Source: Actinomycetota bacterium
GTDB lineage: Bacteria > Actinomycetota > Thermoleophilia > Miltoncostaeales > Miltoncostaeaceae
Direction of reading: 5' to 3'
Length of the DNA: 64,000 nucleotides
NCBI GenBank assembly: GCA_963169235.1
Contig: CAUJCX010000024.1
Span: forward strand, 1-64,000
Notes under the pieces: generated by a model
The model's input: the letters and a program-made list of their open reading frames with translations, nothing else
What the model was told of the DNA's origin: nothing
Database searches by the model: none
Translations under genes and position numbers: made by a program
Shown: piece after piece, positions 1 through 64,000 of the stretch
Layout of the letters: every line of letters begins with the position of its first letter
Numbering within the stretch: the first letter of the stretch is position 1

Positions 1-1253
1 GCCAGGCCGCCCACGATGGTGCCGTTGACGCGGATGAACTGGAGGTCGCGGCCGACGTGCAGCTCGATGCGGCGAGCCGCATCGTGGCCGTCCCAGCGTT
101 CCACCGTGTCCGAGATGACGCTGGCCAGCTCGCGGCCGTACGTGCGCACCAGGAAGCCCGCGACGTCCTGGGCGCGGCCGTCGATGCGACGCCGCAGCTC
201 CGCGTCCGAGCCCAGGCGGCGGCCGAAGTCGCGCAGGGCCTCGTCGATGCGCTGCCGCAGCTCGCTGCGGGGGTCCTCGGCGCTCTGCAGCAGCACGGTG
301 CGGACGTGGTCCCACACGTCCACCAGGGCGGCCGTCACCTGCGGGTGCGTCACCAGGCCGGACAGCACCCGATCGGCGCGGCGCATGGTGTACGGATCGT
401 TCTGGAGGTCGCGCGCGAAGCGGGTGAGCAGGTCGTCGAGGCCCACGCGCACCTGGTGCAGGGGGTTGCGGCGCACGTCGTCCACGAACGCCATCACCTG
501 GTCGTAGACGTGCTCGGCGATGCGCTGGTTGACCCACCGCGGGGTCCACGTCGGCGCGCGTTCGAGCACGATGGCGACGACCCGCTGGTCGTTGTCCTTC
601 AGCCACGCGTGGAGGTTGTCGAGGCCCAGGTCGACGGCGCGGTGGTGGCCGCCGGCGTCGACGAGGCGCGCCAGGAGCCGGCCCGCCTGCGGGCTCCACG
701 AGCGCTGCGACAGCGGGCGCAGGATGATGTGCTCGAGCAACAGCGCCGCGTCGTCGTCGCGCAGGTTGCGCAGGCCGTGCACCGCGATGCGCGTGACCTC
801 GCCGCTGACGCGGTCGGCGTGGCCGGGCGCGGTGAGCCATTCGCCCAAGCGTCGTCCCACGTCGGCGCGGGCCACCTTCTCGCGTACGACGTCCTCGGCC
901 AGGAAGTTCTCGGCGACGAACTCCTGCAGGCTGCGCCCGAGCGCGTCCTTGCGGGTGGGGATGATGGCCGTGTGGGGCACCGGGATGCCCAGCGGGTGCC
1001 GGAACAGGGCGGTGACCGCGAACCAGTCGGCCAGCGCGCCGATCATCGAGGCCTCGGCGCCCGCGTTGACGAACCCGAGGAAGCCGTCGTCGCCGATGGT
1101 GAGCACGTACACCACGGCCGCGAACAGCAACAGGCCCGTGGCGACCGCCTTCATGCGCCGTAGGTTGCGGCGGCGCTCGTCGTCCGATCCGCCGCCCGCG
1201 GGCACCCTCATCGACGCGTCCTGTCCCTCGGCGGTGGCGCGGGCGGTCGTCAT
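1..1253 (-). CDS. DUF445 family membrane protein (C-terminus outside window)
   Basis: The minus-strand frame is open from the ATG at 1253 to the window edge, giving 417 codons; the C-terminus is missing. A hydrophobic segment at about residues 36-54 follows a basic stretch and is followed by the family signature GAEASMIGALADWFAVTALF with RHPLGIPVPH, which places it in the DUF445 (YjiN-like) family. The remainder is long, helical and charged, as usual in that family, and the visible part ends in the typical FIRVNGTIVGGL hydrophobic block, so little is probably missing. The biochemical role of DUF445 proteins is not established. A TAGGAT -10-like box lies 9 bases before the ATG, so the transcript would be almost leaderless. 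Confidence 0.9.
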   Translation of the reverse strand, partial: MTTARATAEGQDASMRVPAGGGSDDERRRNLRRMKAVATGLLLFAAVVYVLTIGDDGFLGFVNAGAEASMIGALADWFAVTALFRHPLGIPVPHTAIIPTRKDALGRSLQEFVAENFLAEDVVREKVARADVGRRLGEWLTAPGHADRVSGEVTRIAVHGLRNLRDDDAALLLEHIILRPLSQRSWSPQAGRLLARLVDAGGHHRAVDLGLDNLHAWLKDNDQRVVAIVLERAPTWTPRWVNQRIAEHVYDQVMAFVDDVRRNPLHQVRVGLDDLLTRFARDLQNDPYTMRRADRVLSGLVTHPQVTAALVDVWDHVRTVLLQSAEDPRSELRQRIDEALRDFGRRLGSDAELRRRIDGRAQDVAGFLVRTYGRELASVISDTVERWDGHDAARRIELHVGRDLQFIRVNGTIVGGL

Positions 1254-1262
1254 GTGGGGGCA

Positions 1263-1268
1263 ATCCTA
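1263..1268 (-). promoter_or_regulatory. -10 box (TAGGAT) for the DUF445 gene
   Basis: On the minus strand TAGGAT is followed by 9 bases and then the ATG at 1253. No Shine-Dalgarno sequence is seen, which fits a very short leader. There is no clear -35 box. Confidence 0.4.
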
Positions 1269-1325
1269 GCCCTCACCGCCCGCGGGCAGACACGCGGGCG
1301 CCGCCGAGCGCCCAGGCGGGCCTGG

Positions 1326-2831
1326 CTAGGCCTCGGGCGTGGGCACCACCACCGCCTCGGTGGCGCGCATCCGCCGCGCCCGCCGCTCGACGACGGCCAG
1401 CACCACCGCGGGCACCAGCGCCGACGCGCTCAGCCACACCACCCACCAGTGGGTGTACGCGTACGCCTCGGCCATCGCCTCGCGCACGGGCAGCGGCAGC
1501 GACGTGCGGGCGGCCGGGGGGACGTCGCCGTGGTGGCCGCCGCCGCCCAGCCTGCCGGCCAGGATCACCGCCAGCAGCGCGCTGCCGATGGACCCGCCGA
1601 CGCGCTGCAACACGTTCAGCTGGGACGTGGCGTCCGGGATGTCGGCGTGCTTCAGCGACGCGTACGCGGCGGCGAACGCCGGCATCATCGACCCGCCGAG
1701 GCCGATGCCGCGCACGAACAGCCAGATCATCAGCTCGGTCTGCGACGTAGTGGCCGTCAATTGCGTGAACGGCAACGTCGCCAGGCACAGGATCACGAGG
1801 CCGCCGATGGCCACCACGCCGCCACCGAGGCGGTCGGTGAGCCTGCCCGAGATCACCACCGCCAGCGCCGCGCCCGCACCCTGCGGCGCGATGCGCAGCC
1901 CGGTCTCGAGTGCGCTGAGGCCCATGGGGCCCTGCTCGTAAAGGGGGATCAGGATCATGCCGCCGAACAGGCCGGCGCCCAGCGCGAACGCGGTCACCGA
2001 TGCGGCGGCGAAGCCGGGGTTGCCGAACAGGCGCACGTTGATGAGCGGGCGCTCGCGGCGGGCGGCGTACGCGACGTACGCGCCGCTGAGGATGAGGCCG
2101 ATGACGATGGGCAGCCACGCGCGGGTGGCGGTGAGCGTGCCTTGGGCCCCCATCTCGGCCAGGCCGTACGTGATCGCCGGGATGCCGATGGCCATCAGCA
2201 CGACGCCCACGCCGTCGAGCGGCCACGCCCGGCCGGGTGCCTCCGTGGGCAGCAGGCGCATCGCGAGGTAGACGCCCGCGATCCCGACGGGCACGTTGAC
2301 GAAGAAGATCCACTCCCAGCCGACGTTGTCGACCAGCAGCCCTCCCAGGATGGGTCCCGCGATGGGGGCCAAGAGCATGGGGACCGCGACGATGCTCATC
2401 ACCCGCCCCATGCGCGCGGGCCCGGCGACGCGGGCCAGCATCATCTGCCCCACCGGCATCAGCAGGCCGCCGCCGACGCCCTGCAGCACGCGGAACGCCA
2501 CCAGTGACTCCAGCGACCACGCGAACCCGCACAGGGCGGAGGCCAGCGTGAACACCACCATCGACCCGATGAACACCCGCTTCGGGCCGACGCGCACCGC
2601 GAGCCAGCCCGACAGGGGGATCACGGCGGCCATCGCCAGCATGTAGCCGGTGACGATCCACTGGATGTCGCTGAAGCCGCGTTGGAACTCGATGGCCAGC
2701 CGGTCGAGCGCGACGTTCACGATCGTGGTGTCGAGCACCGACATGAACGAGCCCACCAGCACCACGGCGGCGATGCGGACGATCTCCGGGCTCAAGCCCC
2801 GCGACGGCGGCGGGGTGGGCGGATCGGCCAT
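1326..2831 (-). CDS. MFS multidrug efflux permease, DHA2 (EmrB/QacA) family
   Basis: A 501-residue polytopic protein. After a short cytoplasmic, Pro-rich N-terminus the first membrane helix leads into LDTTIVNVAL, the motif typical of 14-helix drug:proton antiporters. The loop motif GWLAVRVGPKRVF and many further hydrophobic helices follow, consistent with proton-driven export of drugs or lipophilic compounds. The reading frame extends 49 codons upstream, but the ATG at 2831 is chosen because MADPPTPPP directly precedes TM1 and a TACTGT -10 box lies 7 bases before it. The tail is charged. It is divergent from an aldo/keto reductase with about 80 bp between them. The substrate cannot be told from the sequence. 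Confidence 0.88.
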   Translation of the reverse strand: MADPPTPPPSRGLSPEIVRIAAVVLVGSFMSVLDTTIVNVALDRLAIEFQRGFSDIQWIVTGYMLAMAAVIPLSGWLAVRVGPKRVFIGSMVVFTLASALCGFAWSLESLVAFRVLQGVGGGLLMPVGQMMLARVAGPARMGRVMSIVAVPMLLAPIAGPILGGLLVDNVGWEWIFFVNVPVGIAGVYLAMRLLPTEAPGRAWPLDGVGVVLMAIGIPAITYGLAEMGAQGTLTATRAWLPIVIGLILSGAYVAYAARRERPLINVRLFGNPGFAAASVTAFALGAGLFGGMILIPLYEQGPMGLSALETGLRIAPQGAGAALAVVISGRLTDRLGGGVVAIGGLVILCLATLPFTQLTATTSQTELMIWLFVRGIGLGGSMMPAFAAAYASLKHADIPDATSQLNVLQRVGGSIGSALLAVILAGRLGGGGHHGDVPPAARTSLPLPVREAMAEAYAYTHWWVVWLSASALVPAVVLAVVERRARRMRATEAVVVPTPEA

Positions 2832-2838
2832 TCCGGTG

Positions 2839-2844
2839 ACAGTA
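2839..2844 (-). promoter_or_regulatory. -10 box (TACTGT) of a leaderless promoter for the MFS gene
   Basis: TACTGT on the minus strand, then 7 bases, then the ATG at 2831. It supports that start over the longer open frame. The intergenic space also serves the divergent reductase. Confidence 0.45.
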
Positions 2845-2910
2845 GCAGGGGGCGCCGGCACCCCGGCGTTAGTGTGGGACGCGCACGCCCCCACGCAGAA
2901 GGAGGCCCCC

Positions 2911-3750
2911 GTGAGCACGTCCGTTCCCGAGTGCGCCCTGAACGACGGCACCACGCTGCCGCAGATCGGGTTCGGCACCTGGCCGCTGAAGGGGGCCGAC
3001 GCCGAGCGCGCCGTCGCGTCGGCGCTGGCGTGCGGCTATCGGCTGATCGACTCCGCCGTCAACTACGAGAACGAGGAGGCCGTGGGCGCCGCGGTGCGCG
3101 CGGCGGGCGTGCCCCGCGACGAGATCCTCGTCGCCACGAAGATCCCGGGACGCTTCCACGCGCACGACCTGGCCGTCGCGTCGGTGGAGGAGTCGCTGCG
3201 CCGCATGCGGCTCGATCGGCTGGACCTGGTGCTCATCCACTGGCCCAACCCCAGCGTCGGGAAGTACGTGGAGGCGTGGCAGGGCCTCGTGGAGGCGCGG
3301 GAACGCGGCCTGGTGCGATCGATCGGCGTCAGCAACTTCACCGAGCGGCACCTGGACGACGTCATCGCCGCCACCGGCGTGACCCCTGTGGTCAACCAGA
3401 TCGAGATGCACCCCGCGTTCCCCCAGGCCGAGATGCGGCAGGTGCACCGGCGGCTGGGCATCGTGACGCAGGCGTGGAGCCCCCTGGGCAAGGGGGCGAC
3501 GCTCGAGAGCCCGCCGGTTGCCGCCGCCGCCCGCCGCCACGGGGTGACGGGTGGGCAGGTGGTGCTGCGCTGGGAGATCCAGCGGGGCGTCGTGCCGGTG
3601 CCGAAGTCGGCCGACCCCGGCCGCCAGAGCGAGAACCTCGACGTGTTCGGCTTCGCGCTCAGCGACGCCGAGCTGGCCGCCATCGACGCCCTGGGACGCC
3701 CCGATGGACGGCTGTTCGACGGCGATCCCGACACGCACGAGGAGATGTGA
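2911..3750 (+). CDS. aldo/keto reductase (2,5-diketo-D-gluconate reductase-like)
   Basis: A 279-residue NADPH-dependent aldehyde/ketone reductase of the AKR5-like type. The catalytic tetrad is visible as D47 and Y52 (LIDSAVNYENE), K77 (ATKIPG) and H110 (LIHWPNP). The family signatures GVSNF and VPVPKS, the latter near the cofactor phosphate site, are present. The GTG at 2911 is chosen because AGAAGGAGG sits 5 bases upstream; a longer frame to 2650 would run through the promoter region shared with the divergent efflux gene. The physiological substrate is unknown. Divergence from a drug exporter hints at detoxification, but that is only an inference. Confidence 0.9.
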   Translation: MSTSVPECALNDGTTLPQIGFGTWPLKGADAERAVASALACGYRLIDSAVNYENEEAVGAAVRAAGVPRDEILVATKIPGRFHAHDLAVASVEESLRRMRLDRLDLVLIHWPNPSVGKYVEAWQGLVEARERGLVRSIGVSNFTERHLDDVIAATGVTPVVNQIEMHPAFPQAEMRQVHRRLGIVTQAWSPLGKGATLESPPVAAAARRHGVTGGQVVLRWEIQRGVVPVPKSADPGRQSENLDVFGFALSDAELAAIDALGRPDGRLFDGDPDTHEEM

Positions 3751-3773
3751 CCGGGCGGCGGCGAGGCCGCTGA

Positions 3774-3793
3774 GCGGACAGAGCCCCGTCCGC
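3774..3793. terminator. short hairpin between convergent genes
   Basis: GCGGAC and GTCCGC form a 6-bp stem around an 8-base loop in the 51-bp gap between the convergent reductase and PH-like genes. There is no T-tract. It could be a weak two-way terminator. Confidence 0.3.
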
Positions 3794-3801
3794 CGGGCGT
3801 G

Positions 3802-4341
3802 TCAGCCCCGCCCGGGAGGTGGTGGTGGCCCGCCGCGCGGCTTGGGTGGAGGTGGCTGGCGCCGCGGCGGAGGCTGCGGCCGCGGACGTGGCTCGGGCGC
3901 CCGGTGCCGGGGCGCGGGCGGCGGAGCCTCGTGGCGCACAGGGGGCAGCGGCGTACGGCGCACCAGATCGGCGATGTGACGGGCGTCGCTCTTTCGTATC
4001 CAGGTCAGCTTCACCGGCTCCTCGCCGCCGTGGATCGTGAGCGTGCCCGGGCCCAGACGTCCTCCTGCGTCGATGCGAGTGATCTCCCGCAGGCCGCGGC
4101 TGACCAGCCGGTGCGAGCCGAACCAGCGCACGAAGACGATCACCCGCCGGTCGGTGACCGCGACGATGCACGGGTAGCGCCAGCGCCGCGCCGACACGCC
4201 CCAGTCCCAGTACGTCGCCTTGGCGATGTACGCCACGGGCTCGTCGCGTTCGAGGTGGGCCGGAAGGTGGCGCACCGACTTCCACACGCCGCGCAAACGG
4301 GAGGCCGCACCGGCGATCCGGGGGTCGAGCTGCGCGTCCAT
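3802..4341 (-). CDS. PH-like domain protein with Pro/Arg-rich tail
   Basis: A 179-residue soluble protein. Residues about 30-125 contain AYIAKATYWDWGVSARRWR, VAVTDRRVIVFVR and LREITRID, the strand pattern of bacterial PH-like domains (YokE/bPH type), followed by ARHIADLVRR. The last 45 residues are nearly all Pro, Arg and Gly and probably disordered. The ATG at 4341 is chosen because GGAGG lies 6 bases upstream; an in-frame ATG five codons earlier overlaps that Shine-Dalgarno. Bacterial PH-like proteins are mostly uncharacterised, and some act in envelope stress. No partner is evident from the neighbours. Confidence 0.72.
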   Translation of the reverse strand: MDAQLDPRIAGAASRLRGVWKSVRHLPAHLERDEPVAYIAKATYWDWGVSARRWRYPCIVAVTDRRVIVFVRWFGSHRLVSRGLREITRIDAGGRLGPGTLTIHGGEEPVKLTWIRKSDARHIADLVRRTPLPPVRHEAPPPAPRHRAPEPRPRPQPPPRRQPPPPKPRGGPPPPPGRG

Positions 4342-4427
4342 CACGTACCTCCCCATGGTGGCCTTCGGCGGCGACGTTACCGGCCCGCGCCGACCGCGGG
4401 CGGCGCGAGCAAACGACCGGCGTGCGG

Positions 4428-4787
4428 TCAGGCCCGCGGCGCGTACCGCCGGTGCAGCATCAGGTCGTTGCCCTCGGTGTCGCGGAAGAACGCCATGTGG
4501 CACACGCCGGTGTCGAGGGTGTCGCCCTCGAACGTCACGCCCTTGGCCTCCAGGTCGGCGCGCGTGGCGGCGACGTCGTCGACGTGCAGCGCGATGTGGC
4601 CGTTGTTCTGGGGCGCGAACGGCGCGCCGAACGATGCCGGCTCCCAGATGCCGAAGCACGTGTCGCCGACCCAGAACTCGAAGTCGGAGCCGTCGTCCTT
4701 CGCGAGACCCAGCGTGTCGACGTAGAACGCGATGGCGCGCGCGGCATCCTGAGCCGGCACGGCAACGAAATCGAGCCCGGTGATCAT
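4428..4787 (-). CDS. VOC (glyoxalase/bleomycin-resistance fold) protein
   Basis: A 119-residue single-domain protein of the vicinal oxygen chelate superfamily. The paired beta-alpha-beta-beta-beta units are readable: DFVAVPAQDAARAIAFYVDTLG, then HIALHVDDVAATRADLEAKG, and a C-terminal MAFFRDTEGNDLMLHRR. The His in HIALHV and the Glu in DTEGNDL are at positions that usually bind metal. The function may be a lyase, dioxygenase or resistance protein and cannot be chosen from sequence. The start at ATG 4787 has AAGGAG 7 bases upstream. It is divergent from the sulfurtransferase gene, with a gap of only 43 bp, so the promoters must be compact or overlapping. Confidence 0.85.
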   Translation of the reverse strand: MITGLDFVAVPAQDAARAIAFYVDTLGLAKDDGSDFEFWVGDTCFGIWEPASFGAPFAPQNNGHIALHVDDVAATRADLEAKGVTFEGDTLDTGVCHMAFFRDTEGNDLMLHRRYAPRA

Positions 4788-4830
4788 GCGTACTCCTTCG
4801 GCGGATGGGGTGTGGTGGAATGATGCGCGC

Positions 4831-5643
4831 ATGGTGCCCCCATTCGTCAATGCGGACTGGTTGCGCGAACGCCTCGGCGACGTGGTCGTAGCCGACTGCC
4901 GCTGGTTCCCCGACGGTCGCGACGGACGCGCGGCGTACCGCGCCGAGCACATCGCGGGCGCCGTGTTCGCCGACGTCGACCGCGATCTGGCGGCACCGTC
5001 GACGCGCGACGGCGGGCGGCATCCGCTGCCCTCCCCCGACGCGTTCGCCGCGGCGCTCGGCCGCCTGGGGATCGCGTCGCAGGACGTGGTGGTGGCCTAC
5101 GACGATGCGGGCGGCGTGTTCGCGGCGCGCCTGGTGTGGATGCTGCGGACGCTGGGACAGGACGCCGCGGTGCTCGACGGCGGCCTCGCGGGCTGGCCCG
5201 GCGGCACGGAGACCGGCGACGCGGTGCGGCCCGCCGTGGACGTCGCCCCGCGGCCGTGGCCGGACGCGGCGCTGGCCGATGCCGACGACGCCGGGTCGGG
5301 CCGTTTCGTCACGCTCGACGCCCGCACCCGCGAGCGGTTCGACGGCGCCCCGCATCCGCTCGACCCGCGTCCGGGGCACGTCCCCGGCGCGGTCAGCGCG
5401 CCCTGCGGCGGCAACCTCCACGACGGACGCATGCTGACCCCGGCCGGCCTGGCCGACCGCTTCCGCGGGCTCGGGGTCACCGATGCCGCGGGCGTGGTGG
5501 CGTACTGCGGCAGTGGCCTCACGGCGTGCCACAACCTGCTGGCCATGGAGTTCGCGGGCCTCGGCCGGGGACGCCTGTACCCCGGATCGTGGTCGGCGTA
5601 CGCGGGGGATCCGGCACGGCGAGTGGAGACCGGGTCCGGCTGA
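4831..5643 (+). CDS. sseA: sulfurtransferase (rhodanese / 3-mercaptopyruvate type)
   Basis: A 270-residue tandem rhodanese-domain protein of normal family length. The N-terminal domain carries VADCRWF and YRAEHIAGAVFADVD and lacks a catalytic Cys. The C-terminal domain has the active-site loop CGSGLTAC with C226, close to the CGSGVTA loop of mercaptopyruvate sulfurtransferases. It moves sulfur from thiosulfate or 3-mercaptopyruvate to cyanide or a thiol acceptor in the cytoplasm. GHVPGAVSAP is the usual second-domain signature. The ATG at 4831 places the rhodanese fold near the N-terminus; no strong Shine-Dalgarno is seen. The symbol follows the family and not a proven orthologue. Confidence 0.87.
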   Translation: MVPPFVNADWLRERLGDVVVADCRWFPDGRDGRAAYRAEHIAGAVFADVDRDLAAPSTRDGGRHPLPSPDAFAAALGRLGIASQDVVVAYDDAGGVFAARLVWMLRTLGQDAAVLDGGLAGWPGGTETGDAVRPAVDVAPRPWPDAALADADDAGSGRFVTLDARTRERFDGAPHPLDPRPGHVPGAVSAPCGGNLHDGRMLTPAGLADRFRGLGVTDAAGVVAYCGSGLTACHNLLAMEFAGLGRGRLYPGSWSAYAGDPARRVETGSG

Positions 5644-5696
5644 CCGGCGACGTCGGGGTAGCGGGTCGAGACGACCGGCCCAGGTGCGACCATCCG

Positions 5697-6176
5697 ATGG
5701 CGATGAACGCTCACGAGATGCCCCAGCCACCCGACGATGCCGTGATGTTCTGGGACGGCCACCCGTTCTCGAACTTCGAGCCGTCGCCGATCACGCTCGC
5801 GTGCCCGTTCACCGGACAGCCGCGTGAGTACGCGACCGTCGAGCACTACTTCCAGGCCTGCAAGGCGACGGCCCTGGAGGATCACGTGCACGTCGCCGCG
5901 CAGCCCTCCCCGCTCGAGGCCAAGACCGCCGGACGTGCCGTGGCGCTGCGCCCGGACTGGCAGGAGCGCAAGTACGACGTGATGGTGACGGCGCTGCGCG
6001 CCAAGTTCGCCCTCCCGCAGTTCCGCGACGCCTTGCTCGCGACGGGCGACCGCCCGATCGCCGAAGACAGCCCCTACGACTTCGAGTGGGGCATCCGCGA
6101 TGCCAACGGCGGTTACACCGGCAACAACCTGCTGGGCAAGGCGTTGATGGAGGTGCGCGCGGGTCTGAGGGCGTGA
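5697..6176 (+). CDS. NADAR family N-glycosidase (YbiA-like)
   Basis: A 159-residue protein with the NADAR fold. Recognisable blocks are FWDGHPFSNFEPSPI near the start, YATVEHYFQACKA, WQERKYDVMVTALRAKF, and the C-terminal DFEWGIRDANGGYTGNNLLGKALM. Family members of the YbiA/COG3236 type cleave the N-glycosidic bond of damaged riboflavin intermediates, and others act on ADP-ribosylated molecules. Without the fused RibA or RibD seen elsewhere, the exact substrate is open. It follows the sulfurtransferase by 53 bp on the same strand and may share its transcript. ATG at 5697 or the second ATG two codons later could be used. Confidence 0.88.
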   Translation: MAMNAHEMPQPPDDAVMFWDGHPFSNFEPSPITLACPFTGQPREYATVEHYFQACKATALEDHVHVAAQPSPLEAKTAGRAVALRPDWQERKYDVMVTALRAKFALPQFRDALLATGDRPIAEDSPYDFEWGIRDANGGYTGNNLLGKALMEVRAGLRA

Positions 6177-6320
6177 CCCGGACGGGTCGCGAGACGCATA
6201 CCCCAACGCCCCGGCCCGTCCCATCGCGCCCGTTGGCGTGAGGCGCGCAGCAGATGGCCGGCGACGGTGCGGGACCCGGCGCCGGGCCGACGGGCGGAGG
6301 CCGCGTCCGGCCGACCGGCG

Positions 6321-6326
6321 TACCCT
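6321..6326 (+). promoter_or_regulatory. -10 box (TACCCT) before the LLM oxidoreductase
   Basis: TACCCT lies 25 bases before the GTG start at 6352, leaving room for a short leader that contains the GAGGAGG ribosome site. No good -35 box is seen. Confidence 0.35.
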
Positions 6327-6351
6327 GGTGGCCCGTGACCGAGGAGGGCTC

Positions 6352-7476
6352 GTGCGACCGTTGACCATCGGGGCGCTCGGGATGACCCGTCCGCCCACCG
6401 ACGCCGTCGTCGCCCAGGCGCAAGGCCTGGAGAACGACGGGGTGGAGACCATCTGGTACTCCGACCACTTCCTGCACTGGTTCCCGCCCGGGGTGTGGAC
6501 CCAGGACCTGGTGCCCCACGCGGTGCCCGGCTCGACGCCCCACGTGTTCCTCGACCCCACCGTGCTGATGGCGACCGTGGCGCAACACACCCAGCGCGTG
6601 CGCCTGGCCACCGGGGTGACGGACGCGGTGCGCCGCCACCCCGCCGTGATCGCGCAGACGTTCCTGACGCTCGATCACGTCACGCGCGGACGCAGCGTGC
6701 TGGGCATCGGCGTCGGCGAGGCCGAGAACATCGTTCCGTTCGGGTTGCCGTACGAGCGCACCGCGTCGCGGCTGATCGAGGCCGTGGAGGTGATCCGCCT
6801 TCTGTGGAGCACGCCGGAGCCCGTGAGCTTCGACGGCGACCACTTCCGCCTGCGCGACGCCATCATGGGCGCGCGGCCGTACGGCGACGCGCCACCCGAG
6901 ATCTGGATGGCCTCCCACCGGCCGCGGGTGCTGGCCGCGACGGGACGCCTGGCCGACGGATGGTTCCCCGTCATCCTCGACGCCGACGAGTACGCCGCCC
7001 GGCTGGCCGAGCTGCGCGCCGCGAGCGTCGCCGCGGGTCGCCCCGCCGACGCGGTGCGCGCCGGCCTCTACGCGTGGCTGGTGCTCGCCGACACCGCCGA
7101 CGAGGCCGAGCGCCTGCTGGACGAGTCGCTGCTGTTGCGCCTGGTGGCGTTGACCGCGCCGGCCGAGGAGTTCGAGCGGGCCGGGTCGGCGCACCCGCTG
7201 GCGAGCCGCTGGGGGCTGCTCGACTTCGTGCCGACGGAGCTCACGCGCGACGAGGCGCTGGCCGCGGCGGCGGCCGTGCCGGCCGAGGTGATGCGCCGGT
7301 ACTTCATGCACGGGACGCCCGACCAGGTGGCCGCGCGGCTGGCCACGTTCCGGGGCGCGGGCCTGGAGCACGTCGACCTGGTGGACGTCGCCCCCCTGGG
7401 CGATCCGGCGATGGCGGCGTCGGCACCCGAGCGGCGCCGGGCCGTCATGGCCGCGCTGCGGGACGCGGCCGCGTAG
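6352..7476 (+). CDS. LLM-class flavin (probably F420-dependent) oxidoreductase
   Basis: A 374-residue luciferase-like TIM barrel. It begins RPLTIGALGM, typical of coenzyme F420-dependent methylene-tetrahydromethanopterin reductase relatives. Other landmarks are WYSDHF in the first loop, VRLATGVTDAVRRHPAVIAQTF, LGIGVGEAENIVPFG, and PPEIWMASHRPRVLAATGRLADGW, which is the characteristic cofactor-binding region. It should reduce or oxidise an organic substrate with F420H2 or FMN in the cytoplasm; the substrate is unknown. The GTG at 6352 is chosen for the GAGGAGG 4-5 bases upstream and because it aligns with the family start; the open frame upstream to 6238 is low-complexity Arg-rich. Confidence 0.85.
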   Translation: MRPLTIGALGMTRPPTDAVVAQAQGLENDGVETIWYSDHFLHWFPPGVWTQDLVPHAVPGSTPHVFLDPTVLMATVAQHTQRVRLATGVTDAVRRHPAVIAQTFLTLDHVTRGRSVLGIGVGEAENIVPFGLPYERTASRLIEAVEVIRLLWSTPEPVSFDGDHFRLRDAIMGARPYGDAPPEIWMASHRPRVLAATGRLADGWFPVILDADEYAARLAELRAASVAAGRPADAVRAGLYAWLVLADTADEAERLLDESLLLRLVALTAPAEEFERAGSAHPLASRWGLLDFVPTELTRDEALAAAAAVPAEVMRRYFMHGTPDQVAARLATFRGAGLEHVDLVDVAPLGDPAMAASAPERRRAVMAALRDAAA

Positions 7477-7489
7477 GGGATGTCCGCCG

Positions 7490-7518
7490 GGGGGGTGGGC
7501 CGCCACGGCCCGCCCCCC
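7490..7518. terminator. two-way hairpin terminator between convergent genes
   Basis: A 12-bp GC stem (7490-7501 with 7507-7518, one T-G wobble) closes a 5-base loop in the 52-bp space between the convergent LLM oxidoreductase and DUF937 genes. The symmetry would serve both strands; a T-tract is absent, as common in GC-rich actinobacteria. Confidence 0.65.
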
Positions 7519-7528
7519 GCACCGCACG

Positions 7529-8152
7529 TCAGCGGCGTCCGCCTCCCAGCAGGCCGCCGAGGATGTCGCTGATGTCGAGGCCGCCGCCGCCCTGCTTGGC
7601 GCCACCGCCGCCACCACCGCCCAGCACCTGGCCCAGCACGTCGGCCAGGCCGCCGCCGTGCGAGCCGCCCTGACGGCCGCTTCCGCCGATGATCTGGCCG
7701 AGGATGTCGCCCATGCCGCCCGACGGTGAGTCACCGCTGCCGCCCTTGCCCATGAGGCGCTTGGCCAGGTACGACATCACGATGGGCGCCAGGATCGGCA
7801 GCAGCTTCTTCATCAGGCCGCCGTCCGTGCCGCTGGCGCCGCCCAGCTGGTGCATCACCTGGTCCTCGTTGCCTCCGAACACGTGGCCGACGATCTTCTC
7901 GCCGTCCGTGGTGTCGACCCGATCGATGCTCTCGTCGCCGTCCAGCACGCCGTCGGCGAGCGTGCTGTTGTGCTGCCCGATGGCCTGGGCCAGCGACTGC
8001 TCGCCGGCGGGGTCCTTCGCGTTCTCCTGCATGCCACCGATGATGGCGGGGACGCCGAGGGAGATCGCCTTGCGGGCCTGGTCGGGGTCGATACCCAGCT
8101 GCGCGGCGATCTGATCGACCGGAACGTTCTGGATGATGTCGTCGATGTTCAT
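7529..8152 (-). CDS. DUF937 protein with Gly-rich repeat tail
   Basis: A 207-residue protein. Residues 1 to about 130 form the helical DUF937 (YidB-like) domain: DIIQNVPVDQIAAQLGID, KAISLGVPAIIGGMQENA, HVFGGNEDQVMHQLG, MKKLLPILAPIVMSYLAKR. The last 70 residues are Gly-rich and carry three copies of a nine-residue hydrophobic unit (DILGQIIGG, DVLGQVLGG, DILGGLLGG) separated by Gly/Ser linkers. No signal peptide is present. The domain's role is not known. The ATG at 8152 has GGGAG 9 bases upstream. Confidence 0.85.
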   Translation of the reverse strand: MNIDDIIQNVPVDQIAAQLGIDPDQARKAISLGVPAIIGGMQENAKDPAGEQSLAQAIGQHNSTLADGVLDGDESIDRVDTTDGEKIVGHVFGGNEDQVMHQLGGASGTDGGLMKKLLPILAPIVMSYLAKRLMGKGGSGDSPSGGMGDILGQIIGGSGRQGGSHGGGLADVLGQVLGGGGGGGAKQGGGGLDISDILGGLLGGGRR

Positions 8153-8363
8153 GGGCTTCGCGCTCCCCTGGTTCGCCGTGGGTACGGCGCACGGAAGCGT
8201 GGCGCCGCGAGGTGGTGGAACAGTATCCACCCACGTGACAATGGACAGGGGCGTGTGGGTTACCGACCCGGGCGCGCGTCCGGCCATCGGTGTGGCGACG
8301 CGGGTCGCCGTCGACGGCGAGAACAGCGGTGCGTGCAGGGGGTTCGCCCTGCCGGTGGTTGAG

Positions 8364-8436
8364 TGCCCCCGGCAGGAATCGAACCTGCGACACCAGGTTT
8401 AGGAAACCTGTGCTCTCTCCACTGAGCTACGAGGGC
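8364..8436 (-). tRNA. tRNA-Arg (anticodon CCT)
   Basis: On the minus strand the cloverleaf is complete: acceptor GCCCTCG pairs with CGGGGGC (one T-G pair), D stem GCTC/GAGC, anticodon stem CAGGT/ACCTG around loop TTCCTAA giving anticodon CCT for AGG codons, and T arm GCAGG-TTCGATT-CCTGC. The discriminator base is A and no CCA is encoded. A TATCCT box lies 8 bases upstream. Confidence 0.95.
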
Positions 8437-8444
8437 GCAGCGCC

Positions 8445-8450
8445 AGGATA
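8445..8450 (-). promoter_or_regulatory. -10 box (TATCCT) of tRNA-Arg
   Basis: TATCCT on the minus strand ends 8 bases before the first base of the mature tRNA. No -35 box is convincing. Confidence 0.4.
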
Positions 8451-8536
8451 CCGCCGGGACCGCCGCCCGGGTATCCGGGCCGCAACCGGCCGGCCGGGCC
8501 CCGCCCCGAGGGACGGAACCCGGACCCGCCGGGCGA

Positions 8537-10138
8537 TCAGCGCGCCGCCACGTCGTACAGCGTCACGGTGCCGGTGATCTCGTTGCTCACCATCAGCGTG
8601 CCGCCCTTGTGACCCCGGCCGGGGTAGAACTTCACGATCTCGGCACCGCTGTCGGGGCCGGTCGGCATCGCGGCGTAGTCGCGGTTGCTGACCCAGTCGA
8701 CCACCTGGGACGACCGCGGGTCGGTGACGTCGATCACCATCACGCCGCCGACGCGCTCGAGACCCACGAACGCGTACGTGCGCTTGCCCACCTCGCCCAC
8801 GGCGACGCCCTCGGGCTCGGGGCCCTTGTTGTCGCTGCGGCCGTCCACCGCGTTGTCGGCGTGGTCCACGTTGAACGCGGCCGGGTTGCGCGACGCGACG
8901 GTCTGCTCGAACGCGTCGCCCGAGTCCCACACCCTCGTGCCGTCCGCGGTCCACACCGTCGCCGAGCGCGAGCCGAACGCGTACAGCGCGGTGTAGCCGC
9001 TGGGGCCCTTGCCGTCGGTGGTGGACACGTTCAGGCGGCCGAGCGCGGGGTCCTTGCGCAGCGTCGCGGCGTCAGGGAACGCGGCGGGGTCGAGCGTCAG
9101 CGACTTCACGCGGGCCTCGTCGAGGAAGCCCGGGTAGTCGCGGGCGTCGCCCTCATTGGCCGTCACGTAGTACGTGCTGCCCTTCACGCGGAACGCTGCG
9201 ATGCCGTCGGGCATCGGCAGGGCATACACAGGCCAGTTGGCGATGCGGATGCCGCCGTCCTTGTCGCTCGGGTCGAAGCCGAAGCCGGCGGCGCGCCGAT
9301 CGATGCTGCCGAGCGCCGCGATGGACGTCACGCGCGCGGACTGCGCGTCGACGCGGGCCACCGCGTTGTTCTCCTGCAGCGTGACGAACACCTCGCGGCC
9401 GGTGTGGTCCCACGCCACGTACTCGGGCTCGACGTCCATGGCCACCGTGGCACCCGGGCCGTTGAGACGGATGCCGGCGGGCAGCTCGCCGTGGCGAGGG
9501 CCGCCCTCGTTGAACGCCGTGAACGTCGCCGTGGAGGCGAGCCGGGACACGTCGGGCGCCCGGCCCTTCCCGCGCAGGCGCGGGGTGTCGATGATGGTGA
9601 CGCTGCCCTCGGGGTCGACGGAGCCTGCCTGGCCGTAGCCGGACGGCTCGCCCTCGTTGGCGACCGCCACGCGCGTGCCGTTGGGCGAGAACGCCAGCAT
9701 GTCGGGCAGCGCGCCCACCGGCACCGTCGCCACGTGCGTGCCGTCGGCGCGCAGGAACACCACGTTGCCGGGGTCGGTACGGACGGGCGCCTGCACCGCG
9801 ACGGCCACCAGGTCACCGTAGGCGTCGACGCTCTGGACGCCCCCGCCGTACGGCGACAGGTCCACGCGGGTGATGCGCTGCGGCGCGGCCGGGTCGGACA
9901 CGTCCACGATGTCCAGCACGTTGTCGGAGGCGCTGGTCACGAACAGGCGGTCGCCGGACAGCGCGGCCGTCTCGCCCGAGCTCTCGCCCGTCAGGCCCGT
10001 GTCGTACGAGCCCAGCTTCGTGAGGACGGGCGCCGCGGTGGCGTCGGCGCCGGGGCGGGCGACCACGGGGGCGGAGGCGGCTACGGCGCTGGCCGCGACC
10101 AGCGCGGCCAGGGCGAGCGGACGACGGGAACGGATCAC
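8537..10138 (-). CDS. secreted choice-of-anchor I family beta-propeller protein
   Basis: A 533-residue exported protein. The N-terminus IRSRRPLALAALVAASAVAASA is a classical signal peptide, and the repeated blades (LDIVDVSDPAAPQRITRV, DMLAFSPNGTRVAVANEGEPSG, GSVTIIDTPR, EYVAWDHTGREVFVTLQENNAVARVD, YYVTANEGDARDYPGF) are those of the choice-of-anchor I / LVIVD-type propellers often found beside phosphatases. The GTG at 10138 is chosen because GGAGG is 9 bases upstream and the signal peptide begins there; the GTG at 10162 would make a longer basic leader. It may act as an extracellular binding or hydrolytic scaffold, but no enzymatic motif is clear. Confidence 0.85.
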   Translation of the reverse strand: MIRSRRPLALAALVAASAVAASAPVVARPGADATAAPVLTKLGSYDTGLTGESSGETAALSGDRLFVTSASDNVLDIVDVSDPAAPQRITRVDLSPYGGGVQSVDAYGDLVAVAVQAPVRTDPGNVVFLRADGTHVATVPVGALPDMLAFSPNGTRVAVANEGEPSGYGQAGSVDPEGSVTIIDTPRLRGKGRAPDVSRLASTATFTAFNEGGPRHGELPAGIRLNGPGATVAMDVEPEYVAWDHTGREVFVTLQENNAVARVDAQSARVTSIAALGSIDRRAAGFGFDPSDKDGGIRIANWPVYALPMPDGIAAFRVKGSTYYVTANEGDARDYPGFLDEARVKSLTLDPAAFPDAATLRKDPALGRLNVSTTDGKGPSGYTALYAFGSRSATVWTADGTRVWDSGDAFEQTVASRNPAAFNVDHADNAVDGRSDNKGPEPEGVAVGEVGKRTYAFVGLERVGGVMVIDVTDPRSSQVVDWVSNRDYAAMPTGPDSGAEIVKFYPGRGHKGGTLMVSNEITGTVTLYDVAAR

Positions 10139-10265
10139 AGGCAGAAACCTCCGGGAGACCACGGGCGAACGGACCCCGGGATGATCGCCACACCACCCGG
10201 CGACGGACCGCCATCGGCGAGGGTGTGGCAGATCTGTTGCGCGGGCCCGGCCCGTGTGCCCGGGG

Positions 10266-10760
10266 CTAGTGGAGGTACGCCGCCCAGCTCATGGGCTGAC
10301 GCGGCGCCGCGACGCTGATGAAGACGTCCGGCGGCGGCGGCTTGGGCGTGGTGGCGGGGATCATCCCCACCTCCTCCGGCAGCCGGTCGGCCTTGCGGAT
10401 GTTGCACGGGGCGCACGACGTGACCACGTTGTCCCACCCCGAGCCGCCCCCGCGGCTGCGGGGGATGACGTGGTCGACGGTGAGGTGGGCAGCTGAGCCG
10501 CAGTACTGGCAGCGGAACCCGTCGCGGGCGAACACGGCGCGCCGCGAGATGCGGCGCTTCTCGTTGCGGGGCACGCGCACATAGGTGATGAGGCGGATCA
10601 CCAGCGGGTGCACGTGGCTGGCGGCGGCCGAGCGCAACTGGCGGGCGGCTTTCTCGAGCACCTCCGCCTTGTTCTTCAGCACGAGGACGACGGCGCGTTG
10701 CAGCGAGCAGACGTTGATCGGCTCGTAGGTCGCGTTCAAGACGAGTACCTGCTGCGCCAC
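10266..10760 (-). CDS. HNH endonuclease
   Basis: A 164-residue protein. The N-terminal part (VLVLNATYEPINVCSLQRAV) is typical of actinobacterial stand-alone HNH proteins. The HNH core is intact: CQYC and CAPC form the zinc-binding pairs around DHVIPRSRGG and WDNVV. The conserved Asp-His gives the general base. Such genes are widespread, chromosomal and usually not linked to restriction modules, and their role is unclear. There is no methyltransferase or phage gene nearby. The start is GTG at 10760 with only a weak GGGGTG upstream; a TACAAT box lies 39 bases further out. Confidence 0.9.
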   Translation of the reverse strand: MAQQVLVLNATYEPINVCSLQRAVVLVLKNKAEVLEKAARQLRSAAASHVHPLVIRLITYVRVPRNEKRRISRRAVFARDGFRCQYCGSAAHLTVDHVIPRSRGGGSGWDNVVTSCAPCNIRKADRLPEEVGMIPATTPKPPPPDVFISVAAPRQPMSWAAYLH

Positions 10761-10798
10761 CGCACACCCCTACATCGAGGGACCGCGTGAGTGTGCGG

Positions 10799-10804
10799 AT
10801 TGTA
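10799..10804 (-). promoter_or_regulatory. -10 box (TACAAT) for the HNH gene
   Basis: TACAAT on the minus strand in the 256-bp intergenic space, giving a leader of about 32 bases. It is one of the best -10 matches in the window; no -35 is evident. Confidence 0.45.
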
Positions 10805-11016
10805 GCCATCCGCGCAACCGGCACGCCGCACGCGAGTGCGCGACATCTTCGACACACCCGCCGGGCCTGATGGGTGGCGGGCGACGCGGACAGGACGAAC
10901 CCGTGTCGGCTCGCGTTCCGCCGCCCGCCCGGCGGGACGTGCCGCGCGAACCGGTCGCCGGGCGCGCACGCGGGGCGCGGGCCAGAATGGCCCCTCCCCG
11001 ACCCGGACGGTCGCCC

Positions 11017-11973
11017 GTGCCCCGCACCATCCTTCTCGCCGGCGCCGCGTGCGCCGCCCTCGCCCCGTGCGCGCCCGCGGCGGCCCAGACACCGCTGGTG
11101 CTGGTGTACGACACCGACGCGGGCGTCCACGCCCTGGTGAACCCGGCCTCCGGGCCAGGGCTCACCCCGGGCCGCGGCGCCTTGCGCCAGGAGCCCGGCC
11201 CCGGCGGCATGCTGACCGGCGGCGACCCCACCCGGTTCGCCGTGGCCAAGGTCAGCGGCGCGGACTTGGAGCACATGTCGCCCCGGGCGATGGCCTCCTT
11301 GCTGCGGGCCCGCATCCGCCGCGGCGAGCACGGCGCCCAGGCGCACCTGGTGACCGTCGACGAGCTCGGCGCGCCGTACGCCGACGCCCGTCCCCGGCGC
11401 GTGGTGCGGGGCGCGCGGCTGCCCCGCGTCTCTCCGCGCTGGCCGGGTTCACGCTTCACGCAGGCGATGCGGCTGCTCGACCGTCCCAGCCCGTACGGCG
11501 GCACGTGGGCGTCGCGCGTGCACGTCTACCTCGCCCCCACCGTGCACAGCTCCATCGCGGCGGGACGCGGGCCGCAGCGCAACCTGGGCCGCGACGGCAA
11601 GCCGCACCTGCGCAGCTGGCGGGCCGTGATGCCGGGCCTCGCCCTGGCCGGCGGGGTGCACCTGCAGATGTACCACGCCCGCGGCGGGGCGCGGTGGGCG
11701 TTCACGGCGGGCGAGTGGCGGAGGGTGCCCGCCGCCACCGTGGGGCTGCTGCGCCGCTACGGGGGCGACGCGGCCCGCGTCCACTTCGTGATGTCCGCCG
11801 TGGGCATGCCCGCCGGGGCCCCCGCCGGGTGCGGCTCGCCGGCGGCGTGCACGTGGACGCTGGCGTCGTCCACCCCGTGGGGACGCACCGTGCTCGCCAA
11901 CGGTCCCGGCGTCTACCGCATCGGACCGGACGCGCCCGACTGGCTGGCGCAGTTCAACGCGCGCTTCCCCTGA
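11017..11973 (+). CDS. secreted protein of unknown function, tandem copy 1
   Basis: A 318-residue exported protein I cannot place in a family. Signal peptide: PRTILLAGAACAALAPCAPAAAQ. The mature part shares long blocks with the next gene: ALVNPASGPGLTP, SPYGGTWASRVHVYLAP, RNLGRDGKPH, MPGLALAGGVHLQMYHA, and a C-terminal TVLANGPGVYRIG. Two cysteines (CGSPAACTW) are conserved in both copies and may form a disulfide. Conserved His, Tyr and Trp residues look like a binding or catalytic pocket. The GTG at 11017 matches the start of the second copy; an in-frame ATG ten codons upstream is possible. The two copies are separated by 54 bp and most likely arose by tandem duplication. Confidence 0.78.
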   Translation: MPRTILLAGAACAALAPCAPAAAQTPLVLVYDTDAGVHALVNPASGPGLTPGRGALRQEPGPGGMLTGGDPTRFAVAKVSGADLEHMSPRAMASLLRARIRRGEHGAQAHLVTVDELGAPYADARPRRVVRGARLPRVSPRWPGSRFTQAMRLLDRPSPYGGTWASRVHVYLAPTVHSSIAAGRGPQRNLGRDGKPHLRSWRAVMPGLALAGGVHLQMYHARGGARWAFTAGEWRRVPAATVGLLRRYGGDAARVHFVMSAVGMPAGAPAGCGSPAACTWTLASSTPWGRTVLANGPGVYRIGPDAPDWLAQFNARFP

Positions 11974-12027
11974 CGGCCTCACGCCCCGCGCGACCGGTGC
12001 CGATAACGGGGTGGAGGAGGAAGCCCC

Positions 12028-12990
12028 ATGCCCCGTATGCGTTTCACGATCACCGTCGCCATCGCCGCCGCCGCCGCGGTCGCCGCCACCGCCACCGCCC
12101 AGGAGCGCCTGACGCTCGTCTACGACGAGCAGCAGTACGTGGAGCGGCTGGTGAACCCCGCGTCCGGACCGGGCCTCACCCCGGCGCGCGGAGCGCTGCG
12201 CCAGGACCCCGGCGCCGGGGGCATGCTCACCGGCGGTGACGAGAACCCGTTCAAGGTCGCGAAGGTCAGCGGGCGGGCGCTGGCCGGCATGAGCGCCGCG
12301 CAGATGGCGGCCGCCCTGAAGACCCAGATCGTGCAGGGCGAGTACGGGGCCACGTCGCACCTGGTCACCATCGACGAGATCGGCAAGACGTTCGGCGACG
12401 AGCGCCCCCGCCAGATGGTGCGCAACGCCGCGCTGCCGGCGATCAGCCCGTCGTCGCCCGGCGCGCGTTTCTCGGCGGCCATGGCGATGCTGAACACGCC
12501 CAGCCCGTACGGCGGCACGTGGGCGTCGCGCGTGCACGTCTACCTCGCCCCCGCCGTGCACTCGGCGATCGGCGCGGGCCGCGGCACGCACCGCAACCTC
12601 GGCCGCGACGGCAAGCCGCACTTCCAGAGCTGGCGCGGCCTGATGCCGGGCCTGGCCCTGGCCGGCGGCGTGCACCTGCAGATGTACCACGGCGCCGGCG
12701 CGAACCGGTTCGCGTTCACCGCCACCGAGTGGCGCACCGTGCCGTCCGCGTTCGTCGGCCTGCTGGGCCGCTACGGCGGCAGCGCCTCCCGCGTGCACTT
12801 CCTGTTCTCGGACGTCGGTGCCCCCGCGGGCGCGCCCGCGTCGTGCGGCGCACCGGTGGCGTGCGAGTGGACGCTGGCCGAGGCGACCCCGGCCGGCAAG
12901 ACCGTGCTGGCCAACGGTCCGGGCGTCTACCGCATCGGCGCCGAGGCCGACGCCTGGCTCGTGGAGTACAACAAGCGCTTCCCCGGCTGA
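12028..12990 (+). CDS. secreted protein of unknown function, tandem copy 2
   Basis: A 320-residue paralogue of the preceding gene, well over half identical by eye across the mature region. Signal peptide: RMRFTITVAIAAAAAVAATATA, cleaved before QERLTLVYDE. It keeps SPYGGTWASRVHVYLAP, RNLGRDGKPHFQSWRGLMPG, LALAGGVHLQMYHG and the paired cysteines (CGAPVACEW). It carries its own strong ribosome site (GGAGGAGG, 6-9 bases before ATG) and a GATAAC box upstream, so it may be expressed independently of copy 1. The main differences are in the N-terminal third, suggesting divergent partners or ligands. Confidence 0.8.
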   Translation: MPRMRFTITVAIAAAAAVAATATAQERLTLVYDEQQYVERLVNPASGPGLTPARGALRQDPGAGGMLTGGDENPFKVAKVSGRALAGMSAAQMAAALKTQIVQGEYGATSHLVTIDEIGKTFGDERPRQMVRNAALPAISPSSPGARFSAAMAMLNTPSPYGGTWASRVHVYLAPAVHSAIGAGRGTHRNLGRDGKPHFQSWRGLMPGLALAGGVHLQMYHGAGANRFAFTATEWRTVPSAFVGLLGRYGGSASRVHFLFSDVGAPAGAPASCGAPVACEWTLAEATPAGKTVLANGPGVYRIGAEADAWLVEYNKRFPG

Positions 12991-13031
12991 CCCGGGCGGC
13001 GCCCGCCGGGGGCGCCGTGACGTGGCATCAC

Positions 13032-13037
13032 TATCCT
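13032..13037 (+). promoter_or_regulatory. -10 box (TATCCT) of a leaderless promoter
   Basis: TATCCT is followed by 8 bases and the GTG at 13046, and no ribosome site is present. This is the layout of a leaderless transcript for the TyrA/PheA-like fusion gene. Confidence 0.45.
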
Positions 13038-13045
13038 CGGCGGCG

Positions 13046-15361
13046 GTGACCGACTCCGCCGCCATACCCGCGCCCGAGCGCCTCGTCGTGGTGGGAGCCG
13101 CCGCCGGGGCCGGGCGGGTGCTGTGCCAGCACGTCTTCGGGCGCATGCCGTGGCGCACCGTGCTGCTGATCGACCTCCCCGGCCAGGCCGCAACGCTGCA
13201 CGAGGCCGGCGACGCGTTCGCCGAGCCCCCGGTGCTGGCCACGTACGACGGCGAGCGCCTGCACGACGTGCGCGGCACGTCCGTGCTGGCCGCGCCGGGC
13301 ACGCTGGTATGCCTGGCCGTGCCGCAGACGCACCTGGGCACCGTGGCGGCGGCGTTCACGCCGCGGCTGGCCGCCGACGCCGTGGTGGTGGAGACGGCCC
13401 CGATGAAGCGGGCCGCCCAGCTGACGCTGCAGCCGGTGGTCGGCGCGCGCCACGCGTTCGGCGTCCGCCCGCTGTTCGACTCGCTGGCGCGCAGCCTGGC
13501 GGGCCAGACGATCGTGCTGACCCACGACGGCGCCGAGCCGCCGGTCGCGGCCTGGCTGCGGGGGCACGTCGAGGCCCTCGGCGGCATCGTGCAGACCACC
13601 ACGCCCGACGGTCACGACCGCGCCATGGCCACGGTGCAGACGCTCACGCAGCAGACGCTGATGGCGTTCGCGGACGCGGTGGCGTGCAGCGGGCTCGACA
13701 TCGAGGACGCGCTGTGGGCCATGCGCACCCCCAGCTTCGAGACCCTGCTGGGGCTGGCGGTGCGGACGCTCGCCGAACCCCAGCAGCCCGCCGTGGCCGC
13801 GCGCCAGGCGCAGGCCGAGGCCCGGGACGTGAGCCACCGGCTGACCGAGGCGGCCGCCGCCCTCGCCGCCATCGTGGGCCGCGACGACCCCGCGCTCACC
13901 CGGACGGCCCTCACCCGGCTGCGCGACCACTTCTCGGGCAGCCTGTTCGAGACCATCCACGGCACGGCGTCCGCCGTCGTCAGCGCGACCCAGGCCAAGC
14001 GGGCGGGCCTGGCGCGCCACCGCCGGGACGCGACCCCCGTGGGCATCGTCACCGCCGACCGGCCGGACGACCTGCGCGTGGGCACCATCGTGGAGCTCAC
14101 CCCCACCACCGTCACGCTGGACGAGGTGCTGGTGGGCACCCGTGGCGATGCCGTGCTGCTCTCGGGCGAGGGCGTGCGCAACGCGCGCGCGCTGGGAGTG
14201 GGCGGCAAGCCGCGGCGCACGGCGTTCGCGATGGGGCGCATCGACGTGCTGGCGGGCGCCGAGCTGGACGCCCACCTCGACGCGTGGCTCGCCCACATCC
14301 GCCGCGACGTCCGCTTTCTGGTGCCCGAGTCGATCGCCGGTGAGGGCGTCACCCACGTGCTGTCGCAGGTGCCGCGCGTGCGCGACGCCCGGGTGGTGTC
14401 CGAGGTGGTGCGCACCGGGCAGCGGGCCGTGGTGGTGCGCGTGGGCATCCGCGCCGATGCCGACGTCGACGCCACGGTGGAGGACCTGCGCCAGCGCGTG
14501 GCCGACGCGTACGCCTGGCCCCGCGGCCTGTCGCTACCGCGGCGGCATGCGCACCCCGTGGCCGTGCACTACCTGGGGCCCGCGGGAACGTTCTCCGAGA
14601 CGGGGGCGCGGCACTGCGCGGCCGGCCTGGGCCTGGCCGACGCCCCGCTCAACGCGCTCGGAAGCTTCGAGCAGGTGCTCGCGGCCGTCCACAGCGGCCA
14701 CATCGGCGTGCTGCCCATCGTCAGCTCGTCGTCGGGCCTCGTCGAGCGGGCCGCGCAGGCGCTCCTGGATCGCGGTCGCGGCATCGAGGCGGGCGGCGTG
14801 GCGGACGTGCCGGTGCGTTTCGACGCGTACGTGCCCGACGGCTGTCACCTGGAGGACCTGCGGGGCGCCGACGTGCTCAGCCATCCCCAGGCGCTACGCC
14901 AGTGCGCCCGCTTCATCGCCCGGTGGCGCCTGAACCCGGTGGAGACCGCGTCCACCGCGGAGGCCGGACGCGCGATCGCCCGGGGCGGCACCCCGGCCGT
15001 GGCGCTGGCGGGCGCCGGCCTCGGCGAGACGTTCGGCCTGCGCGTCGCCGAGCGCGAGGTGGACGACCTGTCCGGGTCGCTGACGCGCTTCCTCGTGCTG
15101 GGCGCGCAGGGCACGTTCGGCGCGCTCACCGGGGGCAGCGACCCCACGCTGCGCTCGCTGTGGGTCGCGGCCGGGCGCCAGCACGTCGCGGACGTGCTCA
15201 GCGGGCCGGGGCCCGCGTTCGACGAGCTGATCCAGGGCCGCACGGGCATGGTGCTGCTGGTCACCAGCCGCACCGGCGCGGACGCGGGGGCGGACGGCGC
15301 CGTGTACCTGGGGCGGCTGCCGTGGACGCCGCGCACGCCGCTGGTGCGGCTGGAGGCCTAA
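13046..15361 (+). CDS. prephenate dehydrogenase-prephenate dehydratase-like fusion with altered active sites
   Basis: A 771-residue protein of three parts. Residues about 10-310 follow prephenate dehydrogenase (TyrA): a Rossmann start (VVVGAAAGAGRVL), VETAPMK, GHDRAMATVQTLTQQTL. Where TyrA enzymes have the catalytic HPMFGP motif this protein has RPLFDS (R141-S146). Residues about 335-500 are a linker region I cannot assign. Residues about 505-690 follow prephenate dehydratase (PheA): YLGPAGTFSETGA, then LPIVSSSSG (556-564) in place of the usual PIENS, and SLTRF (T680 kept) in place of NxTRF. No ACT regulatory module with ESRP follows. It may be a pseudoenzyme, a regulator, or an enzyme of changed specificity. 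Its stop overlaps the convergent DUF4446 gene by 4 bp. Confidence 0.72.
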   Translation: MTDSAAIPAPERLVVVGAAAGAGRVLCQHVFGRMPWRTVLLIDLPGQAATLHEAGDAFAEPPVLATYDGERLHDVRGTSVLAAPGTLVCLAVPQTHLGTVAAAFTPRLAADAVVVETAPMKRAAQLTLQPVVGARHAFGVRPLFDSLARSLAGQTIVLTHDGAEPPVAAWLRGHVEALGGIVQTTTPDGHDRAMATVQTLTQQTLMAFADAVACSGLDIEDALWAMRTPSFETLLGLAVRTLAEPQQPAVAARQAQAEARDVSHRLTEAAAALAAIVGRDDPALTRTALTRLRDHFSGSLFETIHGTASAVVSATQAKRAGLARHRRDATPVGIVTADRPDDLRVGTIVELTPTTVTLDEVLVGTRGDAVLLSGEGVRNARALGVGGKPRRTAFAMGRIDVLAGAELDAHLDAWLAHIRRDVRFLVPESIAGEGVTHVLSQVPRVRDARVVSEVVRTGQRAVVVRVGIRADADVDATVEDLRQRVADAYAWPRGLSLPRRHAHPVAVHYLGPAGTFSETGARHCAAGLGLADAPLNALGSFEQVLAAVHSGHIGVLPIVSSSSGLVERAAQALLDRGRGIEAGGVADVPVRFDAYVPDGCHLEDLRGADVLSHPQALRQCARFIARWRLNPVETASTAEAGRAIARGGTPAVALAGAGLGETFGLRVAEREVDDLSGSLTRFLVLGAQGTFGALTGGSDPTLRSLWVAAGRQHVADVLSGPGPAFDELIQGRTGMVLLVTSRTGADAGADGAVYLGRLPWTPRTPLVRLEA

Positions 15362-15873
15362 ACCGCGCCGTCGGCGCCGGGCCTGCCCCCGCGGAGCGCC
15401 AGCGCGATGGCGCGCTCCTCCTCGGGCGACAGCCGCTGCGACGAGACCCCCTCGTGGATCTCCTTCACGTACATGCGGGCGTGGTCGCGCGCGTGCAGGC
15501 ACGAGATCACGGTGCCGGCCGCGGTCTGGTCGAGCAGCGCCAGCGACCACGACTGGCTGCCGCCCATGTCGCGGTAGGCGTCGTAGCGCACCAGGCCCTG
15601 GAACCGGATGACCGTGGAGAGCTCGGACGCCACGTGCTGCGACTGGCGGTCGACCAGCGCATGCAGGTCGGTGAGATCGGTGCGCAGCGCCCGGGCCTGG
15701 TCGAGCAGCGCGGCCTGGCCGTCCACCAGGTTGGCCGGCTCTCCATCGCCCAGCAGCATGCGCTGCGCCGCGCGGGTTCGGCGCACGCGCACCCACAGGA
15801 TGACGGCCAGCACCAGTGCCGCCACCCCGGGGACGGCGGCCCCGGCGATGGCGGCGAGGGTGATGGAATCCAC
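15358..15873 (-). CDS. DUF4446 family single-pass membrane protein
   Basis: A 171-residue protein. One N-terminal membrane segment (AAVPGVAALVLAVILWVRV, about residues 12-30) is followed by a helical stretch and then by the DUF4446 signature: VIRFQGLVRYDAYRDMGGSQSWSLALLDQTAAGTVIS and ARMYVKEIHEG. The family is common in actinobacteria and firmicutes, with no defined role. The start is GTG at 15873. The gene converges on the TyrA/PheA-like gene and their stop codons overlap on opposite strands, so no terminator fits between them. Confidence 0.88.
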   Translation of the reverse strand: MDSITLAAIAGAAVPGVAALVLAVILWVRVRRTRAAQRMLLGDGEPANLVDGQAALLDQARALRTDLTDLHALVDRQSQHVASELSTVIRFQGLVRYDAYRDMGGSQSWSLALLDQTAAGTVISCLHARDHARMYVKEIHEGVSSQRLSPEEERAIALALRGGRPGADGAV

Positions 15874-15894
15874 GGCGTCCCGATCGCCGGCGGG

Positions 15895-17412
15895 CTAGCC
15901 CGCCGTGATGACGATCTGGAACTCCTGGCGGTTGTTGTCGGTGTTCGTCTCGCCGCTGACCTGGCCCGACTCGATCACCAACTGCCCCTCCTTGCCGGCC
16001 ACCCACGCACCGCTCGCGGGGCCGGGCACCGACACCTGCTTGGACGCACCCGACGCGAGCGACGGGATGGTGACGGTCTGGGTGTCGACCGCGTCCGCCG
16101 TGCCCGGGTAGTACAGCTGCGCCGTCACCTTGATGTCGGTCTCCGGGAAGTCGCCGCCGTTCTTGACGTTGACCACCCACTTCAGCTCGGAGCCCGCCGG
16201 GATGTTGTTGGCGCCCGACGCGGACAGCGCCTGCCCGGACGGATCGGCCGTCACGCCCTCGACGCTGGTGCCGCGCTTGCCGCCGGACGCGTTGGTGTTC
16301 TTGGTGCCACCGCTCTTCATGCTCTTCAGCAGCGACGCGGCGCCCGCGTCGCTGGCGAACTTGTCGTTGGTGCCGGTGAGGAACAGCGTGTTGGACGCCA
16401 CCTCCAGGCCGTCGATGCTCTCCTGCCGGATCTTGGCGGCCGCCACCGTCGCGTACTCGTCCTGGTACACCACGTCGCTGGCGAGGAAGCGCTTCATCGG
16501 GTCGGACAGCTGACGCGACGCCGCGTTGGCGTTCTCACCGCGCATCACGTTGGGGATGATCTGCGACAGCAGGCTGAGGCCGCTGGCGCGCATGCGCAGC
16601 GACATCTGCAGCGCCCGGTCGGCATCGGCCAGGCCGTCGGGCGGCGACAGGGCGTCCCCGCGCTTCACCAGCGCCTTCGCGTCGACCGCCAGCTTGTCGA
16701 CCTCGGTGCGCAGGGCCGCCGCGTTCTTGCCGTCGGTGTTCTGCAGCACCTGGATGAGTTTCTTGCCGTCGGCCGACGACTGGTCGGCCAGCTGTCCGGC
16801 CTCGTTGACGTACGACTTGTACGAACCCACCATCTGGTTGCGCTGGCGGTCCTTGATGAACAGCCACAGGCCGAACACCAGGAGGATGCCGATGAGCGCG
16901 AACACCGCCAGCCGGGCCATGGGGTTCGACAGAAGGGCCGCGGGTCCGTCGGGGGGCCTGCGCGACGAGCCGCCGCCGCGGACTCCGGCCGCCCGGGAGC
17001 GACCTCCGCGCGAGCGCCGGGCGCCGGACGTGCGGCTGGATCCCGACGGGCGGGTGCGCCGCGGCCGGGGGGCCTCGTCGACGTCGTCCCCTGCGCCCAC
17101 GTCGGCGCGACCGCCACGGGGGCGCAGGCCACCGCGCTTGGACGACCGGCGGGAACCGGGCGGCGGCTCGTCACCCTGCGCGATGTCGTCGAAGCCGAAG
17201 TCCTCCACCGGCGGCTGCGCCGCGGCGGGCGGCGGTTCGGCCAGGTAGTCGTCCTCCTCGAAGAACGCCCGGGGCGTCTCGGGCTCGGGGATGTCGGCGA
17301 ACGACTGGTCCAGTTCGTCGAACTCGCGGTCCGACTTCGGCTCGGGGCGCGGGGCGCGGCCCGTCGCGCCGGTGTCGCCGGACTCGACGTCCGGGCGATC
17401 CTCGTCAGCCAT
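15895..17412 (-). CDS. single-pass membrane protein with disordered cytoplasmic N-terminus
   Basis: A 505-residue protein, not recognised as a named family. Residues 1-165 are acidic and then Arg/Gly/Ser-rich and surely disordered. One membrane helix (MARLAVFALIGILLVFGLWLFI) begins near residue 165. Outside it lie a helical region with a kinase-sensor-like mix of charged heptads (NQMVGSYKSYVNEAGQLADQ) and a C-terminal beta domain (LKWVVNVKNGGDFPETDIKV, TVTIPSLASGASKQVSVP, TNTDNNRQEFQIVI) like CARDB/DUF11-type adhesion folds. It stands 21 bp upstream of the DUF4446 gene on the same strand, so the two may be co-transcribed. ATG at 17412. Confidence 0.72.
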   Translation of the reverse strand: MADEDRPDVESGDTGATGRAPRPEPKSDREFDELDQSFADIPEPETPRAFFEEDDYLAEPPPAAAQPPVEDFGFDDIAQGDEPPPGSRRSSKRGGLRPRGGRADVGAGDDVDEAPRPRRTRPSGSSRTSGARRSRGGRSRAAGVRGGGSSRRPPDGPAALLSNPMARLAVFALIGILLVFGLWLFIKDRQRNQMVGSYKSYVNEAGQLADQSSADGKKLIQVLQNTDGKNAAALRTEVDKLAVDAKALVKRGDALSPPDGLADADRALQMSLRMRASGLSLLSQIIPNVMRGENANAASRQLSDPMKRFLASDVVYQDEYATVAAAKIRQESIDGLEVASNTLFLTGTNDKFASDAGAASLLKSMKSGGTKNTNASGGKRGTSVEGVTADPSGQALSASGANNIPAGSELKWVVNVKNGGDFPETDIKVTAQLYYPGTADAVDTQTVTIPSLASGASKQVSVPGPASGAWVAGKEGQLVIESGQVSGETNTDNNRQEFQIVITAG

Positions 17413-17460
17413 CGCCTATTTCTTTCGCTCTGAGAACAATGCGCGGTCTACCTGGGTAGG

Positions 17461-17544
17461 TGGGCGAGGGGGGACTCGAACCCCCAAGCTCATACGAGCA
17501 CTGGCACCTGAAGCCAGCGTGTCTACCAATTCCACCACTCGCCC
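17461..17544 (-). tRNA. tRNA-Leu (anticodon CAG)
   Basis: The minus strand gives a class II tRNA of 84 bases: acceptor GGGCGAG pairs perfectly with CTCGCCC, the anticodon stem CTGGC/GCCAG encloses loop TTCAGGT with anticodon CAG for CTG codons, a long variable arm (TGCTCGTATGAGCT) is present, and the T arm is GGGGG-TTCGAGT-CCCCC. The discriminator is A; CCA is not encoded. Confidence 0.95.
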
Positions 17545-17633
17545 GCGCATCCTGCTTCTCAGGACCAGGGAACCCTAGCACGGCGGGCGCGCGCGAACGT
17601 CCCAGCGCAGGGCTTGGGAAGCGCGAGGCGAAG

Positions 17634-19307
17634 ATGGATCCCGTGAACGGCCACGTCGCCACCGAGCTCGCTCTCGGCCGGTACCGCCTGGGCGGGATGC
17701 TGGGGCGCGGCGCCACGTCCAGCGTGCGGCGCGCGCTCGACACGCGCACGGGCGACGAGGTGGCGGTCAAGACCATCCTGGACGATCCCGACCTGGTCGC
17801 CCGGGTCGGCCGCGAGATCCGCGCGGCGTCGCGCCTGTCGCACCCCCACATCGTGCCCCTGCTGGACTGGGGATCCGACCCCGACTGCGTGCGACTGGTG
17901 TGGGAGCTCATCGACGGTCCTTCCCTGCGGGCGTTGCAGCTGGACGGCGGCGTGGACGAGGCATATGCCGTGGAGATCATGGCGGACGTACTGGACGCCC
18001 TCGATCACGCGCATTCCCGGGGTGTGGTGCACCGCGACGTGAAGCCCGCCAACATCCTCATCGACGCGCACGGCGTGGCGCGCCTGGGCGACTTCGGCAT
18101 CGCCCGCGTCAGCGGCGACGCGTCGCTCACCCAGACCGGCGACGTGGTGGGCACCGTCGCGTACATGTCACCCGAGCAGGCCCAGGGCCTGGGGACCGCC
18201 GCGCCCGGCGACGTCTACTCGGCGTGCCTGGTGCTGTACGAGCTGCTGACGGGCAGCAATCCCAATCGCGCAGACGGCGCGGTGGCGTCGCTGCGCCGCA
18301 CGCTGTCCGGGGAGGTCCCCGACCTCGAGCGCCGGCGCCCCGACCTGCCGCGGAACGTGGCCCGGCTGGTGATGGACGGCCTCGACCCCGTCGCCGACGC
18401 GCGGCCCCGCGCCGGGGAGCTGGCCCACGACCTGCGCCGCGCGGCCACCCGGGCGTGGCCCGCCGGCGCCGCCGTCGCGGGCGCCGTGCGACGCCACGCG
18501 TGGCTGCCGCGCGCCGCCCGGGCGGTGGCGGCGGCGACGCCCACGGCGGTCGCACTGGTCGCCTGGACCGACCTCTCCCCGGCCACCGTGGCCGCCGCGG
18601 CCGCCGCGGCCGCCGCCTGCTTCGCGTTCGCGCCCCTCCTGGCCGTGCTGCTGGCGCTCGCCGCGGGCCTCACCCTGCTGGGGCGGTACGCGCCCGGAAT
18701 CGCCCTCGCGCTGGCGCTCCCGGCCGTGGCGGTGGCGCTGGCGGGCCGCCGCAGCCCGTGGCTGGCGCTCAGCGCCGCCGCGTGGCCCCTCGCGTTCGCC
18801 GCCGGACTGGGACCCCTGGCGGCCGCGACGACGGGCATCGCGCCCCGCTGGACGCAGCGCGCCGGCCTGGCGCTGGTGGGCGTGGCCTCCACCGTCGCCT
18901 GGCAGCTTCTGGACGCCGGCCACGGCGTGCTGTTACACGCCAACCTGGCGGTGCCGGGGATCGACGCGGTGGCCCACCGCGGCAACCCGGTCTCCGCCGT
19001 CGCCACCGTGATCGAGCCCCTGTCCGGCGCCCCCTGGGTGGCCGCCCAGGGGGCCGTGCTGGTCGCGGCCGCCGTCGCGGCGGGCGCGCTGGGTGCGCGC
19101 CGCGGATCGCCCCGCGTCGTGGCCGCCGCCGCGTGGATCGCCGCGGTCACGGCGGGCGTCGTCGCCACCGCCCCCGACCCGCGCGCCGCCGGCGCCGGAT
19201 GCATCGCGTCCGGGGCCGTGCTGATGGTGTGGACGCTCCGTCCCTGGCGGTTACTCGTCCGCCAGGGTGCGCCTGCCGCGTCCGCTACTGTCCCCACCAG
19301 CCCATGA
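17634..19307 (+). CDS. polytopic Ser/Thr protein kinase
   Basis: A 557-residue protein with a Hanks-type kinase domain at residues about 17-275: Gly loop GRGATSSV, K46 (VAVKTI), HRDVKPANIL with D135, DFG, and the activation segment ending in YMSPEQAQG. All catalytic residues are present. Instead of the usual single helix and sensor domain, residues about 290-540 are nearly all hydrophobic and form about eight membrane helices. It is the first gene of the cell-envelope signalling operon and overlaps fhaA by ATGA. It may sense a membrane-embedded ligand such as a lipid-linked precursor, which is an inference. ATG at 17634 has GAGG 7 bases upstream. Confidence 0.85.
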   Translation: MDPVNGHVATELALGRYRLGGMLGRGATSSVRRALDTRTGDEVAVKTILDDPDLVARVGREIRAASRLSHPHIVPLLDWGSDPDCVRLVWELIDGPSLRALQLDGGVDEAYAVEIMADVLDALDHAHSRGVVHRDVKPANILIDAHGVARLGDFGIARVSGDASLTQTGDVVGTVAYMSPEQAQGLGTAAPGDVYSACLVLYELLTGSNPNRADGAVASLRRTLSGEVPDLERRRPDLPRNVARLVMDGLDPVADARPRAGELAHDLRRAATRAWPAGAAVAGAVRRHAWLPRAARAVAAATPTAVALVAWTDLSPATVAAAAAAAAACFAFAPLLAVLLALAAGLTLLGRYAPGIALALALPAVAVALAGRRSPWLALSAAAWPLAFAAGLGPLAAATTGIAPRWTQRAGLALVGVASTVAWQLLDAGHGVLLHANLAVPGIDAVAHRGNPVSAVATVIEPLSGAPWVAAQGAVLVAAAVAAGALGARRGSPRVVAAAAWIAAVTAGVVATAPDPRAAGAGCIASGAVLMVWTLRPWRLLVRQGAPAASATVPTSP

Positions 19308-20101
19308 GCGTATTGAGACGTATCGAGAACTCCATCGAGGCGGTGGTCGAGCGCGGCTTCCGGCGCGCGTTCCGCAGCCAGCTGCAGCCCGTCGAGCTGG
19401 CCCGCAAACTCGCCCGCGAGATGGACGACCACAAGTCCGTGTCGGTGGCCAAGATCTACGTGCCCAACGAGTACACGGTGTTCCTCGCGCCCCCCGACCA
19501 CGAGGCGTTCACCAGCTACGAGGGCGCGCTGACGGCCGAGCTGGCGGCGTACCTGGAGGCCCACGCGCGCGGAAGCGGCTACTCGCTGATCACCGCGCCC
19601 ACCGTCGCGCTGGAGCGCGACGACGACCTGCGCGCGGGCGAGTTCGGCATCGGTTGCCGCATGGCCGACGTGCCCGAGGGCACCGCCCCCGCCGCTGCAC
19701 CCGAGCCCGAGGCGGCGGCCCCGGCGCCCGCGCTCGCCGCGGCCCCGGTGCGCAACGCCGCGATGGCGGGGGTCAGCGGCACCCAGGTCATCTCGGCCGC
19801 CGACGCGCAGTCCGCGATGAACGCCGGCGCCTTGGTGCTGGTGATGAACGGCGTCCGCACCACCATGGACAAGCGCGTGCTCACCATGGGACGCAGCCGC
19901 GACCGCGACCTGGTGATCCCCGATCCCAACGTCAGCCGCAGCCACTGCGAGATCCGCCACGTGGGCTACGACTACTTCATCATCGACCTCGACTCGACCA
20001 ACGGCGTCGAGGTGAACGGCCACATGGTCAGCCGCCACGCGCTGGTGGACGGCGACCGCATCATGCTGGGCACCACCGAGATCCGCGTGGAGCTGTCGTG
20101 A
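19304..20101 (+). CDS. fhaA: FHA-domain protein with DUF3662 (FhaA-like)
   Basis: A 265-residue cytoplasmic protein. The N-terminal DUF3662 domain (residues 1-125) begins RRIENSIEAVVERGFRRAF and includes VELARKLAREMDDHK and YVPNEYTVFLAP. An Ala/Pro-rich linker leads to an FHA domain (about 185-260) with GRSRDRDL, SRSHCEIR and STNGVEVNG, which binds phosphothreonine. In mycobacteria FhaA binds phosphorylated MviN/PBP partners and couples kinase signals to septal peptidoglycan. Here it is the second gene of the cluster, starting in the stop of the kinase and ending in the start of fhaB. Confidence 0.9.
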   Translation: MSVLRRIENSIEAVVERGFRRAFRSQLQPVELARKLAREMDDHKSVSVAKIYVPNEYTVFLAPPDHEAFTSYEGALTAELAAYLEAHARGSGYSLITAPTVALERDDDLRAGEFGIGCRMADVPEGTAPAAAPEPEAAAPAPALAAAPVRNAAMAGVSGTQVISAADAQSAMNAGALVLVMNGVRTTMDKRVLTMGRSRDRDLVIPDPNVSRSHCEIRHVGYDYFIIDLDSTNGVEVNGHMVSRHALVDGDRIMLGTTEIRVELS

Positions 20102-20784
20102 CCGAGACGTCCATGCTGGTGGCCCAGCTGGTCATCGTCGCCCTGCTGTTCGGCTTCATGTGGGCCGTGGTGCGCTCGGCGTGGCGCACGCTGGCGCGCT
20201 CGACCCCCCCGTCGCTGCCGCTCACCGACCCCGTGGTGGCGTACGACACGGCGGCCCACCCCATCCTCGACCGCTCGCCCGCGGCCGTGGTGGTGGACCT
20301 GCCGGACGAGCTCCCGGCCGTGCCCCCGGCCACCCCGGGCCCGGGCCCGTACGGCGAGATCGCGCGCCTCGACATGCCCGACCGCGACTTCCTGCGCAGC
20401 GAGGACGCCACGAACGTCCCGGACGAGGCCGCGCCCGAGATCCCGGCCACCGACCGGGCCCACAGCCAGTCGACCGCCGAGGTGCTGGCCGCGGGCATCG
20501 AGCCGCGCCTCATCGTCGAGTCGGGCCCCAGCCAGTCGGGTCTCGAGCTGCCGCTGGGCGGCGGGCTCACCATCGGCCGCAGCGAGTCGAACGACCTGCA
20601 CCTGGACGATTCGTACCTGTCGCACATGCACGCGCGCATCCTGCGGCGCGGCAGCTTCTTCTACGTGCAGGACCTGGGGTCGACCAACGGCACGTTCCTC
20701 AACGGGCAGCGCGTGGAACACGCCCAGCTGCGGGTGCGCGACACCCTGCGCATGGGCGAGACGACGCTGCGGTATGAGGAGTAG
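20098..20784 (+). CDS. fhaB: membrane-anchored FHA protein (FhaB/FipA-like)
   Basis: A 228-residue protein with one N-terminal membrane helix (MLVAQLVIVALLFGFMWAVV), a Pro/Asp-rich linker, and a C-terminal FHA domain (about residues 148-225) with GRSESNDLHL and STNGTFLNG. The usual SRxHA element reads SHMHA. It should dock threonine-phosphorylated proteins at the membrane, as FhaB/FipA does with FtsZ and FtsQ in mycobacteria. The GTG at 20098 overlaps the fhaA stop (GTGA), and its own TAG is followed at once by the pstP ATG. Confidence 0.87.
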   Translation: MTETSMLVAQLVIVALLFGFMWAVVRSAWRTLARSTPPSLPLTDPVVAYDTAAHPILDRSPAAVVVDLPDELPAVPPATPGPGPYGEIARLDMPDRDFLRSEDATNVPDEAAPEIPATDRAHSQSTAEVLAAGIEPRLIVESGPSQSGLELPLGGGLTIGRSESNDLHLDDSYLSHMHARILRRGSFFYVQDLGSTNGTFLNGQRVEHAQLRVRDTLRMGETTLRYEE

Positions 20785-22122
20785 ATGAGCAACGACCTCC
20801 ACATCGTGGAGCTGGCCGAGCGCTCCGACACGGGCCGCGTGCGCGACCACAACGAGGATCGCAGCTTCGTGGCGGCCCACGTGGTGGCGGTGGCCGACGG
20901 CATGGGCGGGGCGCTGGCGGGCGAGGTGGCGTCGCAGATGGCGGTGGAGGCCATCGAGGGCGTCTCCAAGCCGGCCAACTCCATGGCCATCAAGGCCGCG
21001 ATCGAGAACGCCAACCGGGCCATCCGGCGCATGGCGGCGGAGGACCCCGGCAAGGCCGGCATGGGCACCACCATCACCGCCGCGACGCTCGACAAGCGCA
21101 CCGTCGACGTGGTGCACGTGGGCGACTCCCGCGCGTACCTGTGGAGCGGCGAGACGCTGACGCAGCTGACGCACGACCACTCGGTGGTGGCCGAGCTGGT
21201 GCGCCAGGGCACGCTGTCGCCCGAGGAGGCCGGCAACCACCCGCACCGCAACGTCATCACGCGGGCGCTGGGGGCCGAGTCGGAGGTCACGGTCGACACG
21301 TACAGCCACGAGGTGACCGAGGACGACATCCTGCTTCTGTGCAGCGACGGGCTGTACGGCGAGGTGACCGACGAGGAGATCGTCGCCGAGCTGACGCACG
21401 CCACGTCGATGGAGGAGGCGGCCGCGGCCCTCGTCGCACGCGCCAACGCCAACGGCGGGTCGGACAACGTCACGGTGGTGCTGGCCCGGGTGGGCGAAGG
21501 CCCGCCGACCGAGGCCACGTCGGCCACGCTGTCGTCCGACACGCAGGAGATCCCGGTCGACGCCGACGACCTGCCGCCCACGCGCGGTGCCCGGCCCGAC
21601 CGCACCACCAAGGTGATCTCCGGCGTCACGTCGGGCGGGGCCGACTCGGTGCCCACCGCCCCCATCCTCCTCGAGCGGGCCCCGGGCGTCCGGCGCCACC
21701 GGGGCGGGCTGGTCGCGGGCGTGCTGATCGCGGTCGTGGCGCTGCTGGCGGGCGGCTTCGCCTGGTTCCAGGGCCGCAGCTACTCGCTGGAGGTCAGCGA
21801 GGGCGACACGGTGTGGGTGCGGCGCGGCGTCTCGCTGGGCCCGCTCGACACCAGCCGCGACTGGGAGGACACGGGCGTGGCCGCCAGCCCGGGCCTGGCG
21901 CTGGGCGGCATCGGCGGGCTGGGCGAGACGGTGCTGCGCGCCACGCGCATCGTGTGGAACCAGGGCCTTCCCGATGTCACGGTGCCGCAGGCACAGGTGC
22001 CCGACGCGAACGTGCCCGGGGTAGGACCGCTGACCGAGGGCCGCACGACGCCGTCGACCACGACGGCACCGCAGGCGCCCACGTCCACCACGCCCGCCCC
22101 CGCCACCACGACCCCGGGCTGA
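20785..22122 (+). CDS. pstP: PP2C-type Ser/Thr phosphatase
   Basis: A 445-residue protein. The catalytic PPM domain (residues about 5-240) contains DTGRVRDHNEDR, VADGMGG, GTTITAA, VHVGDSRAYL, CSDGLYG and SDNVTVVL, which together hold the metal-binding aspartates. One membrane helix (GLVAGVLIAVVALLAGGFAWF, near residue 315) leads to an extracellular region and a Thr/Pro tail. It removes phosphate from PknB-type kinases and their targets. There is no intergenic space after fhaB; GAGGAG just before the ATG serves as ribosome site. Confidence 0.93.
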   Translation: MSNDLHIVELAERSDTGRVRDHNEDRSFVAAHVVAVADGMGGALAGEVASQMAVEAIEGVSKPANSMAIKAAIENANRAIRRMAAEDPGKAGMGTTITAATLDKRTVDVVHVGDSRAYLWSGETLTQLTHDHSVVAELVRQGTLSPEEAGNHPHRNVITRALGAESEVTVDTYSHEVTEDDILLLCSDGLYGEVTDEEIVAELTHATSMEEAAAALVARANANGGSDNVTVVLARVGEGPPTEATSATLSSDTQEIPVDADDLPPTRGARPDRTTKVISGVTSGGADSVPTAPILLERAPGVRRHRGGLVAGVLIAVVALLAGGFAWFQGRSYSLEVSEGDTVWVRRGVSLGPLDTSRDWEDTGVAASPGLALGGIGGLGETVLRATRIVWNQGLPDVTVPQAQVPDANVPGVGPLTEGRTTPSTTTAPQAPTSTTPAPATTTPG

Positions 22123-22130
22123 CGCGGCAC

Positions 22131-23471
22131 TTGCTGTCCCCGCGCACCCGTGAGACCGGGTTCCTCGTCCCCGCGGCGCTCATCGCCGCGCTGGGCGCCG
22201 CCACCGTCGCCACCGCGAAGGCCGACGCCCTGCGCTACGGCCCCGTCGCGATGGTCGGCGCGGGCATCGCGCTGTTCGTGGTGATGCACCTGGTGCTGCG
22301 GCTGCGCGCGCCCATGGCCGACCCCTATCTGCTGCCCACGGTGGCCGTGCTGACGGCCGTCGGGATGGTGACGCTGTACCGCATCAACCCGACGCTGGCG
22401 CGCGATCAGATGGTGTGGCTGGGCGTCGGCGCGGCGGTGTTCTGCGGGGTGCTCCTGCTGATGCCCGATCACCGCGCGCTCGAGCGCTACCGGTATCTCA
22501 TCGGCATCACCGCCGTGCTCCTGCTGGTCGCCACCGCGGCGTTCGGCACCGAGATCTACGGCGCCAAGCTGTGGATCCGCTTGCCCGGCGGGCAGACGGT
22601 GCAGCCGGGCGAGATCGTCAAGGTGCTGATGGTGATCTTCCTGGCCGGGTACATGCGCGACAAGCGGGAGCTGCTGGCCGTCCCCACCCGGCGGGTGCTG
22701 GGCATCCCCACCCCGCCGCTGGCGGTGCTGGCGCCGATGCTGGCCGTGCTGGGCATGGCGCTGGCGCTGGTGGTGCTGCTGAACGACTTCGGCACCGCGC
22801 TTTTGTTCTTCGGCATCTTCCTGGCCATGATCTACGTGGCCACCGGCCGCGCGGCGTACGCCGGGGTGGGCGTGGCGCTGTTCCTGGCGGGCTCGCTGGC
22901 CGTGTGGATGCTGGTGCCGCGCATCCAGGACCGCGTCGACTCGTGGCTGCATCCGTTCGCCGACCCCCAGGGCCGCGGGTACCAGCTGGTGCAGTCGCTG
23001 TACGCGCTCGCCGACGGCGGGGTGATCGGCAGCGGCCTGGGCAAGGGCTTCCTGGTCACCGACGGCGGCCAGACCGTCATCCCGTTCCTCGAGACCGACT
23101 TCATCTTCTCGGCCGTCGGAGCCGAGCTGGGCTTCATCGGCGCGGCCGGCATCCTGTGCCTCATCGTGGTGCTGCTGGCCCGCGGCCTCACCATCGCGGC
23201 GCGCGCCAACGACGGGTTCAGCAAGCTGCTGGCCACGGGCCTCACGGCCGTCATCGGCCTGCAGGCGTTCCTCATCGTGGGCGGCGTGGTACGCCTGGTG
23301 CCGCTGACCGGCGTCACGCTGCCGTTCCTCAGCTACGGCGGGTCCAGCGTGGTGACGAACTTCGCCATCATCGCGATCCTGCTGGTGGTGAGCCACCGCA
23401 CCGACCGCCCGTACCGCCCCCGCGGACGCCGCAACGGCGACCACGCCCGCAGCGGGGGTGACGACGGATGA
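22131..23471 (+). CDS. rodA: SEDS glycosyltransferase (RodA/FtsW)
   Basis: A polytopic protein of about 446 residues that polymerises lipid II into glycan strands with a partner transpeptidase. SEDS landmarks are IRLPGGQTVQPGEIVKVLMV, LLNDFGTALLFFGIFLAM, the extracellular QSLYALADGGVIGSGLGKG, IPFLETDFIFSAVGAELGF and PFLSYGGSSVVTN. The Asp in LETDFIF is the catalytic position in this family. The start is uncertain: TTG at 22131 is a standard codon, but the frame also allows CTG at 22119, which would overlap the pstP stop as CTGA. The stop overlaps pbpA by ATGA, pairing the polymerase with its transpeptidase. Confidence 0.9.
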   Translation: MLSPRTRETGFLVPAALIAALGAATVATAKADALRYGPVAMVGAGIALFVVMHLVLRLRAPMADPYLLPTVAVLTAVGMVTLYRINPTLARDQMVWLGVGAAVFCGVLLLMPDHRALERYRYLIGITAVLLLVATAAFGTEIYGAKLWIRLPGGQTVQPGEIVKVLMVIFLAGYMRDKRELLAVPTRRVLGIPTPPLAVLAPMLAVLGMALALVVLLNDFGTALLFFGIFLAMIYVATGRAAYAGVGVALFLAGSLAVWMLVPRIQDRVDSWLHPFADPQGRGYQLVQSLYALADGGVIGSGLGKGFLVTDGGQTVIPFLETDFIFSAVGAELGFIGAAGILCLIVVLLARGLTIAARANDGFSKLLATGLTAVIGLQAFLIVGGVVRLVPLTGVTLPFLSYGGSSVVTNFAIIAILLVVSHRTDRPYRPRGRRNGDHARSGGDDG

Positions 23472-24913
23472 ACACGTCGATCCGCCGCCTGTTCGCGGTG
23501 CTCGCCTGCGGCTTCCTGCTGCTGGGCCTGCTGCTGGGCTACTGGCAGGTGGTGGCCGCCGGTGACCTGGCCGACCGCACCGACAACCGGCAGGCGCAAC
23601 GCCGCGACCAGACCGTCGACCGCGGGCGCATCATCACCGCCGACCGCATCGTGGTGGCCCGCAGCGTGCCGCGGGTCATCCGGGGGCAGACGACGTACGT
23701 GCGCGGCTACCCGCAGGGCACGCTGGCGCCCCACGTCGTCGGCTACGCCAGCCCGCAGGTGGGATCCACGGGCCTGGAGGCCCAGTACAACTCGTACCTG
23801 CGGGGAAGCTACGGCGCGGAGCCGCTGCTGGTGCGGTTGCGGCTGCGCACCGCCCACGGCGCCGACATCCACCTCACCATCGACCAGCGGGTGCAGGAGG
23901 TGGCCGACCAGCAGCTCCTGGGGCGCAAGGGCGCCGTCGTGGCCATCGACCCGAAGACCGGGGCGATCCTGGCGATGGCCTCGTCGCCGGGCTATGACCT
24001 GGCCAAGGTGTCCGACCCCAAGGCGTTCGCGCAGATCCGCACGGCCCCCGACTCGCCCCTGTACAACCGCGCGACGCAGGGCCGCTACCCGCCCGGCTCC
24101 ACGTTCAAGCTGGTGACGCTGGTGGCGGCGCTCGAGTCCGACCTGGGGTACTCGTCGCAGACGCGCTTCGACGACACCGGCACGCTGCGCACCAACGGGC
24201 CGCCCATCCGCAACTTCGGCGGCCACGTGTACGGCGACCACGACCTGACCCAGGCGCTCACCAACTCGGTGAACACCACGTTCGCCCGCATCGGGCTGAA
24301 CCTGGGCGCCAACCGCATGGGCGAGCAGATGGAGGCGTTCGGCTTCGGCCGCAAGCCCGGCATCGACCTGCCGGGCAACGAGGTGCTGGCCTCCGGGCGC
24401 TACCAGGGCGGCAAGCTGCTTCCCAACATCGCCGGCGACGCCGACCTCGCCCGCATCGCCATCGGCCAGGAGAAGCTGAGCGTCACGCCGCTCGAGATGG
24501 CGATGGTGGCGGCGACGATCGCCAACGGCTGCACCCAGATGCGCCCGTACCTCGTCACCAACGCCGTCGACCGCAGTGGATCGGACGTGTTCGAGCAGTC
24601 CCCCAGCCAGGTGCGCCAGGTGTGCTCCGCCGACACCGCCCGCATCGTCACGGACATGATGGGTAACGTGGTGCGTGAGGGCACCGGCACCCAGGCGGCC
24701 CTTCAGGGACTGGACGTCGCGGGCAAGACCGGCACCGCCGAGACCGGCGACGGCGGTCTCAACGATGCATGGTTCGTAGGGTTCGCACCGAAGGACGATC
24801 CCAAGGTCGCGATCGCCGTGGTGGTGGAGGGCACGCCCGACACGGGCGGCGTGGCGGCGGCGCCCATCGCGCGTGAGGTGATGAAGAAGGCCATCGAGAG
24901 GAGCGGGGGATGA
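23468..24913 (+). CDS. pbpA: class B penicillin-binding protein (PbpA)
   Basis: A 481-residue peptidoglycan transpeptidase. An N-terminal membrane helix (LFAVLACGFLLLGLLLGYWQV) is followed by a short pedestal domain and the transpeptidase domain with S211-TFK214 (active-site SxxK), S267-VN (SxN) and K420-TGT (KTGT). The length matches mycobacterial PbpA. It acts in the periplasm-like space with the SEDS polymerase encoded immediately upstream; the ATGA overlap ensures coupled synthesis. It is also followed by pknB through an ATGA overlap. No PASTA domain is on this protein. Confidence 0.94.
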   Translation: MNTSIRRLFAVLACGFLLLGLLLGYWQVVAAGDLADRTDNRQAQRRDQTVDRGRIITADRIVVARSVPRVIRGQTTYVRGYPQGTLAPHVVGYASPQVGSTGLEAQYNSYLRGSYGAEPLLVRLRLRTAHGADIHLTIDQRVQEVADQQLLGRKGAVVAIDPKTGAILAMASSPGYDLAKVSDPKAFAQIRTAPDSPLYNRATQGRYPPGSTFKLVTLVAALESDLGYSSQTRFDDTGTLRTNGPPIRNFGGHVYGDHDLTQALTNSVNTTFARIGLNLGANRMGEQMEAFGFGRKPGIDLPGNEVLASGRYQGGKLLPNIAGDADLARIAIGQEKLSVTPLEMAMVAATIANGCTQMRPYLVTNAVDRSGSDVFEQSPSQVRQVCSADTARIVTDMMGNVVREGTGTQAALQGLDVAGKTGTAETGDGGLNDAWFVGFAPKDDPKVAIAVVVEGTPDTGGVAAAPIAREVMKKAIERSGG

Positions 24914-27009
24914 GCGGTATCCAGAGCGGCGACATCATCGCCGACCGCTACCGCATCGCCGAGCAGTTGGGCGCGGGCGGCATGGCCCAGGTGTTCCGCG
25001 CCGACGACATGGACCTGGGGCGCAGCGTCGCCATCAAGGTGCTGGCGTCCCGCTATGCGCGCGACCAGCAGTTCGTCGACCGCTTCCGCCGCGAGGCGTC
25101 GTCGGCGGCCAAGCTGAACCACCCCAACATCGTGCAGGTGTTCGACCGCGGCGAGGCCAAGGGCACGTACTACATCGTGATGGAGTACCTGCCGGGCCCC
25201 GACCTCAAGGACATCATCCGCCGCCGGGGCGCCATCGGCGCCGACGAGACCATCGAGGCCGGCCTCCAGATCCTGTCGGCGCTCGCCGTGGCCCACCGCA
25301 ACCACGTGGTGCACCGCGACATCAAGCCGCAGAACGTCATCATGGCCGACGACGGCCTGTTGAAGGTGACCGACTTCGGCATCGCGCAGGCCGGGACGGA
25401 GGCCGAGCTGACCGAGGCCGGCTCGGTGATCGGCACCGCGCAGTACCTGTCGCCCGAGCAGGCCCAGGGCGGCGACGTGACGGGCTCGAGCGACTGCTAC
25501 TCGGTGGGCATCGTGCTGTACGAGATGCTGACCGGGCGCGTGCCGTTCGACGGCGAGCGCCCCGTGACGGTGGCCATGAAGCAGGTGCACGAGCCCCCCG
25601 TGCCCCCGTCGGTGTTCGAGCCCTCCGTACCGCCCGCGCTCGAGAAGGTGGTGCTGAAGGCCATGGCCAAGCGCCCGTCCGACCGGTACGCGTCGGCCGA
25701 GGACTTCAGCGCCGCCCTGATGGCGGTGCGCGCCGAGCTTGACTCCGACGACGGCACCGCGGTGATGGGTGCCGCGCGCGACGACGCCACGCGCGTCATG
25801 ACGCCCGTCGGCGGACCGGCCGAGGGCTCCACCCGCGTGATGCCCGCAGCCGGCGGTGCCGGGGCCGGGGCCGGCGACGCGCGCGCCCGCCGCGTGGAGC
25901 CACCACCTCCCGAGAACGCGCCCCCGCGCCCCATGTGGCCGTACCTGGTGGCGCTGGCCGTGCTGCTGCTGGTGGCGGGCGTCGCGTACCTGATGCTGAG
26001 CGGCGGCGGCAAGGGCGACACCACCATGGTCACCGTGCCGTCCGGCCTCGTGGGCCTGTCCGAGCAGGACGCCACCACGCAGCTGATCGCGGCCAAGCTG
26101 AAGCCCGAAAGCGAGCGGGTCGCCGACCCCAAGATCCCCGTCGACCAGGTGATCTCGGTCGATCCGGCCGAGGGCAGCAAGGTGGCCGAGGGCGGCAAGG
26201 TGGTGCTGACCGTCAGTTCCGGCCCGGCCAACACGTCGGTGCCGGACGTGGTGACGATGAAGCAGGCCGACGCCGTCGCGGCCATCAAGCGCGCCAACCT
26301 GGTGCCCAAGGTGCAGAAGAAGTTCAGCGCCGACGTCGACAAGGGCGTGGTGATCTCGCAGAACCCCACGTCGGGCGCGCAGGCGGCGGAGGGCGACACC
26401 GTCACGATCGTCGTCAGCGACGGCACCGAGCCCATCAAGGTGCCCAACGTGCGGGCCAAGAGCCTCGACACCGCGCTCAGCATGCTGCGGGCGGAGGGCC
26501 TGGAGGGCAACCCGGTGGAGGTCACCAGCGAGCAGCCCAAGGGCATGGTGCTGCGGCAGGACCCGGCACCCGGCACCGAGGTGCAGAAGGGCGCCACGGT
26601 GCGCCTGGAGGTGGCCGCGGGCCCGCAGCTGACGTCGGTGCCGTCGGTGGTCGGCAGCACGCGCGAGAAGGCGCAGTCGGTGCTGGAGGGCTCCGGGTTC
26701 GACGTGTCGGTGCAGAACGAGGCCAGCAGCACGGTGCCCAGCGGATCGGTGATCCGCCAGGACCCTGGCCCCAACGCAGAGGTGAACGGCGGCTCCACCA
26801 TCACCATCTGGGTGAGCGACGGACCGGCGGCGGAGCCCACCACGCCGGTGCCCGCCCCGGCCCCCGCGCCGGGCGCCACCACCCCCGCGCCCGGGCCCGC
26901 GCCGGCGACGCCCGACAACAACACGCCCGTGCCGGCGCCCGGGCCCACGGGCCAGAACCCGGGCCACGGCGGCACGCCCCCCGGTCAGGCGAAGAAGGGC
27001 AACGGATGA
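24910..27009 (+). CDS. pknB: PASTA-domain Ser/Thr kinase
   Basis: A 699-residue membrane receptor kinase. The kinase domain (about 14-275) has Gly loop GAGGMAQV, K43, HRDIKPQNVI, DFGIA and YLSPEQAQG. A Pro-rich juxtamembrane part leads to one helix (WPYLVALAVLLLVAGVAYLML) near residue 340, then four PASTA repeats (about 375-645) that bind muropeptides or lipid II, and an unusually long Ala/Pro/Gly tail of about 55 residues outside the cell. It should phosphorylate FHA-docked and envelope proteins and be reversed by PstP. ATGA overlaps join it to pbpA and ddl. Confidence 0.95.
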   Translation: MSGIQSGDIIADRYRIAEQLGAGGMAQVFRADDMDLGRSVAIKVLASRYARDQQFVDRFRREASSAAKLNHPNIVQVFDRGEAKGTYYIVMEYLPGPDLKDIIRRRGAIGADETIEAGLQILSALAVAHRNHVVHRDIKPQNVIMADDGLLKVTDFGIAQAGTEAELTEAGSVIGTAQYLSPEQAQGGDVTGSSDCYSVGIVLYEMLTGRVPFDGERPVTVAMKQVHEPPVPPSVFEPSVPPALEKVVLKAMAKRPSDRYASAEDFSAALMAVRAELDSDDGTAVMGAARDDATRVMTPVGGPAEGSTRVMPAAGGAGAGAGDARARRVEPPPPENAPPRPMWPYLVALAVLLLVAGVAYLMLSGGGKGDTTMVTVPSGLVGLSEQDATTQLIAAKLKPESERVADPKIPVDQVISVDPAEGSKVAEGGKVVLTVSSGPANTSVPDVVTMKQADAVAAIKRANLVPKVQKKFSADVDKGVVISQNPTSGAQAAEGDTVTIVVSDGTEPIKVPNVRAKSLDTALSMLRAEGLEGNPVEVTSEQPKGMVLRQDPAPGTEVQKGATVRLEVAAGPQLTSVPSVVGSTREKAQSVLEGSGFDVSVQNEASSTVPSGSVIRQDPGPNAEVNGGSTITIWVSDGPAAEPTTPVPAPAPAPGATTPAPGPAPATPDNNTPVPAPGPTGQNPGHGGTPPGQAKKGNG

Positions 27010-28037
27010 CCCGCGTGCTGGTGCTGATGGGGGGGCGCAGCGGCGAGCACGACGTGTCGCTGGTGTCGGCCCGCGGCGTGGTGGACGCGCTCACGGAGGG
27101 CGGCTTCACGCCCGTGCCGGTGGTGATCGACCGGGAGGGCGCGTGGACCCGCGACGGCCGGCCGGTGACGCTCGGTCCCGGCGCGGGCGGCGTCGGGCGG
27201 CTGATCGACCTGGCCGACGGCAGCGTGGACGAGGTGGACGTGGTGTTCCCCGTGTTGCACGGCCCCAACGGCGAGGACGGCACCGTGCAGGGCCTGTGCG
27301 AGATGGCCCGCCTGCCGTACGTCGGCGCGGGCGTGGCGGCGTCGGCGGTGTCGATGGACAAGGCGCTGTTCAAGGCCCTGGCGATGGGACACGGCCTGCC
27401 CGTCGCGGAGGCCGTCGTGGTGAGCGCCGCCGACTGGGCCACGCAGCCCGACGCGGTCACCGCGGAGGTGGCGGCGTCCATCGGCTACCCGTGCTTCGTG
27501 AAGCCGGCCCGCATGGGCTCGAGCGTCGGCATCTCGCGGGTGTCGTCCCCCGACGGGCTCGACGAGGCCATCGTGCTGGCGCTGGCGGCCGACGACAAGA
27601 TCCTGATCGAGCGCGGCGTGACATCGCCGCGTGAGGTGGAGGTGGGCCTGCTGGGCACGCCCGGCGACCTGGTGACGTCGCCGCCGGGCGAGATCACGTA
27701 CGACGCCGAGTGGTACGACTACGAGACCAAGTACACGGACGGACGCGCCCAGGTGACCATCCCCGCCGCGCTCGACCCGGCGCTGGTCTCACGCCTGCAA
27801 GCCCTGGCGGAGGCCGCGTTCGAGCTGGTGGGATGCCACGGTCTGGCACGCGTCGACTTCCTCATCGCCCCCGACGGCGAGATCTTGCTGAGCGAGCTCA
27901 ACACCATGCCCGGGTTCACGCCCACCAGTGCGTTCCCGTCGCTGATGGCCCAGGCGGGCGTGCCCTACCCCGAGGCGGTGCGGCGCCTCGTGACCATGGC
28001 GATGGACCGCGCGGGCGCGCGCACCGCCACGACGTGA
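27006..28037 (+). CDS. ddl: D-alanine-D-alanine ligase
   Basis: A 343-residue ATP-grasp enzyme making D-Ala-D-Ala for peptidoglycan precursors. Signatures: MGGRSGEHDVSLVSA at the N-terminus, FPVLHGPNGEDGTVQG, GYPCFVKPARMGSSVGISRV, LARVDFLIAPDGEILLSELNTMPGFTPTS. All ATP and metal ligands (E and N in LSELNTMPG) are present. Its position inside the kinase/SEDS operon, overlapping pknB (ATGA) and the next gene (GTGA), is not the mycobacterial arrangement and links precursor supply directly to the signalling unit. Confidence 0.95.
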   Translation: MTRVLVLMGGRSGEHDVSLVSARGVVDALTEGGFTPVPVVIDREGAWTRDGRPVTLGPGAGGVGRLIDLADGSVDEVDVVFPVLHGPNGEDGTVQGLCEMARLPYVGAGVAASAVSMDKALFKALAMGHGLPVAEAVVVSAADWATQPDAVTAEVAASIGYPCFVKPARMGSSVGISRVSSPDGLDEAIVLALAADDKILIERGVTSPREVEVGLLGTPGDLVTSPPGEITYDAEWYDYETKYTDGRAQVTIPAALDPALVSRLQALAEAAFELVGCHGLARVDFLIAPDGEILLSELNTMPGFTPTSAFPSLMAQAGVPYPEAVRRLVTMAMDRAGARTATT

Positions 28038-28690
28038 CGGGCCCGCGGTGGGCGCGCGTGGGCGTGGTGGCCGACAGTCACGTCGGGGAGTACCGCGACG
28101 CACTGCCCGGCGGGGTGGCGGCGGCCCTGGAGGGCTGCGACGTGATCGTGCACGCCGGGGACGTGTCGGTGGCAGCGGCGCTGGACCCTCTGCGGGAGAT
28201 CGCCCCGGTCGTGGCCGTGGCCGGTGACCACGACCGCGGCGACGCCGCGCGCCTGCCGCGCATGGCCCGCCTGGACGTGGCGGGGTGCCGCATCGGCGTG
28301 ATGCACGGGTCGGTGGGCCGCCCGCTCGACACCGCCATCACCGTGGCGCAGTGCCTGGCGCCGGTCGCCCTGCCGTGGCGGCGCGTCGTGCACCGGGGCC
28401 TCAGGCGCCGCATGCCCAGCGTCGACGTGATCGTGTACGGCCACTGGCACGCCGTCACGTCCACCCGAGAGGACGGCGTGCTGATGGTGAGCCCCGGGGC
28501 GCTGTGCCCCTTGGGGAGCCTGGAGGGCGACGGGCGGGTGCGGCGCTCGCCCGCGGGCCTGGCCGACCTGGCGGTGCGGCGCTTTCGCCACGTCAACGGC
28601 ATCCGGCGGGGGCGTGGCCATGTGGCCATCCTCGACGTGACGCCCGACGGTCCGCGCGTCTCGCACGTCGCGGTGCCGGTGACGCCGTGA
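28034..28690 (+). CDS. YfcE-type metallophosphoesterase
   Basis: A 218-residue calcineurin-fold phosphoesterase. Metal ligands are visible in VVADSHVGE (D and H), VIVHAGDVS (GD), AGDHDRGD (the usual GNHD replaced by GDHD), VMHGSVGRP and YGHWHAV. The Asn-to-Asp change in GNHD removes a typical metal-bridging ligand, so activity may differ. Family members hydrolyse phosphodiesters; the substrate is unknown. GTG at 28034 overlaps the ddl stop and the stop overlaps the next gene, so it belongs to the operon. Confidence 0.82.
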   Translation: MTGPRWARVGVVADSHVGEYRDALPGGVAAALEGCDVIVHAGDVSVAAALDPLREIAPVVAVAGDHDRGDAARLPRMARLDVAGCRIGVMHGSVGRPLDTAITVAQCLAPVALPWRRVVHRGLRRRMPSVDVIVYGHWHAVTSTREDGVLMVSPGALCPLGSLEGDGRVRRSPAGLADLAVRRFRHVNGIRRGRGHVAILDVTPDGPRVSHVAVPVTP

Positions 28691-29544
28691 AGCGGCGGGG
28701 ACCGGTGGCGGTCGCGCTCGCGGTGGCGGCCCTGGCCGGGGCCTGCGGCGGCGGCCCCGCCGACGAGGTGGTGGCCCGTCACGTGGGCGATGCGTGCAAT
28801 GCGGCCGGCATCGAGCGCACCGGTGGGTTGCTGGCGGGGACGCCCAACCAGAACGACCTGCTGCGCATCCTGTCGCGGTACAACGCCCTGGACGCGCGGC
28901 TCGACGCCATCGACGCGCGCGGTGACGCGGCCGATCGCGTGGACCGCCTGCGCACCGCGCTGCTGGGCGTGCGCGACGGCTTCGCGCGCCTTTACGACGC
29001 GGCCGGCCAGCCACCCGGCGGCCGTACCCCGCAGCCGCCTGATGGAGGCCCCACCAAGCCGTTCGCCCGCCTGGCCCGGGCGGCCGCGGCGATGCCGGCG
29101 CCGTCGTGCGGGCCGGGCCCCATGGGCCAGGCCGGGTTCGAGCGCTTCTCCCGCCTGCTGGCGGCCGAGACCCGGCTGGCGGGCCCCACGGGGAAGTACA
29201 CCGTGGACGCCGGCCGCGCGTGTCGCCGGCTGCCGCGCTCACTCAGCCTGGAGCCGCGCCCGGCGCACCCCGGCCGGGCACGCGCCTGGGCGCTTGAGGT
29301 GCGCCAGGCGCTGCAGACGTTCGAGGCCGAGATGACGCTGATGGACCCGCCCCCCGCCGCCCGCGGCGCGCACCAGCGCGCGCTCGAGTACGTGCGCGCC
29401 GACATCGACCTGGTGGGCTCGTACGCCGACACCACCGGCACGAAGGCCCGCCAGGAACTCGTGGCCATGGCCGAAAGCCACGCGGGGATCGTGAAGGACA
29501 TCCGCGAGGCCATGGCCGACGCGGGGGTGGACTGCACCCGCTGA
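28687..29544 (+). CDS. putative lipoprotein of unknown function
   Basis: A 285-residue protein starting with a signal sequence and a lipobox-like end (VAVALAVAALAGACGGG); the residues before Cys (A-G-A) are a loose match. The mature part is mostly alpha-helical with several Cys and an internal Pro/Gly linker, and no domain is recognised. GTG at 28687 overlaps the phosphoesterase stop by GTGA. It is the last gene of the ten-gene run and converges on the recombinase pair with only 9 bp between the stops. Envelope location fits the operon theme. Confidence 0.7.
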   Translation: MKRRGPVAVALAVAALAGACGGGPADEVVARHVGDACNAAGIERTGGLLAGTPNQNDLLRILSRYNALDARLDAIDARGDAADRVDRLRTALLGVRDGFARLYDAAGQPPGGRTPQPPDGGPTKPFARLARAAAAMPAPSCGPGPMGQAGFERFSRLLAAETRLAGPTGKYTVDAGRACRRLPRSLSLEPRPAHPGRARAWALEVRQALQTFEAEMTLMDPPPAARGAHQRALEYVRADIDLVGSYADTTGTKARQELVAMAESHAGIVKDIREAMADAGVDCTR

Positions 29545-29553
29545 GGCGGGGCC

Positions 29554-30591
29554 CTACGACCCCCGCGGCGCCGGCGCCGGCGACGCGCGGGCCCGGGGGT
29601 GGGCACGATCGAAGTCGCTGCGCAGGTGCGCGGCGGTGACGTGGGTGTAGACCTCGGTGGTGACGGGCGACGCGTGCCCCAAATGAGCCTGCACGTAGCG
29701 GATGTCGATGCCCGACTGGATGAGGTGCGTGCCGCACGAGTGCCGCAGGGCGTGCGGGAACACCCGCCCGCCGTGGTCGGCGAGGCCCGCGCGGCGGGCG
29801 GCGGCGGTGACGATGCGCCAGACGTCCTGGCGCCCCAGGCGCCGCCCGGTGTGTGACACGAACACCGCGTCGGCGTCGCGGCGCCCGCCGGCGTGCGCGG
29901 CACGCAGCTCGGGCCGCCCCAGGCGCAGGTACGCCTGCAGTGCCCGCACGGCGGTGGCGGGCACGGCCACGGCGCGCGGCTTCGCGCCCTTGCCCATGAC
30001 GACCACGTGGGGGTCGGCGGGGTCGTCCAGGTGGCAGTCCGACACGTTGAGCCCCACGGCCTCGCTGGCACGCAGGCCGCAGCCGTACAACAGCTCCACC
30101 AAGGCAGCGTCGCGCGTTCCCCGAGGGCCGGGCCGGGCTGCCGCCTCGCACAGCATGCGCGTGGCCGACGGGGTCAGCGCCACCACCTCGCGGCGCAGCG
30201 CGTCGCGTCCCGCCGCGACCCCGGGTGGCTTCACGGCGGACGCCGGGTTGGCGACGCCGAAGGCCTGCGACGACCAGGCGCACAGGGCCCGCACCGCGGC
30301 GACACGGCGGCGGCGGGTGGACGGGCGCCCGGTGAGGCCGTCGCGCCACGCGTCGAACCAGCCGGGGCCCAGCGCGGCCAGCGCCGCGGCGGCGGCCCGG
30401 GCCGCCGGGTCGTCCTCCACCCCGAACGTGCGCCCCACCGCGTCGGCGTCGGGCAGGGCGTCGTCGCCCAGGCCCAGGGCGCCGGCCAGCACCGCCAGGT
30501 CGCGGGCGTATGCCGCGCGGGTGTTGGCGCTCGCGCGGGTCGACAGGAACCCCTCGGCCAGGCGCGCGAAGCCCGCGGGGTCGACGCTCAT
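29554..30591 (-). CDS. tyrosine recombinase (XerC/XerD-like), second of pair
   Basis: A 345-residue site-specific recombinase. The N-terminal SAM-like core-binding region (about 1-165) is longer than in most Xer proteins because of an Ala/Asp-rich insert. The catalytic domain keeps R (GCGLRASEA), K (GKGAKPR), HxxR (HALRHSCGTH), H (LGHASPVTT) and the Tyr nucleophile (VYTHV). The ATG at 30591 overlaps the TGA of the first recombinase (ATGA). Two adjacent, coupled tyrosine recombinases suggest a heteromeric Xer pair for dimer resolution at dif. Confidence 0.88.
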   Translation of the reverse strand: MSVDPAGFARLAEGFLSTRASANTRAAYARDLAVLAGALGLGDDALPDADAVGRTFGVEDDPAARAAAAALAALGPGWFDAWRDGLTGRPSTRRRRVAAVRALCAWSSQAFGVANPASAVKPPGVAAGRDALRREVVALTPSATRMLCEAAARPGPRGTRDAALVELLYGCGLRASEAVGLNVSDCHLDDPADPHVVVMGKGAKPRAVAVPATAVRALQAYLRLGRPELRAAHAGGRRDADAVFVSHTGRRLGRQDVWRIVTAAARRAGLADHGGRVFPHALRHSCGTHLIQSGIDIRYVQAHLGHASPVTTEVYTHVTAAHLRSDFDRAHPRARASPAPAPRGS

Positions 30592-31520
30592 CCGCGCGGG
30601 TGGCCGCGACGCAGCATGCCCTGGATGTCGCGGGTGGTGACCCCCGTGTAGCGCTGCGTGGTGGCCAGGCTGGCGTGGCCCAGCACCTCCTGCACCACGC
30701 GCAGGTGCGCGCCGTCGCGCCCGGGCGGCCCCTCCAGCAGGTGCGTGGCGGCGGCGTGGCGCAGCACGTGGGGGCCACCGGAGCGGCCGATGCGCCGCAG
30801 GCGGTCGTTGACGATGCGGTACACGGTGGAGCCGTCGAGCGGCCGGCCGGAGCGCGACAGGAACACCTCGTCCCGGGCGCGCCCGGCGTTCTCGGCCGCC
30901 ACCACCGGGCGGCCCTGGTGGATCCACTGGGCCAGCGCGGCGACGGCGGGCTCGGTGAGCGGCACGGTACGGGTGCGCCCGCCCTTGCCCGCCACGCGCA
31001 CGGTCTCGTGCTCGAAGTCGATGTCGCCGAGGGCCATGTCGCACGCCTCCTGGCGGCGCAGGCCCGACCCGTACAGCACCTCCACCAGCGCGCGGTTGCG
31101 CAGCGCGAGGGGGTCCAGGTCGTCGGCCTCGGCGGCGACGGGGCGCGACATGCCGGCCACCAGGGTCGCGGCCTCCGCCTGGCTGATGCGCGTGACCAGG
31201 GGCGCCGGCACCCGGGGGCGGGGGATGCGTTCGGGTGGCGTGCGCCCGGCGGGGAAGTGCGGGGCCAGCCACTCCCGGGCCGCGGTGAGGGCCCGCGCGC
31301 GGGTGGAGGCCGACCAGCCCAGGTCGCGCAGGGCCGCCTCAAGCGCCGATGGGGTGATGGCGGCGGGGCCGGGCACGCCGTGGGCGTCCATCCACTGGCC
31401 CAGCAGGCGGGCGTCTTTCAGGTACGCGCGGCGGGTGCGGGGTGACAGCACGCGGGGGCGGTCGCCCTGCCGCTGCAGGCGGGCGTCGAGGTCGGCCAGG
31501 GCGTCGTCCCACGAGGTCAC
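30588..31520 (-). CDS. tyrosine recombinase (XerC/XerD-like), first of pair
   Basis: A 310-residue recombinase of typical Xer length. N-terminal DNA-binding domain (about 20-120, RTRRAYLKDARLLGQWM); catalytic residues R (GSGLRRQEA), K (GKGGRTR), HxxR (HVLRHAAATH), H (LGHASLATT) and Tyr (RYTGV) are all present. The start is taken as GTG 31520, which overlaps the stop of the upstream kinase gene (GTGA); the AAGAGGAG before it is very close, so translation probably depends on coupling. The two recombinases share the fold but are clearly diverged from each other. Confidence 0.88.
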   Translation of the reverse strand: MTSWDDALADLDARLQRQGDRPRVLSPRTRRAYLKDARLLGQWMDAHGVPGPAAITPSALEAALRDLGWSASTRARALTAAREWLAPHFPAGRTPPERIPRPRVPAPLVTRISQAEAATLVAGMSRPVAAEADDLDPLALRNRALVEVLYGSGLRRQEACDMALGDIDFEHETVRVAGKGGRTRTVPLTEPAVAALAQWIHQGRPVVAAENAGRARDEVFLSRSGRPLDGSTVYRIVNDRLRRIGRSGGPHVLRHAAATHLLEGPPGRDGAHLRVVQEVLGHASLATTQRYTGVTTRDIQGMLRRGHPRG

Positions 31521-33070
31521 CTCCTCTTGTTCGGCACCCCCTTCACGGTTACCTCTTGCACGGTGGCCAGGTACTTGCCGTCGGCGTCGGGTTGCGGCGC
31601 CAGGCGAGTGATCCACAACAGCAGTTCGTTGGTGGCACCGGCGGCCAGCGGCACGTGCTGGGTGCCGCCCTTGAACGTGCCCTTGGCCAGCGGCGGGTCG
31701 GTGAACGGTGGCTGCCCGGCGTTGCGGATCTCGAACGTGGCGCCCGGGGTGTCGGACGTGATGCCCACCTCGGTGGGGCGGTAGCGGGCGGGCAGGGTCA
31801 GCTGCAGGCCGACGCCGTCCTTCGCGTAGCCACCGAAGTCGGGCGTGGTGCTGTAGCGCTCGGTCGACCATCCGGCGGTGATGCTGCCGTCGGTGGCGGC
31901 GTTGACCTGGTCGGGGTTCTCGGTCTTCTCCCCGTCGCCCTGGGGGTCGAACGACTGCACGTCGTCGATGGGGATGCGGGTCGCGGCGGGGGTGGGCGGC
32001 GGGCTGGGATCGCGCTCGTTGAGCGCCTGGTAGCCGACGTAGCCGCCGACGGCCGCCAGCAGCACGCCGATGCCGGCCGCCAGCTCGGTGAGCGAGCGGC
32101 GGCGCCGCGGCTGGACGCGGCGGCGGCGCTGGGTGTCGTCGGCGGCCGCATCGAGCTCGGGAGGGATGGCGAACGACGCCGTGTCACCCGAGTCGCGTTC
32201 CTCCAGGGCCCGGGCGAAGCGGGCGGCACTGTCGAACCGGTGGCTGGGGTGCTTGGCCGCCGCGCGCAGGGCACACGCGGCGACGTGGCTGGGGATGTCG
32301 GGGCGCACGCTGCGGGGGTCGGGCAGCGGGTCGCTGACGTGGCGCATGGCGACGCCCAGGAAGCTGTCGGCGGGAAACGGCAGCTTGCCGGTGAGGCATT
32401 CCCACAGCACGATGCCGAGGCTGTAGACGTCGGTGCGCCCGTCGATGGGTTGCCCCTCGGCCTGCTCGGGGGCGAGGTAGTCGCTGGAGCCCACCAGCAT
32501 GCCGGTGCGCGTGAGCCCCATGTCGTGGTGGCCCTCCATCAGGCGGGCGATGCCGAAGTCGGTGAGCTTGGCGGTGCCGTCCTTGGCCAGGAGCACGTTC
32601 TGCGACTTGATGTCGCGGTGCACGATGCCGTTGTGGTGGGCGTGGTCGAGCGCGCGGGCCACCTGCGCGCAGATGCGCACGGCGTCGGCGGGGTCGAGCG
32701 CCCCTTCGCGGCGGATGCGCGACTTCAGGTCTTCGCCGTCGACCAGCTCCATCACCAGGAACGGGCCCTCGTCGTCCTCGCCGCGGTCGAGCAGGTGTAC
32801 CAGCCCGGGGTGGGCGAGGCGGGCGACGGTCTCGGCCTCGCGGCGGAAGCGGTCGACGGCCTCCTGGTCGTCCAGCAGGCTGGGGCGCAGGCGTTTGAGG
32901 GCGACGGGGCGGTCGAGCACCGTGTCGTGGGCGCGCCACACCGTGGCCATGCCGCCGCGCCCGATCTGGCGCTCCACGCGGTAGCGCACCGTCGCCGTGT
33001 CGCTCAACGGTGTCGCCGGCCGGGTGGCGTGGTGGACGCGTTCACCGAGCCAGGATAGCCGCCTATTCAC
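31517..33070 (-). CDS. membrane Ser/Thr kinase with discoidin-like ectodomain
   Basis: About 517 residues. Kinase domain (about 28-290): GRGGMATV, K (VALKRL), HRDIKSQNVLL, DFGIA and YLAPEQAEG, all catalytic residues present. After an Arg-rich stretch comes one membrane helix (LAAGIGVLLAAVGGYVGY) and an extracellular region containing FDPQGDGEKTENPDQ, then GWSTERYSTTPDFGGYAKDGVGLQL, the discoidin-like fold also found at the C-terminus of actinobacterial MviN proteins. The start is uncertain: GTG 33070 gives the longest frame, but TTG or GTG codons about 65-80 bases inside are possible. It is coupled to two recombinases and divergent from a response regulator. Confidence 0.88.
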   Translation of the reverse strand: MNRRLSWLGERVHHATRPATPLSDTATVRYRVERQIGRGGMATVWRAHDTVLDRPVALKRLRPSLLDDQEAVDRFRREAETVARLAHPGLVHLLDRGEDDEGPFLVMELVDGEDLKSRIRREGALDPADAVRICAQVARALDHAHHNGIVHRDIKSQNVLLAKDGTAKLTDFGIARLMEGHHDMGLTRTGMLVGSSDYLAPEQAEGQPIDGRTDVYSLGIVLWECLTGKLPFPADSFLGVAMRHVSDPLPDPRSVRPDIPSHVAACALRAAAKHPSHRFDSAARFARALEERDSGDTASFAIPPELDAAADDTQRRRRVQPRRRRSLTELAAGIGVLLAAVGGYVGYQALNERDPSPPPTPAATRIPIDDVQSFDPQGDGEKTENPDQVNAATDGSITAGWSTERYSTTPDFGGYAKDGVGLQLTLPARYRPTEVGITSDTPGATFEIRNAGQPPFTDPPLAKGTFKGGTQHVPLAAGATNELLLWITRLAPQPDADGKYLATVQEVTVKGVPNKRR

Positions 33071-33123
33071 CGTGGGCCGAGGCGGGCGGGGTGCGCCCCG
33101 GCGATCGCCTGGCGCCGCGCCAC

Positions 33124-33129
33124 TACACT
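33124..33129 (+). promoter_or_regulatory. -10 box (TACACT) of a leaderless promoter
   Basis: TACACT, then 6 bases, then the ATG at 33136, without a ribosome site. The 65-bp gap is shared with the divergent kinase gene. Confidence 0.45.
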
Positions 33130-33135
33130 GGCGGC

Positions 33136-33888
33136 ATGGCCTCGCAGCACACCGTGCTCGTCGTGGAGGACGACGAGAGCATCGCCGAGTCGATGGCGCA
33201 TCACCTGGGCCGGGCCGGGTATCGCGTGCTGCGCGCGGGCGACGGCGCGCACGGTCTGCGGCTGTTCCGGCATCAGCGTCCCGACCTGGTGATCCTCGAC
33301 CTGATGCTTCCCGAGGTGGACGGCTGGCGGTTCACCGAGGAGATCCGCAACGAGGACGCCCGGGTGCCCCTGATCATGTGCAGCGCCCGCACCAGCGAGT
33401 ACGACCGGGTGCATGGCCTGGAGGTGGGGGCCGACGACTACATCAGCAAGCCGTTCTCGATGAAGGAGATGGTGGCGCGCGTCAACGCCCACCTGCGGCG
33501 GCGCGATCACGAGCGCCAGCCGGGCGGGCGCGGCCCTGTCGACGTTGAGGGCCTGCTGATCGATCCCGATCAGGTGCAGGCGTTCCACGACGGCGCGTCG
33601 GTGGGGCTGACGCCGCGTGAGTTCGAGGTGCTGTTCGCGTTGGCGCAGAGCGGCGGCAAGCCGATGGCCCGCAACCGCCTGTACCGCGACGTGTGGGGCT
33701 ACGAGATGCTGGCGGGCGACCGCTCGGTGGACGTGTTCGTGCGTAAGGTCAGGCAGAAGCTGGCGAAGGCGTGCCCCGAGCACACGTACGTGCAGACCCA
33801 CTACGGGGTGGGCTACCGCTTCGAGCCTGTGCCGCGGGAGCCCGGAGACGATCCCGGGGGAGCCTCGGAGGACTCTGGGGAGGCGTGA
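33136..33888 (+). CDS. OmpR/PhoB-family response regulator
   Basis: A 250-residue two-domain regulator. Receiver domain (about 5-125): VVEDDES acidic pocket, phospho-acceptor D55 (VILDLMLP), CSART, and K in YISKPF. The C-terminal winged helix (about 150-235) has GLTPREFEVLFALAQSGGK and RSVDVFVRKVRQKL. A Gly/Glu tail follows. It should activate transcription when phosphorylated, but no histidine kinase gene is adjacent; the neighbour is a Ser/Thr kinase, divergently transcribed. The start at ATG 33136 fits the leaderless -10 box. Confidence 0.92.
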   Translation: MASQHTVLVVEDDESIAESMAHHLGRAGYRVLRAGDGAHGLRLFRHQRPDLVILDLMLPEVDGWRFTEEIRNEDARVPLIMCSARTSEYDRVHGLEVGADDYISKPFSMKEMVARVNAHLRRRDHERQPGGRGPVDVEGLLIDPDQVQAFHDGASVGLTPREFEVLFALAQSGGKPMARNRLYRDVWGYEMLAGDRSVDVFVRKVRQKLAKACPEHTYVQTHYGVGYRFEPVPREPGDDPGGASEDSGEA

Positions 33889-34092
33889 GGTCGGGCGCGG
33901 TGGCCGCGTGTGGAGCCGGTGCCGCGCGCCCGTGGGCTATCTCGCGTTTCCCGCGACGCCTGGGCACACCACACCACTCCGTCAAACGCTGCCCAGCTAA
34001 CATGCCGGTGACCGCACCTCGTGCGGATCAAGAATTTGTGTATGTAGCAGTGATTTCCACCACTCCGGGAGTCGCGAAGGCAGAGTGCCGTG

Positions 34093-34449
34093 TCAATAGA
34101 AATGGTACGTGCGATCCATCCAGGTAACATTTCCGGCTTCGTACCCGACTCCAGGCAGCGCAATCACTAGCCGCGCTATGGGACTACCGCTCAGGATCAA
34201 AGCAATCTCTTTTTGCGTCTGAAGAATGGTTTGCACAGACGCTCCAATACATGCGGGAAGGCGGGACTGCTCCGACCAGTCATCCTCGTACACCACGCTA
34301 CCTGAAGAAAGAATCAGCGTCCAACCGACTTCCGAATTGATCTCCAGGACGCACCCATCGACGTCTATCGATACGCCTGAGACGCCCTTTCCGAGCCAGA
34401 CGGCTGCGATGTCAGCGTTGGCGAGATGTGGCCATGGAATCTGCGTCAC
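34093..34449 (-). CDS. small hypothetical protein in low-GC segment
   Basis: A 118-residue protein of unknown function. The composition is ordinary for a globular alpha/beta protein (LANADIAAVWLGKGVSGVSI, LEINSEVGWTLILSSGSVVY, EDDWSEQSRLPACIGASV) with no signal peptide. The DNA is about half GC, much lower than its surroundings, so it is likely acquired. The start is GTG at 34449 without a clear ribosome site. It stands 166 bp from the transposase remnant and could be a passenger of a lost mobile element. Confidence 0.55.
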   Translation of the reverse strand: MTQIPWPHLANADIAAVWLGKGVSGVSIDVDGCVLEINSEVGWTLILSSGSVVYEDDWSEQSRLPACIGASVQTILQTQKEIALILSGSPIARLVIALPGVGYEAGNVTWMDRTYHFY

Positions 34450-34615
34450 GGCGGCGGCAACGGGACGTGGGTATTGTGTTGCCCGCCGCTAGTCTTCCCC
34501 GTGGACGGATCAACACCCTGATAGCCCCTACCGGTCCACCGCTCCCACCGCCTGAGCTGGGCTGGGTTTGGCGAGGGCCGGGTTGGTTGGTTCACGCTTT
34601 TGGGCTGCTGGCGGT

Positions 34616-35390
34616 TCATGCGTGCTGCTCGTGGCGGGTGGTCTCGAACTCGGCGGGCGGCTGGTTGCCGATGGAGCTGTGGAGCCTGGTGTTGTTGTAC
34701 CAGCTGATCCAGGCGATGCTCGCGAACTCGAGGTGCCGCCTCGTGCGCCAGACGCGGTCGCTGATCAGCTCGGTTTTGAGGGTGTCGACGAAGCTCTCGG
34801 CCATCGCGTTGTCGTATGCGTCGCCGACGGTGCCGATCGAGGCGAGCACGCCGTGATCATCAAGGGTTCTGCGGGAAATCAAGGCTTGTGTACTTGGCTG
34901 CCGGCGTCGCTGTGATGGATCAGTTGGACGTCGGCGCCGATCTCGCGGGTCGCCAAGGCCATCCGCAGGGCGTCGAGCACGAGGGTGGTGCGCATGTCGC
35001 CGGCCAGTTGCCAGCCGACGATCTTGCGGCTGTAGGCGTCGAGCACGAAGCTCAGGAACACGGTGCCTTGCCAGCACCGCAGGTAGGTGAAGCCTGCGAC
35101 CCACAACAGGTCCGGGCCGGGGGCGGTGAACCTGCCCATCAACACGGTCCGGCGGGCGCCTGGCAGCCGTGTCGGGGACGGTGGTCCGCCATGGCGTGCC
35201 GCGCCGTTTTGCGCCTTCAAGGCCTGCCTGGCGCATCAGCCGCCTGACCCTGTCGCGGCCGACCTCGACGCCCTCACGCCGCAGTGCCCGCCACACACGA
35301 CGGTACCCGTAGGCGTAGTAGTTCGCCGCGCAGAAGCGCCTCGATGCGCCCCGAAAGCCGCTGATCCTCGACACGCCGCGCCGACCGCCG
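34616..35390 (-). pseudogene. IS3-family transposase (OrfB), frameshifted remnant
   Basis: Pieces of one IS3-type transposase lie in different frames: ANYYAYGYRRVWRALRREG and RDRVRRLMRQAGLEGAKRRG, then FTAPGPDLLWVAGFTYLRCW with DAYSRKIVGW and LIHHSDAGSQ, then ASIGTVGDAYDNAMAESFVDTLK and WYNNTRLHSSIG. Frameshifts are needed near 35130 and 34880 and probably near 35340. The first catalytic Asp (usually WVADFTY) is Gly here, while the second Asp and the Glu are kept. The 5' end is cut at a junction with a fragment of an MFS gene, and OrfA is absent. No terminal inverted repeats were found. Confidence 0.85.
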
Positions 35391-35392
35391 GC

Positions 35393-35462
35393 CCGGCAGC
35401 ACCGCGGCGGCGGCCGCGCCGCCCGGCATGGGGGCAGTGTGCCGCAGGCTCAGCGCCAAGCC
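35393..35462 (-). repeat. 70-bp fragment duplicated from an MFS transporter gene
   Basis: This stretch matches 38443-38512 inside the MFS gene at a constant offset of 3050 bp in the same orientation, with 65 of 70 bases identical. It encodes the same [11 protein letters not shown] block followed by an Ala-rich run. It is abutted on one side by the transposase remnant and on the other by the stop codon of a small low-GC gene. Confidence 0.85.
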
Positions 35463-35463
35463 T

Positions 35464-35733
35464 TCAACTGTCTTGTGACTGTGAGCGCGGCTGACGTAGA
35501 TCGACCGCTGCTGGCAACGGCTGCCGCACCTTGACGCGCCAAACATGATACACGTCGCGTTCCTCCGGCGGCACGTGAGGAAACGGCAGCGCATTGAGAC
35601 GAGACGCCTCTTGATCGGCGTCCTCTTGAGTAAAGTATGCACTCAAGAGGTAGCGATCGTGCAGAGGCTTTGGCGGGGTGTCTCTCACGATCACAAAAAT
35701 GTGGCCGAAGATCGGTCGGGCGCGCTTACTCAT
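35464..35733 (-). CDS. small hypothetical protein, low GC, possibly truncated
   Basis: An 89-residue reading frame with plausible protein composition (RARPIFGHIFVIVRDTPPKP, YLLSAYFTQEDADQEASRLN, ERDVYHVWRVKVRQPLP), perhaps an adaptor-like beta fold; no family is recognised. The GC content is lower than in flanking genes. The stop codon lies 1-2 bases from the junction with the duplicated MFS fragment, so the original C-terminus may be lost. The ATG at 35733 is preceded by a TAGGAT box 6 bases away, fitting a leaderless transcript. Confidence 0.5.
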   Translation of the reverse strand: MSKRARPIFGHIFVIVRDTPPKPLHDRYLLSAYFTQEDADQEASRLNALPFPHVPPEERDVYHVWRVKVRQPLPAAVDLRQPRSQSQDS

Positions 35734-35739
35734 TCTAGC

Positions 35740-35745
35740 ATCCTA
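35740..35745 (-). promoter_or_regulatory. -10 box (TAGGAT) of a leaderless promoter
   Basis: TAGGAT on the minus strand, 6 bases, then the ATG at 35733; a TATAGG overlap adds to the AT-rich character. It suggests that the small gene is still transcribed. Confidence 0.4.
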
Positions 35746-35758
35746 TAACACTGTAGAA

Positions 35759-36292
35759 TCATGGACGCCCAGGGATCGTGACCGTCGAGCCCGGCGCCGC
35801 CACACCCGCCGACACCCCACTCACCACCGGAACGGCAACCGGCGGCTGCACCACCGCCGTACCCGTCGCCGTACCACCGGGAGCCGTCACGCTCACCACC
35901 CCCGACGCCCCCGCCGGCATGGTGACCACCAACCGAGACTTCGACGCCGACGTCACCGTCGCCGCCACACCCCCGATGCTCACCGAATTACCCGCCAACG
36001 ACGGCGATAACCCCGACCCCAGCACGGTCACCGGCGAACCCTGGGCCGCCCGCTTGGGTGAAACCCCCAGCACCCGAACTGTCACGGCGGGCCCGTTGAC
36101 CACCGACACGAGGTTCCCCGCAGGGTCGTACGAGCACCGGCTCACCTGCCCGCCTGCCCGTCCGGATCGACAGCCCCCACCAGCCGCCCATTGTCGTCAT
36201 GCACAAAACGTCAACGGACTCGACGGCCTCTGCCCCACCGCGATACCCACACACAACGCGAAAAACACAACGCCGACAACGACGCGCCGCAT
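35759..36292 (-). pseudogene. broken secreted YD-repeat/TIG protein
   Basis: From the ATG at 36292 the frame starts with a signal peptide (RRVVVGVVFFALCVGIAVG) but stops near 36200. In a shifted frame it continues HDDNGRLVGAVDPDGQAG, and in a third SYDPAGNLVSVVNGPAVTV followed by a TIG/IPT domain (VLGVSPKRAAQGSPVTVLGSG, VSIGGVAATVTSASKSRLVV) and the first residues of a second TIG. This order, YD repeat then IPT/TIG, is that of secreted RHS-like proteins. Two frameshifts and loss of the 3' end at 35759 mark a remnant; sequencing error could explain a shift but not the truncation. Confidence 0.6.
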
Positions 36293-36683
36293 CAGCGCCA
36301 CCACAGCTCCGAACACGCAGAAGAACGAAGAACACCCCCGCAACCCGACCCGGCGAGGAACACGGCGATGAAAGCACGGTCACTCACACGACGCAAACAA
36401 TGCAAAACCGCCGATTACTGGCCACGTCGCCCCGCCATCTCTCGCTCGCACCCGGGGCACGAACCTCTCGAACGGCTTGAGAATCACGATCTCGGCCTCG
36501 CGTGGCACGAGTGATGCGTATAAGACGAAGATCCGTGCGCGAGGAGGTCGGCTCGCAGCGAATTGCAAATGACACGGTGGAGTAACACGTAGACAGCCGG
36601 ACGACGCCCTGGGATGCGAAGTCGCAGCGCACCTGCGGGACCTGTCGATCGTGCGCGAGCGGCGCCGGCGTGCACGCGCTGCC
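36293..36683. other. gene-free stretch with no recognised element
   Basis: About 390 bp between the broken YD/TIG gene and the aldo/keto reductase. The GC content is lower than average. Short frames exist on both strands, but none has protein-like composition or a ribosome site. No tRNA, long repeat or hairpin terminator was seen. Confidence 0.5.
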
Positions 36684-37631
<948 letters not shown>

Positions 37632-37711
37632 CGCGACCTCCCGGGAGTTGGATGCGTGCCCAGCATGGCTCACCCTCCCGCCCCGCGGGAAGCCACACGG
37701 GCCGCAGAGAT

Positions 37712-38866
37712 CTACCCCGCCGGCTGCGGGGTCGCGGTCGCCACCCGGCGGCGCTCGGCCACCACGAACACCGCGGCCCCGGCAAGCGGGAACAGGCCGA
37801 CCACGCCGAATGCGTACCCCAGCGAGTGGCTCCCCACCGCCAGGCCGAAGATGGGCGGCGCCACCGTGATGACGGCCACCAGAAGCCCCGAATAGAGGCC
37901 GAGGGCCGCCCCCGCCCGGTGGGGCACCGCCTCGCTGACCGCCGCCCACGCCACGCCGTTGCCCGCCATCGTCAGTCCCGTCGCCAGAACCAGCGCCGCG
38001 GCGGCCGCAGGCGACGGCAGCCACGCCATCAGCGACGCCAGCACCAGCAACACGCCCGCACCCGCCGCCTGCGTGCGCAGCGTCACGATGCGGCGGCCGT
38101 GCCGGTCGGCCACCACCCCCGCCACGATGCGCATCACCGCGGCGCACGCCAGCGTCACCGACAACGCACCCCCGGCCAGCGCCGGCGACCAGCCGCGCTC
38201 GGAGTGCAGGTAGTCGGGCAGGAACCGCGTCAGCACCCCCTGCGCCACGATCACCAAGCCCCCCGCCACCACCAGCGTCATCAGCAGCCGGTCGCGGGTG
38301 AGGGGCGGACCAGCCCGGTGGTGCACGGCGGCCACGGCCGGCCCCGGCGGGGCGATGAGCCACGCGGCGAACACGGCGCCCCCCAGCTCGAACGCGGCCA
38401 GCGCCAGGCACGCTGCCCGCAGACCCCCGGCCTGGGCGATGGCCGGCAGCACCGCGGCGGCGGCCGCGCCGCCCGCCATGGGAGCGGTGTGCCGCAGACT
38501 CAGCGCCAGGCCGCGCTCGTTCACCGGGAACCAGCCGATGACGGCCCGGCCGCTGGCCGCCGGCGCCGCGGCCCCCGCCGCGCCCGCGCCGAACACCAGC
38601 GCCACGAACGCCGCGCTGTCGGCGGGAAACGCCGACGCGGCCGCCAAGAGGGCGGCGGCCACCGTCATGCCCAGCACGATCACGCGCCGCTCGCCCACGC
38701 GGTCCGACAGGCGCCCCCACACGAACGACGCCGCCGCCAGACCCGCCGTGGGCACGGCCAGAAGCGCCCCCAGCCACGCCAGCGACAGGTGGTACTCGCC
38801 CCGCAGGAACGGGCCCAGCGACGGCATGCCCAGGGGCAGGGCGGCGGCGCCGAACTGGGCGCCCAT
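37712..38866 (-). CDS. MFS transporter (12-helix type)
   Basis: A 384-residue polytopic permease, with [19 protein letters not shown] as the cytoplasmic motif between helices 2 and 3 and [12 protein letters not shown] in the second half. Residues 119-141 are encoded by the stretch that recurs as a 70-bp fragment at 35393. The ATG at 38866 gives a start inside TM1; the upstream codons ([10 protein letters not shown]) look like the natural beginning, so a non-ATG start such as CTG 38878 is possible. It follows the S9 peptidase by 25 bp and could export peptides or amino acids released by it, but that is only a guess. Confidence 0.85.
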
Positions 38867-38891
38867 CGCGGCCCCCAGGATGGCCCAGCGC

Positions 38892-40763
38892 CTACGCGGC
38901 GCGGTCGCCGCCCTCGTCCGCGTCGCCCACGCGCCCGCCCAGGTGCTCGGCGAAGAACCGCTCCATCGCGCGGTACAGGTCCATGCGGTTCTCGGGCTTC
39001 ACGAAGCCGTGGCCCTCGTCGTCCTTCACGATGTATTCCACGTCCACGCCGCGCTCGCGCAGCGCGTCCACGATCTGGTCGCTCTCGATCTTGGTGACGC
39101 GGGGGTCGTTGGCGCCCTGCACCACCAGCAGCGGGGTGACGATGCGGTCGACGTACGTGATGGGCGAGCGGCGCACCATGTCCTCGCGCGCCTCGGGGTC
39201 GTCCGGGTCACCCACGTAGCGGAACCACGTGCCCGCCAAGAGCGGGCGCCAGTACGCGGGGAACGACTCGGCCAGCGTGATGAGGTTGGACGGCCCCACG
39301 TAGCTGATGGCGGCGGCGAACACGTCGGGCGTGAACGTCACGCCCACCAGGGCGGCGTACCCGCCGTAGCTGCCGCCATAGATGCCCACGCGGTCGCGGT
39401 CGGCGTAGCCCTCGGCGATGGCCCACTCGACGGCGTCGATGAGGTCGTCGTGCATCTTGCCCGCGAACTCCCGCTCGGCGGCGTGCGTGAACGCCTTGCC
39501 GAAGCCCGTCGAGCCGCGGTAGTTCACCTGCAGCACGGCGTAGCCGCGGTTGGCCAGCATCTGCGCCTCGGAGCTGTAGCCCCACATGTCGCGCGCCCAC
39601 GGGCCGCCGTGCACCACCAGCACCAGCGGCAGGTTCTTGGGCTCCACCCCCACCGGCAGGGTGAGATAGCAGGCCAGCGACAGGCCGTCGCGCGAGGTCA
39701 CCCGCACCGGCGTCATGGGCGCCAGCGTCGCGGGGTCGAGCCACGGGCGGGCGCGGAAGAGGAACCGGGCCTCGTGCGTGGCGCGGTCGAACACGTACGT
39801 GGCGCCGGGGTCGCGGTCGTCGTTGAACACCACGATCCACGTCGACTCGCCGGCGTCCTCGTCGATGACGTGCGGGTCGCCGTCGTGCAGCCCGGCCAGG
39901 GCCTCCCAGTCGCGGGCGAAGCGCTCGTCGAACGTGTGCACCACCTGCCGGTCGCGCGTGTAGAACGTGGCCACCAGCTCGCCGGTGACGTCCGAGAACG
40001 CCGGGCCCGACAGGTCGGCCTCGTCGTCCTCGTCCACCAGGGTCTCGTCGCCCGTGGCGGGGTCCACCAGCACCAGGCGGGTGAGGTCGTGCCCCTTGGC
40101 GCTGCCCACGTACAGGCGCCTGCCGTCGGGGGTGAACGCGTACGCGTGGCCGCCATCCTCGTTGGCGTACTCGCCGATGACGCGGAAGTCGCCGTCCGGG
40201 GTGTCGCGGTGAAGCAGCTGGTAGTCGCCCGTGGGGGTCTGGGCGTACGCCGCGCGCACGTCGCCCTCGCGGTCCACCGTCCAGCCCAGGATGTTGCCGG
40301 GGTTCTCGGCGACCAGGTCGATCTTGCCGCTGGCCAGGTTGAGGCGGTGCACGTCGAACAGCTGCGAGTCGCGCCGGTTCATGGTGATCAGCAGGTGCCG
40401 CGGCGTGGTGCGCGGAGCCGCCAGGATGCCCACGCGCACGCCCGGGAACGGCGTCAGGTCGCGCACGCGATCGGGGTGGGACGGATCCACCGCGTAGACG
40501 CGGTAGTTCTCGTCGCCGCCCTGGTCCTGCACGTACAGGATGTAGCGCCCGTCGCGCGACCAGAAGTACGCCCGCACGCCGCGGTCGCGGTCGTTGGTCA
40601 CGGGCACGGCCTCACCGCCCTCGCGCGGCATCACCCACACGTTCAAGACCCCGTCACGGGGCGCGACGAACGAGATGGTGCGGCCATCGGGCGAGATCCC
40701 GGCGCTCGCGCGCTCGGGGTTGTCGAAGAAGTGGCGGAGCGGGATGAGGGCAGGCAGCGGCAT
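38892..40763 (-). CDS. S9 family (prolyl oligopeptidase/acylaminoacyl) peptidase
   Basis: A 623-residue cytosolic peptidase. An N-terminal beta-propeller ([50 protein letters not shown]) precedes an alpha/beta hydrolase with S465 in GGSYGG, D in QGANDPRV, and H in [18 protein letters not shown] is the oxyanion element. It removes dipeptides or acylated residues from short peptides. No signal peptide is seen. The ATG at 40763 is preceded by TACCAT and 6 bases; an earlier ATG at 40793 would break this promoter. Confidence 0.92.
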
Positions 40764-40769
40764 GCCCTC

Positions 40770-40775
40770 ATGGTA
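40770..40775 (-). promoter_or_regulatory. -10 box (TACCAT) of a leaderless promoter
   Basis: TACCAT on the minus strand, 6 bases, then the ATG of the S9 peptidase gene at 40763. Confidence 0.45.
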
Positions 40776-40882
40776 GACGGGGGCGCACAGCACGGTCCCC
40801 CGTGGCGTCGGCGCCGACGGTGCGCGCGCCGTCGTTTACCCAGGGCTCACACGTGTGTCGGCGGCCGCGCGGGGCACGCTGG

Positions 40883-40888
40883 TAGGCT
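40883..40888 (+). promoter_or_regulatory. -10 box (TAGGCT) before the kinase gene
   Basis: TAGGCT lies 36 bases before the ATG at 40925 and would give a leader of about 30 bases ending in GACGGGG. Confidence 0.3.
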
Positions 40889-40924
40889 CGCCGGGCATCG
40901 GAACTTGCGACACGCGGGACGGGG

Positions 40925-42091
40925 ATGATCGGCCAAACCCTCATGGGTTACCGCATAGAGGCAGAACTCGGCCGCGGAGGCCAGGCTGTCGTGTACCGCG
41001 CGACGCAGCTGGCGCTGCAACGCCAGGTGGCGCTGAAGGTGGTGTCACACCAGCTGTCGGCCGACCCGTCGTTCCTCGAGCGCTTCAAGCGCGAGGGCAT
41101 CGCGGCGGCCAACCTCGACCACCCGCACGTGATCCCCGTGTACGAGGCCGGCGAGTCGGACGGCATGGCGTTCCTGGCCATGAAGTTCATCGACGGCCCC
41201 AGCCTGGACGACCTCATCCGCACGCCCCCCGGGGTCGACGCCCGGCGCGGCCTCAGCATCCTGATGCAGGTGGCCCAGGCCCTCGACTACGCGCACGAGT
41301 CGGGCCTCGTGCACCGCGACGAGAAGCCCGCCAACATCCTCTTGGGCCCCGGCGACCACGCGTATCTCTCCGACTTCGGGCTCACCCGGGCCATGGACGG
41401 CAGCCGCCTCACGTCCAGCGGCGTGTGGATGGGCACGCTGGAGTACGTCGCGCCCGAGCAGATCCGCGGGGCCGAGGTGACGTCGGCGGCCGACCGGTAC
41501 GCGCTGGCGATCGTGGCGTACGAGGCCCTCACCGGCAAGACGGTGTTCGACCAGACCGACCGCACCGCCCTGCTGTACGCCCACATGCACGAGACCCCGG
41601 TTACGCCGTCCACGCGCCGCCCCGACCTGGGCCGTCACGTCGACGAGGTGTTCGCGCGGGCCCTGTCGAAGACGCCGGAGGAGCGCCCGCCCACGTCGGT
41701 GGCGCTCATCGAGCAGCTGACGCGCGCGGTGCAGGCGTCGTCGGTCAGCGGGCCGCCCGGAGGGGCACCGGTCACCGGGCCCACCGACCCGCCCGGCTCG
41801 CACGAACCGGCCCGGTCGCGCCCGTCGCCGCCGCGGGGCTCGTCCATGCCGCCCCCGCCGCCGTCCCCTCCCGCCGGCTCGCGGCGCGAGCAGGTGCCTC
41901 CCGGCCGGCCCGCCCGCGTGGCCTCGTCTGGTGCGGCATCGGGGCCCGGCAACACGCCCAACAAGAAGGTGATGGTGGGCGCAGGCGTCGTCGCGGCCAT
42001 CGTGCTGATCGGCGGCATCATGGCCATGAGCGGCGTGTTCGGCGGCGAATCGCGCACCACCACCCACGTCACCACGGTGTACGTGCCCTAA
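40925..42091 (+). CDS. membrane-anchored Ser/Thr protein kinase
   Basis: A 388-residue kinase. Kinase domain at about 8-265: GRGGQAVVYRA, K (VALKVV), VHRDEKPANILL, DFGLTRAMDG and YVAPEQIRG, so the catalytic residues are complete; Glu follows HRD where Leu or Ile is usual, a position that tolerates change. A Pro/Ser-rich linker of about 90 residues leads to one C-terminal helix (VMVGAGVVAAIVLIGGIMAM) and a tail of about 20 residues, so there is no sensor domain outside. It stands 160 bp upstream of fabD on the same strand, and mycobacterial FabD and Kas enzymes are known kinase targets, which makes a regulatory link possible. Confidence 0.9.
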   Translation: MIGQTLMGYRIEAELGRGGQAVVYRATQLALQRQVALKVVSHQLSADPSFLERFKREGIAAANLDHPHVIPVYEAGESDGMAFLAMKFIDGPSLDDLIRTPPGVDARRGLSILMQVAQALDYAHESGLVHRDEKPANILLGPGDHAYLSDFGLTRAMDGSRLTSSGVWMGTLEYVAPEQIRGAEVTSAADRYALAIVAYEALTGKTVFDQTDRTALLYAHMHETPVTPSTRRPDLGRHVDEVFARALSKTPEERPPTSVALIEQLTRAVQASSVSGPPGGAPVTGPTDPPGSHEPARSRPSPPRGSSMPPPPPSPPAGSRREQVPPGRPARVASSGAASGPGNTPNKKVMVGAGVVAAIVLIGGIMAMSGVFGGESRTTTHVTTVYVP

Positions 42092-42152
42092 GGCGTCACG
42101 GACGTCCGCACCCCGCCCCGCCCGGCGCCGTCCTGCCGCGGTGCGGACGCGA

Positions 42153-42158
42153 TACTCT
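42153..42158 (+). promoter_or_regulatory. -10 box (TACTCT) of the fabD operon
   Basis: TACTCT lies 94 bases before the fabD ATG, giving one of the longer leaders in the window; the leader contains a hairpin. Confidence 0.35.
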
Positions 42159-42218
42159 GTTGGTCGGGAGACGAAACGATGGTGCCGCCCCACGGACCCG
42201 GACCTCCCTCCACCAGTG

Positions 42219-42233
42219 TCCCCCTCGGGGACC
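42219..42233 (+). promoter_or_regulatory. leader hairpin upstream of fabD
   Basis: GTCCCC and GGGGAC form a perfect 6-bp stem with a 3-base loop, ending 19 bases before the fabD ATG and just upstream of the AAAGG ribosome site. It might affect initiation or mRNA stability; no known FapR or FasR operator is recognised. Confidence 0.3.
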
Positions 42234-42252
42234 GGTTCGGAAAGGTTCGCCG

Positions 42253-43200
42253 ATGTCCACGCAAGCGCCCGTACCCCAGAAGATCGCGCTGATGTTCCCC
42301 GGCCAGGGCTCCCAGCACGTCGGCATGGGCTCGTCGCTGGCCGCCGCGTTCCCCGTCGCCCGCCTCACGTTCGAGGAGGCCAACGACGTGCTCGGCTTCG
42401 ACGTGATGGGCACGTGCTTCGAGGGGCCCGCCGACCGCCTCAACAGCACGTTCTACGCGCAGCCCGCGGTGCTCACCACGTCGGTGGCCGCGTGGCGGGT
42501 GGCCACCGAGCTGGGCATCAAGGCCGACCTGACGCTGGGCCACTCGCTGGGCGAGTACGCCGCGCTGGTCGCCTCGGGCAGCCTCAGTTTCGAGGACGCC
42601 CTGCGGCTGGTGCAGACCCGCGGCGAGGCCACCACCGATGTCGCCCGCCGCATCCCCGGCTCGATGGCGGCCCTGTTGGGCGCCACCGAGGAGCAGGCCG
42701 AGCGGCTGTGCAAGGCCATCGGCGACGTGTGGCCCGCCAACTACAACTGCCCCGGCCAGATCGTGGCGTCGGGCCTTCTGAAGAGCGTCGACCGGCTGCT
42801 GGAAAGTGCCCGTGAGCAGGGCATGAAGGTGCGTCGCCTCGACGTGGAGGGCGCGTTCCACTCGTCCATCATGGCCCCCGCGGCCGAGAAGATGCGCGAG
42901 GCGCTGCAGACCGTCAAGGTGTCGTCCCCGTCCGTGCCGTTCGTGTCGGCCACCACGGCCGCCGTCGAGGCCGGGGCCGACCGCGTGCGCACCATCCTCA
43001 CGCAGCAGCTCACCGGTCCGGTGCGCTTCACCCAGTCGGTCCGGGCCGCGCTCGACATGGGCACCACGGGCTTCGTCGAGCTGGGTCCGCGGCGCACGCT
43101 GGTGGGCCTGGTGCGGCGCATCCTCCCCGACGCGCAGGCGTACCACCTGGGCAGCGCCGACGACGTCCCGGACATCCGCGCGCTGGCGGCGCGGGCCTGA
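42253..43200 (+). CDS. fabD: malonyl-CoA:ACP transacylase
   Basis: A 315-residue enzyme that loads malonyl groups onto acyl carrier protein for fatty-acid elongation. Signatures: MFPGQGSQHVGMG, nucleophile S98 in GHSLGEYAAL, H203 in GAFHSSIM, and FVELGPRRTLVGL near the end. Q in PGQGSQ contributes to the oxyanion hole. ATG at 42253 with AAAGG upstream. It is the first gene of a four-gene elongation operon; its stop TGA is overlapped by the fabG frame. Confidence 0.95.
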   Translation: MSTQAPVPQKIALMFPGQGSQHVGMGSSLAAAFPVARLTFEEANDVLGFDVMGTCFEGPADRLNSTFYAQPAVLTTSVAAWRVATELGIKADLTLGHSLGEYAALVASGSLSFEDALRLVQTRGEATTDVARRIPGSMAALLGATEEQAERLCKAIGDVWPANYNCPGQIVASGLLKSVDRLLESAREQGMKVRRLDVEGAFHSSIMAPAAEKMREALQTVKVSSPSVPFVSATTAAVEAGADRVRTILTQQLTGPVRFTQSVRAALDMGTTGFVELGPRRTLVGLVRRILPDAQAYHLGSADDVPDIRALAARA

Positions 43201-43940
43201 GCGCTCCGGAGCGGCCCGTCGCGCTGGTGACGGGAGCCAGCCGCGGGATCGGCGCCGCGTGCGCCCTCGCGCTGGCCGACGCCGGCTGGGACGTGGCGCT
43301 GACGTACGCGTCTGGGCGGGACGAGTGCGAGCGCGTCGCCGACGACGTCCGCGCCCGCGGCGCCCGTGCCCACGCGGTGGCCTTGCAGGCCACCGACCCG
43401 CACTCCGCCGACGCGGCCGCCGCCGCCGTCGAGCAGGCCCTCGGCCCCATCGCCGCCCTGGTCGCGAACGCCGGCACCACCGACGACGGCCTGGCGATGC
43501 GCATGAGCGATGAGCAGTGGCGGCGGCCGCTCGACGTCAACCTCACCGGCACGTTCCGCGTGCTGCGGGCGGTGGCGGCGCGCATGGCCGGGCGTGGCGG
43601 CAGCGTCGTGCTGCTGGGCTCGGTGGTCGGCAGCCACGGCAACGCGGGCCAGGCCAACTACGCCGCGTCCAAGGCGGGCCTCGCGGGGCTGATGCGGACG
43701 GCGGCGCGCGAGCTGGGTCCCCAGGGGGTGCGGGTGAACCTGGTGGCGCCCGGCTTCATCACCACGCGGCTCACCGACGTGCTGGACGACGACCGACGCG
43801 ATGCGCTCCTGGCGGGCACCAGCCTGGGCCGGCTGGGGACGCCCCAGGACGTCGCGGGCCCCGTCACCTTTCTATGCTCCCCGGGTGCGTCGTTCATCAC
43901 CGGCGCCGTGATCGAGGTCGACGGAGGGCTGGCGCTGTGA
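43197..43940 (+). CDS. fabG: 3-oxoacyl-ACP reductase
   Basis: A 247-residue short-chain dehydrogenase reducing 3-oxoacyl-ACP with NADPH. TGASRGIG cofactor loop, NAG (VANAGTT), catalytic S (LLGSVVG), Y and K (YAASKAG), PGFITTRLT, and a C-terminal ITGAVIEVDGG. The start is a problem: no ATG, GTG or TTG precedes the first beta strand RPVALVTG. The first usable codon is CTG 43197, overlapping the fabD stop as CTGA and giving the normal family length. GTG 43227 would remove strand beta-1. I infer a CTG start with translational coupling. The stop overlaps the next gene by GTGA. Confidence 0.9.
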   Translation: MSAPERPVALVTGASRGIGAACALALADAGWDVALTYASGRDECERVADDVRARGARAHAVALQATDPHSADAAAAAVEQALGPIAALVANAGTTDDGLAMRMSDEQWRRPLDVNLTGTFRVLRAVAARMAGRGGSVVLLGSVVGSHGNAGQANYAASKAGLAGLMRTAARELGPQGVRVNLVAPGFITTRLTDVLDDDRRDALLAGTSLGRLGTPQDVAGPVTFLCSPGASFITGAVIEVDGGLAL

Positions 43941-45190
43941 CTCAATCGGAACGGCGGGTGGCGGTGACGGGCGTGGGCATCGTGTGCCCCATCGGCATCG
44001 GCCGCGCCGCGGCGTGGGAGGCCGCGGTGGCGGGACGCTCGGGGGCGGGACCCATCACCCGCTTCGACGCCTCGCGACACGGCGTGCAGATCGCGTGCGA
44101 GGTGAAGGGCTTCGAGCCCACCGACTTCATCGACCGCAAGGCCGCCCGCCGCATGGACCGCGTGGCCCAGATGGCGGTCGCGGCCGCGCGCATGGCCGTC
44201 GAGGAATCCGGCGTCGTGATCGACGGGCGCAACGAGCGCGTCGGGTGCGTGGTGTCGACGGGCAACGGGGGCAACGAGAGCTTCGAGGAGCAGCACCGGG
44301 TGCTGCTCGACCGCGGCCCGTCGCGGGTGTCGCCGCTGGCCGTGTCGATGGCCATCGCCAACATGGCGGGCGGCCACGTGTCGATCGAGCTGGGCTGCCG
44401 GGGACCGCTTCTGAGCACGCTGACCGCGTGCGCCACCGGGCTGCACTCGCTGGGCGAGGCGGCCGACATGATCCGCCGCGGCGACGCCGACGTGGTGCTG
44501 GCCGGCGGGGCGGAGGCCGCCATGACGCCGTTCGCCGTGGCGGGGCTCGACGCGTCGAAGGCGATGTCGCACCGCAACGACGACCCCCAGGGCGCCAGCC
44601 GTCCGTTCGACGCCGCGCGCGACGGCTTCGTGCTGGGTGAGGCCGCCGCCGTGCTGGTGCTCGAGGAGATGGAGGAGGCGCTGCGCCGCGACGCGCCGAT
44701 CCTGTGCGAGCTGGGCGGCTACGGCGCCACGTGCGACGCGTACCACCTCACCGAGCCCGCCCCGGGCGGCCCCGAGCAGGCCGAGGCCATGCGCATCGCG
44801 ATGCGCCACGCGGGCCTCGACCCGCAGCAGATCGACTACGTCAACGCGCACGCCACCAGCACGTGGGCGGGCGACATCGCCGAGATCGCGGGCATCCGCG
44901 AGGCGCTCGGCGACGCGAAGGCCGCCACCACGGCGGTCAGCGCCACCAAGTCGATGCACGGCCACTGCGTGGGCGCCACCGGCGCGCTGGAGGCCGCCCT
45001 CACCGCCCTCACCGTGGCCGAGGGGGTGATCCCGCCGACCATCAACCTCACCGACCTCGACCCCGAGTGCGGGGGCGTCGACCACGTGGCCAACGTCGCC
45101 CGGCGCCGGCCCGTGAGGGCGGCGCTGTGCAGCGGGTTCGGCTTCGGCGGGCACAACGGCGTCGTCGCGATGACGGAGGTGACGCGATGA
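43937..45190 (+). CDS. fabF: beta-ketoacyl-ACP synthase II, copy 1
   Basis: A 417-residue condensing enzyme. The Cys-His-His triad is complete: C165 (LTACATG), H305 (NAHATST) and H341 (KSMHGHCVGATG); GFGFGGHNG closes the fold. It elongates acyl-ACP with malonyl-ACP. GTG at 43937 overlaps the fabG stop (GTGA) and its stop overlaps the second synthase (ATGA). The adjacent pair recalls mycobacterial KasA/KasB. Confidence 0.93.
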   Translation: MTQSERRVAVTGVGIVCPIGIGRAAAWEAAVAGRSGAGPITRFDASRHGVQIACEVKGFEPTDFIDRKAARRMDRVAQMAVAAARMAVEESGVVIDGRNERVGCVVSTGNGGNESFEEQHRVLLDRGPSRVSPLAVSMAIANMAGGHVSIELGCRGPLLSTLTACATGLHSLGEAADMIRRGDADVVLAGGAEAAMTPFAVAGLDASKAMSHRNDDPQGASRPFDAARDGFVLGEAAAVLVLEEMEEALRRDAPILCELGGYGATCDAYHLTEPAPGGPEQAEAMRIAMRHAGLDPQQIDYVNAHATSTWAGDIAEIAGIREALGDAKAATTAVSATKSMHGHCVGATGALEAALTALTVAEGVIPPTINLTDLDPECGGVDHVANVARRRPVRAALCSGFGFGGHNGVVAMTEVTR

Positions 45191-46431
45191 GCCGCCGCGT
45201 CGTGGTGACGGGCATCGGCATCGTCTCGCCGCTGGGCATCGGACGCGAGGACGTGTGGAGGTCGGCCGTCGCCGGGCGCTCCGGCGCCTGCACCGTCAGC
45301 CGCTTCGACACCGACGGGTACGACGCCACCATCGCGTGCGAGGTCACGGGCTTCACGCCGGGCGACTTCCTCGACCACCGCACGGCCCGGCGCGCCGACC
45401 GGGTGACCCAGTACGCCGTGGCCGCCGCCAAGCTGGCGGCCGCCGACGCCGGGTTCACCGTGGGCGACGCCGAGCGCCGCGTCGGCTGCGTGCTGGCCAC
45501 CGGCACCGGCGGCAGCGGCGTGCGCGAGGACAACGACCGCGTGCTGATGGAGCGCGGCCCCGACCGGGTGTCGCCGTTCACCATCCCCCACAGCATGCTC
45601 AACATGCCGTCCGCCATGGTGGCGATGGAGCTGGGCATCAAGGGCCCCGTGTTCGCCGTGGTCACCGCGTGCGCCGCCGGGGCCGACGCCATGGGCGTCG
45701 CGGCCCGCATCATCCGCCGCGGCGACGCCGACGTGGTGCTGGCCGGGGGCGCCGACGCCATGATCACGCCGTTCTGGATGGCGGCGTTCGACGCCATGCG
45801 CGTGCTGGCCCACGACGATGGCGACCCCACCCGGGCGGCGCGTCCCTTCGATGCGCACCGCACCGGGTTCCTCATCGGCGAGGGCTCCGCCGTGATGGTG
45901 CTGGAGGACGCCGAGCACGCCGCCGCCCGCGGGGCCGACGTCATCTGCGAGCTGGCGGGCTACGGCGCGTCGGCCGACGCCCACCACATCGCCGACCCCG
46001 ACCCCACCGGCGAGTCGCAGGCGCGCGCCATGCGCCTGGCCCTCGTGCAGGCGGGCGTGGAGCCGTCCGACGTGGGCTACGTCAACGCCCACGGGGGCGC
46101 CAGCCAGCCCGGGGACCCCTCGGAGGTGCGGGCCATCACCGCGGTGATGGGCGACCACGCCGCCGACACGCTGGTGAGCGGCACCAAGTCGATGCACGGC
46201 CACTGCATGGGCGCCACCGGCGCCCTGGAGGCCGCGCTCACCGTGATGGCACTTGCGACCGGCACCGTGCCCCCCACCATCAACCTCACCGACGTGGATC
46301 CCGCCTGCGAAGGCGTCGCCCACGTGGCGCGCGAGGCGCGCGAGGCCCGCCTGCGCGCCGCGATGACCATCAACAACGGGCTCGGTGGCCACAACGCCGC
46401 GCTCGTGTTCACCCCCCAGCGGGAGGGCTGA
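45187..46431 (+). CDS. fabF: beta-ketoacyl-ACP synthase II, copy 2
   Basis: A 414-residue paralogue of the preceding synthase. Triad: C162 (VTACAAG), H302 (NAHGGAS) and H337 (KSMHGHCMGATG), so it is not a chain-length factor. The usual NAHGTSTxxND loop reads NAHGGASQPGD, losing both Thr residues next to the catalytic His and changing the acyl or ACP contact area. NNGLGGHNA replaces the GFGGHN of copy 1. It could handle a different chain length or primer. ATGA overlap with copy 1. Confidence 0.92.
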   Translation: MSRRVVVTGIGIVSPLGIGREDVWRSAVAGRSGACTVSRFDTDGYDATIACEVTGFTPGDFLDHRTARRADRVTQYAVAAAKLAAADAGFTVGDAERRVGCVLATGTGGSGVREDNDRVLMERGPDRVSPFTIPHSMLNMPSAMVAMELGIKGPVFAVVTACAAGADAMGVAARIIRRGDADVVLAGGADAMITPFWMAAFDAMRVLAHDDGDPTRAARPFDAHRTGFLIGEGSAVMVLEDAEHAAARGADVICELAGYGASADAHHIADPDPTGESQARAMRLALVQAGVEPSDVGYVNAHGGASQPGDPSEVRAITAVMGDHAADTLVSGTKSMHGHCMGATGALEAALTVMALATGTVPPTINLTDVDPACEGVAHVAREAREARLRAAMTINNGLGGHNAALVFTPQREG

Positions 46432-46432
46432 C

Positions 46433-46648
46433 GTGACCGCCGATGCGCACGAGGCACCCAAGCGGCGCATGTCCGCGCGGGCCGAGAAGGCGGTGCGGTT
46501 CACCACCGCGGGGCTGGTGTCGGCGCCGTTCGGCTTCACCGGCTACTTCACCGGCAACGAGACGCTGGGCTACATCGCGTTCGGCATCGTGGTCGCGGCG
46601 ATCCTGGCGGGACCCGTGATCGAGCGGGTCCGCGGCGTGTCGTACTGA
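46433..46648 (+). CDS. small membrane protein
   Basis: A 71-residue protein: a basic N-terminus (APKRRMSARAEKAVR), then two short hydrophobic segments (FTTAGLVSAPFGFTGYFTG and LGYIAFGIVVAAILAGPVI). No family recognised. GTG at 46433 lies one base after the stop of the second synthase, with GGGAGG 6 bases upstream inside that gene, so it is the last gene of the fab operon. A link to fatty-acid synthesis is positional only. Confidence 0.65.
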   Translation: MTADAHEAPKRRMSARAEKAVRFTTAGLVSAPFGFTGYFTGNETLGYIAFGIVVAAILAGPVIERVRGVSY

Positions 46649-46663
46649 CCGGCTCGGGCGCTC

Positions 46664-46688
46664 GGCCCGCCGCACGCGGCGGCGGGCC
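46664..46688. terminator. two-way hairpin terminator
   Basis: A perfect 10-bp stem (GGCCCGCCGC with GCGGCGGGCC) around a 5-base loop, in the 49-bp gap between the convergent fab operon and gdhA. Confidence 0.65.
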
Positions 46689-46697
46689 CGTGGCGTC

Positions 46698-48131
<1,434 letters not shown>

Positions 48132-48135
<4 letters not shown>

Positions 48136-48659
48136 CGCGCGACGCTTGCGGCGTCGCCGTGGAGTCGTGTCAGGCGGATCTCGGGCAGGATGACCCCACC
48201 CAGGTAGAGCTCGCGCCGCCCACCGTCGGCGCGGAAGCCCACCGCGGCGTAGAACGCGGGTGCGATCGGGTTGTCGCGCAGCATCCACACCACGGTGCGG
48301 GGAAACCGCTCGAGGTGCTCGAGGCCGCGCGCCATCAGGCGGTGGCCGAGGCCCGCGCCGATGTAGGCGGGCAGGGCGTACACGGCCCAGATCTCGCCCA
48401 CGCCCGGGCTTCCGGCGTCGCGACACGGCCCGGCGGTGAGGTACGCGACCACCCGCCCCGCGTCCTCGGCCACGAACACGCCGTGTCCCGCCGGGAAGCC
48501 CGTGCGGCGACGCATCCACACGTAGCCCGCGTGGTCCCACGCCGTGAAGTACGCCTCGGGGATGAGGTCGCGGTACGTGTGGCGCCAGCCCTCGAAGCGC
48601 ACGTTCTCGATGGCCTCGGCGTCGTCGGCCTCGGCGCGGCGGATGAGGATGCCGCTCAC
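48132..48659 (-). CDS. GNAT family N-acetyltransferase
   Basis: A 175-residue acetyl-CoA-dependent acyltransferase. ILIRRAEADDAEAIENVR begins the fold, GVFVAEDAGRVVAYLTAGP and GEIWAVYALPAYIGAGLGHRLM hold the acetyl-CoA loop (related to the Q/RxxGxG/A motif), and NPIAPAFYAAVGF is the C-terminal signature. The acceptor is unknown. GTG at 48659 overlaps the stop of the thioesterase (GTGA), so the two are co-translated. Confidence 0.9.
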
Positions 48660-49066
48660 CCCGCCAGCGGCGGCACCGGCACGGGAACGCCGTCCGCGTC
48701 CAGCGCGACGAACGTGAAGCGGCCGGTGCCGGCCAGGGCGCGGTCGCCCGATAGCAGGTCCTCCGCCACCATGCTCACCACCACCGTCATGGACGTGCGC
48801 CCCGTGGCGACGACGCGCGCGACCACCTCGAGGATCTGTCCCTGCGAGACCGGCGCCAGATAGTCGACGTCGGCCACGTGCGCGGTGACGGTGACGCTGC
48901 GGCTGTGCCGCGTGGCGGCGACGAATCCGGCGGTGTCCATCATGGCCAGGGCGTCACCTCCGAACAGGGTGCCCTGGTGGTTGAGCATCTCGGGCATCAC
49001 CACCTCCACGAGCCGGGTCTCGGTGGGCGGGGCGGTCGCGTCGCGGTGGATCTGATCGGTGTCCAA
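48656..49066 (-). CDS. acyl-CoA thioesterase (hotdog fold)
   Basis: A 136-residue single-hotdog thioesterase of the YciA/acyl-CoA hydrolase type: VMPEMLNHQGTLFGGDALAMMD contains the usual N-H-x-G-x-x-F-GG active-site helix, and VTVTAHVADVDYLAPVSQGQILEVVARV is the following strand pair. It hydrolyses acyl-CoA. The start is taken as TTG 49066 because GAGG sits about 8 bases upstream and the encoded LDTDQIHRD fits the family length; GTG or ATG codons further out give an unlikely extension. The stop overlaps the acetyltransferase. Confidence 0.87.
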   Translation of the reverse strand: MDTDQIHRDATAPPTETRLVEVVMPEMLNHQGTLFGGDALAMMDTAGFVAATRHSRSVTVTAHVADVDYLAPVSQGQILEVVARVVATGRTSMTVVVSMVAEDLLSGDRALAGTGRFTFVALDADGVPVPVPPLAG

Positions 49067-49133
49067 TGCGCATCCTCGGACGTGGCGGACGTGGGCACTG
49101 CCTTTATGCGAGCGCCCCGGCGCTGAAGTATTC

Positions 49134-49667
49134 ATGCCGCCCGCCGATTCTCCCAGTATGGAACCGGATGAGGTGCTCCCCCTGGGCTCCGGCCCCCTCC
49201 ACGAGGCAGACCTGCTGACGGGACTGCCGAGCGCCCGCGCCTGGCCCCGCCTGCTGGCCGAGCGCATGCGGGCCAACCCCGACCGCACGTGGGTGGCGAT
49301 GCTGCGCATCGACGACTTCGCGGGCTACTCCACGCTGTACGGCGAGGTGGCGTCGGACCTGCTGCTGGTGGACACCGCCGCCGCCTGGGACGCCGTGCTG
49401 CGCGCCGGCGACGTGCTGACCCGCTTCGAGGGCGCCGACTTCGGCTGCGTCGTACGCGCCGCCGAGATGACGTCGGCCTTCCAGGCCATCGGCCGCATGC
49501 GTGCCGCGCTCACCGGCGACCAGACGTGCTCCGTGGCGCTCACCCAGCCCACGGCGGGCGAGTCGGCCCACGCCGTCGTCGCCCGGCTGCGCGACGGCAT
49601 CGACGAGGCCGGCGTCCGCGGCGCCAGCCGCATCGCGGTGCTGCTGCCCGCAGCACTCGCCGCCTGA
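49134..49667 (+). CDS. degenerate GGDEF-domain protein
   Basis: A 177-residue protein. [20 protein letters not shown] matches the D-x-LTGLxNR start of GGDEF domains, [23 protein letters not shown] is the following strand/helix with the D-x-F metal-site region, and [11 protein letters not shown] stands where GGDEF would be: the motif reads EGADF. Loss of the second Gly and the Glu should abolish diguanylate cyclase activity, so it is probably a GTP- or c-di-GMP-binding or protein-docking remnant. The ATG at 49158 is an alternative start. It precedes metH by 43 bp but metH has its own promoter. Confidence 0.75.
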
Positions 49668-49697
49668 GGTCCACGGCCCGCCGCACGGAGATCGCGA

Positions 49698-49703
49698 TAC
49701 CCT
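49698..49703 (+). promoter_or_regulatory. -10 box (TACCCT) of a leaderless metH promoter
   Basis: TACCCT, then 7 bases, then the metH ATG at 49711. No ribosome site precedes the ATG, and there is no room for a cobalamin or SAM riboswitch. Confidence 0.5.
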
Positions 49704-49710
49704 GGCGGGT

Positions 49711-53400
<3,690 letters not shown>

Positions 53401-53410
53401 GATCGCCCTG

Positions 53411-53435
53411 CGTGCGCACCCGATAGGTGCGCACG
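53411..53435 (+). terminator. hairpin terminator after metH
   Basis: A perfect 10-bp stem (CGTGCGCACC with GGTGCGCACG) around a 5-base loop begins 10 bases after the metH stop. The flanking CCTG/CAGG can lengthen it across a 2-base bulge. A short T-rich stretch (GTTTCAGCGTTTT) follows. Confidence 0.65.
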
Positions 53436-53582
53436 GGCAGGTTTCAGCGTTTTGAGGATCCCGCCGGGTAGCGGACGCGCAAGAGTGCGTCGGGGTGGGT
53501 TGTCCCTCGCTTTCGGGTCATTCGTCCCGGGGCCGGGCGCGCACCCCCTGAACCGACCCACGTCATCGGAAAGAGGCGGCAT

Positions 53583-54446
53583 ATGGGCACCAAGAGGTTC
53601 ACCACTCCCGAGCTGACCGGGCGCACGCTCTACTGCAGCGACGGCGACAAGCTGGGCACCGTCGAGGGCGTCCTGGAGGACGAGACCGGCACGCCCCGTT
53701 ACCTGGAGGTGACCAGCGGCTGGTTCGGCACCCGCCGCCACGCCGTGCCGATGCACGACCTGATGCTGCGCGACGACGGCGACGACCTGGTCGTGCCGTA
53801 CACCAAGGAGCAGATGAAGAACGCGCCGACGCTGGACGAGCGCGACGACATGACGTACGACCGCGAGCGCGACATGGGCGCGCACTACGGCACCGAGGTG
53901 CGCGACTGGGACGACGTCCGCGACCATTGGCTGCCCGAGGAGGACCTCAGCCGCGGGCCGACGCCGCAGACGCGCCACCCGCAGGGCGGCCGGGACCTCG
54001 AGACCGACACGACCCAGGGGCCGACGCCCGAGGTGCGCGACGCCATGCGGGCCGGCGACCACGACCCGGGCGCCGCCGGCCAGCCCGAGGTCGACCCCCG
54101 CACGCGGCAGCGCGTCGGACGCGACGCCGACGTGGCGCGCGACGATCTGCGGATGCGCGACGAGCGCGACCTGCGGCGCGAGCCGCCGCCCCCGCCGCCC
54201 GACCTCGCGGCGCGCGACGACGCCCGGATGCGGGACGACGCCCGGATGCGCGACGACGAGCGCATGCACGCGGCGGCGCCCCCGCCCCCGCCGCCGCACA
54301 TCTCGCGGCGCGACGACGTGCGCATGAGGGACGACGCGACTCTGCGGGACGACGAGCGGATGCGCGACGACCTCGGCGACCCGCCGCTGCGTGACGACGA
54401 GCGCCGTCGCCTGCGCCGCCACCGCGACGGGGGCGACGTGCGCTGA
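53583..54446 (+). CDS. PRC-barrel domain protein with mixed-charge tail
   Basis: A 287-residue protein. Residues about 8-85 are a PRC-barrel (TGRTLYCSDGDKLGTVEGVL, RYLEVTSGWFGTRRHAVPM, DGDDLVVPYTKEQMKNAP). From about residue 130 the sequence turns into a disordered tail rich in Arg and Asp with repeated RMRDD-like units and two Pro runs. PRC-barrel proteins of this kind are often stress-linked, but function is unproven. Ribosome site AAAGAGG lies 6 bases before the ATG. Confidence 0.82.
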   Translation: MGTKRFTTPELTGRTLYCSDGDKLGTVEGVLEDETGTPRYLEVTSGWFGTRRHAVPMHDLMLRDDGDDLVVPYTKEQMKNAPTLDERDDMTYDRERDMGAHYGTEVRDWDDVRDHWLPEEDLSRGPTPQTRHPQGGRDLETDTTQGPTPEVRDAMRAGDHDPGAAGQPEVDPRTRQRVGRDADVARDDLRMRDERDLRREPPPPPPDLAARDDARMRDDARMRDDERMHAAAPPPPPPHISRRDDVRMRDDATLRDDERMRDDLGDPPLRDDERRRLRRHRDGGDVR

Positions 54447-54539
54447 CGCACGGGTCGGCCGGTGGGATGCGCACCGCCGCACCCCTACCGGCCGGCCGCG
54501 GAGCCCAGCGAGCGCCCATGGCGCCCCGGGCAGTTCGGG

Positions 54540-54545
54540 TAGGAT
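54540..54545 (+). promoter_or_regulatory. -10 box (TAGGAT) of the liv operon
   Basis: TAGGAT ends 14 bases before the ATG of livH at 54560, implying a leader of only about 7 bases. Confidence 0.4.
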
Positions 54546-54559
54546 CCGCGCGGTTTCGC

Positions 54560-55435
54560 ATGGACGACCTACTCCAGACCACCATCAACGGCATCGCCTC
54601 GGGGTCCATCTACGCCCTGGGGGCCATCGGGCTGTCGTTGGTCTACGCCATCCTCAAGCTGGTCAACTTCGCCCACGGCGATTTCATGACCCTGGGCGGG
54701 TACGTCGCGTTCGCGGTCAACGTGTCGCTGGGGATGCCGCTGGTGGTGGCCATCGCGGCCGCCGTCGTGGCCGTGGCGGTGCTGGGCCTCGTCACCGAGG
54801 AGCTCATCTGGCGCCCCATGCGCAAACGAGGCGCCGGGCTGATGCAGATGCTGCTTTTGTCCATCGGCCTCGCGTTCGTGCTGCGCAACCTCATATTGCT
54901 CACGTGGACCGGCGAGTCGCGCAAGCTCAATGTGGACGACACCGCCAGCTACGGCATCGGCATCGGCCGGGTGTCGCTGCTTCAGATCCTCGTCATCGGC
55001 ATCGCCGCCGCCGCCCTCGTGGGCGTGGGCCTGCTGCTGACCCGCACGTACGTCGGCAAGTCCATGCGCGCGCTGTCCGACAGCTTCGACCTGGCCGAGG
55101 TCAGCGGCATCGACACCAAGCGCGTGGTGACGTACACGTGGATCCTGGGCGGCGGCCTGGCCGGCCTCGCGGGCGTGCTGGCCGCCGTGTTCACCACGCT
55201 CACGCCCAACATGGGCTGGACCCTGCTGCTGGGCATCTTCGCGGCCATCATCCTGGGCGGCATCGGCAACCCGTTCGGTGCGCTGGTGGGGGGCCTCGCG
55301 CTGGGCCTGGTGCAGGAGTGGTCCACCAACTTCGTGGAGCCGACGTACAAAGAGGCCATCGGCTTCGCCGTGCTGATCCTGGCGCTGTTGTTCCGCCCCA
55401 ACGGCCTCCTGGGCCACGCGACCAGGACGGGCTGA
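54560..55435 (+). CDS. livH: branched-chain amino-acid ABC permease
   Basis: A 291-residue inner-membrane permease with about eight helices: TTINGIASGSIYALGAIGLS at the N-terminus, LKLVNFAHGDFMTLGGYVAF, RALSDSFDLAEVSGIDTKRV (the ATPase-coupling loop) and LGGIGNPFGALVGGLALGLV. It forms the channel with LivM. ATG at 54560 is chosen because it begins the first helix and follows the -10 box; the open frame upstream codes for low-complexity residues. First gene of livHMGF. Confidence 0.92.
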   Translation: MDDLLQTTINGIASGSIYALGAIGLSLVYAILKLVNFAHGDFMTLGGYVAFAVNVSLGMPLVVAIAAAVVAVAVLGLVTEELIWRPMRKRGAGLMQMLLLSIGLAFVLRNLILLTWTGESRKLNVDDTASYGIGIGRVSLLQILVIGIAAAALVGVGLLLTRTYVGKSMRALSDSFDLAEVSGIDTKRVVTYTWILGGGLAGLAGVLAAVFTTLTPNMGWTLLLGIFAAIILGGIGNPFGALVGGLALGLVQEWSTNFVEPTYKEAIGFAVLILALLFRPNGLLGHATRTG

Positions 55436-55439
55436 CGAC

Positions 55440-56378
55440 GTGGGACCCCTTCTGGCATTCGGCTTCTGGGCTTACGTCCTCACCGTCGCGGGTATCTACG
55501 CCATCTTCGTGCTGGGCCTCCAGGTGCACGTGGGCGACACGGGCCTCTTGAACTTCGGGCACGTCGCGTTCATGGCGGCCGGCGCGTACTCCACGGGCCT
55601 CATGGTGACCAACGGCGTGCCGCTTCTGGCCGCGATCCCGCTGGCGATGCTGGTGGCCGCGCTGCTGGGGGTGTTGGTGGGCCTGCCGACGCTGCGGCTG
55701 CGGGGCGACTACTTCGCCATCGTCACCATCGCGGCCGGCGAGATCCTGCGCATCATGATCCAGAACCAGCAGGGCGCCACCGGGGGCACGCTGGGCCTGC
55801 GCAAGGCCAGCGGCGGGTGGCCCTCGTTCAACCGCGACATCCTGCGCTGGTTCGAGGACACGCTCGGCATCGAGCTCGAGCGGCGCGTGCCGCTGCTGGT
55901 CATCACGTGGCTGGTGGCGCTGGTCATCGCGCTGCTGCTGGTGCGCATCGGGCGCTCGCCGTGGCGGCGCGCCCTGCGGGCCGTGCGCGAGAACGAGGAC
56001 GCGGTCGCCGCGGCCGGCAAGCCCGTGTTTCAGCTGAAGCTGCAGGCGCTGGCCCTGGGGGCCGCGATCGCCGGCGTCTCGGGCGTGCTGTTCACCCTGC
56101 TGCAGACGTCGCTGTACCCCGAGAACTTCGAGCCCATCGTGACGTTCGTCGGGTTCGCCATCCTCATCCTGGGCGGCATCGGCAGCTACTTCGGCGTGGT
56201 GCTGGGGTCCATCCTGATCTCGTTCATCATCTCCGGGGTGCGGTTCCTCGACTTCCCGCTGGCCGCCGACAAGGTGGCCGCGCTGCGGTTCGTGGTGATC
56301 GGCCTCATCATCATGGCGGTGATGGCGTTCCGGCCGCAGGGGCTGTTCGGCAAGAAGGAAGAGCTGCACCTTGACTGA
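55440..56378 (+). CDS. livM: branched-chain amino-acid ABC permease
   Basis: A 312-residue permease partner of LivH. VHVGDTGLLNFGHVAFMAAGAY and LPTLRLRGDYFAIVTIAAGEI are standard LivM features; RALRAVRENEDAVAAAGK is the coupling loop and ILGGIGSYFGVVLGS follows. GTG at 55440 lies 4 bases after the livH stop. The 3' end overlaps livG by 8 bp. Confidence 0.92.
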   Translation: MGPLLAFGFWAYVLTVAGIYAIFVLGLQVHVGDTGLLNFGHVAFMAAGAYSTGLMVTNGVPLLAAIPLAMLVAALLGVLVGLPTLRLRGDYFAIVTIAAGEILRIMIQNQQGATGGTLGLRKASGGWPSFNRDILRWFEDTLGIELERRVPLLVITWLVALVIALLLVRIGRSPWRRALRAVRENEDAVAAAGKPVFQLKLQALALGAAIAGVSGVLFTLLQTSLYPENFEPIVTFVGFAILILGGIGSYFGVVLGSILISFIISGVRFLDFPLAADKVAALRFVVIGLIIMAVMAFRPQGLFGKKEELHLD

Positions 56379-57147
56379 CGCCGACACCATCCTGCACGTC
56401 GACGGCCTGGCCCGGCACTTCGGCGGCGTCAAGGCGGTCGACGGCGCGACGTTCTCGGTGAAGCGCGGATCCATCACGTCGCTCATCGGCCCCAACGGCG
56501 CGGGCAAGACCACGGCGTTCAACCTGGTCACCGGGTTCGAGTCGGCCGACGCCGGCCGCGTGCACTTCGCGGGCGACGACGTCAGCCGCCTGCGGGCCGA
56601 CCACCGGGCCCGCAAGGGCATGGTGCGCACGTTCCAGCTCACCCGCGTGCTGGGCAAGATGACGGTGCTCGAGAACGCCATGCTGGCCGCCCCCGACCAA
56701 CCCGGCGAGCGCATGTGGAACGTGCTCACGCCGCGCCGCTGGCGCAGCCGCGAGGCCGAGGTGAAGGCCCAGGCCCTTGAGGTGCTCGACGAGATCGGCC
56801 TCAGCGAGAAGGCCGGCGACTACGCGGCCACGCTGTCCGGCGGCCAGCGCAAGCTGCTCGAGCTGGGCCGGGCCCTGATGGCCCGCCCCGACCTGATGAT
56901 GCTGGACGAGCCCATGGCCGGCGTGAACCCCACCTTGGGACGCCAGCTGCTGGAGTACCTCGACCGCCTGCGCACCGAGCGCGGCCTGACCGTGCTGTTC
57001 ATCGAGCACGACATGGACGTGGTGATGGGGGTCAGCGACGAGGTGGTGGTGATGACCCAGGGCCGGGTGCTGATGCAGGACCGGCCCGACGTGGTGCGCA
57101 AGGACGCCCGCGTCATCGACGCGTACCTGGGCGGGGCCGACGAGTGA
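56371..57147 (+). CDS. livG: branched-chain amino-acid ABC ATPase
   Basis: A 258-residue ABC ATPase: Walker A GPNGAGKTT, Q-loop in MVRTFQLTRVL, signature LSGGQ, Walker B LMMLDEP, and the H-loop in FIEHDMD. It energises LivHM. The start is TTG 56371, lying within the end of livM, with GAAGGAAGAG upstream as ribosome site. The stop overlaps livF (GTGA). Confidence 0.93.
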   Translation: MTDADTILHVDGLARHFGGVKAVDGATFSVKRGSITSLIGPNGAGKTTAFNLVTGFESADAGRVHFAGDDVSRLRADHRARKGMVRTFQLTRVLGKMTVLENAMLAAPDQPGERMWNVLTPRRWRSREAEVKAQALEVLDEIGLSEKAGDYAATLSGGQRKLLELGRALMARPDLMMLDEPMAGVNPTLGRQLLEYLDRLRTERGLTVLFIEHDMDVVMGVSDEVVVMTQGRVLMQDRPDVVRKDARVIDAYLGGADE

Positions 57148-57992
57148 GCGCCGACGAGCCGACGTCCCCCGACGAAGCGCCGGTCGACACGCCCATCACC
57201 GAGGCCGCCGTCGACGACCAGGTGACCACGGCCGACGTGGCCGAGACCGTGGTGTCCGACGACCTCGATGTGGTCCAGCCCGTGCTGCGGGCCGAGCACC
57301 TCGTGGGCGGGTACGTGCCCGAGGTGGACATCCTGCGCGGGTGCGACCTGACCGCCGCGGACGGCGAGATCGTGGTGGTGGTGGGCCCCAACGGGGCGGG
57401 CAAGTCCACCCTGATCAAGGCGATCTTCGGGCTCATCACGCCGCGCGAGGGCCGCGTCTACCTGCGGGACGCCGACATCACCGGCACGCCCGCCAACCGC
57501 ATCAACGGCCTGGGCATGAGCTACGTGCCGCAGGTCAACAACGTGTTCCCGTCGCTCACCATCCACGAGAACCTCCAGATGGGCGCGGCGAAGCGGCGCA
57601 AGGGCATGGACGCGCGCATCGAGGAGATGTACGAGCTGTTCCCGCGCCTGCGCGAGCGGCGCCGCAACCGGGCCGAGGGCCTGTCGGGCGGTGAGCGCCA
57701 GATGCTGGCGGTCGCGCGGGCGCTGATGCCGCAGCCGTCGGTGCTGCTGCTGGACGAGCCGTCGGCCGGGCTGGCGCCGAAGGCCGTGGCCGAGGTGTTC
57801 GAGACGGTGAAGCGCGTCAACGACAGCGGCGTCACGATCGTGATGATCGAGCAGAACGCCCGCGCCGCGCTGGCCATCGCCAACCGCGGCTACGTGCTGG
57901 AGGGCGGCCAGAACCGCTTCACCGGCCGCGGGGTCGACCTGCTCAACGACCCGCACGTGGCCGAGCTGTACCTGGGCGGCGCCGCCGACTGA
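57144..57992 (+). CDS. livF: branched-chain amino-acid ABC ATPase with acidic N-terminal extension
   Basis: A 282-residue ABC ATPase: Walker A GPNGAGKST, LSGGE signature (GLSGGERQMLAVARAL), Walker B LLLDEP and the C-terminal NRGYVLEGG. The first 45 residues, rich in Asp, Glu, Thr and Ala, are not part of the LivF fold and lie before LRAEHLVGGYVPEVDIL. The GTG at 57144 overlaps livG; a start inside the extension is possible, but no better codon with a ribosome site is seen. Confidence 0.93.
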   Translation: MSADEPTSPDEAPVDTPITEAAVDDQVTTADVAETVVSDDLDVVQPVLRAEHLVGGYVPEVDILRGCDLTAADGEIVVVVGPNGAGKSTLIKAIFGLITPREGRVYLRDADITGTPANRINGLGMSYVPQVNNVFPSLTIHENLQMGAAKRRKGMDARIEEMYELFPRLRERRRNRAEGLSGGERQMLAVARALMPQPSVLLLDEPSAGLAPKAVAEVFETVKRVNDSGVTIVMIEQNARAALAIANRGYVLEGGQNRFTGRGVDLLNDPHVAELYLGGAAD

Positions 57993-58003
57993 CAGGCACC
58001 GCG

Positions 58004-58036
58004 GCGGTGGGGGGCCGTGCGAGGGCCCCCCACCGC
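58004..58036. terminator. strong two-way hairpin terminator
   Basis: A perfect 13-bp stem (58004-58016 with 58024-58036) closes a 7-base loop in the 56-bp gap between convergent livF and livK. It is the strongest inverted repeat noticed in the window. Confidence 0.75.
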
Positions 58037-58048
58037 GTCGGCGTCAGA

Positions 58049-59326
58049 TCAGCCTGCGCCCTTCACGGGGAACACGGCCGTGCTGTCGACGAGCTTGCCA
58101 CCCTTGTACTGCCACGTGCCGTAGCTGGCCGAGGCCGGGTCGCCGTTGGCGTCGAAGTCGATGGGACCCGACGCGCCCTCGTAGTCGATGTCCTCACCGG
58201 CGGCGACGGCCTTCAGCGCCTCGGGGAGCTGCTCGAACGTGTACTTCGTGCCGCCCGGGGCCGACACGTCGGTGAGCGCCTTGGCGATGTCCGCGCCGTT
58301 GTTGGAGCCCGCCTTCACGGCCGCCAGCGAGTACAGCACCACAGCGTCGAACTCCTGGGCGTCGTACGTCTGACGGTCGGTCTTGACCTTCTCCTTCCAC
58401 AGGGCGTCGAACGCCTTGCCGGCCGGCGCGTCGAGGCTGGTCGGCACCGTGCCGTTCATGCCCTCGGTCACCTTCACGCCCGACTTCTTGGGCAGGTCGG
58501 GCGAACGCAGGCCGTCCACGGTCCAGGTCTTGGCCGGGTCCCACTTGCCGGTGCGAAGCAGGGCCGGGCCCATCTTCTGCCACGACTCGGGGAAGTCCAC
58601 CACGACCCACGCGGCCGGGTTGCCACCCGCCAGCTTGTTGGCCTCGGAGTCGAGCGAGCTGGCCTCGGGGTTGTACGTGACCTTCACTCCCACCTTGCCG
58701 CCGCCGGCCTCCCACGCCTGCGTGAACTGCTCGAGCAGCGCGTTGCCGTACGCGTCGTTGCGGCCGCCGATGTTGACCGTGGCGTCCTTGCCGATCTTGT
58801 CGCCCAGCACCTGCGCCAGCACCTTGCCCTGCAGGGCGTCCGACGGCGCCGTGCGGAACACCAGGCCGTCGTCCTCGATGTTCGTGACGTCCGGCGCCGT
58901 GGCGGACGGGCTGATGAGCGGCACGCCCGCGTCGACCGTGACGTTCTCGGCCGTCGGGATGGTCTCCGAGCTCGCCATCGGACCGGCGATCACGTTGACC
59001 TTGTCCGACTCGACCAGCTTGGTGGCCGCCTCCTGCGAGCCCTGCGGGTCGGTCTTGGTGTCCTCGGTCACCAGCTTCACGTTGATGTCGACACCGGCCT
59101 TCTTGGCGGCCTCGTTCACCGCGTCGGCGCCCAGCTGGGCGGCCTTCGCGTTGGGACCACCGAACGGAGCGAGGTCACCGGTGAGCGGCACCAGCACGCC
59201 CACCTTCAGCTCGCCCACCTTGCCGCTGGAGCTCGACTTGTCGTCGTCGCCGCCACATGCCGCCGCGCCGGCGCCGATGGCCACCGCAACGGAAAGGAGC
59301 GCCATCAGCCTCCGGCGCTTCGTCAT
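58049..59326 (-). CDS. livK: branched-chain amino-acid ABC substrate-binding lipoprotein
   Basis: A 425-residue exported binding protein. The signal sequence ends AIGAGAAAC with lipidated C24, followed by an Asp/Ser linker. The type I periplasmic binding fold shows KVGVLVPLTGDLAPFGGPNA, VNVIAGPMASSETIPTA, VPLISPSATAPDVT and FRTAPSDALQGKVLAQVL. It captures Leu/Ile/Val-type ligands or related amides for LivHMGF, which it faces from the opposite strand, so it has its own promoter. The ATG at 59326 has AGGGGG 8 bases upstream; GTG 59335 is possible. Confidence 0.93.
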   Translation of the reverse strand: MTKRRRLMALLSVAVAIGAGAAACGGDDDKSSSSGKVGELKVGVLVPLTGDLAPFGGPNAKAAQLGADAVNEAAKKAGVDINVKLVTEDTKTDPQGSQEAATKLVESDKVNVIAGPMASSETIPTAENVTVDAGVPLISPSATAPDVTNIEDDGLVFRTAPSDALQGKVLAQVLGDKIGKDATVNIGGRNDAYGNALLEQFTQAWEAGGGKVGVKVTYNPEASSLDSEANKLAGGNPAAWVVVDFPESWQKMGPALLRTGKWDPAKTWTVDGLRSPDLPKKSGVKVTEGMNGTVPTSLDAPAGKAFDALWKEKVKTDRQTYDAQEFDAVVLYSLAAVKAGSNNGADIAKALTDVSAPGGTKYTFEQLPEALKAVAAGEDIDYEGASGPIDFDANGDPASASYGTWQYKGGKLVDSTAVFPVKGAG

Positions 59327-59461
59327 TTCCCGCACCCCCTGGTTTCAATGTGCCGGAGAACCCGGCCCGCCAGGCGCGAGCCTAACCGACGCGGTCGGCG
59401 GAGGAGTGCGAAAACCTGCGCATCGGCGCATGTTCCCGCGTCTCCATCGACCCCATTGTGG

Positions 59462-59998
59462 TCAGTCGAGGTCCATCTGCTGCTTGGCGAACACCAGGCG
59501 GGCCCGGTACGCGCACTCGGCCAGGGCCGCCAGCTTCGCCTCGGCGATCTCGGCGGGCAGCGTGTGCAGGCCCGGGGTGCTCACCACCCACAGCGCCGCC
59601 GGCGACGTGGCGCGCGCGATGTCCACGATGTCGCGCGCCACCACGTTGGGATCCTCCACGACGGCCGACGCGCCGTCGACCAGCGCGATCACGTGCTCGT
59701 CCGCGCCGACCCGGTACGCCCCCACGGGGACGGGGCCGTCGGTCTCGATCAGCAGGGCGCCGGCCGCGAACAGCGCGTCGGCGTCGCCGGGACGCGCCTT
59801 GACGGGGCGGAACGGAACCTGCCGGCGCGCCAGCGCCACGGTGTCGGCCGTGTCCACGTCGGCGCCGCTGGCCACCACGTCCACCCCGGCACGCAGCATC
59901 CGCTCGGCCCACGACGGCTCGCCCGGCAGGTGACCCAGCGCAAGCGTCGCCAGCACGGGCAGTTGCACGCCCTGTCGTTCGAGTTCGTCGCGTCGCAT
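59462..59998 (-). CDS. hypothetical protein
   Basis: A 178-residue cytosolic protein I do not recognise. Alternating strand/helix pattern (LPVLATLALGHLPGEPSWAE, AGVDVVASGADVDTADTVAL, GALLIETDGPVPVGAYRV, ALWVVSTPGLHTLPAEIAEA) suggests half of a TIM-type barrel; the end PGLHTLPAEIAEAKL loosely resembles UROD/MetE-like barrels, but this is weak. ATG at 59998 lacks a ribosome site. The distance to livK (135 bp) and to the next gene argues for a separate unit. Confidence 0.62.
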   Translation of the reverse strand: MRRDELERQGVQLPVLATLALGHLPGEPSWAERMLRAGVDVVASGADVDTADTVALARRQVPFRPVKARPGDADALFAAGALLIETDGPVPVGAYRVGADEHVIALVDGASAVVEDPNVVARDIVDIARATSPAALWVVSTPGLHTLPAEIAEAKLAALAECAYRARLVFAKQQMDLD

Positions 59999-60094
59999 CG
60001 CGCGGCGAGTCTGGCAGACGTCGCACCCGGGTCCGGGGCGCTCCCGCGGGTCTAGTTTGCGTCGCTACCGCGAGAACCGGATGGACATCGCTGA

Positions 60095-60115
60095 CCTATA
60101 CGTTCGTACCTATAC
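60095..60115 (+). repeat. direct CCTATAC repeats in a promoter region
   Basis: CCTATAC occurs at 60095 and 60109, spaced 14 bases, in an AT-richer stretch about 160 bases before the secreted-protein gene. Each contains a possible TATACN -10 box. Downstream leader segments include a GCGGTC/GACCGC hairpin (60214-60231). Confidence 0.4.
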
Positions 60116-60272
60116 CTCCAGGGGGCAAAAGGCGCTCAGATGGAGGTTTTAGCGGTATGGGCACAACCTCTACTCGCCTTGCCCGGCCCCCGGGGCCACT
60201 CCATTCTCGTTGTGCGGTCACCGACGACCGCCGGCTACTTCACCCTGATCACGGCACGGAGGCTCAGACACA

Positions 60273-62378
60273 GTGAAGCTCTCGACGCGACGCACCCTGA
60301 CGGCACTGGCGGCAACGGGCATCGGCGCCGCCGCCGTCTTCGCCGCATCGCCGGCTGCGGCCGCCGACATCACGGCGACCTCCACGGTGACCACCTCCAT
60401 CAACACCACCGGGGTGACGAAGGACGCCAACGGGCTGCCGCAGTACTCGCCCAGCTCGCGCGTGCGCATGGACGTCGCCTGGTCGGTGCCCAACGGCTCG
60501 CAGGCCGGCGACACGTTCAAGGTCGCGCTCGACGACGACCTGGCCGGCACCTCGTTCGTGCCGATCAACCTCACCAACGCCGCCGGCGACGTCGTGGCCA
60601 CCACGTCGTACGACGACGCGGGCAACGTCGTGATCACGCTCACCTCGTACGTGAACAACCGCATCGACGTCAGCGGCACCGCCTGGTTCTCGCTCGGCTT
60701 CGACCAGACGCAGGTGGCCGGCGTGGGCGACCACGTCCTCAGCGTGTTCGGCACCACCGTCAACGTGCACCGCAACGCCCCCAGCGGCACCCCTAGCCCC
60801 CTGGGCGCCGCCGACTACAAGTCGGGCTGGTGGAACAACGGCGAGGCCAAGGACACCGCCGTCGACGTGAACGGCGTGCTGGTGAACACCGCGAACCCGC
60901 AGCTCGGCTGGATCGTGCAGCCCAAGGTGAAGGTGGGCAACCCGGCCCACGACTGGCAGTCGGCCACCATCACCGACACCGTGCGCTCGGGTCACCACTT
61001 CGACTGCACCGTGGTGGGTGGCAAGTACACCAAGCTCGGCCTGAGCTTCACGACGGGTGGCGCGGGCGTGCAGCCGGGTGCCTCCATGACGGTCGACAGC
61101 TGCGCCCCGACCACGCTCGCGGTGAGGATCACGAAGAACCTCGCCGACCAGACGCCCTACGGCATCAGCTACCGCACGTGGCTCGACACCGACGCCGCCG
61201 GGCACCCGACGTACGTCGACTCCAACAGCATCCAGCGGGTGGGCTTCAACCCCTCGGGCTACGGCAACTCGGCCGTGATCAACTACGACGGCGTGCCGTA
61301 CACGTTCTCGCGCACCGTCAAGCGCGTGGCCCAGGGTGGCGACGCGACCGGCACCAACCTGGTGCCCGCCGTGGACATCGAGAAGTACACGGGCGTGTGG
61401 GCCGGCATCACGGGCCTCGACGCCAACGGCCAGCCCACCAACCAGCCGGCCGGCGACTACGACACGGCCCCGGGCCTCCAGGTGACCGACGGCTCGGCGA
61501 CGCCCATCACGATGCGCATCACGAACACCGGCAACGAGACCCTCGACGGGGTCACGGTGACCGACGACGTGTTCGGTGCCGCGGTCACGGGCTTCACCTG
61601 CACGTTCAACGGCTCCACCACCATGCCGTTCAAGGGCCTGGCGCCCGGCAAGTCGTTCACCTGCTCGGCCACGCTGCCCGCGACGTTCACCGGCACGCAC
61701 AAGGACGTGTCCACGGTGAAGGCGATCGGCCGCACGTCGAAGGTCGCTGTCAGCGACAAGGACGCGTTCCACGCCGTGCAGCGCACCGCGCCCACCACGG
61801 TGACGACGCCCACCACGCCGCAGCCGCCGGCTCCGGCTCCCGAGTCGCCCGCCCCGGCCCCGCAGGCCCCGGCCGCGACGCCGCAGGCCCCCGCCCCGGC
61901 CCCCACGGTCCCGGCCGTCGTGCCGAACGCCGCGGTTTCCGGTGCCGCGACCCCGGCCACGCTCGGCATCACCAAGCAGGCCCTCACGCGCCGGGCCGAC
62001 GCGGGTGGCACGGTGACCTGGCGGATCGTGGTGCGCAACACCAGCCGCAACGCCGCCCAGCGCGTCAACGTCTGTGACGCACTCCCCCGCGGTGCCACGC
62101 TGCGCAGCCGCGTCGCCGACGTGCGGGTCGCCGGCTCCGCGGTGAAGGCCGGGGTGACGTTCCGCGGCAGCCAGGCCTGCATCACGCTGAACACCCTGGC
62201 CGCCGGCGCCCGCGCCGAGTGGACCCTGGTGACCCCGCTCACCCGCACGGTGCGCGGCACGCTGACCAACCGGGCGCAGGCCACCGCGGCCAACGTGCGC
62301 GGCACGGTCACGGCCACCGCGAAGGCCACCGTGAAGGCCGCCCCCATGGCGGTGGTCGCCCCGGCGGTCACCGGGTAG
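60273..62378 (+). CDS. large secreted DUF11-like surface protein
   Basis: A 701-residue exported protein. Signal peptide KLSTRRTLTALAATGIGAAAVFAASPAAAA. The first half has adhesin-like beta domains (SSRVRMDVAWSVPNGSQAGDTF, QSATITDTVRSGHHFDCTVV, GISYRTWLDTDAAGHPTYVD); the middle has ITNTGNETLDGVTVTDDVFG, a DUF11-type unit; then a Pro/Ala/Thr stalk of about 45 residues; and a final DUF11 domain (ITKQALTRRADAGGTVTWRI, NVCDALPRGATL). There is no LPxTG or C-terminal helix, so it may be released or held by other means. GTG at 60273 has GGAGG 11 bases upstream. Confidence 0.82.
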   Translation: MKLSTRRTLTALAATGIGAAAVFAASPAAAADITATSTVTTSINTTGVTKDANGLPQYSPSSRVRMDVAWSVPNGSQAGDTFKVALDDDLAGTSFVPINLTNAAGDVVATTSYDDAGNVVITLTSYVNNRIDVSGTAWFSLGFDQTQVAGVGDHVLSVFGTTVNVHRNAPSGTPSPLGAADYKSGWWNNGEAKDTAVDVNGVLVNTANPQLGWIVQPKVKVGNPAHDWQSATITDTVRSGHHFDCTVVGGKYTKLGLSFTTGGAGVQPGASMTVDSCAPTTLAVRITKNLADQTPYGISYRTWLDTDAAGHPTYVDSNSIQRVGFNPSGYGNSAVINYDGVPYTFSRTVKRVAQGGDATGTNLVPAVDIEKYTGVWAGITGLDANGQPTNQPAGDYDTAPGLQVTDGSATPITMRITNTGNETLDGVTVTDDVFGAAVTGFTCTFNGSTTMPFKGLAPGKSFTCSATLPATFTGTHKDVSTVKAIGRTSKVAVSDKDAFHAVQRTAPTTVTTPTTPQPPAPAPESPAPAPQAPAATPQAPAPAPTVPAVVPNAAVSGAATPATLGITKQALTRRADAGGTVTWRIVVRNTSRNAAQRVNVCDALPRGATLRSRVADVRVAGSAVKAGVTFRGSQACITLNTLAAGARAEWTLVTPLTRTVRGTLTNRAQATAANVRGTVTATAKATVKAAPMAVVAPAVTG

Positions 62379-62406
62379 CGCGCGACGGGGGGTCTCCCGC
62401 GGCCAA

Positions 62407-62412
62407 TACCAT
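62407..62412 (+). promoter_or_regulatory. -10 box (TACCAT) of a leaderless promoter
   Basis: TACCAT, then 6 bases, then the ATG of the permease gene at 62419; no ribosome site. Confidence 0.45.
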
Positions 62413-62418
62413 GGCCCG

Positions 62419-63591
62419 ATGGAGACCCCCCGCGTCGATCGTTGGTGGAGGCGCGTCGGGCCCTGGGTGGGCATCGGCACCAGCCCCGCCGCGTTGATGA
62501 CCGGTGGCGGCCTCGCCGCCGGACTGCACGGCCCCCGCCTGGCGATCTGCCTGCTGGCGGGGGCCGTCGCGTTGGCGGCCCTCGCCGCGGCGCAGGGAAT
62601 CGTGGGACAGCGCAGCGGTCGGTCGCTGGTGGCCGTGCTCGAGCGCCCGCTGGGCACCGCCGGTGCCCGCTACGTCGCCGGAGCCGTGATGGCGGCGATG
62701 ATGCTGGGCTGGTTCGGCGTCAACTCGGACGCGGCCGGAACCGCCGCCGCCCGCCTGGCCGGCGTGGACCCGTGGCTCGGCATCGTGGCGTTCACGCTGT
62801 TCGCGCTGGTGGTGACCGTGCGGGGGATCGGCAGCCTGTCGACCGCCGCGGTGGTGGCCGGCGCGGCCACCGCGGTGCTGGTGGTGTGGAGCCTCCTGAT
62901 CGTGGCCGGGCGGGACGGCGCCGGCTGGGGCTCCGCGTCCACCGTGGAGCACCCCGGCTCGCTGCTGCACGGCATCGGGCTGATGGTGGGCTACGGCGCG
63001 GCGTTCGCGCTGCGCGCGCCCGACTTCACCCGTGACCTCGGGCGCCCCGGCGACGTGGTGCGCTGCGCGGCGTGGGGCCTGGCGCTGCCGCTGACGCTGT
63101 TCGGGGCGGTGGGCGCCGCCGTGTACGTCGTGACCGGTGCGTGGAACGTCGCCGACATGTGGACGCGGCTCGGCAGCGACCGCATCGGCTACATCATCAT
63201 CGCCATCGGCTTCCTCGGCTCGGTGATGACCAACCTGTTCTCGGGGGCGCTGGCCGTGCGGTCGGCCACGCGGCTGGGACCCCGGGCGGGAATGACGGCG
63301 TTCTTCGTGGTCGGCGTCGCCCTGGCACTGGCGGGCCTGGCCGACCACATGCTCGACTACCTGGTGCTGATGACGGTGACCGCCCCGGGGCTGGTGGTGC
63401 TGTGCGTCGTGACGCTGCGCGGACGGCGGGCGGTGAGCGCCTGGAACGCCGCGGGGCTCACCACGTGGGGGCTGTCGACGGCAGCGGGACTGGCCTGCGC
63501 CGCGTGGGCCCCGGCGTTGGCGCTCCCGGGCGCGCTCGCGGTGTCGGCGGCCCTGGCGGCGGGCTTCCAATCGCGGGGTGTGCTGGGATAA
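62419..63591 (+). CDS. NCS1-type (purine/cytosine-like) permease
   Basis: A 390-residue membrane protein with about 11-12 helices. WVGIGTSPAALMTGGGLAAGL and GIVGQRSGRSLVAVLERPLG followed by MLGWFGVNSDAAG are NCS1 (CodB-like) features. It is shorter than many NCS1 carriers (420-500 residues), mainly in the C-terminal part. It should import a nucleobase or related compound with H+ or Na+; the ligand cannot be read from sequence. ATG 62419 fits the leaderless promoter. The end of the gene overlaps the pckA -10 box. Confidence 0.82.
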   Translation: METPRVDRWWRRVGPWVGIGTSPAALMTGGGLAAGLHGPRLAICLLAGAVALAALAAAQGIVGQRSGRSLVAVLERPLGTAGARYVAGAVMAAMMLGWFGVNSDAAGTAAARLAGVDPWLGIVAFTLFALVVTVRGIGSLSTAAVVAGAATAVLVVWSLLIVAGRDGAGWGSASTVEHPGSLLHGIGLMVGYGAAFALRAPDFTRDLGRPGDVVRCAAWGLALPLTLFGAVGAAVYVVTGAWNVADMWTRLGSDRIGYIIIAIGFLGSVMTNLFSGALAVRSATRLGPRAGMTAFFVVGVALALAGLADHMLDYLVLMTVTAPGLVVLCVVTLRGRRAVSAWNAAGLTTWGLSTAAGLACAAWAPALALPGALAVSAALAAGFQSRGVLG

Positions 63592-63592
63592 T
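63587..63592 (+). promoter_or_regulatory. -10 box (GATAAT) of a leaderless pckA promoter
   Basis: GATAAT, 7 bases, then the ATG at 63600. A weak CTTCCA lies 17 bases upstream as a possible -35. The box overlaps the stop region of the permease gene. Confidence 0.5.
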
Positions 63593-63599
63593 CGTCCTC

Positions 63600-64000
63600 A
63601 TGACCCGGGGGGACGACAATGCATACGGAAAGGCTGTCATGACGACGATGGACCCAGGCGGGCTGAAGGCCCACGGGCTCGATCCGGCCGGCGCGGTGTG
63701 GCACAACCTGTCACCCGAGGCGCTCTACGAGCAGACGCTGCGCCTTGCCACCGGACGCCTTTCCCATGGTGGCCCGATGCTGGTGACCACCGGCAAGCAC
63801 ACCGGCCGGGCGCCGAAGGACCGCTTCATCGTGCGTGAGCCGGGTTCCGAGGGCCGCGTCGACTGGGGCGCCGTCAACCAGGAGATCTCCGCCGACCACG
63901 CCGCGCGCATCCGCGACGACCTGCGGGCGCACTTGAGCGCCGCGGAGGCGCTGTTCGTCGTGGACGCGCGGGTGGGCGCCGACCACGAGCACACCACGTG
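63600..64000 (+). CDS. pckA: phosphoenolpyruvate carboxykinase (ATP), N-terminal part
   Basis: The first 133 residues of ATP-type PEPCK, cut by the window end. VWHNLSPEALYEQTLR, LVTTGKHTGRAPKDRFIVRE (TGxxTGRxPKDKF-like substrate loop) and AEALFVVDARVGAD are typical. It converts oxaloacetate to PEP in gluconeogenesis. ATG 63600 is favoured by the promoter spacing; ATG codons at 63639 and 63648 would give the more usual family start and cannot be excluded. Confidence 0.93.
   Translation, partial: MTRGDDNAYGKAVMTTMDPGGLKAHGLDPAGAVWHNLSPEALYEQTLRLATGRLSHGGPMLVTTGKHTGRAPKDRFIVREPGSEGRVDWGAVNQEISADHAARIRDDLRAHLSAAEALFVVDARVGADHEHTT

Follow-up and report, generated by a model that had tools for sequence, protein, structure and literature searches.

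Single polypeptide chains that combine a TyrA-type with a PheA-type domain are known from Archaeoglobus fulgidus, where the order is TyrA-AroQ-PheA-ACT (PMC1173090), and from Ca. Huberarchaea (PMC11237513). In both, the TyrA-type domain is of the indel (T-protein) kind and comes first, with the PheA-type domain later in the same chain. In archaeal TyrA-REG proteins, a TyrA domain is followed by a REG-type region (the COG4937 extension; PRK08655). In Thermoleophilia, the canonical PheA consists of a prephenate dehydratase (PDT) domain and an ACT domain (PDT-ACT, PRK11898). Here we describe a fusion gene of two uncultured Thermoleophilia that resembles each of these systems in part.

The gene lies in a window of 64,000 nucleotides, the whole stretch of DNA that was analysed, at positions 13046..15361 on the + strand, which also carries all parts of the gene located below. 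It has 771 codons, starts with GTG and encodes, in this order, a TyrA-like half, a REG-like middle region, a PDT domain and a short tail. The first-pass annotation had described one 771-residue frame carrying the motifs RPLFDS, PIVSS and SLTRF; we found this frame to be free of internal stops and the motifs to lie at residues 141-146, 557-561 and 678-682, respectively. The same annotation called the order TyrA then PheA uncommon, which it is, even though the A. fulgidus chain provides a precedent (PMC1173090). The fusion shares the domain order and the T-protein kind of TyrA with the chains of A. fulgidus and Ca. Huberarchaea. Unlike them, it has no chorismate mutase, no detectable ACT domain and no TyrA catalytic His, its PDT site is divergent, and its bacterial host has a separate canonical TyrA. 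No -35/-10 pair came up in a scan for consensus promoters. A -10-like box, TATCCT (13032..13037, + strand), lies 8 bases 5' of the GTG and is kept in the orthologue (CACTATCCTC), suggesting that the transcript may be leaderless. The full-length AlphaFold model of the fusion was unusable (pLDDT 34).

The TyrA-like half (residues 12-295, 13079..13930) was delimited by its alignment with E. coli TyrA and by NCBIfam matches to PRK08655.1-3 (E 1.3e-14) and PRK11199 (E 5.8e-11), all NCBIfam equivalogs remaining under their cut-offs. PDH_N was sub-threshold in the fusion (E 0.008-0.03) but above cut-off in the N-terminal half of the orthologue described below (E 3e-6). This half is of the T-protein type, and no indel occurs at the HPMFGP site in the alignment with E. 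coli TyrA. In that alignment, which the first-pass annotation had proposed, Arg141 of RPLFDS (13466..13483; RPLFDA in the orthologue) occupies the column of the catalytic His197 in both orthologues, and this column contains no replacement His, contrary to the possibility raised there that another His might take the catalytic position. In the numbering of the E. coli enzyme, His197 polarises the 4'-OH of prephenate, Arg294 binds the substrate and His257 is required for tyrosine inhibition, and the role of the His-Asp network equivalent to His245-Asp246 has been described (PMC2954222). The positions of Lys178, His245-Asp246 and Arg294 (Arg240 in the fusion) are kept, and the position of His257 is occupied by Gln. 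The nucleotide loop reads GAAAGAGR, compared with GGGGQMGR in E. coli TyrA, and the GxGxxG pattern is thereby altered. Given the loss of the His without a substitute, the changed dinucleotide loop and the relaxed selection (see below), the TyrA-like half is probably a pseudo-dehydrogenase rather than a working enzyme. As the Arg294 and His245-Asp246 residues are retained, binding of prephenate or tyrosine may have survived.

No Pfam model matched residues 296-505 (13931..14560), and a profile search of 396 genomes of the phylum confined this middle region to the genus of the fusion; apparent matches in other genomes of the phylum were due to chance, several of them being acetyl-CoA synthetase-like. 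Searched alone, the middle region had its best, although weak, NCBIfam match in the C-terminal part of PRK08655.1-5 (E 8e-4), in which residues 388-482 (14207..14491) align with model positions 334-431. We take PRK08655 to be a mainly archaeal TyrA model, the REG extension of which may be linked to the FDX-ACB fold. When the 396 genomes were searched with PRK08655.1-5, the two fusions were collinear with the model from position 61 to ~430, while the others among the matches listed ended by position 281. These alignments fit a weak but collinear resemblance of the middle region to the C-terminal extension of archaeal TyrA (TyrA-REG, PMC1173090). Unlike TyrA-REG, the fusion is joined to a PDT domain and has lost the catalytic His, and it scores 38 bits against PRK08655, for which the family cut-off is 464. 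The model of the middle region alone (pLDDT 63) contains a helix, a small beta-barrel and a beta-alpha-beta-beta-alpha unit; a fold search with this model returned MscS-like and ferredoxin-like structures at low TM-score, which we did not accept as an identity. A chorismate mutase was also considered for this region. No CM_2 match was found there, in agreement with the earlier statement that the chain has no chorismate mutase, and the only CM_2 match of the genome lies on contig C20.

Although divergent, the C-terminal half is by its profile match a genuine prephenate dehydratase domain. Pfam PF00800 matched residues 507-688 (14564..15109) with an E value of 1.3e-25 and 90.7 bits against a cut-off of 25.2, covering positions 1-179 of 181. 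PRK11898 gave 79.4 bits against a cut-off of 219, compared with 280.6 bits for the canonical pheA of a relative (G013). Glu159, Asn160 and Asn276 (E. coli numbering) are replaced by Val559 and Ser560 of PIVSS (14714..14728; PICSS in the orthologue) and by Ser678 of SLTRF (15077..15091; identical in the orthologue). In the canonical PheA of the class (43 sequences), Asn160 is present throughout, Glu159 is found in 42 and Asn276 is at least nearly invariant; the Thr, Asp and Glu that are invariant in the class at columns 169, 171 and 183 are also changed in the fusion. On the other hand, Ser208, Pro210, Gln215, Cys216, Ser233, Thr234 and Thr278-Arg-Phe (E. coli numbering) are kept. The changed residues are no proof of inactivity, since GqqA, a PDT homologue with two of the four E. 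coli catalytic residues, was reported to complement a PDT mutant, although Glu159 and Glu232 were reported to be important for substrate binding (PMC8192741). The tail (residues 690-771, 15113..15358) has no Pfam match and no detectable ACT domain. By eye, TSR for ESR and LGRLPW for LGSYP could be read as a degenerate ACT domain, but with an ACT profile made from the sequences of relatives, residues 687-771 did not outscore shuffled versions of themselves, so that the first reading, in which no ACT domain or ESRP follows, holds.

A full-length orthologue, 67.5% identical, is encoded by Thermoleophilia bacterium HKST-UBA59 (G001, JAGQUM010000028.1), the sole genome of the same genus that was compared. 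The dN/dS values between the two orthologues are lowest in the middle region (0.23) and the PDT domain (0.28) and reach 0.62-0.64 in the TyrA half and 0.67 in the tail; the synonymous estimates are rough at the GC3 of 0.97 of the fusion gene. Thus, the PDT domain and the middle region, which are the best-conserved parts of the fusion, are under purifying selection (dN/dS ~0.25), and the TyrA half is under looser constraint (~0.63). Identity between the two genomes is 54% for the TyrA-like half, 80% for the middle region and 73% for the canonical TyrA. The relaxed constraint on the TyrA half is compatible with a plain loss of function and with a regulatory role alike. Elsewhere in the phylum sample we did not find the domain set of the fusion. 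Scanning genome contigs with the single fusion protein retrieved no relative, and a query made of the two aligned proteins retrieved only the orthologue; viral contigs contained no relative of the fusion, and plasmid matches were ordinary PheA, none of them spanning 80% of the query.

The fusion is the only PDT in its own genome, which is 96% complete, as determined by a six-frame search, and its orthologue is the only PDT in the second genome; both genomes are at least 95% complete. Each of them carries a canonical TyrA, one chorismate mutase and one chorismate synthase. Of the two canonical genes for which the first-pass annotation suggested looking elsewhere in the genome, tyrA is therefore present and pheA absent, even though a canonical PheA occurs in most other genomes of the family. 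The chromosomal locus explains this absence. In relatives, a CARDB gene, a DUF4446 gene and pheA follow one another, and then an HNH gene or a gene for an unknown secreted protein. The DUF4446 gene precedes the canonical pheA, and wherever both genes were found, in 34 of 34 relatives, they share a strand. In the two genomes with the fusion, it is the fusion that fills the place of pheA, on the opposite strand. The DUF4446 gene (15358..15873, - strand; Pfam E 5e-31) is convergent with the fusion and overlaps it by 4 bases, and the gene for a CARDB-containing protein, a conserved neighbour of the pheA locus, follows at 15895..17412 (- strand). Directly upstream of the fusion lies a gene for a putative secreted protein without a Pfam match (12028..12990, + strand), a homologue of which stands beside the canonical pheA in the same orientation at two relatives' loci (L048 and L045). 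At the other end of the locus, an HNH endonuclease-like gene (10266..10760, - strand) corresponds to the gene that comes after the canonical pheA in many relatives. The canonical pheA has thus been displaced at its own locus by an inverted fusion that, in comparison with the canonical Thermoleophilia PheA, shares the PDT domain and the locus but has changed Glu-Asn and Asn residues and no ACT domain. As a separate observation, the secreted-protein gene and its neighbour at 10870-11973 (+ strand) are tandem paralogues, both encoding putative secreted proteins without a Pfam match, and such paralogues are kept beside the pheA locus by several family members (L045, L048, L051, L069).

On balance, we regard it as just on the probable side that the fusion serves this genus as a prephenate (or arogenate) dehydratase in place of the canonical pheA, which it has displaced, and that it carries a non-catalytic, possibly regulatory TyrA-like arm. 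With the usual pheA gone and its place taken, the fusion is probably the sole source of the PDT step in the two organisms. The PDT domain would decarboxylate and dehydrate prephenate (or arogenate) toward phenylalanine, with catalysis relying on the retained Ser612, Gln619, Thr637 and Thr680-Arg-Phe, while Val/Cys-Ser and Ser would stand where the active site usually has Glu-Asn and Asn. The TyrA-like half would be non-catalytic, in line with the His-to-Arg change, the altered GxGxxG and the canonical TyrA elsewhere in the cell. Together with the REG-like middle region it could form a controlling or dimerising part, in which it would bind prephenate or tyrosine and substitute for the missing ACT domain. 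A more elaborate form of this reading, to which we give much less credence, is that a pseudo-TyrA binding prephenate or tyrosine, a PDT with a rebuilt site and a REG-like domain linking the two together make a phenylalanine-branch enzyme whose control lies with its own substrate or with the end product of the sister branch, and that this chain displaced the canonical pheA in a bacterial genus. The changed Glu159, Asn160 and Asn276 and the existence of PDT-less genomes in the class count against the replacement-dehydratase reading.

The same two observations, the former extended to the conserved catalytic-site residues changed in both halves, are what favours the strongest rival, in which neither half is catalytically active and the fusion instead binds a ligand to regulate or sense the aromatic pathway, phenylalanine being imported or made by an unrecognised enzyme, for example a non-homologous cyclohexadienyl dehydratase. 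A PDT is altogether absent in 22 of 199 genomes of the class, mostly from one family (f3) and many of them more than 90% complete, so a loss of the PDT step is possible in this class. The PDT-less genomes may belong to phenylalanine auxotrophs or to users of an unrecognised dehydratase. A dead regulator, however, is difficult to reconcile with a fusion located exactly at the pheA locus and constituting the sole PDT of two genomes, with purifying selection on the PDT domain that equals that on the middle region, and with the retention of Thr-Arg-Phe, Ser208 and Gln215, and we consider it unlikely, if still worth serious attention. The first-pass annotation had proposed a pseudoenzyme or regulator for the whole protein; for the same reasons this is doubtful as a whole, although for the TyrA half, with its lost His, altered loop and relaxed selection, it stands.

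The other proposal is that the fusion has a different cyclohexadienyl compound, and not prephenate or arogenate, as its substrate; we considered 4-amino-4-deoxyprephenate or a similar amino-prephenate as an example. This proposal gains interest from the only other His-less TyrA-like proteins met in the analysis, two stand-alone T-protein-type homologues from two other genomes on the Actinomycetota side of the phylum sample (G234 and G377), which are among the closest matches in the phylum to the TyrA half of the fusion. They carry NPMF (NPMFAP, with Asn; locus L094) and DPMF (DPMFHP, with Asp; locus L099), and their genes adjoin PabA-PabB-type aminodeoxychorismate synthase genes (L094 / L132:9741-11810 and its neighbour; L099 / L133:8721-11812). 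From this gene context, the two proteins are probably PapC/CmlC-like 4-amino-4-deoxyprephenate dehydrogenases, in whose substrate an NH2 would stand where the catalytic His contacts the OH. Among TyrA-like proteins, a change of this His may mark amino substrates. The two homologues resemble the fusion in their T-protein type and in the replacement of the His, and differ from it in having Asn or Asp instead of Arg, an intact nucleotide loop, a stand-alone architecture and a PabA-PabB-type cluster. The fusion lost both the nucleotide loop that they retain and the YWD(I/V)Q motif. Furthermore, it occupies the pheA locus, its neighbours encode DUF4446, CARDB, HNH and secreted proteins instead of an aminodeoxychorismate cluster, and the genome has a single chorismate mutase-type gene. 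Given this locus and these neighbours, an amino-prephenate substrate is conceivable for the fusion but not likely, and we rate it below the dead regulator.

A working bifunctional prephenate dehydrogenase/dehydratase, in which Arg141 or some other residue does the work of the His, would agree with the domain order of the A. fulgidus chain (PMC1173090) and with the kept Lys178, His245-Asp246 and Arg294 positions. With no His in the catalytic column, an altered GxGxxG, relaxed selection and a separate canonical TyrA in both genomes, it is very improbable. That the fusion is a decaying or mis-assembled gene without function could be suspected from the looser constraint on the TyrA half and the tail, but is largely refuted, and hardly credible, in view of an independent assembly that contains an intact orthologue, equally oriented and flanked by the same genes, the lack of stops and a dN/dS of ~0.25 in two domains.

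What makes the locus interesting, in our view, is that nearly invariant PDT residues have been lost naturally in a seemingly sole enzyme, and that a pseudo-dehydrogenase has been retained. If the replacement dehydratase is active, a PDT that serves as the only one in a natural genome can do without the usual Glu-Asn and Asn of its active site, and a dead dehydrogenase can stay beside the dehydratase of the competing branch, offering a simple cross-control at the prephenate branch point. If it is inactive, the genus lacks the PDT step and provides a testable pseudoenzyme at the pheA locus. Automatic annotation would probably label the fusion as PheA or as a TyrA/PheA bifunctional enzyme and overlook these points.

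The origin of the fusion PDT was addressed with a tree of 73 rows, in which it falls outside the PheA of its family and of its class. AU tests reject its grouping with the PheA of the family (p 0.0002) and with that of the class (p 0.0025). An in-place inversion of the local pheA is disfavoured by these tests, although long-branch attraction is possible. The two rejections favour a foreign source, and the very long branch, with the long-branch attraction it may cause, keeps this assignment tentative. The PheA sequences of three other loci in the class (L010, L026, L039) also lie outside the main clade of the class, with no DUF4446 gene found beside them, which suggests that pheA has been replaced repeatedly in this class.

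Follow-up and report, generated by a model that had tools for sequence, protein, structure and literature searches.

Two tyrosine recombinase genes located directly behind a receptor-type Ser/Thr kinase gene were found on the minus strand of the window, by which we mean the whole 64,000-nucleotide stretch of DNA analysed here. We propose that they represent the genome's sole XerC/XerD-type pair, which was moved or replaced, has diverged, and now stands behind an already existing envelope kinase; the most likely function of this pair is the housekeeping resolution of chromosome dimers. XerC and XerD, which untangle joined chromosomes, are usually encoded by unlinked and slowly changing housekeeping genes, and dimer resolution by XerC/XerD, dif and FtsK operates in E. 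coli, B. subtilis and most Actinomycetota.

Organization of the kinase-xer-xer locus

The locus comprises the kinase gene (positions 31517 to 33070), a gene for an XerC-like recombinase of 310 aa (30588 to 31520) and a gene for an XerD-like recombinase of 345 aa (29554 to 30591), all on the minus strand, with the XerD-like gene ending at 29554. The start of the kinase gene is uncertain and could be either GTG 33070 or the in-frame TTG 33007. The first-pass annotation had described stop/start overlaps at both internal junctions, and the sequence bears this out: the kinase stop codon (TGA, 31519-31517) shares bases with the XerC-like start codon (GTG, 31520-31518) in a GTGA overlap (31517 to 31520), and the XerC-like stop codon (TGA, 30590-30588) shares bases with the XerD-like start codon (ATG, 30591-30589) in an ATGA overlap (30588 to 30591). 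Judging from these overlaps, the three genes are probably co-transcribed in a shared message and translationally coupled, so that the kinase and the recombinases would be made together.

A divergent gene for an OmpR-type response regulator (PF00072 and PF00486; 33136 to 33888, plus strand) is a neighbour kept at nearly all family loci. A remnant of an IS3-type transposase, split over more than one frame, lies downstream of it in the window (34616-35374). Beside the xer pair, within a conserved neighbourhood, a convergent cell-wall operon on the plus strand carries the genes for a PASTA kinase (24910-27009) and a D-Ala-D-Ala ligase (ddl, 27006-28037), joined by an ATGA overlap. In this operon, NTGA overlaps occur at four successive junctions (pbp/pknB, pknB/ddl, ddl/phosphodiesterase and phosphodiesterase/lipoprotein), and they were counted at 57 of 177 codirectional neighbour pairs (about 32% of junctions, with a crude gene caller). 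Since such overlaps are ordinary in this clade, the one between the kinase and xer genes is no sign of a special coupling.

Domain architecture of the receptor kinase

The kinase exhibits a Hanks-type cytoplasmic kinase domain (PF00069, E 5e-51), a single predicted transmembrane helix (about 32021-32092) and an extracellular F5/8C-CBM32-like domain (about 31520-31981). An AF2 model of the helix and ectodomain reached a pLDDT of 88.9, and the modelled ectodomain matched CBM32/F5-8C domains in Foldseek (E 6e-5, prob 1.00), so that the model backs the initial proposal of a membrane kinase with a discoidin-like ectodomain. The VALK, HRDxKxxN and DFG-type motifs are intact in all 17 family kinases checked. 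With its predicted active domain, transmembrane helix and putative extracellular sensor, the protein is expected to be a receptor Ser/Thr kinase of the PknB type. By its sequence it would not be classed as a Stk1/PknB PASTA kinase: it lacks PASTA repeats, and it scored 363.8 bits against the corresponding model NF033483 (cut-off 450), the match being confined to the kinase domain. A carbohydrate-binding domain has been described for MviN of M. tuberculosis (PMC12599244).

Identity of the recombinase pair

Both recombinases match PF00589 (E 2e-36 in each case), and the XerC-like protein additionally matches PF02899. The catalytic set R-K-HxxR-H-Y, initially noted in both, is indeed invariant in alignments of 17 XerC-like and 16 XerD-like family members. 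The genome also encodes an FtsK that comprises an alpha, a motor and a gamma domain (gamma PF09397, E 6e-25). The description of the two proteins as a probable XerC/XerD pair is upheld as to kinship by FtsK-gamma and by the HMM scores, the best NCBIfam models being XerC (TIGR02224, 187.5 bits) and XerD (TIGR02225, 188.1 bits), respectively, but both scores fall far short of the equivalog cut-offs of 335.15 and 329.6.

PF00589 had three matches in the whole genome, namely the pair and a degenerate 208-aa tyrosine recombinase (L051:8820-9446, G000:C20) without the HxxR and second His motifs. The PF00589 search thus detected no canonical xerC or xerD elsewhere in this genome, whose assembly is missing a few percent, and the xer pair appears to be its sole catalytically complete tyrosine recombinase pair. 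The degenerate recombinase gene sits downstream of a receiver-only response regulator gene, and in several relatives, too, open frames similar in length match PF00589.

Conservation across the family

The near relatives are Miltoncostaeales (Thermoleophilia) MAGs, against which the neighbour genes were searched by tblastn (G234 and G307 included). The kinase-xer-xer order is not unique to this genome: it is kept at 18 family loci from 12 genera, with kinase identities of 55-87%, a conservation stronger than the first-pass annotation could know. The wider layout (response regulator / kinase-XerC-XerD / (PDE) Ddl-PASTA kinase) recurs in nearly every genus of the host family. The XerC-XerD junction is mostly ATGA across the family, with a TGA junction in most members. 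The spacing between the kinase and XerC-like genes varies: about half of the genomes show a 4-nt overlap, several leave 2-5 nt between the two genes, and in three the distance is 21-70 nt.

Host family genomes carry essentially one copy of the ectodomain, sited at the kinase-xer-xer locus; G018 lacks it. In this reduced genome (1.5 Mb, 98% complete) the kinase is absent and XerC, XerD and the response regulator remain; no kinase lies between the XerC-like and response regulator genes in its locus L046 (G018:C1, 8844-10787). Three genomes of the same genus (G009, G234 and G307) retain the kinase. The xer pair itself is present throughout the host family, even in G018.

Divergence and origin of the pair

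In a comparison of the pair with 296 phylum genomes, scores were 505-542 bits within the family and no higher than 206 bits outside it. In the phylogenetic tree, the XerC-like protein grouped with the XerC of the class and the XerD-like protein with its XerD (support 89/91, moderate), on long stems (1.86 and 1.98 substitutions per column, respectively). In an AU test, a single clade of XerC-like and XerD-like proteins was left unrejected (p 0.405), so that tracing the XerC-like protein back to XerC and the XerD-like protein back to XerD stays tentative.

Other Thermoleophilia families carry xerC at whiG and xerD at ald/deoB, and family f3 has an adjacent xer pair of its own. In G012, a one-contig genome of the host family, both the whiG place and the nudix-deoB place are without xer. 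Families f5 and f7, also of the Thermoleophilia, possess a kinase with a related ectodomain near pknB-ddl, either convergent to ddl or close to it, and without xer genes. On the most parsimonious account, the recombinase genes came to the kinase gene. In the family ancestor, both genes would have left their old sites (beside whiG for xerC, flanked by a NUDIX gene and deoB for xerD), or been replaced, and the xer tandem would then have landed directly behind a receptor kinase that the pknB-ddl cell-wall island already contained.

As regards origin only, the native xerC and xerD might not have moved but been displaced, either by a foreign pair or by one born of tandem duplication. We rate this as possible but not the likelier course: the AU result and stems near 1.9 substitutions per site speak for it, whereas the unconstrained tree splits the pair into XerC and XerD groups, the HMM preferences of the two proteins differ in the expected direction, and no closer source appeared in about 300 phylum genomes or in mobile collections.

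Search for a dif site

For the pair to act in dimer resolution, it would work with FtsK at a diverged dif site. Canonical dif (core ATAACGTGCGTTATGTCAA) is present as an exact match in two genomes of the sister family f3. In the host family, canonical patterns with 2-3 mismatches gave no consistent site, a de novo screen (G012, 400 kb; G018, 1.1 Mb) gave no dif, and shared-28-mer screens between G012 and G018 yielded coding or chance-like matches only. Locating dif, as proposed at the outset, was unsuccessful with canonical patterns and with the de novo screen, and the dimer-resolution reading is weakened by this outcome as well as by scores far under the equivalog cut-offs. The weak GC skew of G012 places the terminus only roughly.

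Two candidates were rejected. A palindrome in the terminus region of G012, TTTACACYAAA-N5-TTTRGTGTAAA, present as a single copy in four genomes, was discarded because all four have it between ino1 and a divergent resolvase-like gene, and the other family genomes lack it; G018 has ino1, but no resolvase-like gene was found in the 1.1 Mb examined. The palindrome (near position 1501 of L138, L139, L140 and L141) is perhaps an operator of the neighbouring resolvase-like gene, in which the usual catalytic Ser position seems to be Ala (RVAPRER). The second, ATGATTNNNNTTATGAGAT, common to G000 and G001, resembles a Zur box more than dif; it stands where a metal ABC transporter operon of the znuA/znuB type begins (near 1510 in both L248 and L247, a znuB-like gene adjoining in L247).

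In an earlier survey, dif was reported in all 66 single-chromosome Actinobacteria examined, and the diverged XerCD of Cyanobacteria escaped the prediction method used (PMC3025954). A comparable divergence of XerCD in the host family may explain why the dif searches failed there.

Possible control by the kinase and alternative functions

The gene arrangement makes co-expression of the kinase with the recombinases likely and control of the recombinases by the kinase possible. The first-pass annotation had gone further, suggesting that envelope or division signals could control dimer resolution. This suggestion gains from the conserved gene order and from the lack of another xerC/xerD detected in the genome, and it loses from the survival of the pair without the kinase in G018, the related kinases without xer in f5 and f7, the ordinary and variable overlaps, and the failure to find dif. 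In its explicit form, the kinase would sense envelope or septal glycan via its discoidin-like ectodomain and phosphorylate XerC/XerD or FtsK, gating dimer resolution to division. Active-type kinase motifs, an ectodomain fold predicted to be of the carbohydrate-binding type, retention of the order over 12 genera and genes that mostly overlap or lie no more than 5 nt apart are consistent with such gating. We nevertheless consider it unlikely, given the G018 locus and the xer-free kinases of other families; moreover, the linkage is not specific, because much of the neighbourhood (response regulator, Ddl and PASTA kinase) is similarly conserved, and a literature search gave no paper on Xer phosphorylation. 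That a rewired XerC/XerD acts at a novel kind of dif under the direct control of a receptor kinase sensing envelope glycans, tying dimer resolution to the state of the cell wall, is in our view quite unlikely.

It is more doubtful still that the pair serves some other, family-specific kind of recombination, such as inverting or integrating DNA at sites of its own, with dimer resolution achieved otherwise or absent: the failure to find canonical dif in the host family and the extreme distance from every other actinobacterial Xer fit this, but the pair is the only catalytically complete one of its genome, is family-wide and kept even in the reduced G018, FtsK-gamma is retained, and the locus has no mobile genes of its own. 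A mobile-element recombinase pair was rejected: searches of viral contigs, plasmids and phages gave no close relative, the best plasmid match having 33% identity and the phage matches being partial. None of the findings named at the outset as speaking against the proposal (a gene order confined to this genome, a canonical xer elsewhere, a mobile location of the pair) was encountered.

Comparison with known systems

On the favoured reading of a relocated or replaced housekeeping pair, a whole family would have its xer genes in an operon with a signalling kinase, strongly diverged and with recognisable dif lost. The host family would then serve as a natural experiment on the joint change of recombinases and their site, and through the kinase-xer-xer arrangement one could test whether envelope signalling is linked to the resolution of chromosomes.

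XerS/difSL of streptococci is reported to employ a diverged single Xer in place of canonical XerC/XerD (PMC2731167). Here too diverged Xer proteins would replace the canonical ones, although there are two recombinases and no linked target site was seen. The kinase resembles the mycobacterial MviN (Rv3910) pseudokinase and PknB in being a membrane kinase, and MviN in having an ectodomain of the carbohydrate-binding type (PMC12599244); it differs from them in lacking the MurJ part and PASTA repeats, in its apparently catalytically intact motifs and in adjoining xer. Finally, compared with XerC/XerD-dif-FtsK, the genes are joined in an operon behind a kinase, the scores lie far under the equivalog cut-offs and canonical dif was not found, whereas two recombinases with the full catalytic set, FtsK-gamma and one pair per genome are features common to both.
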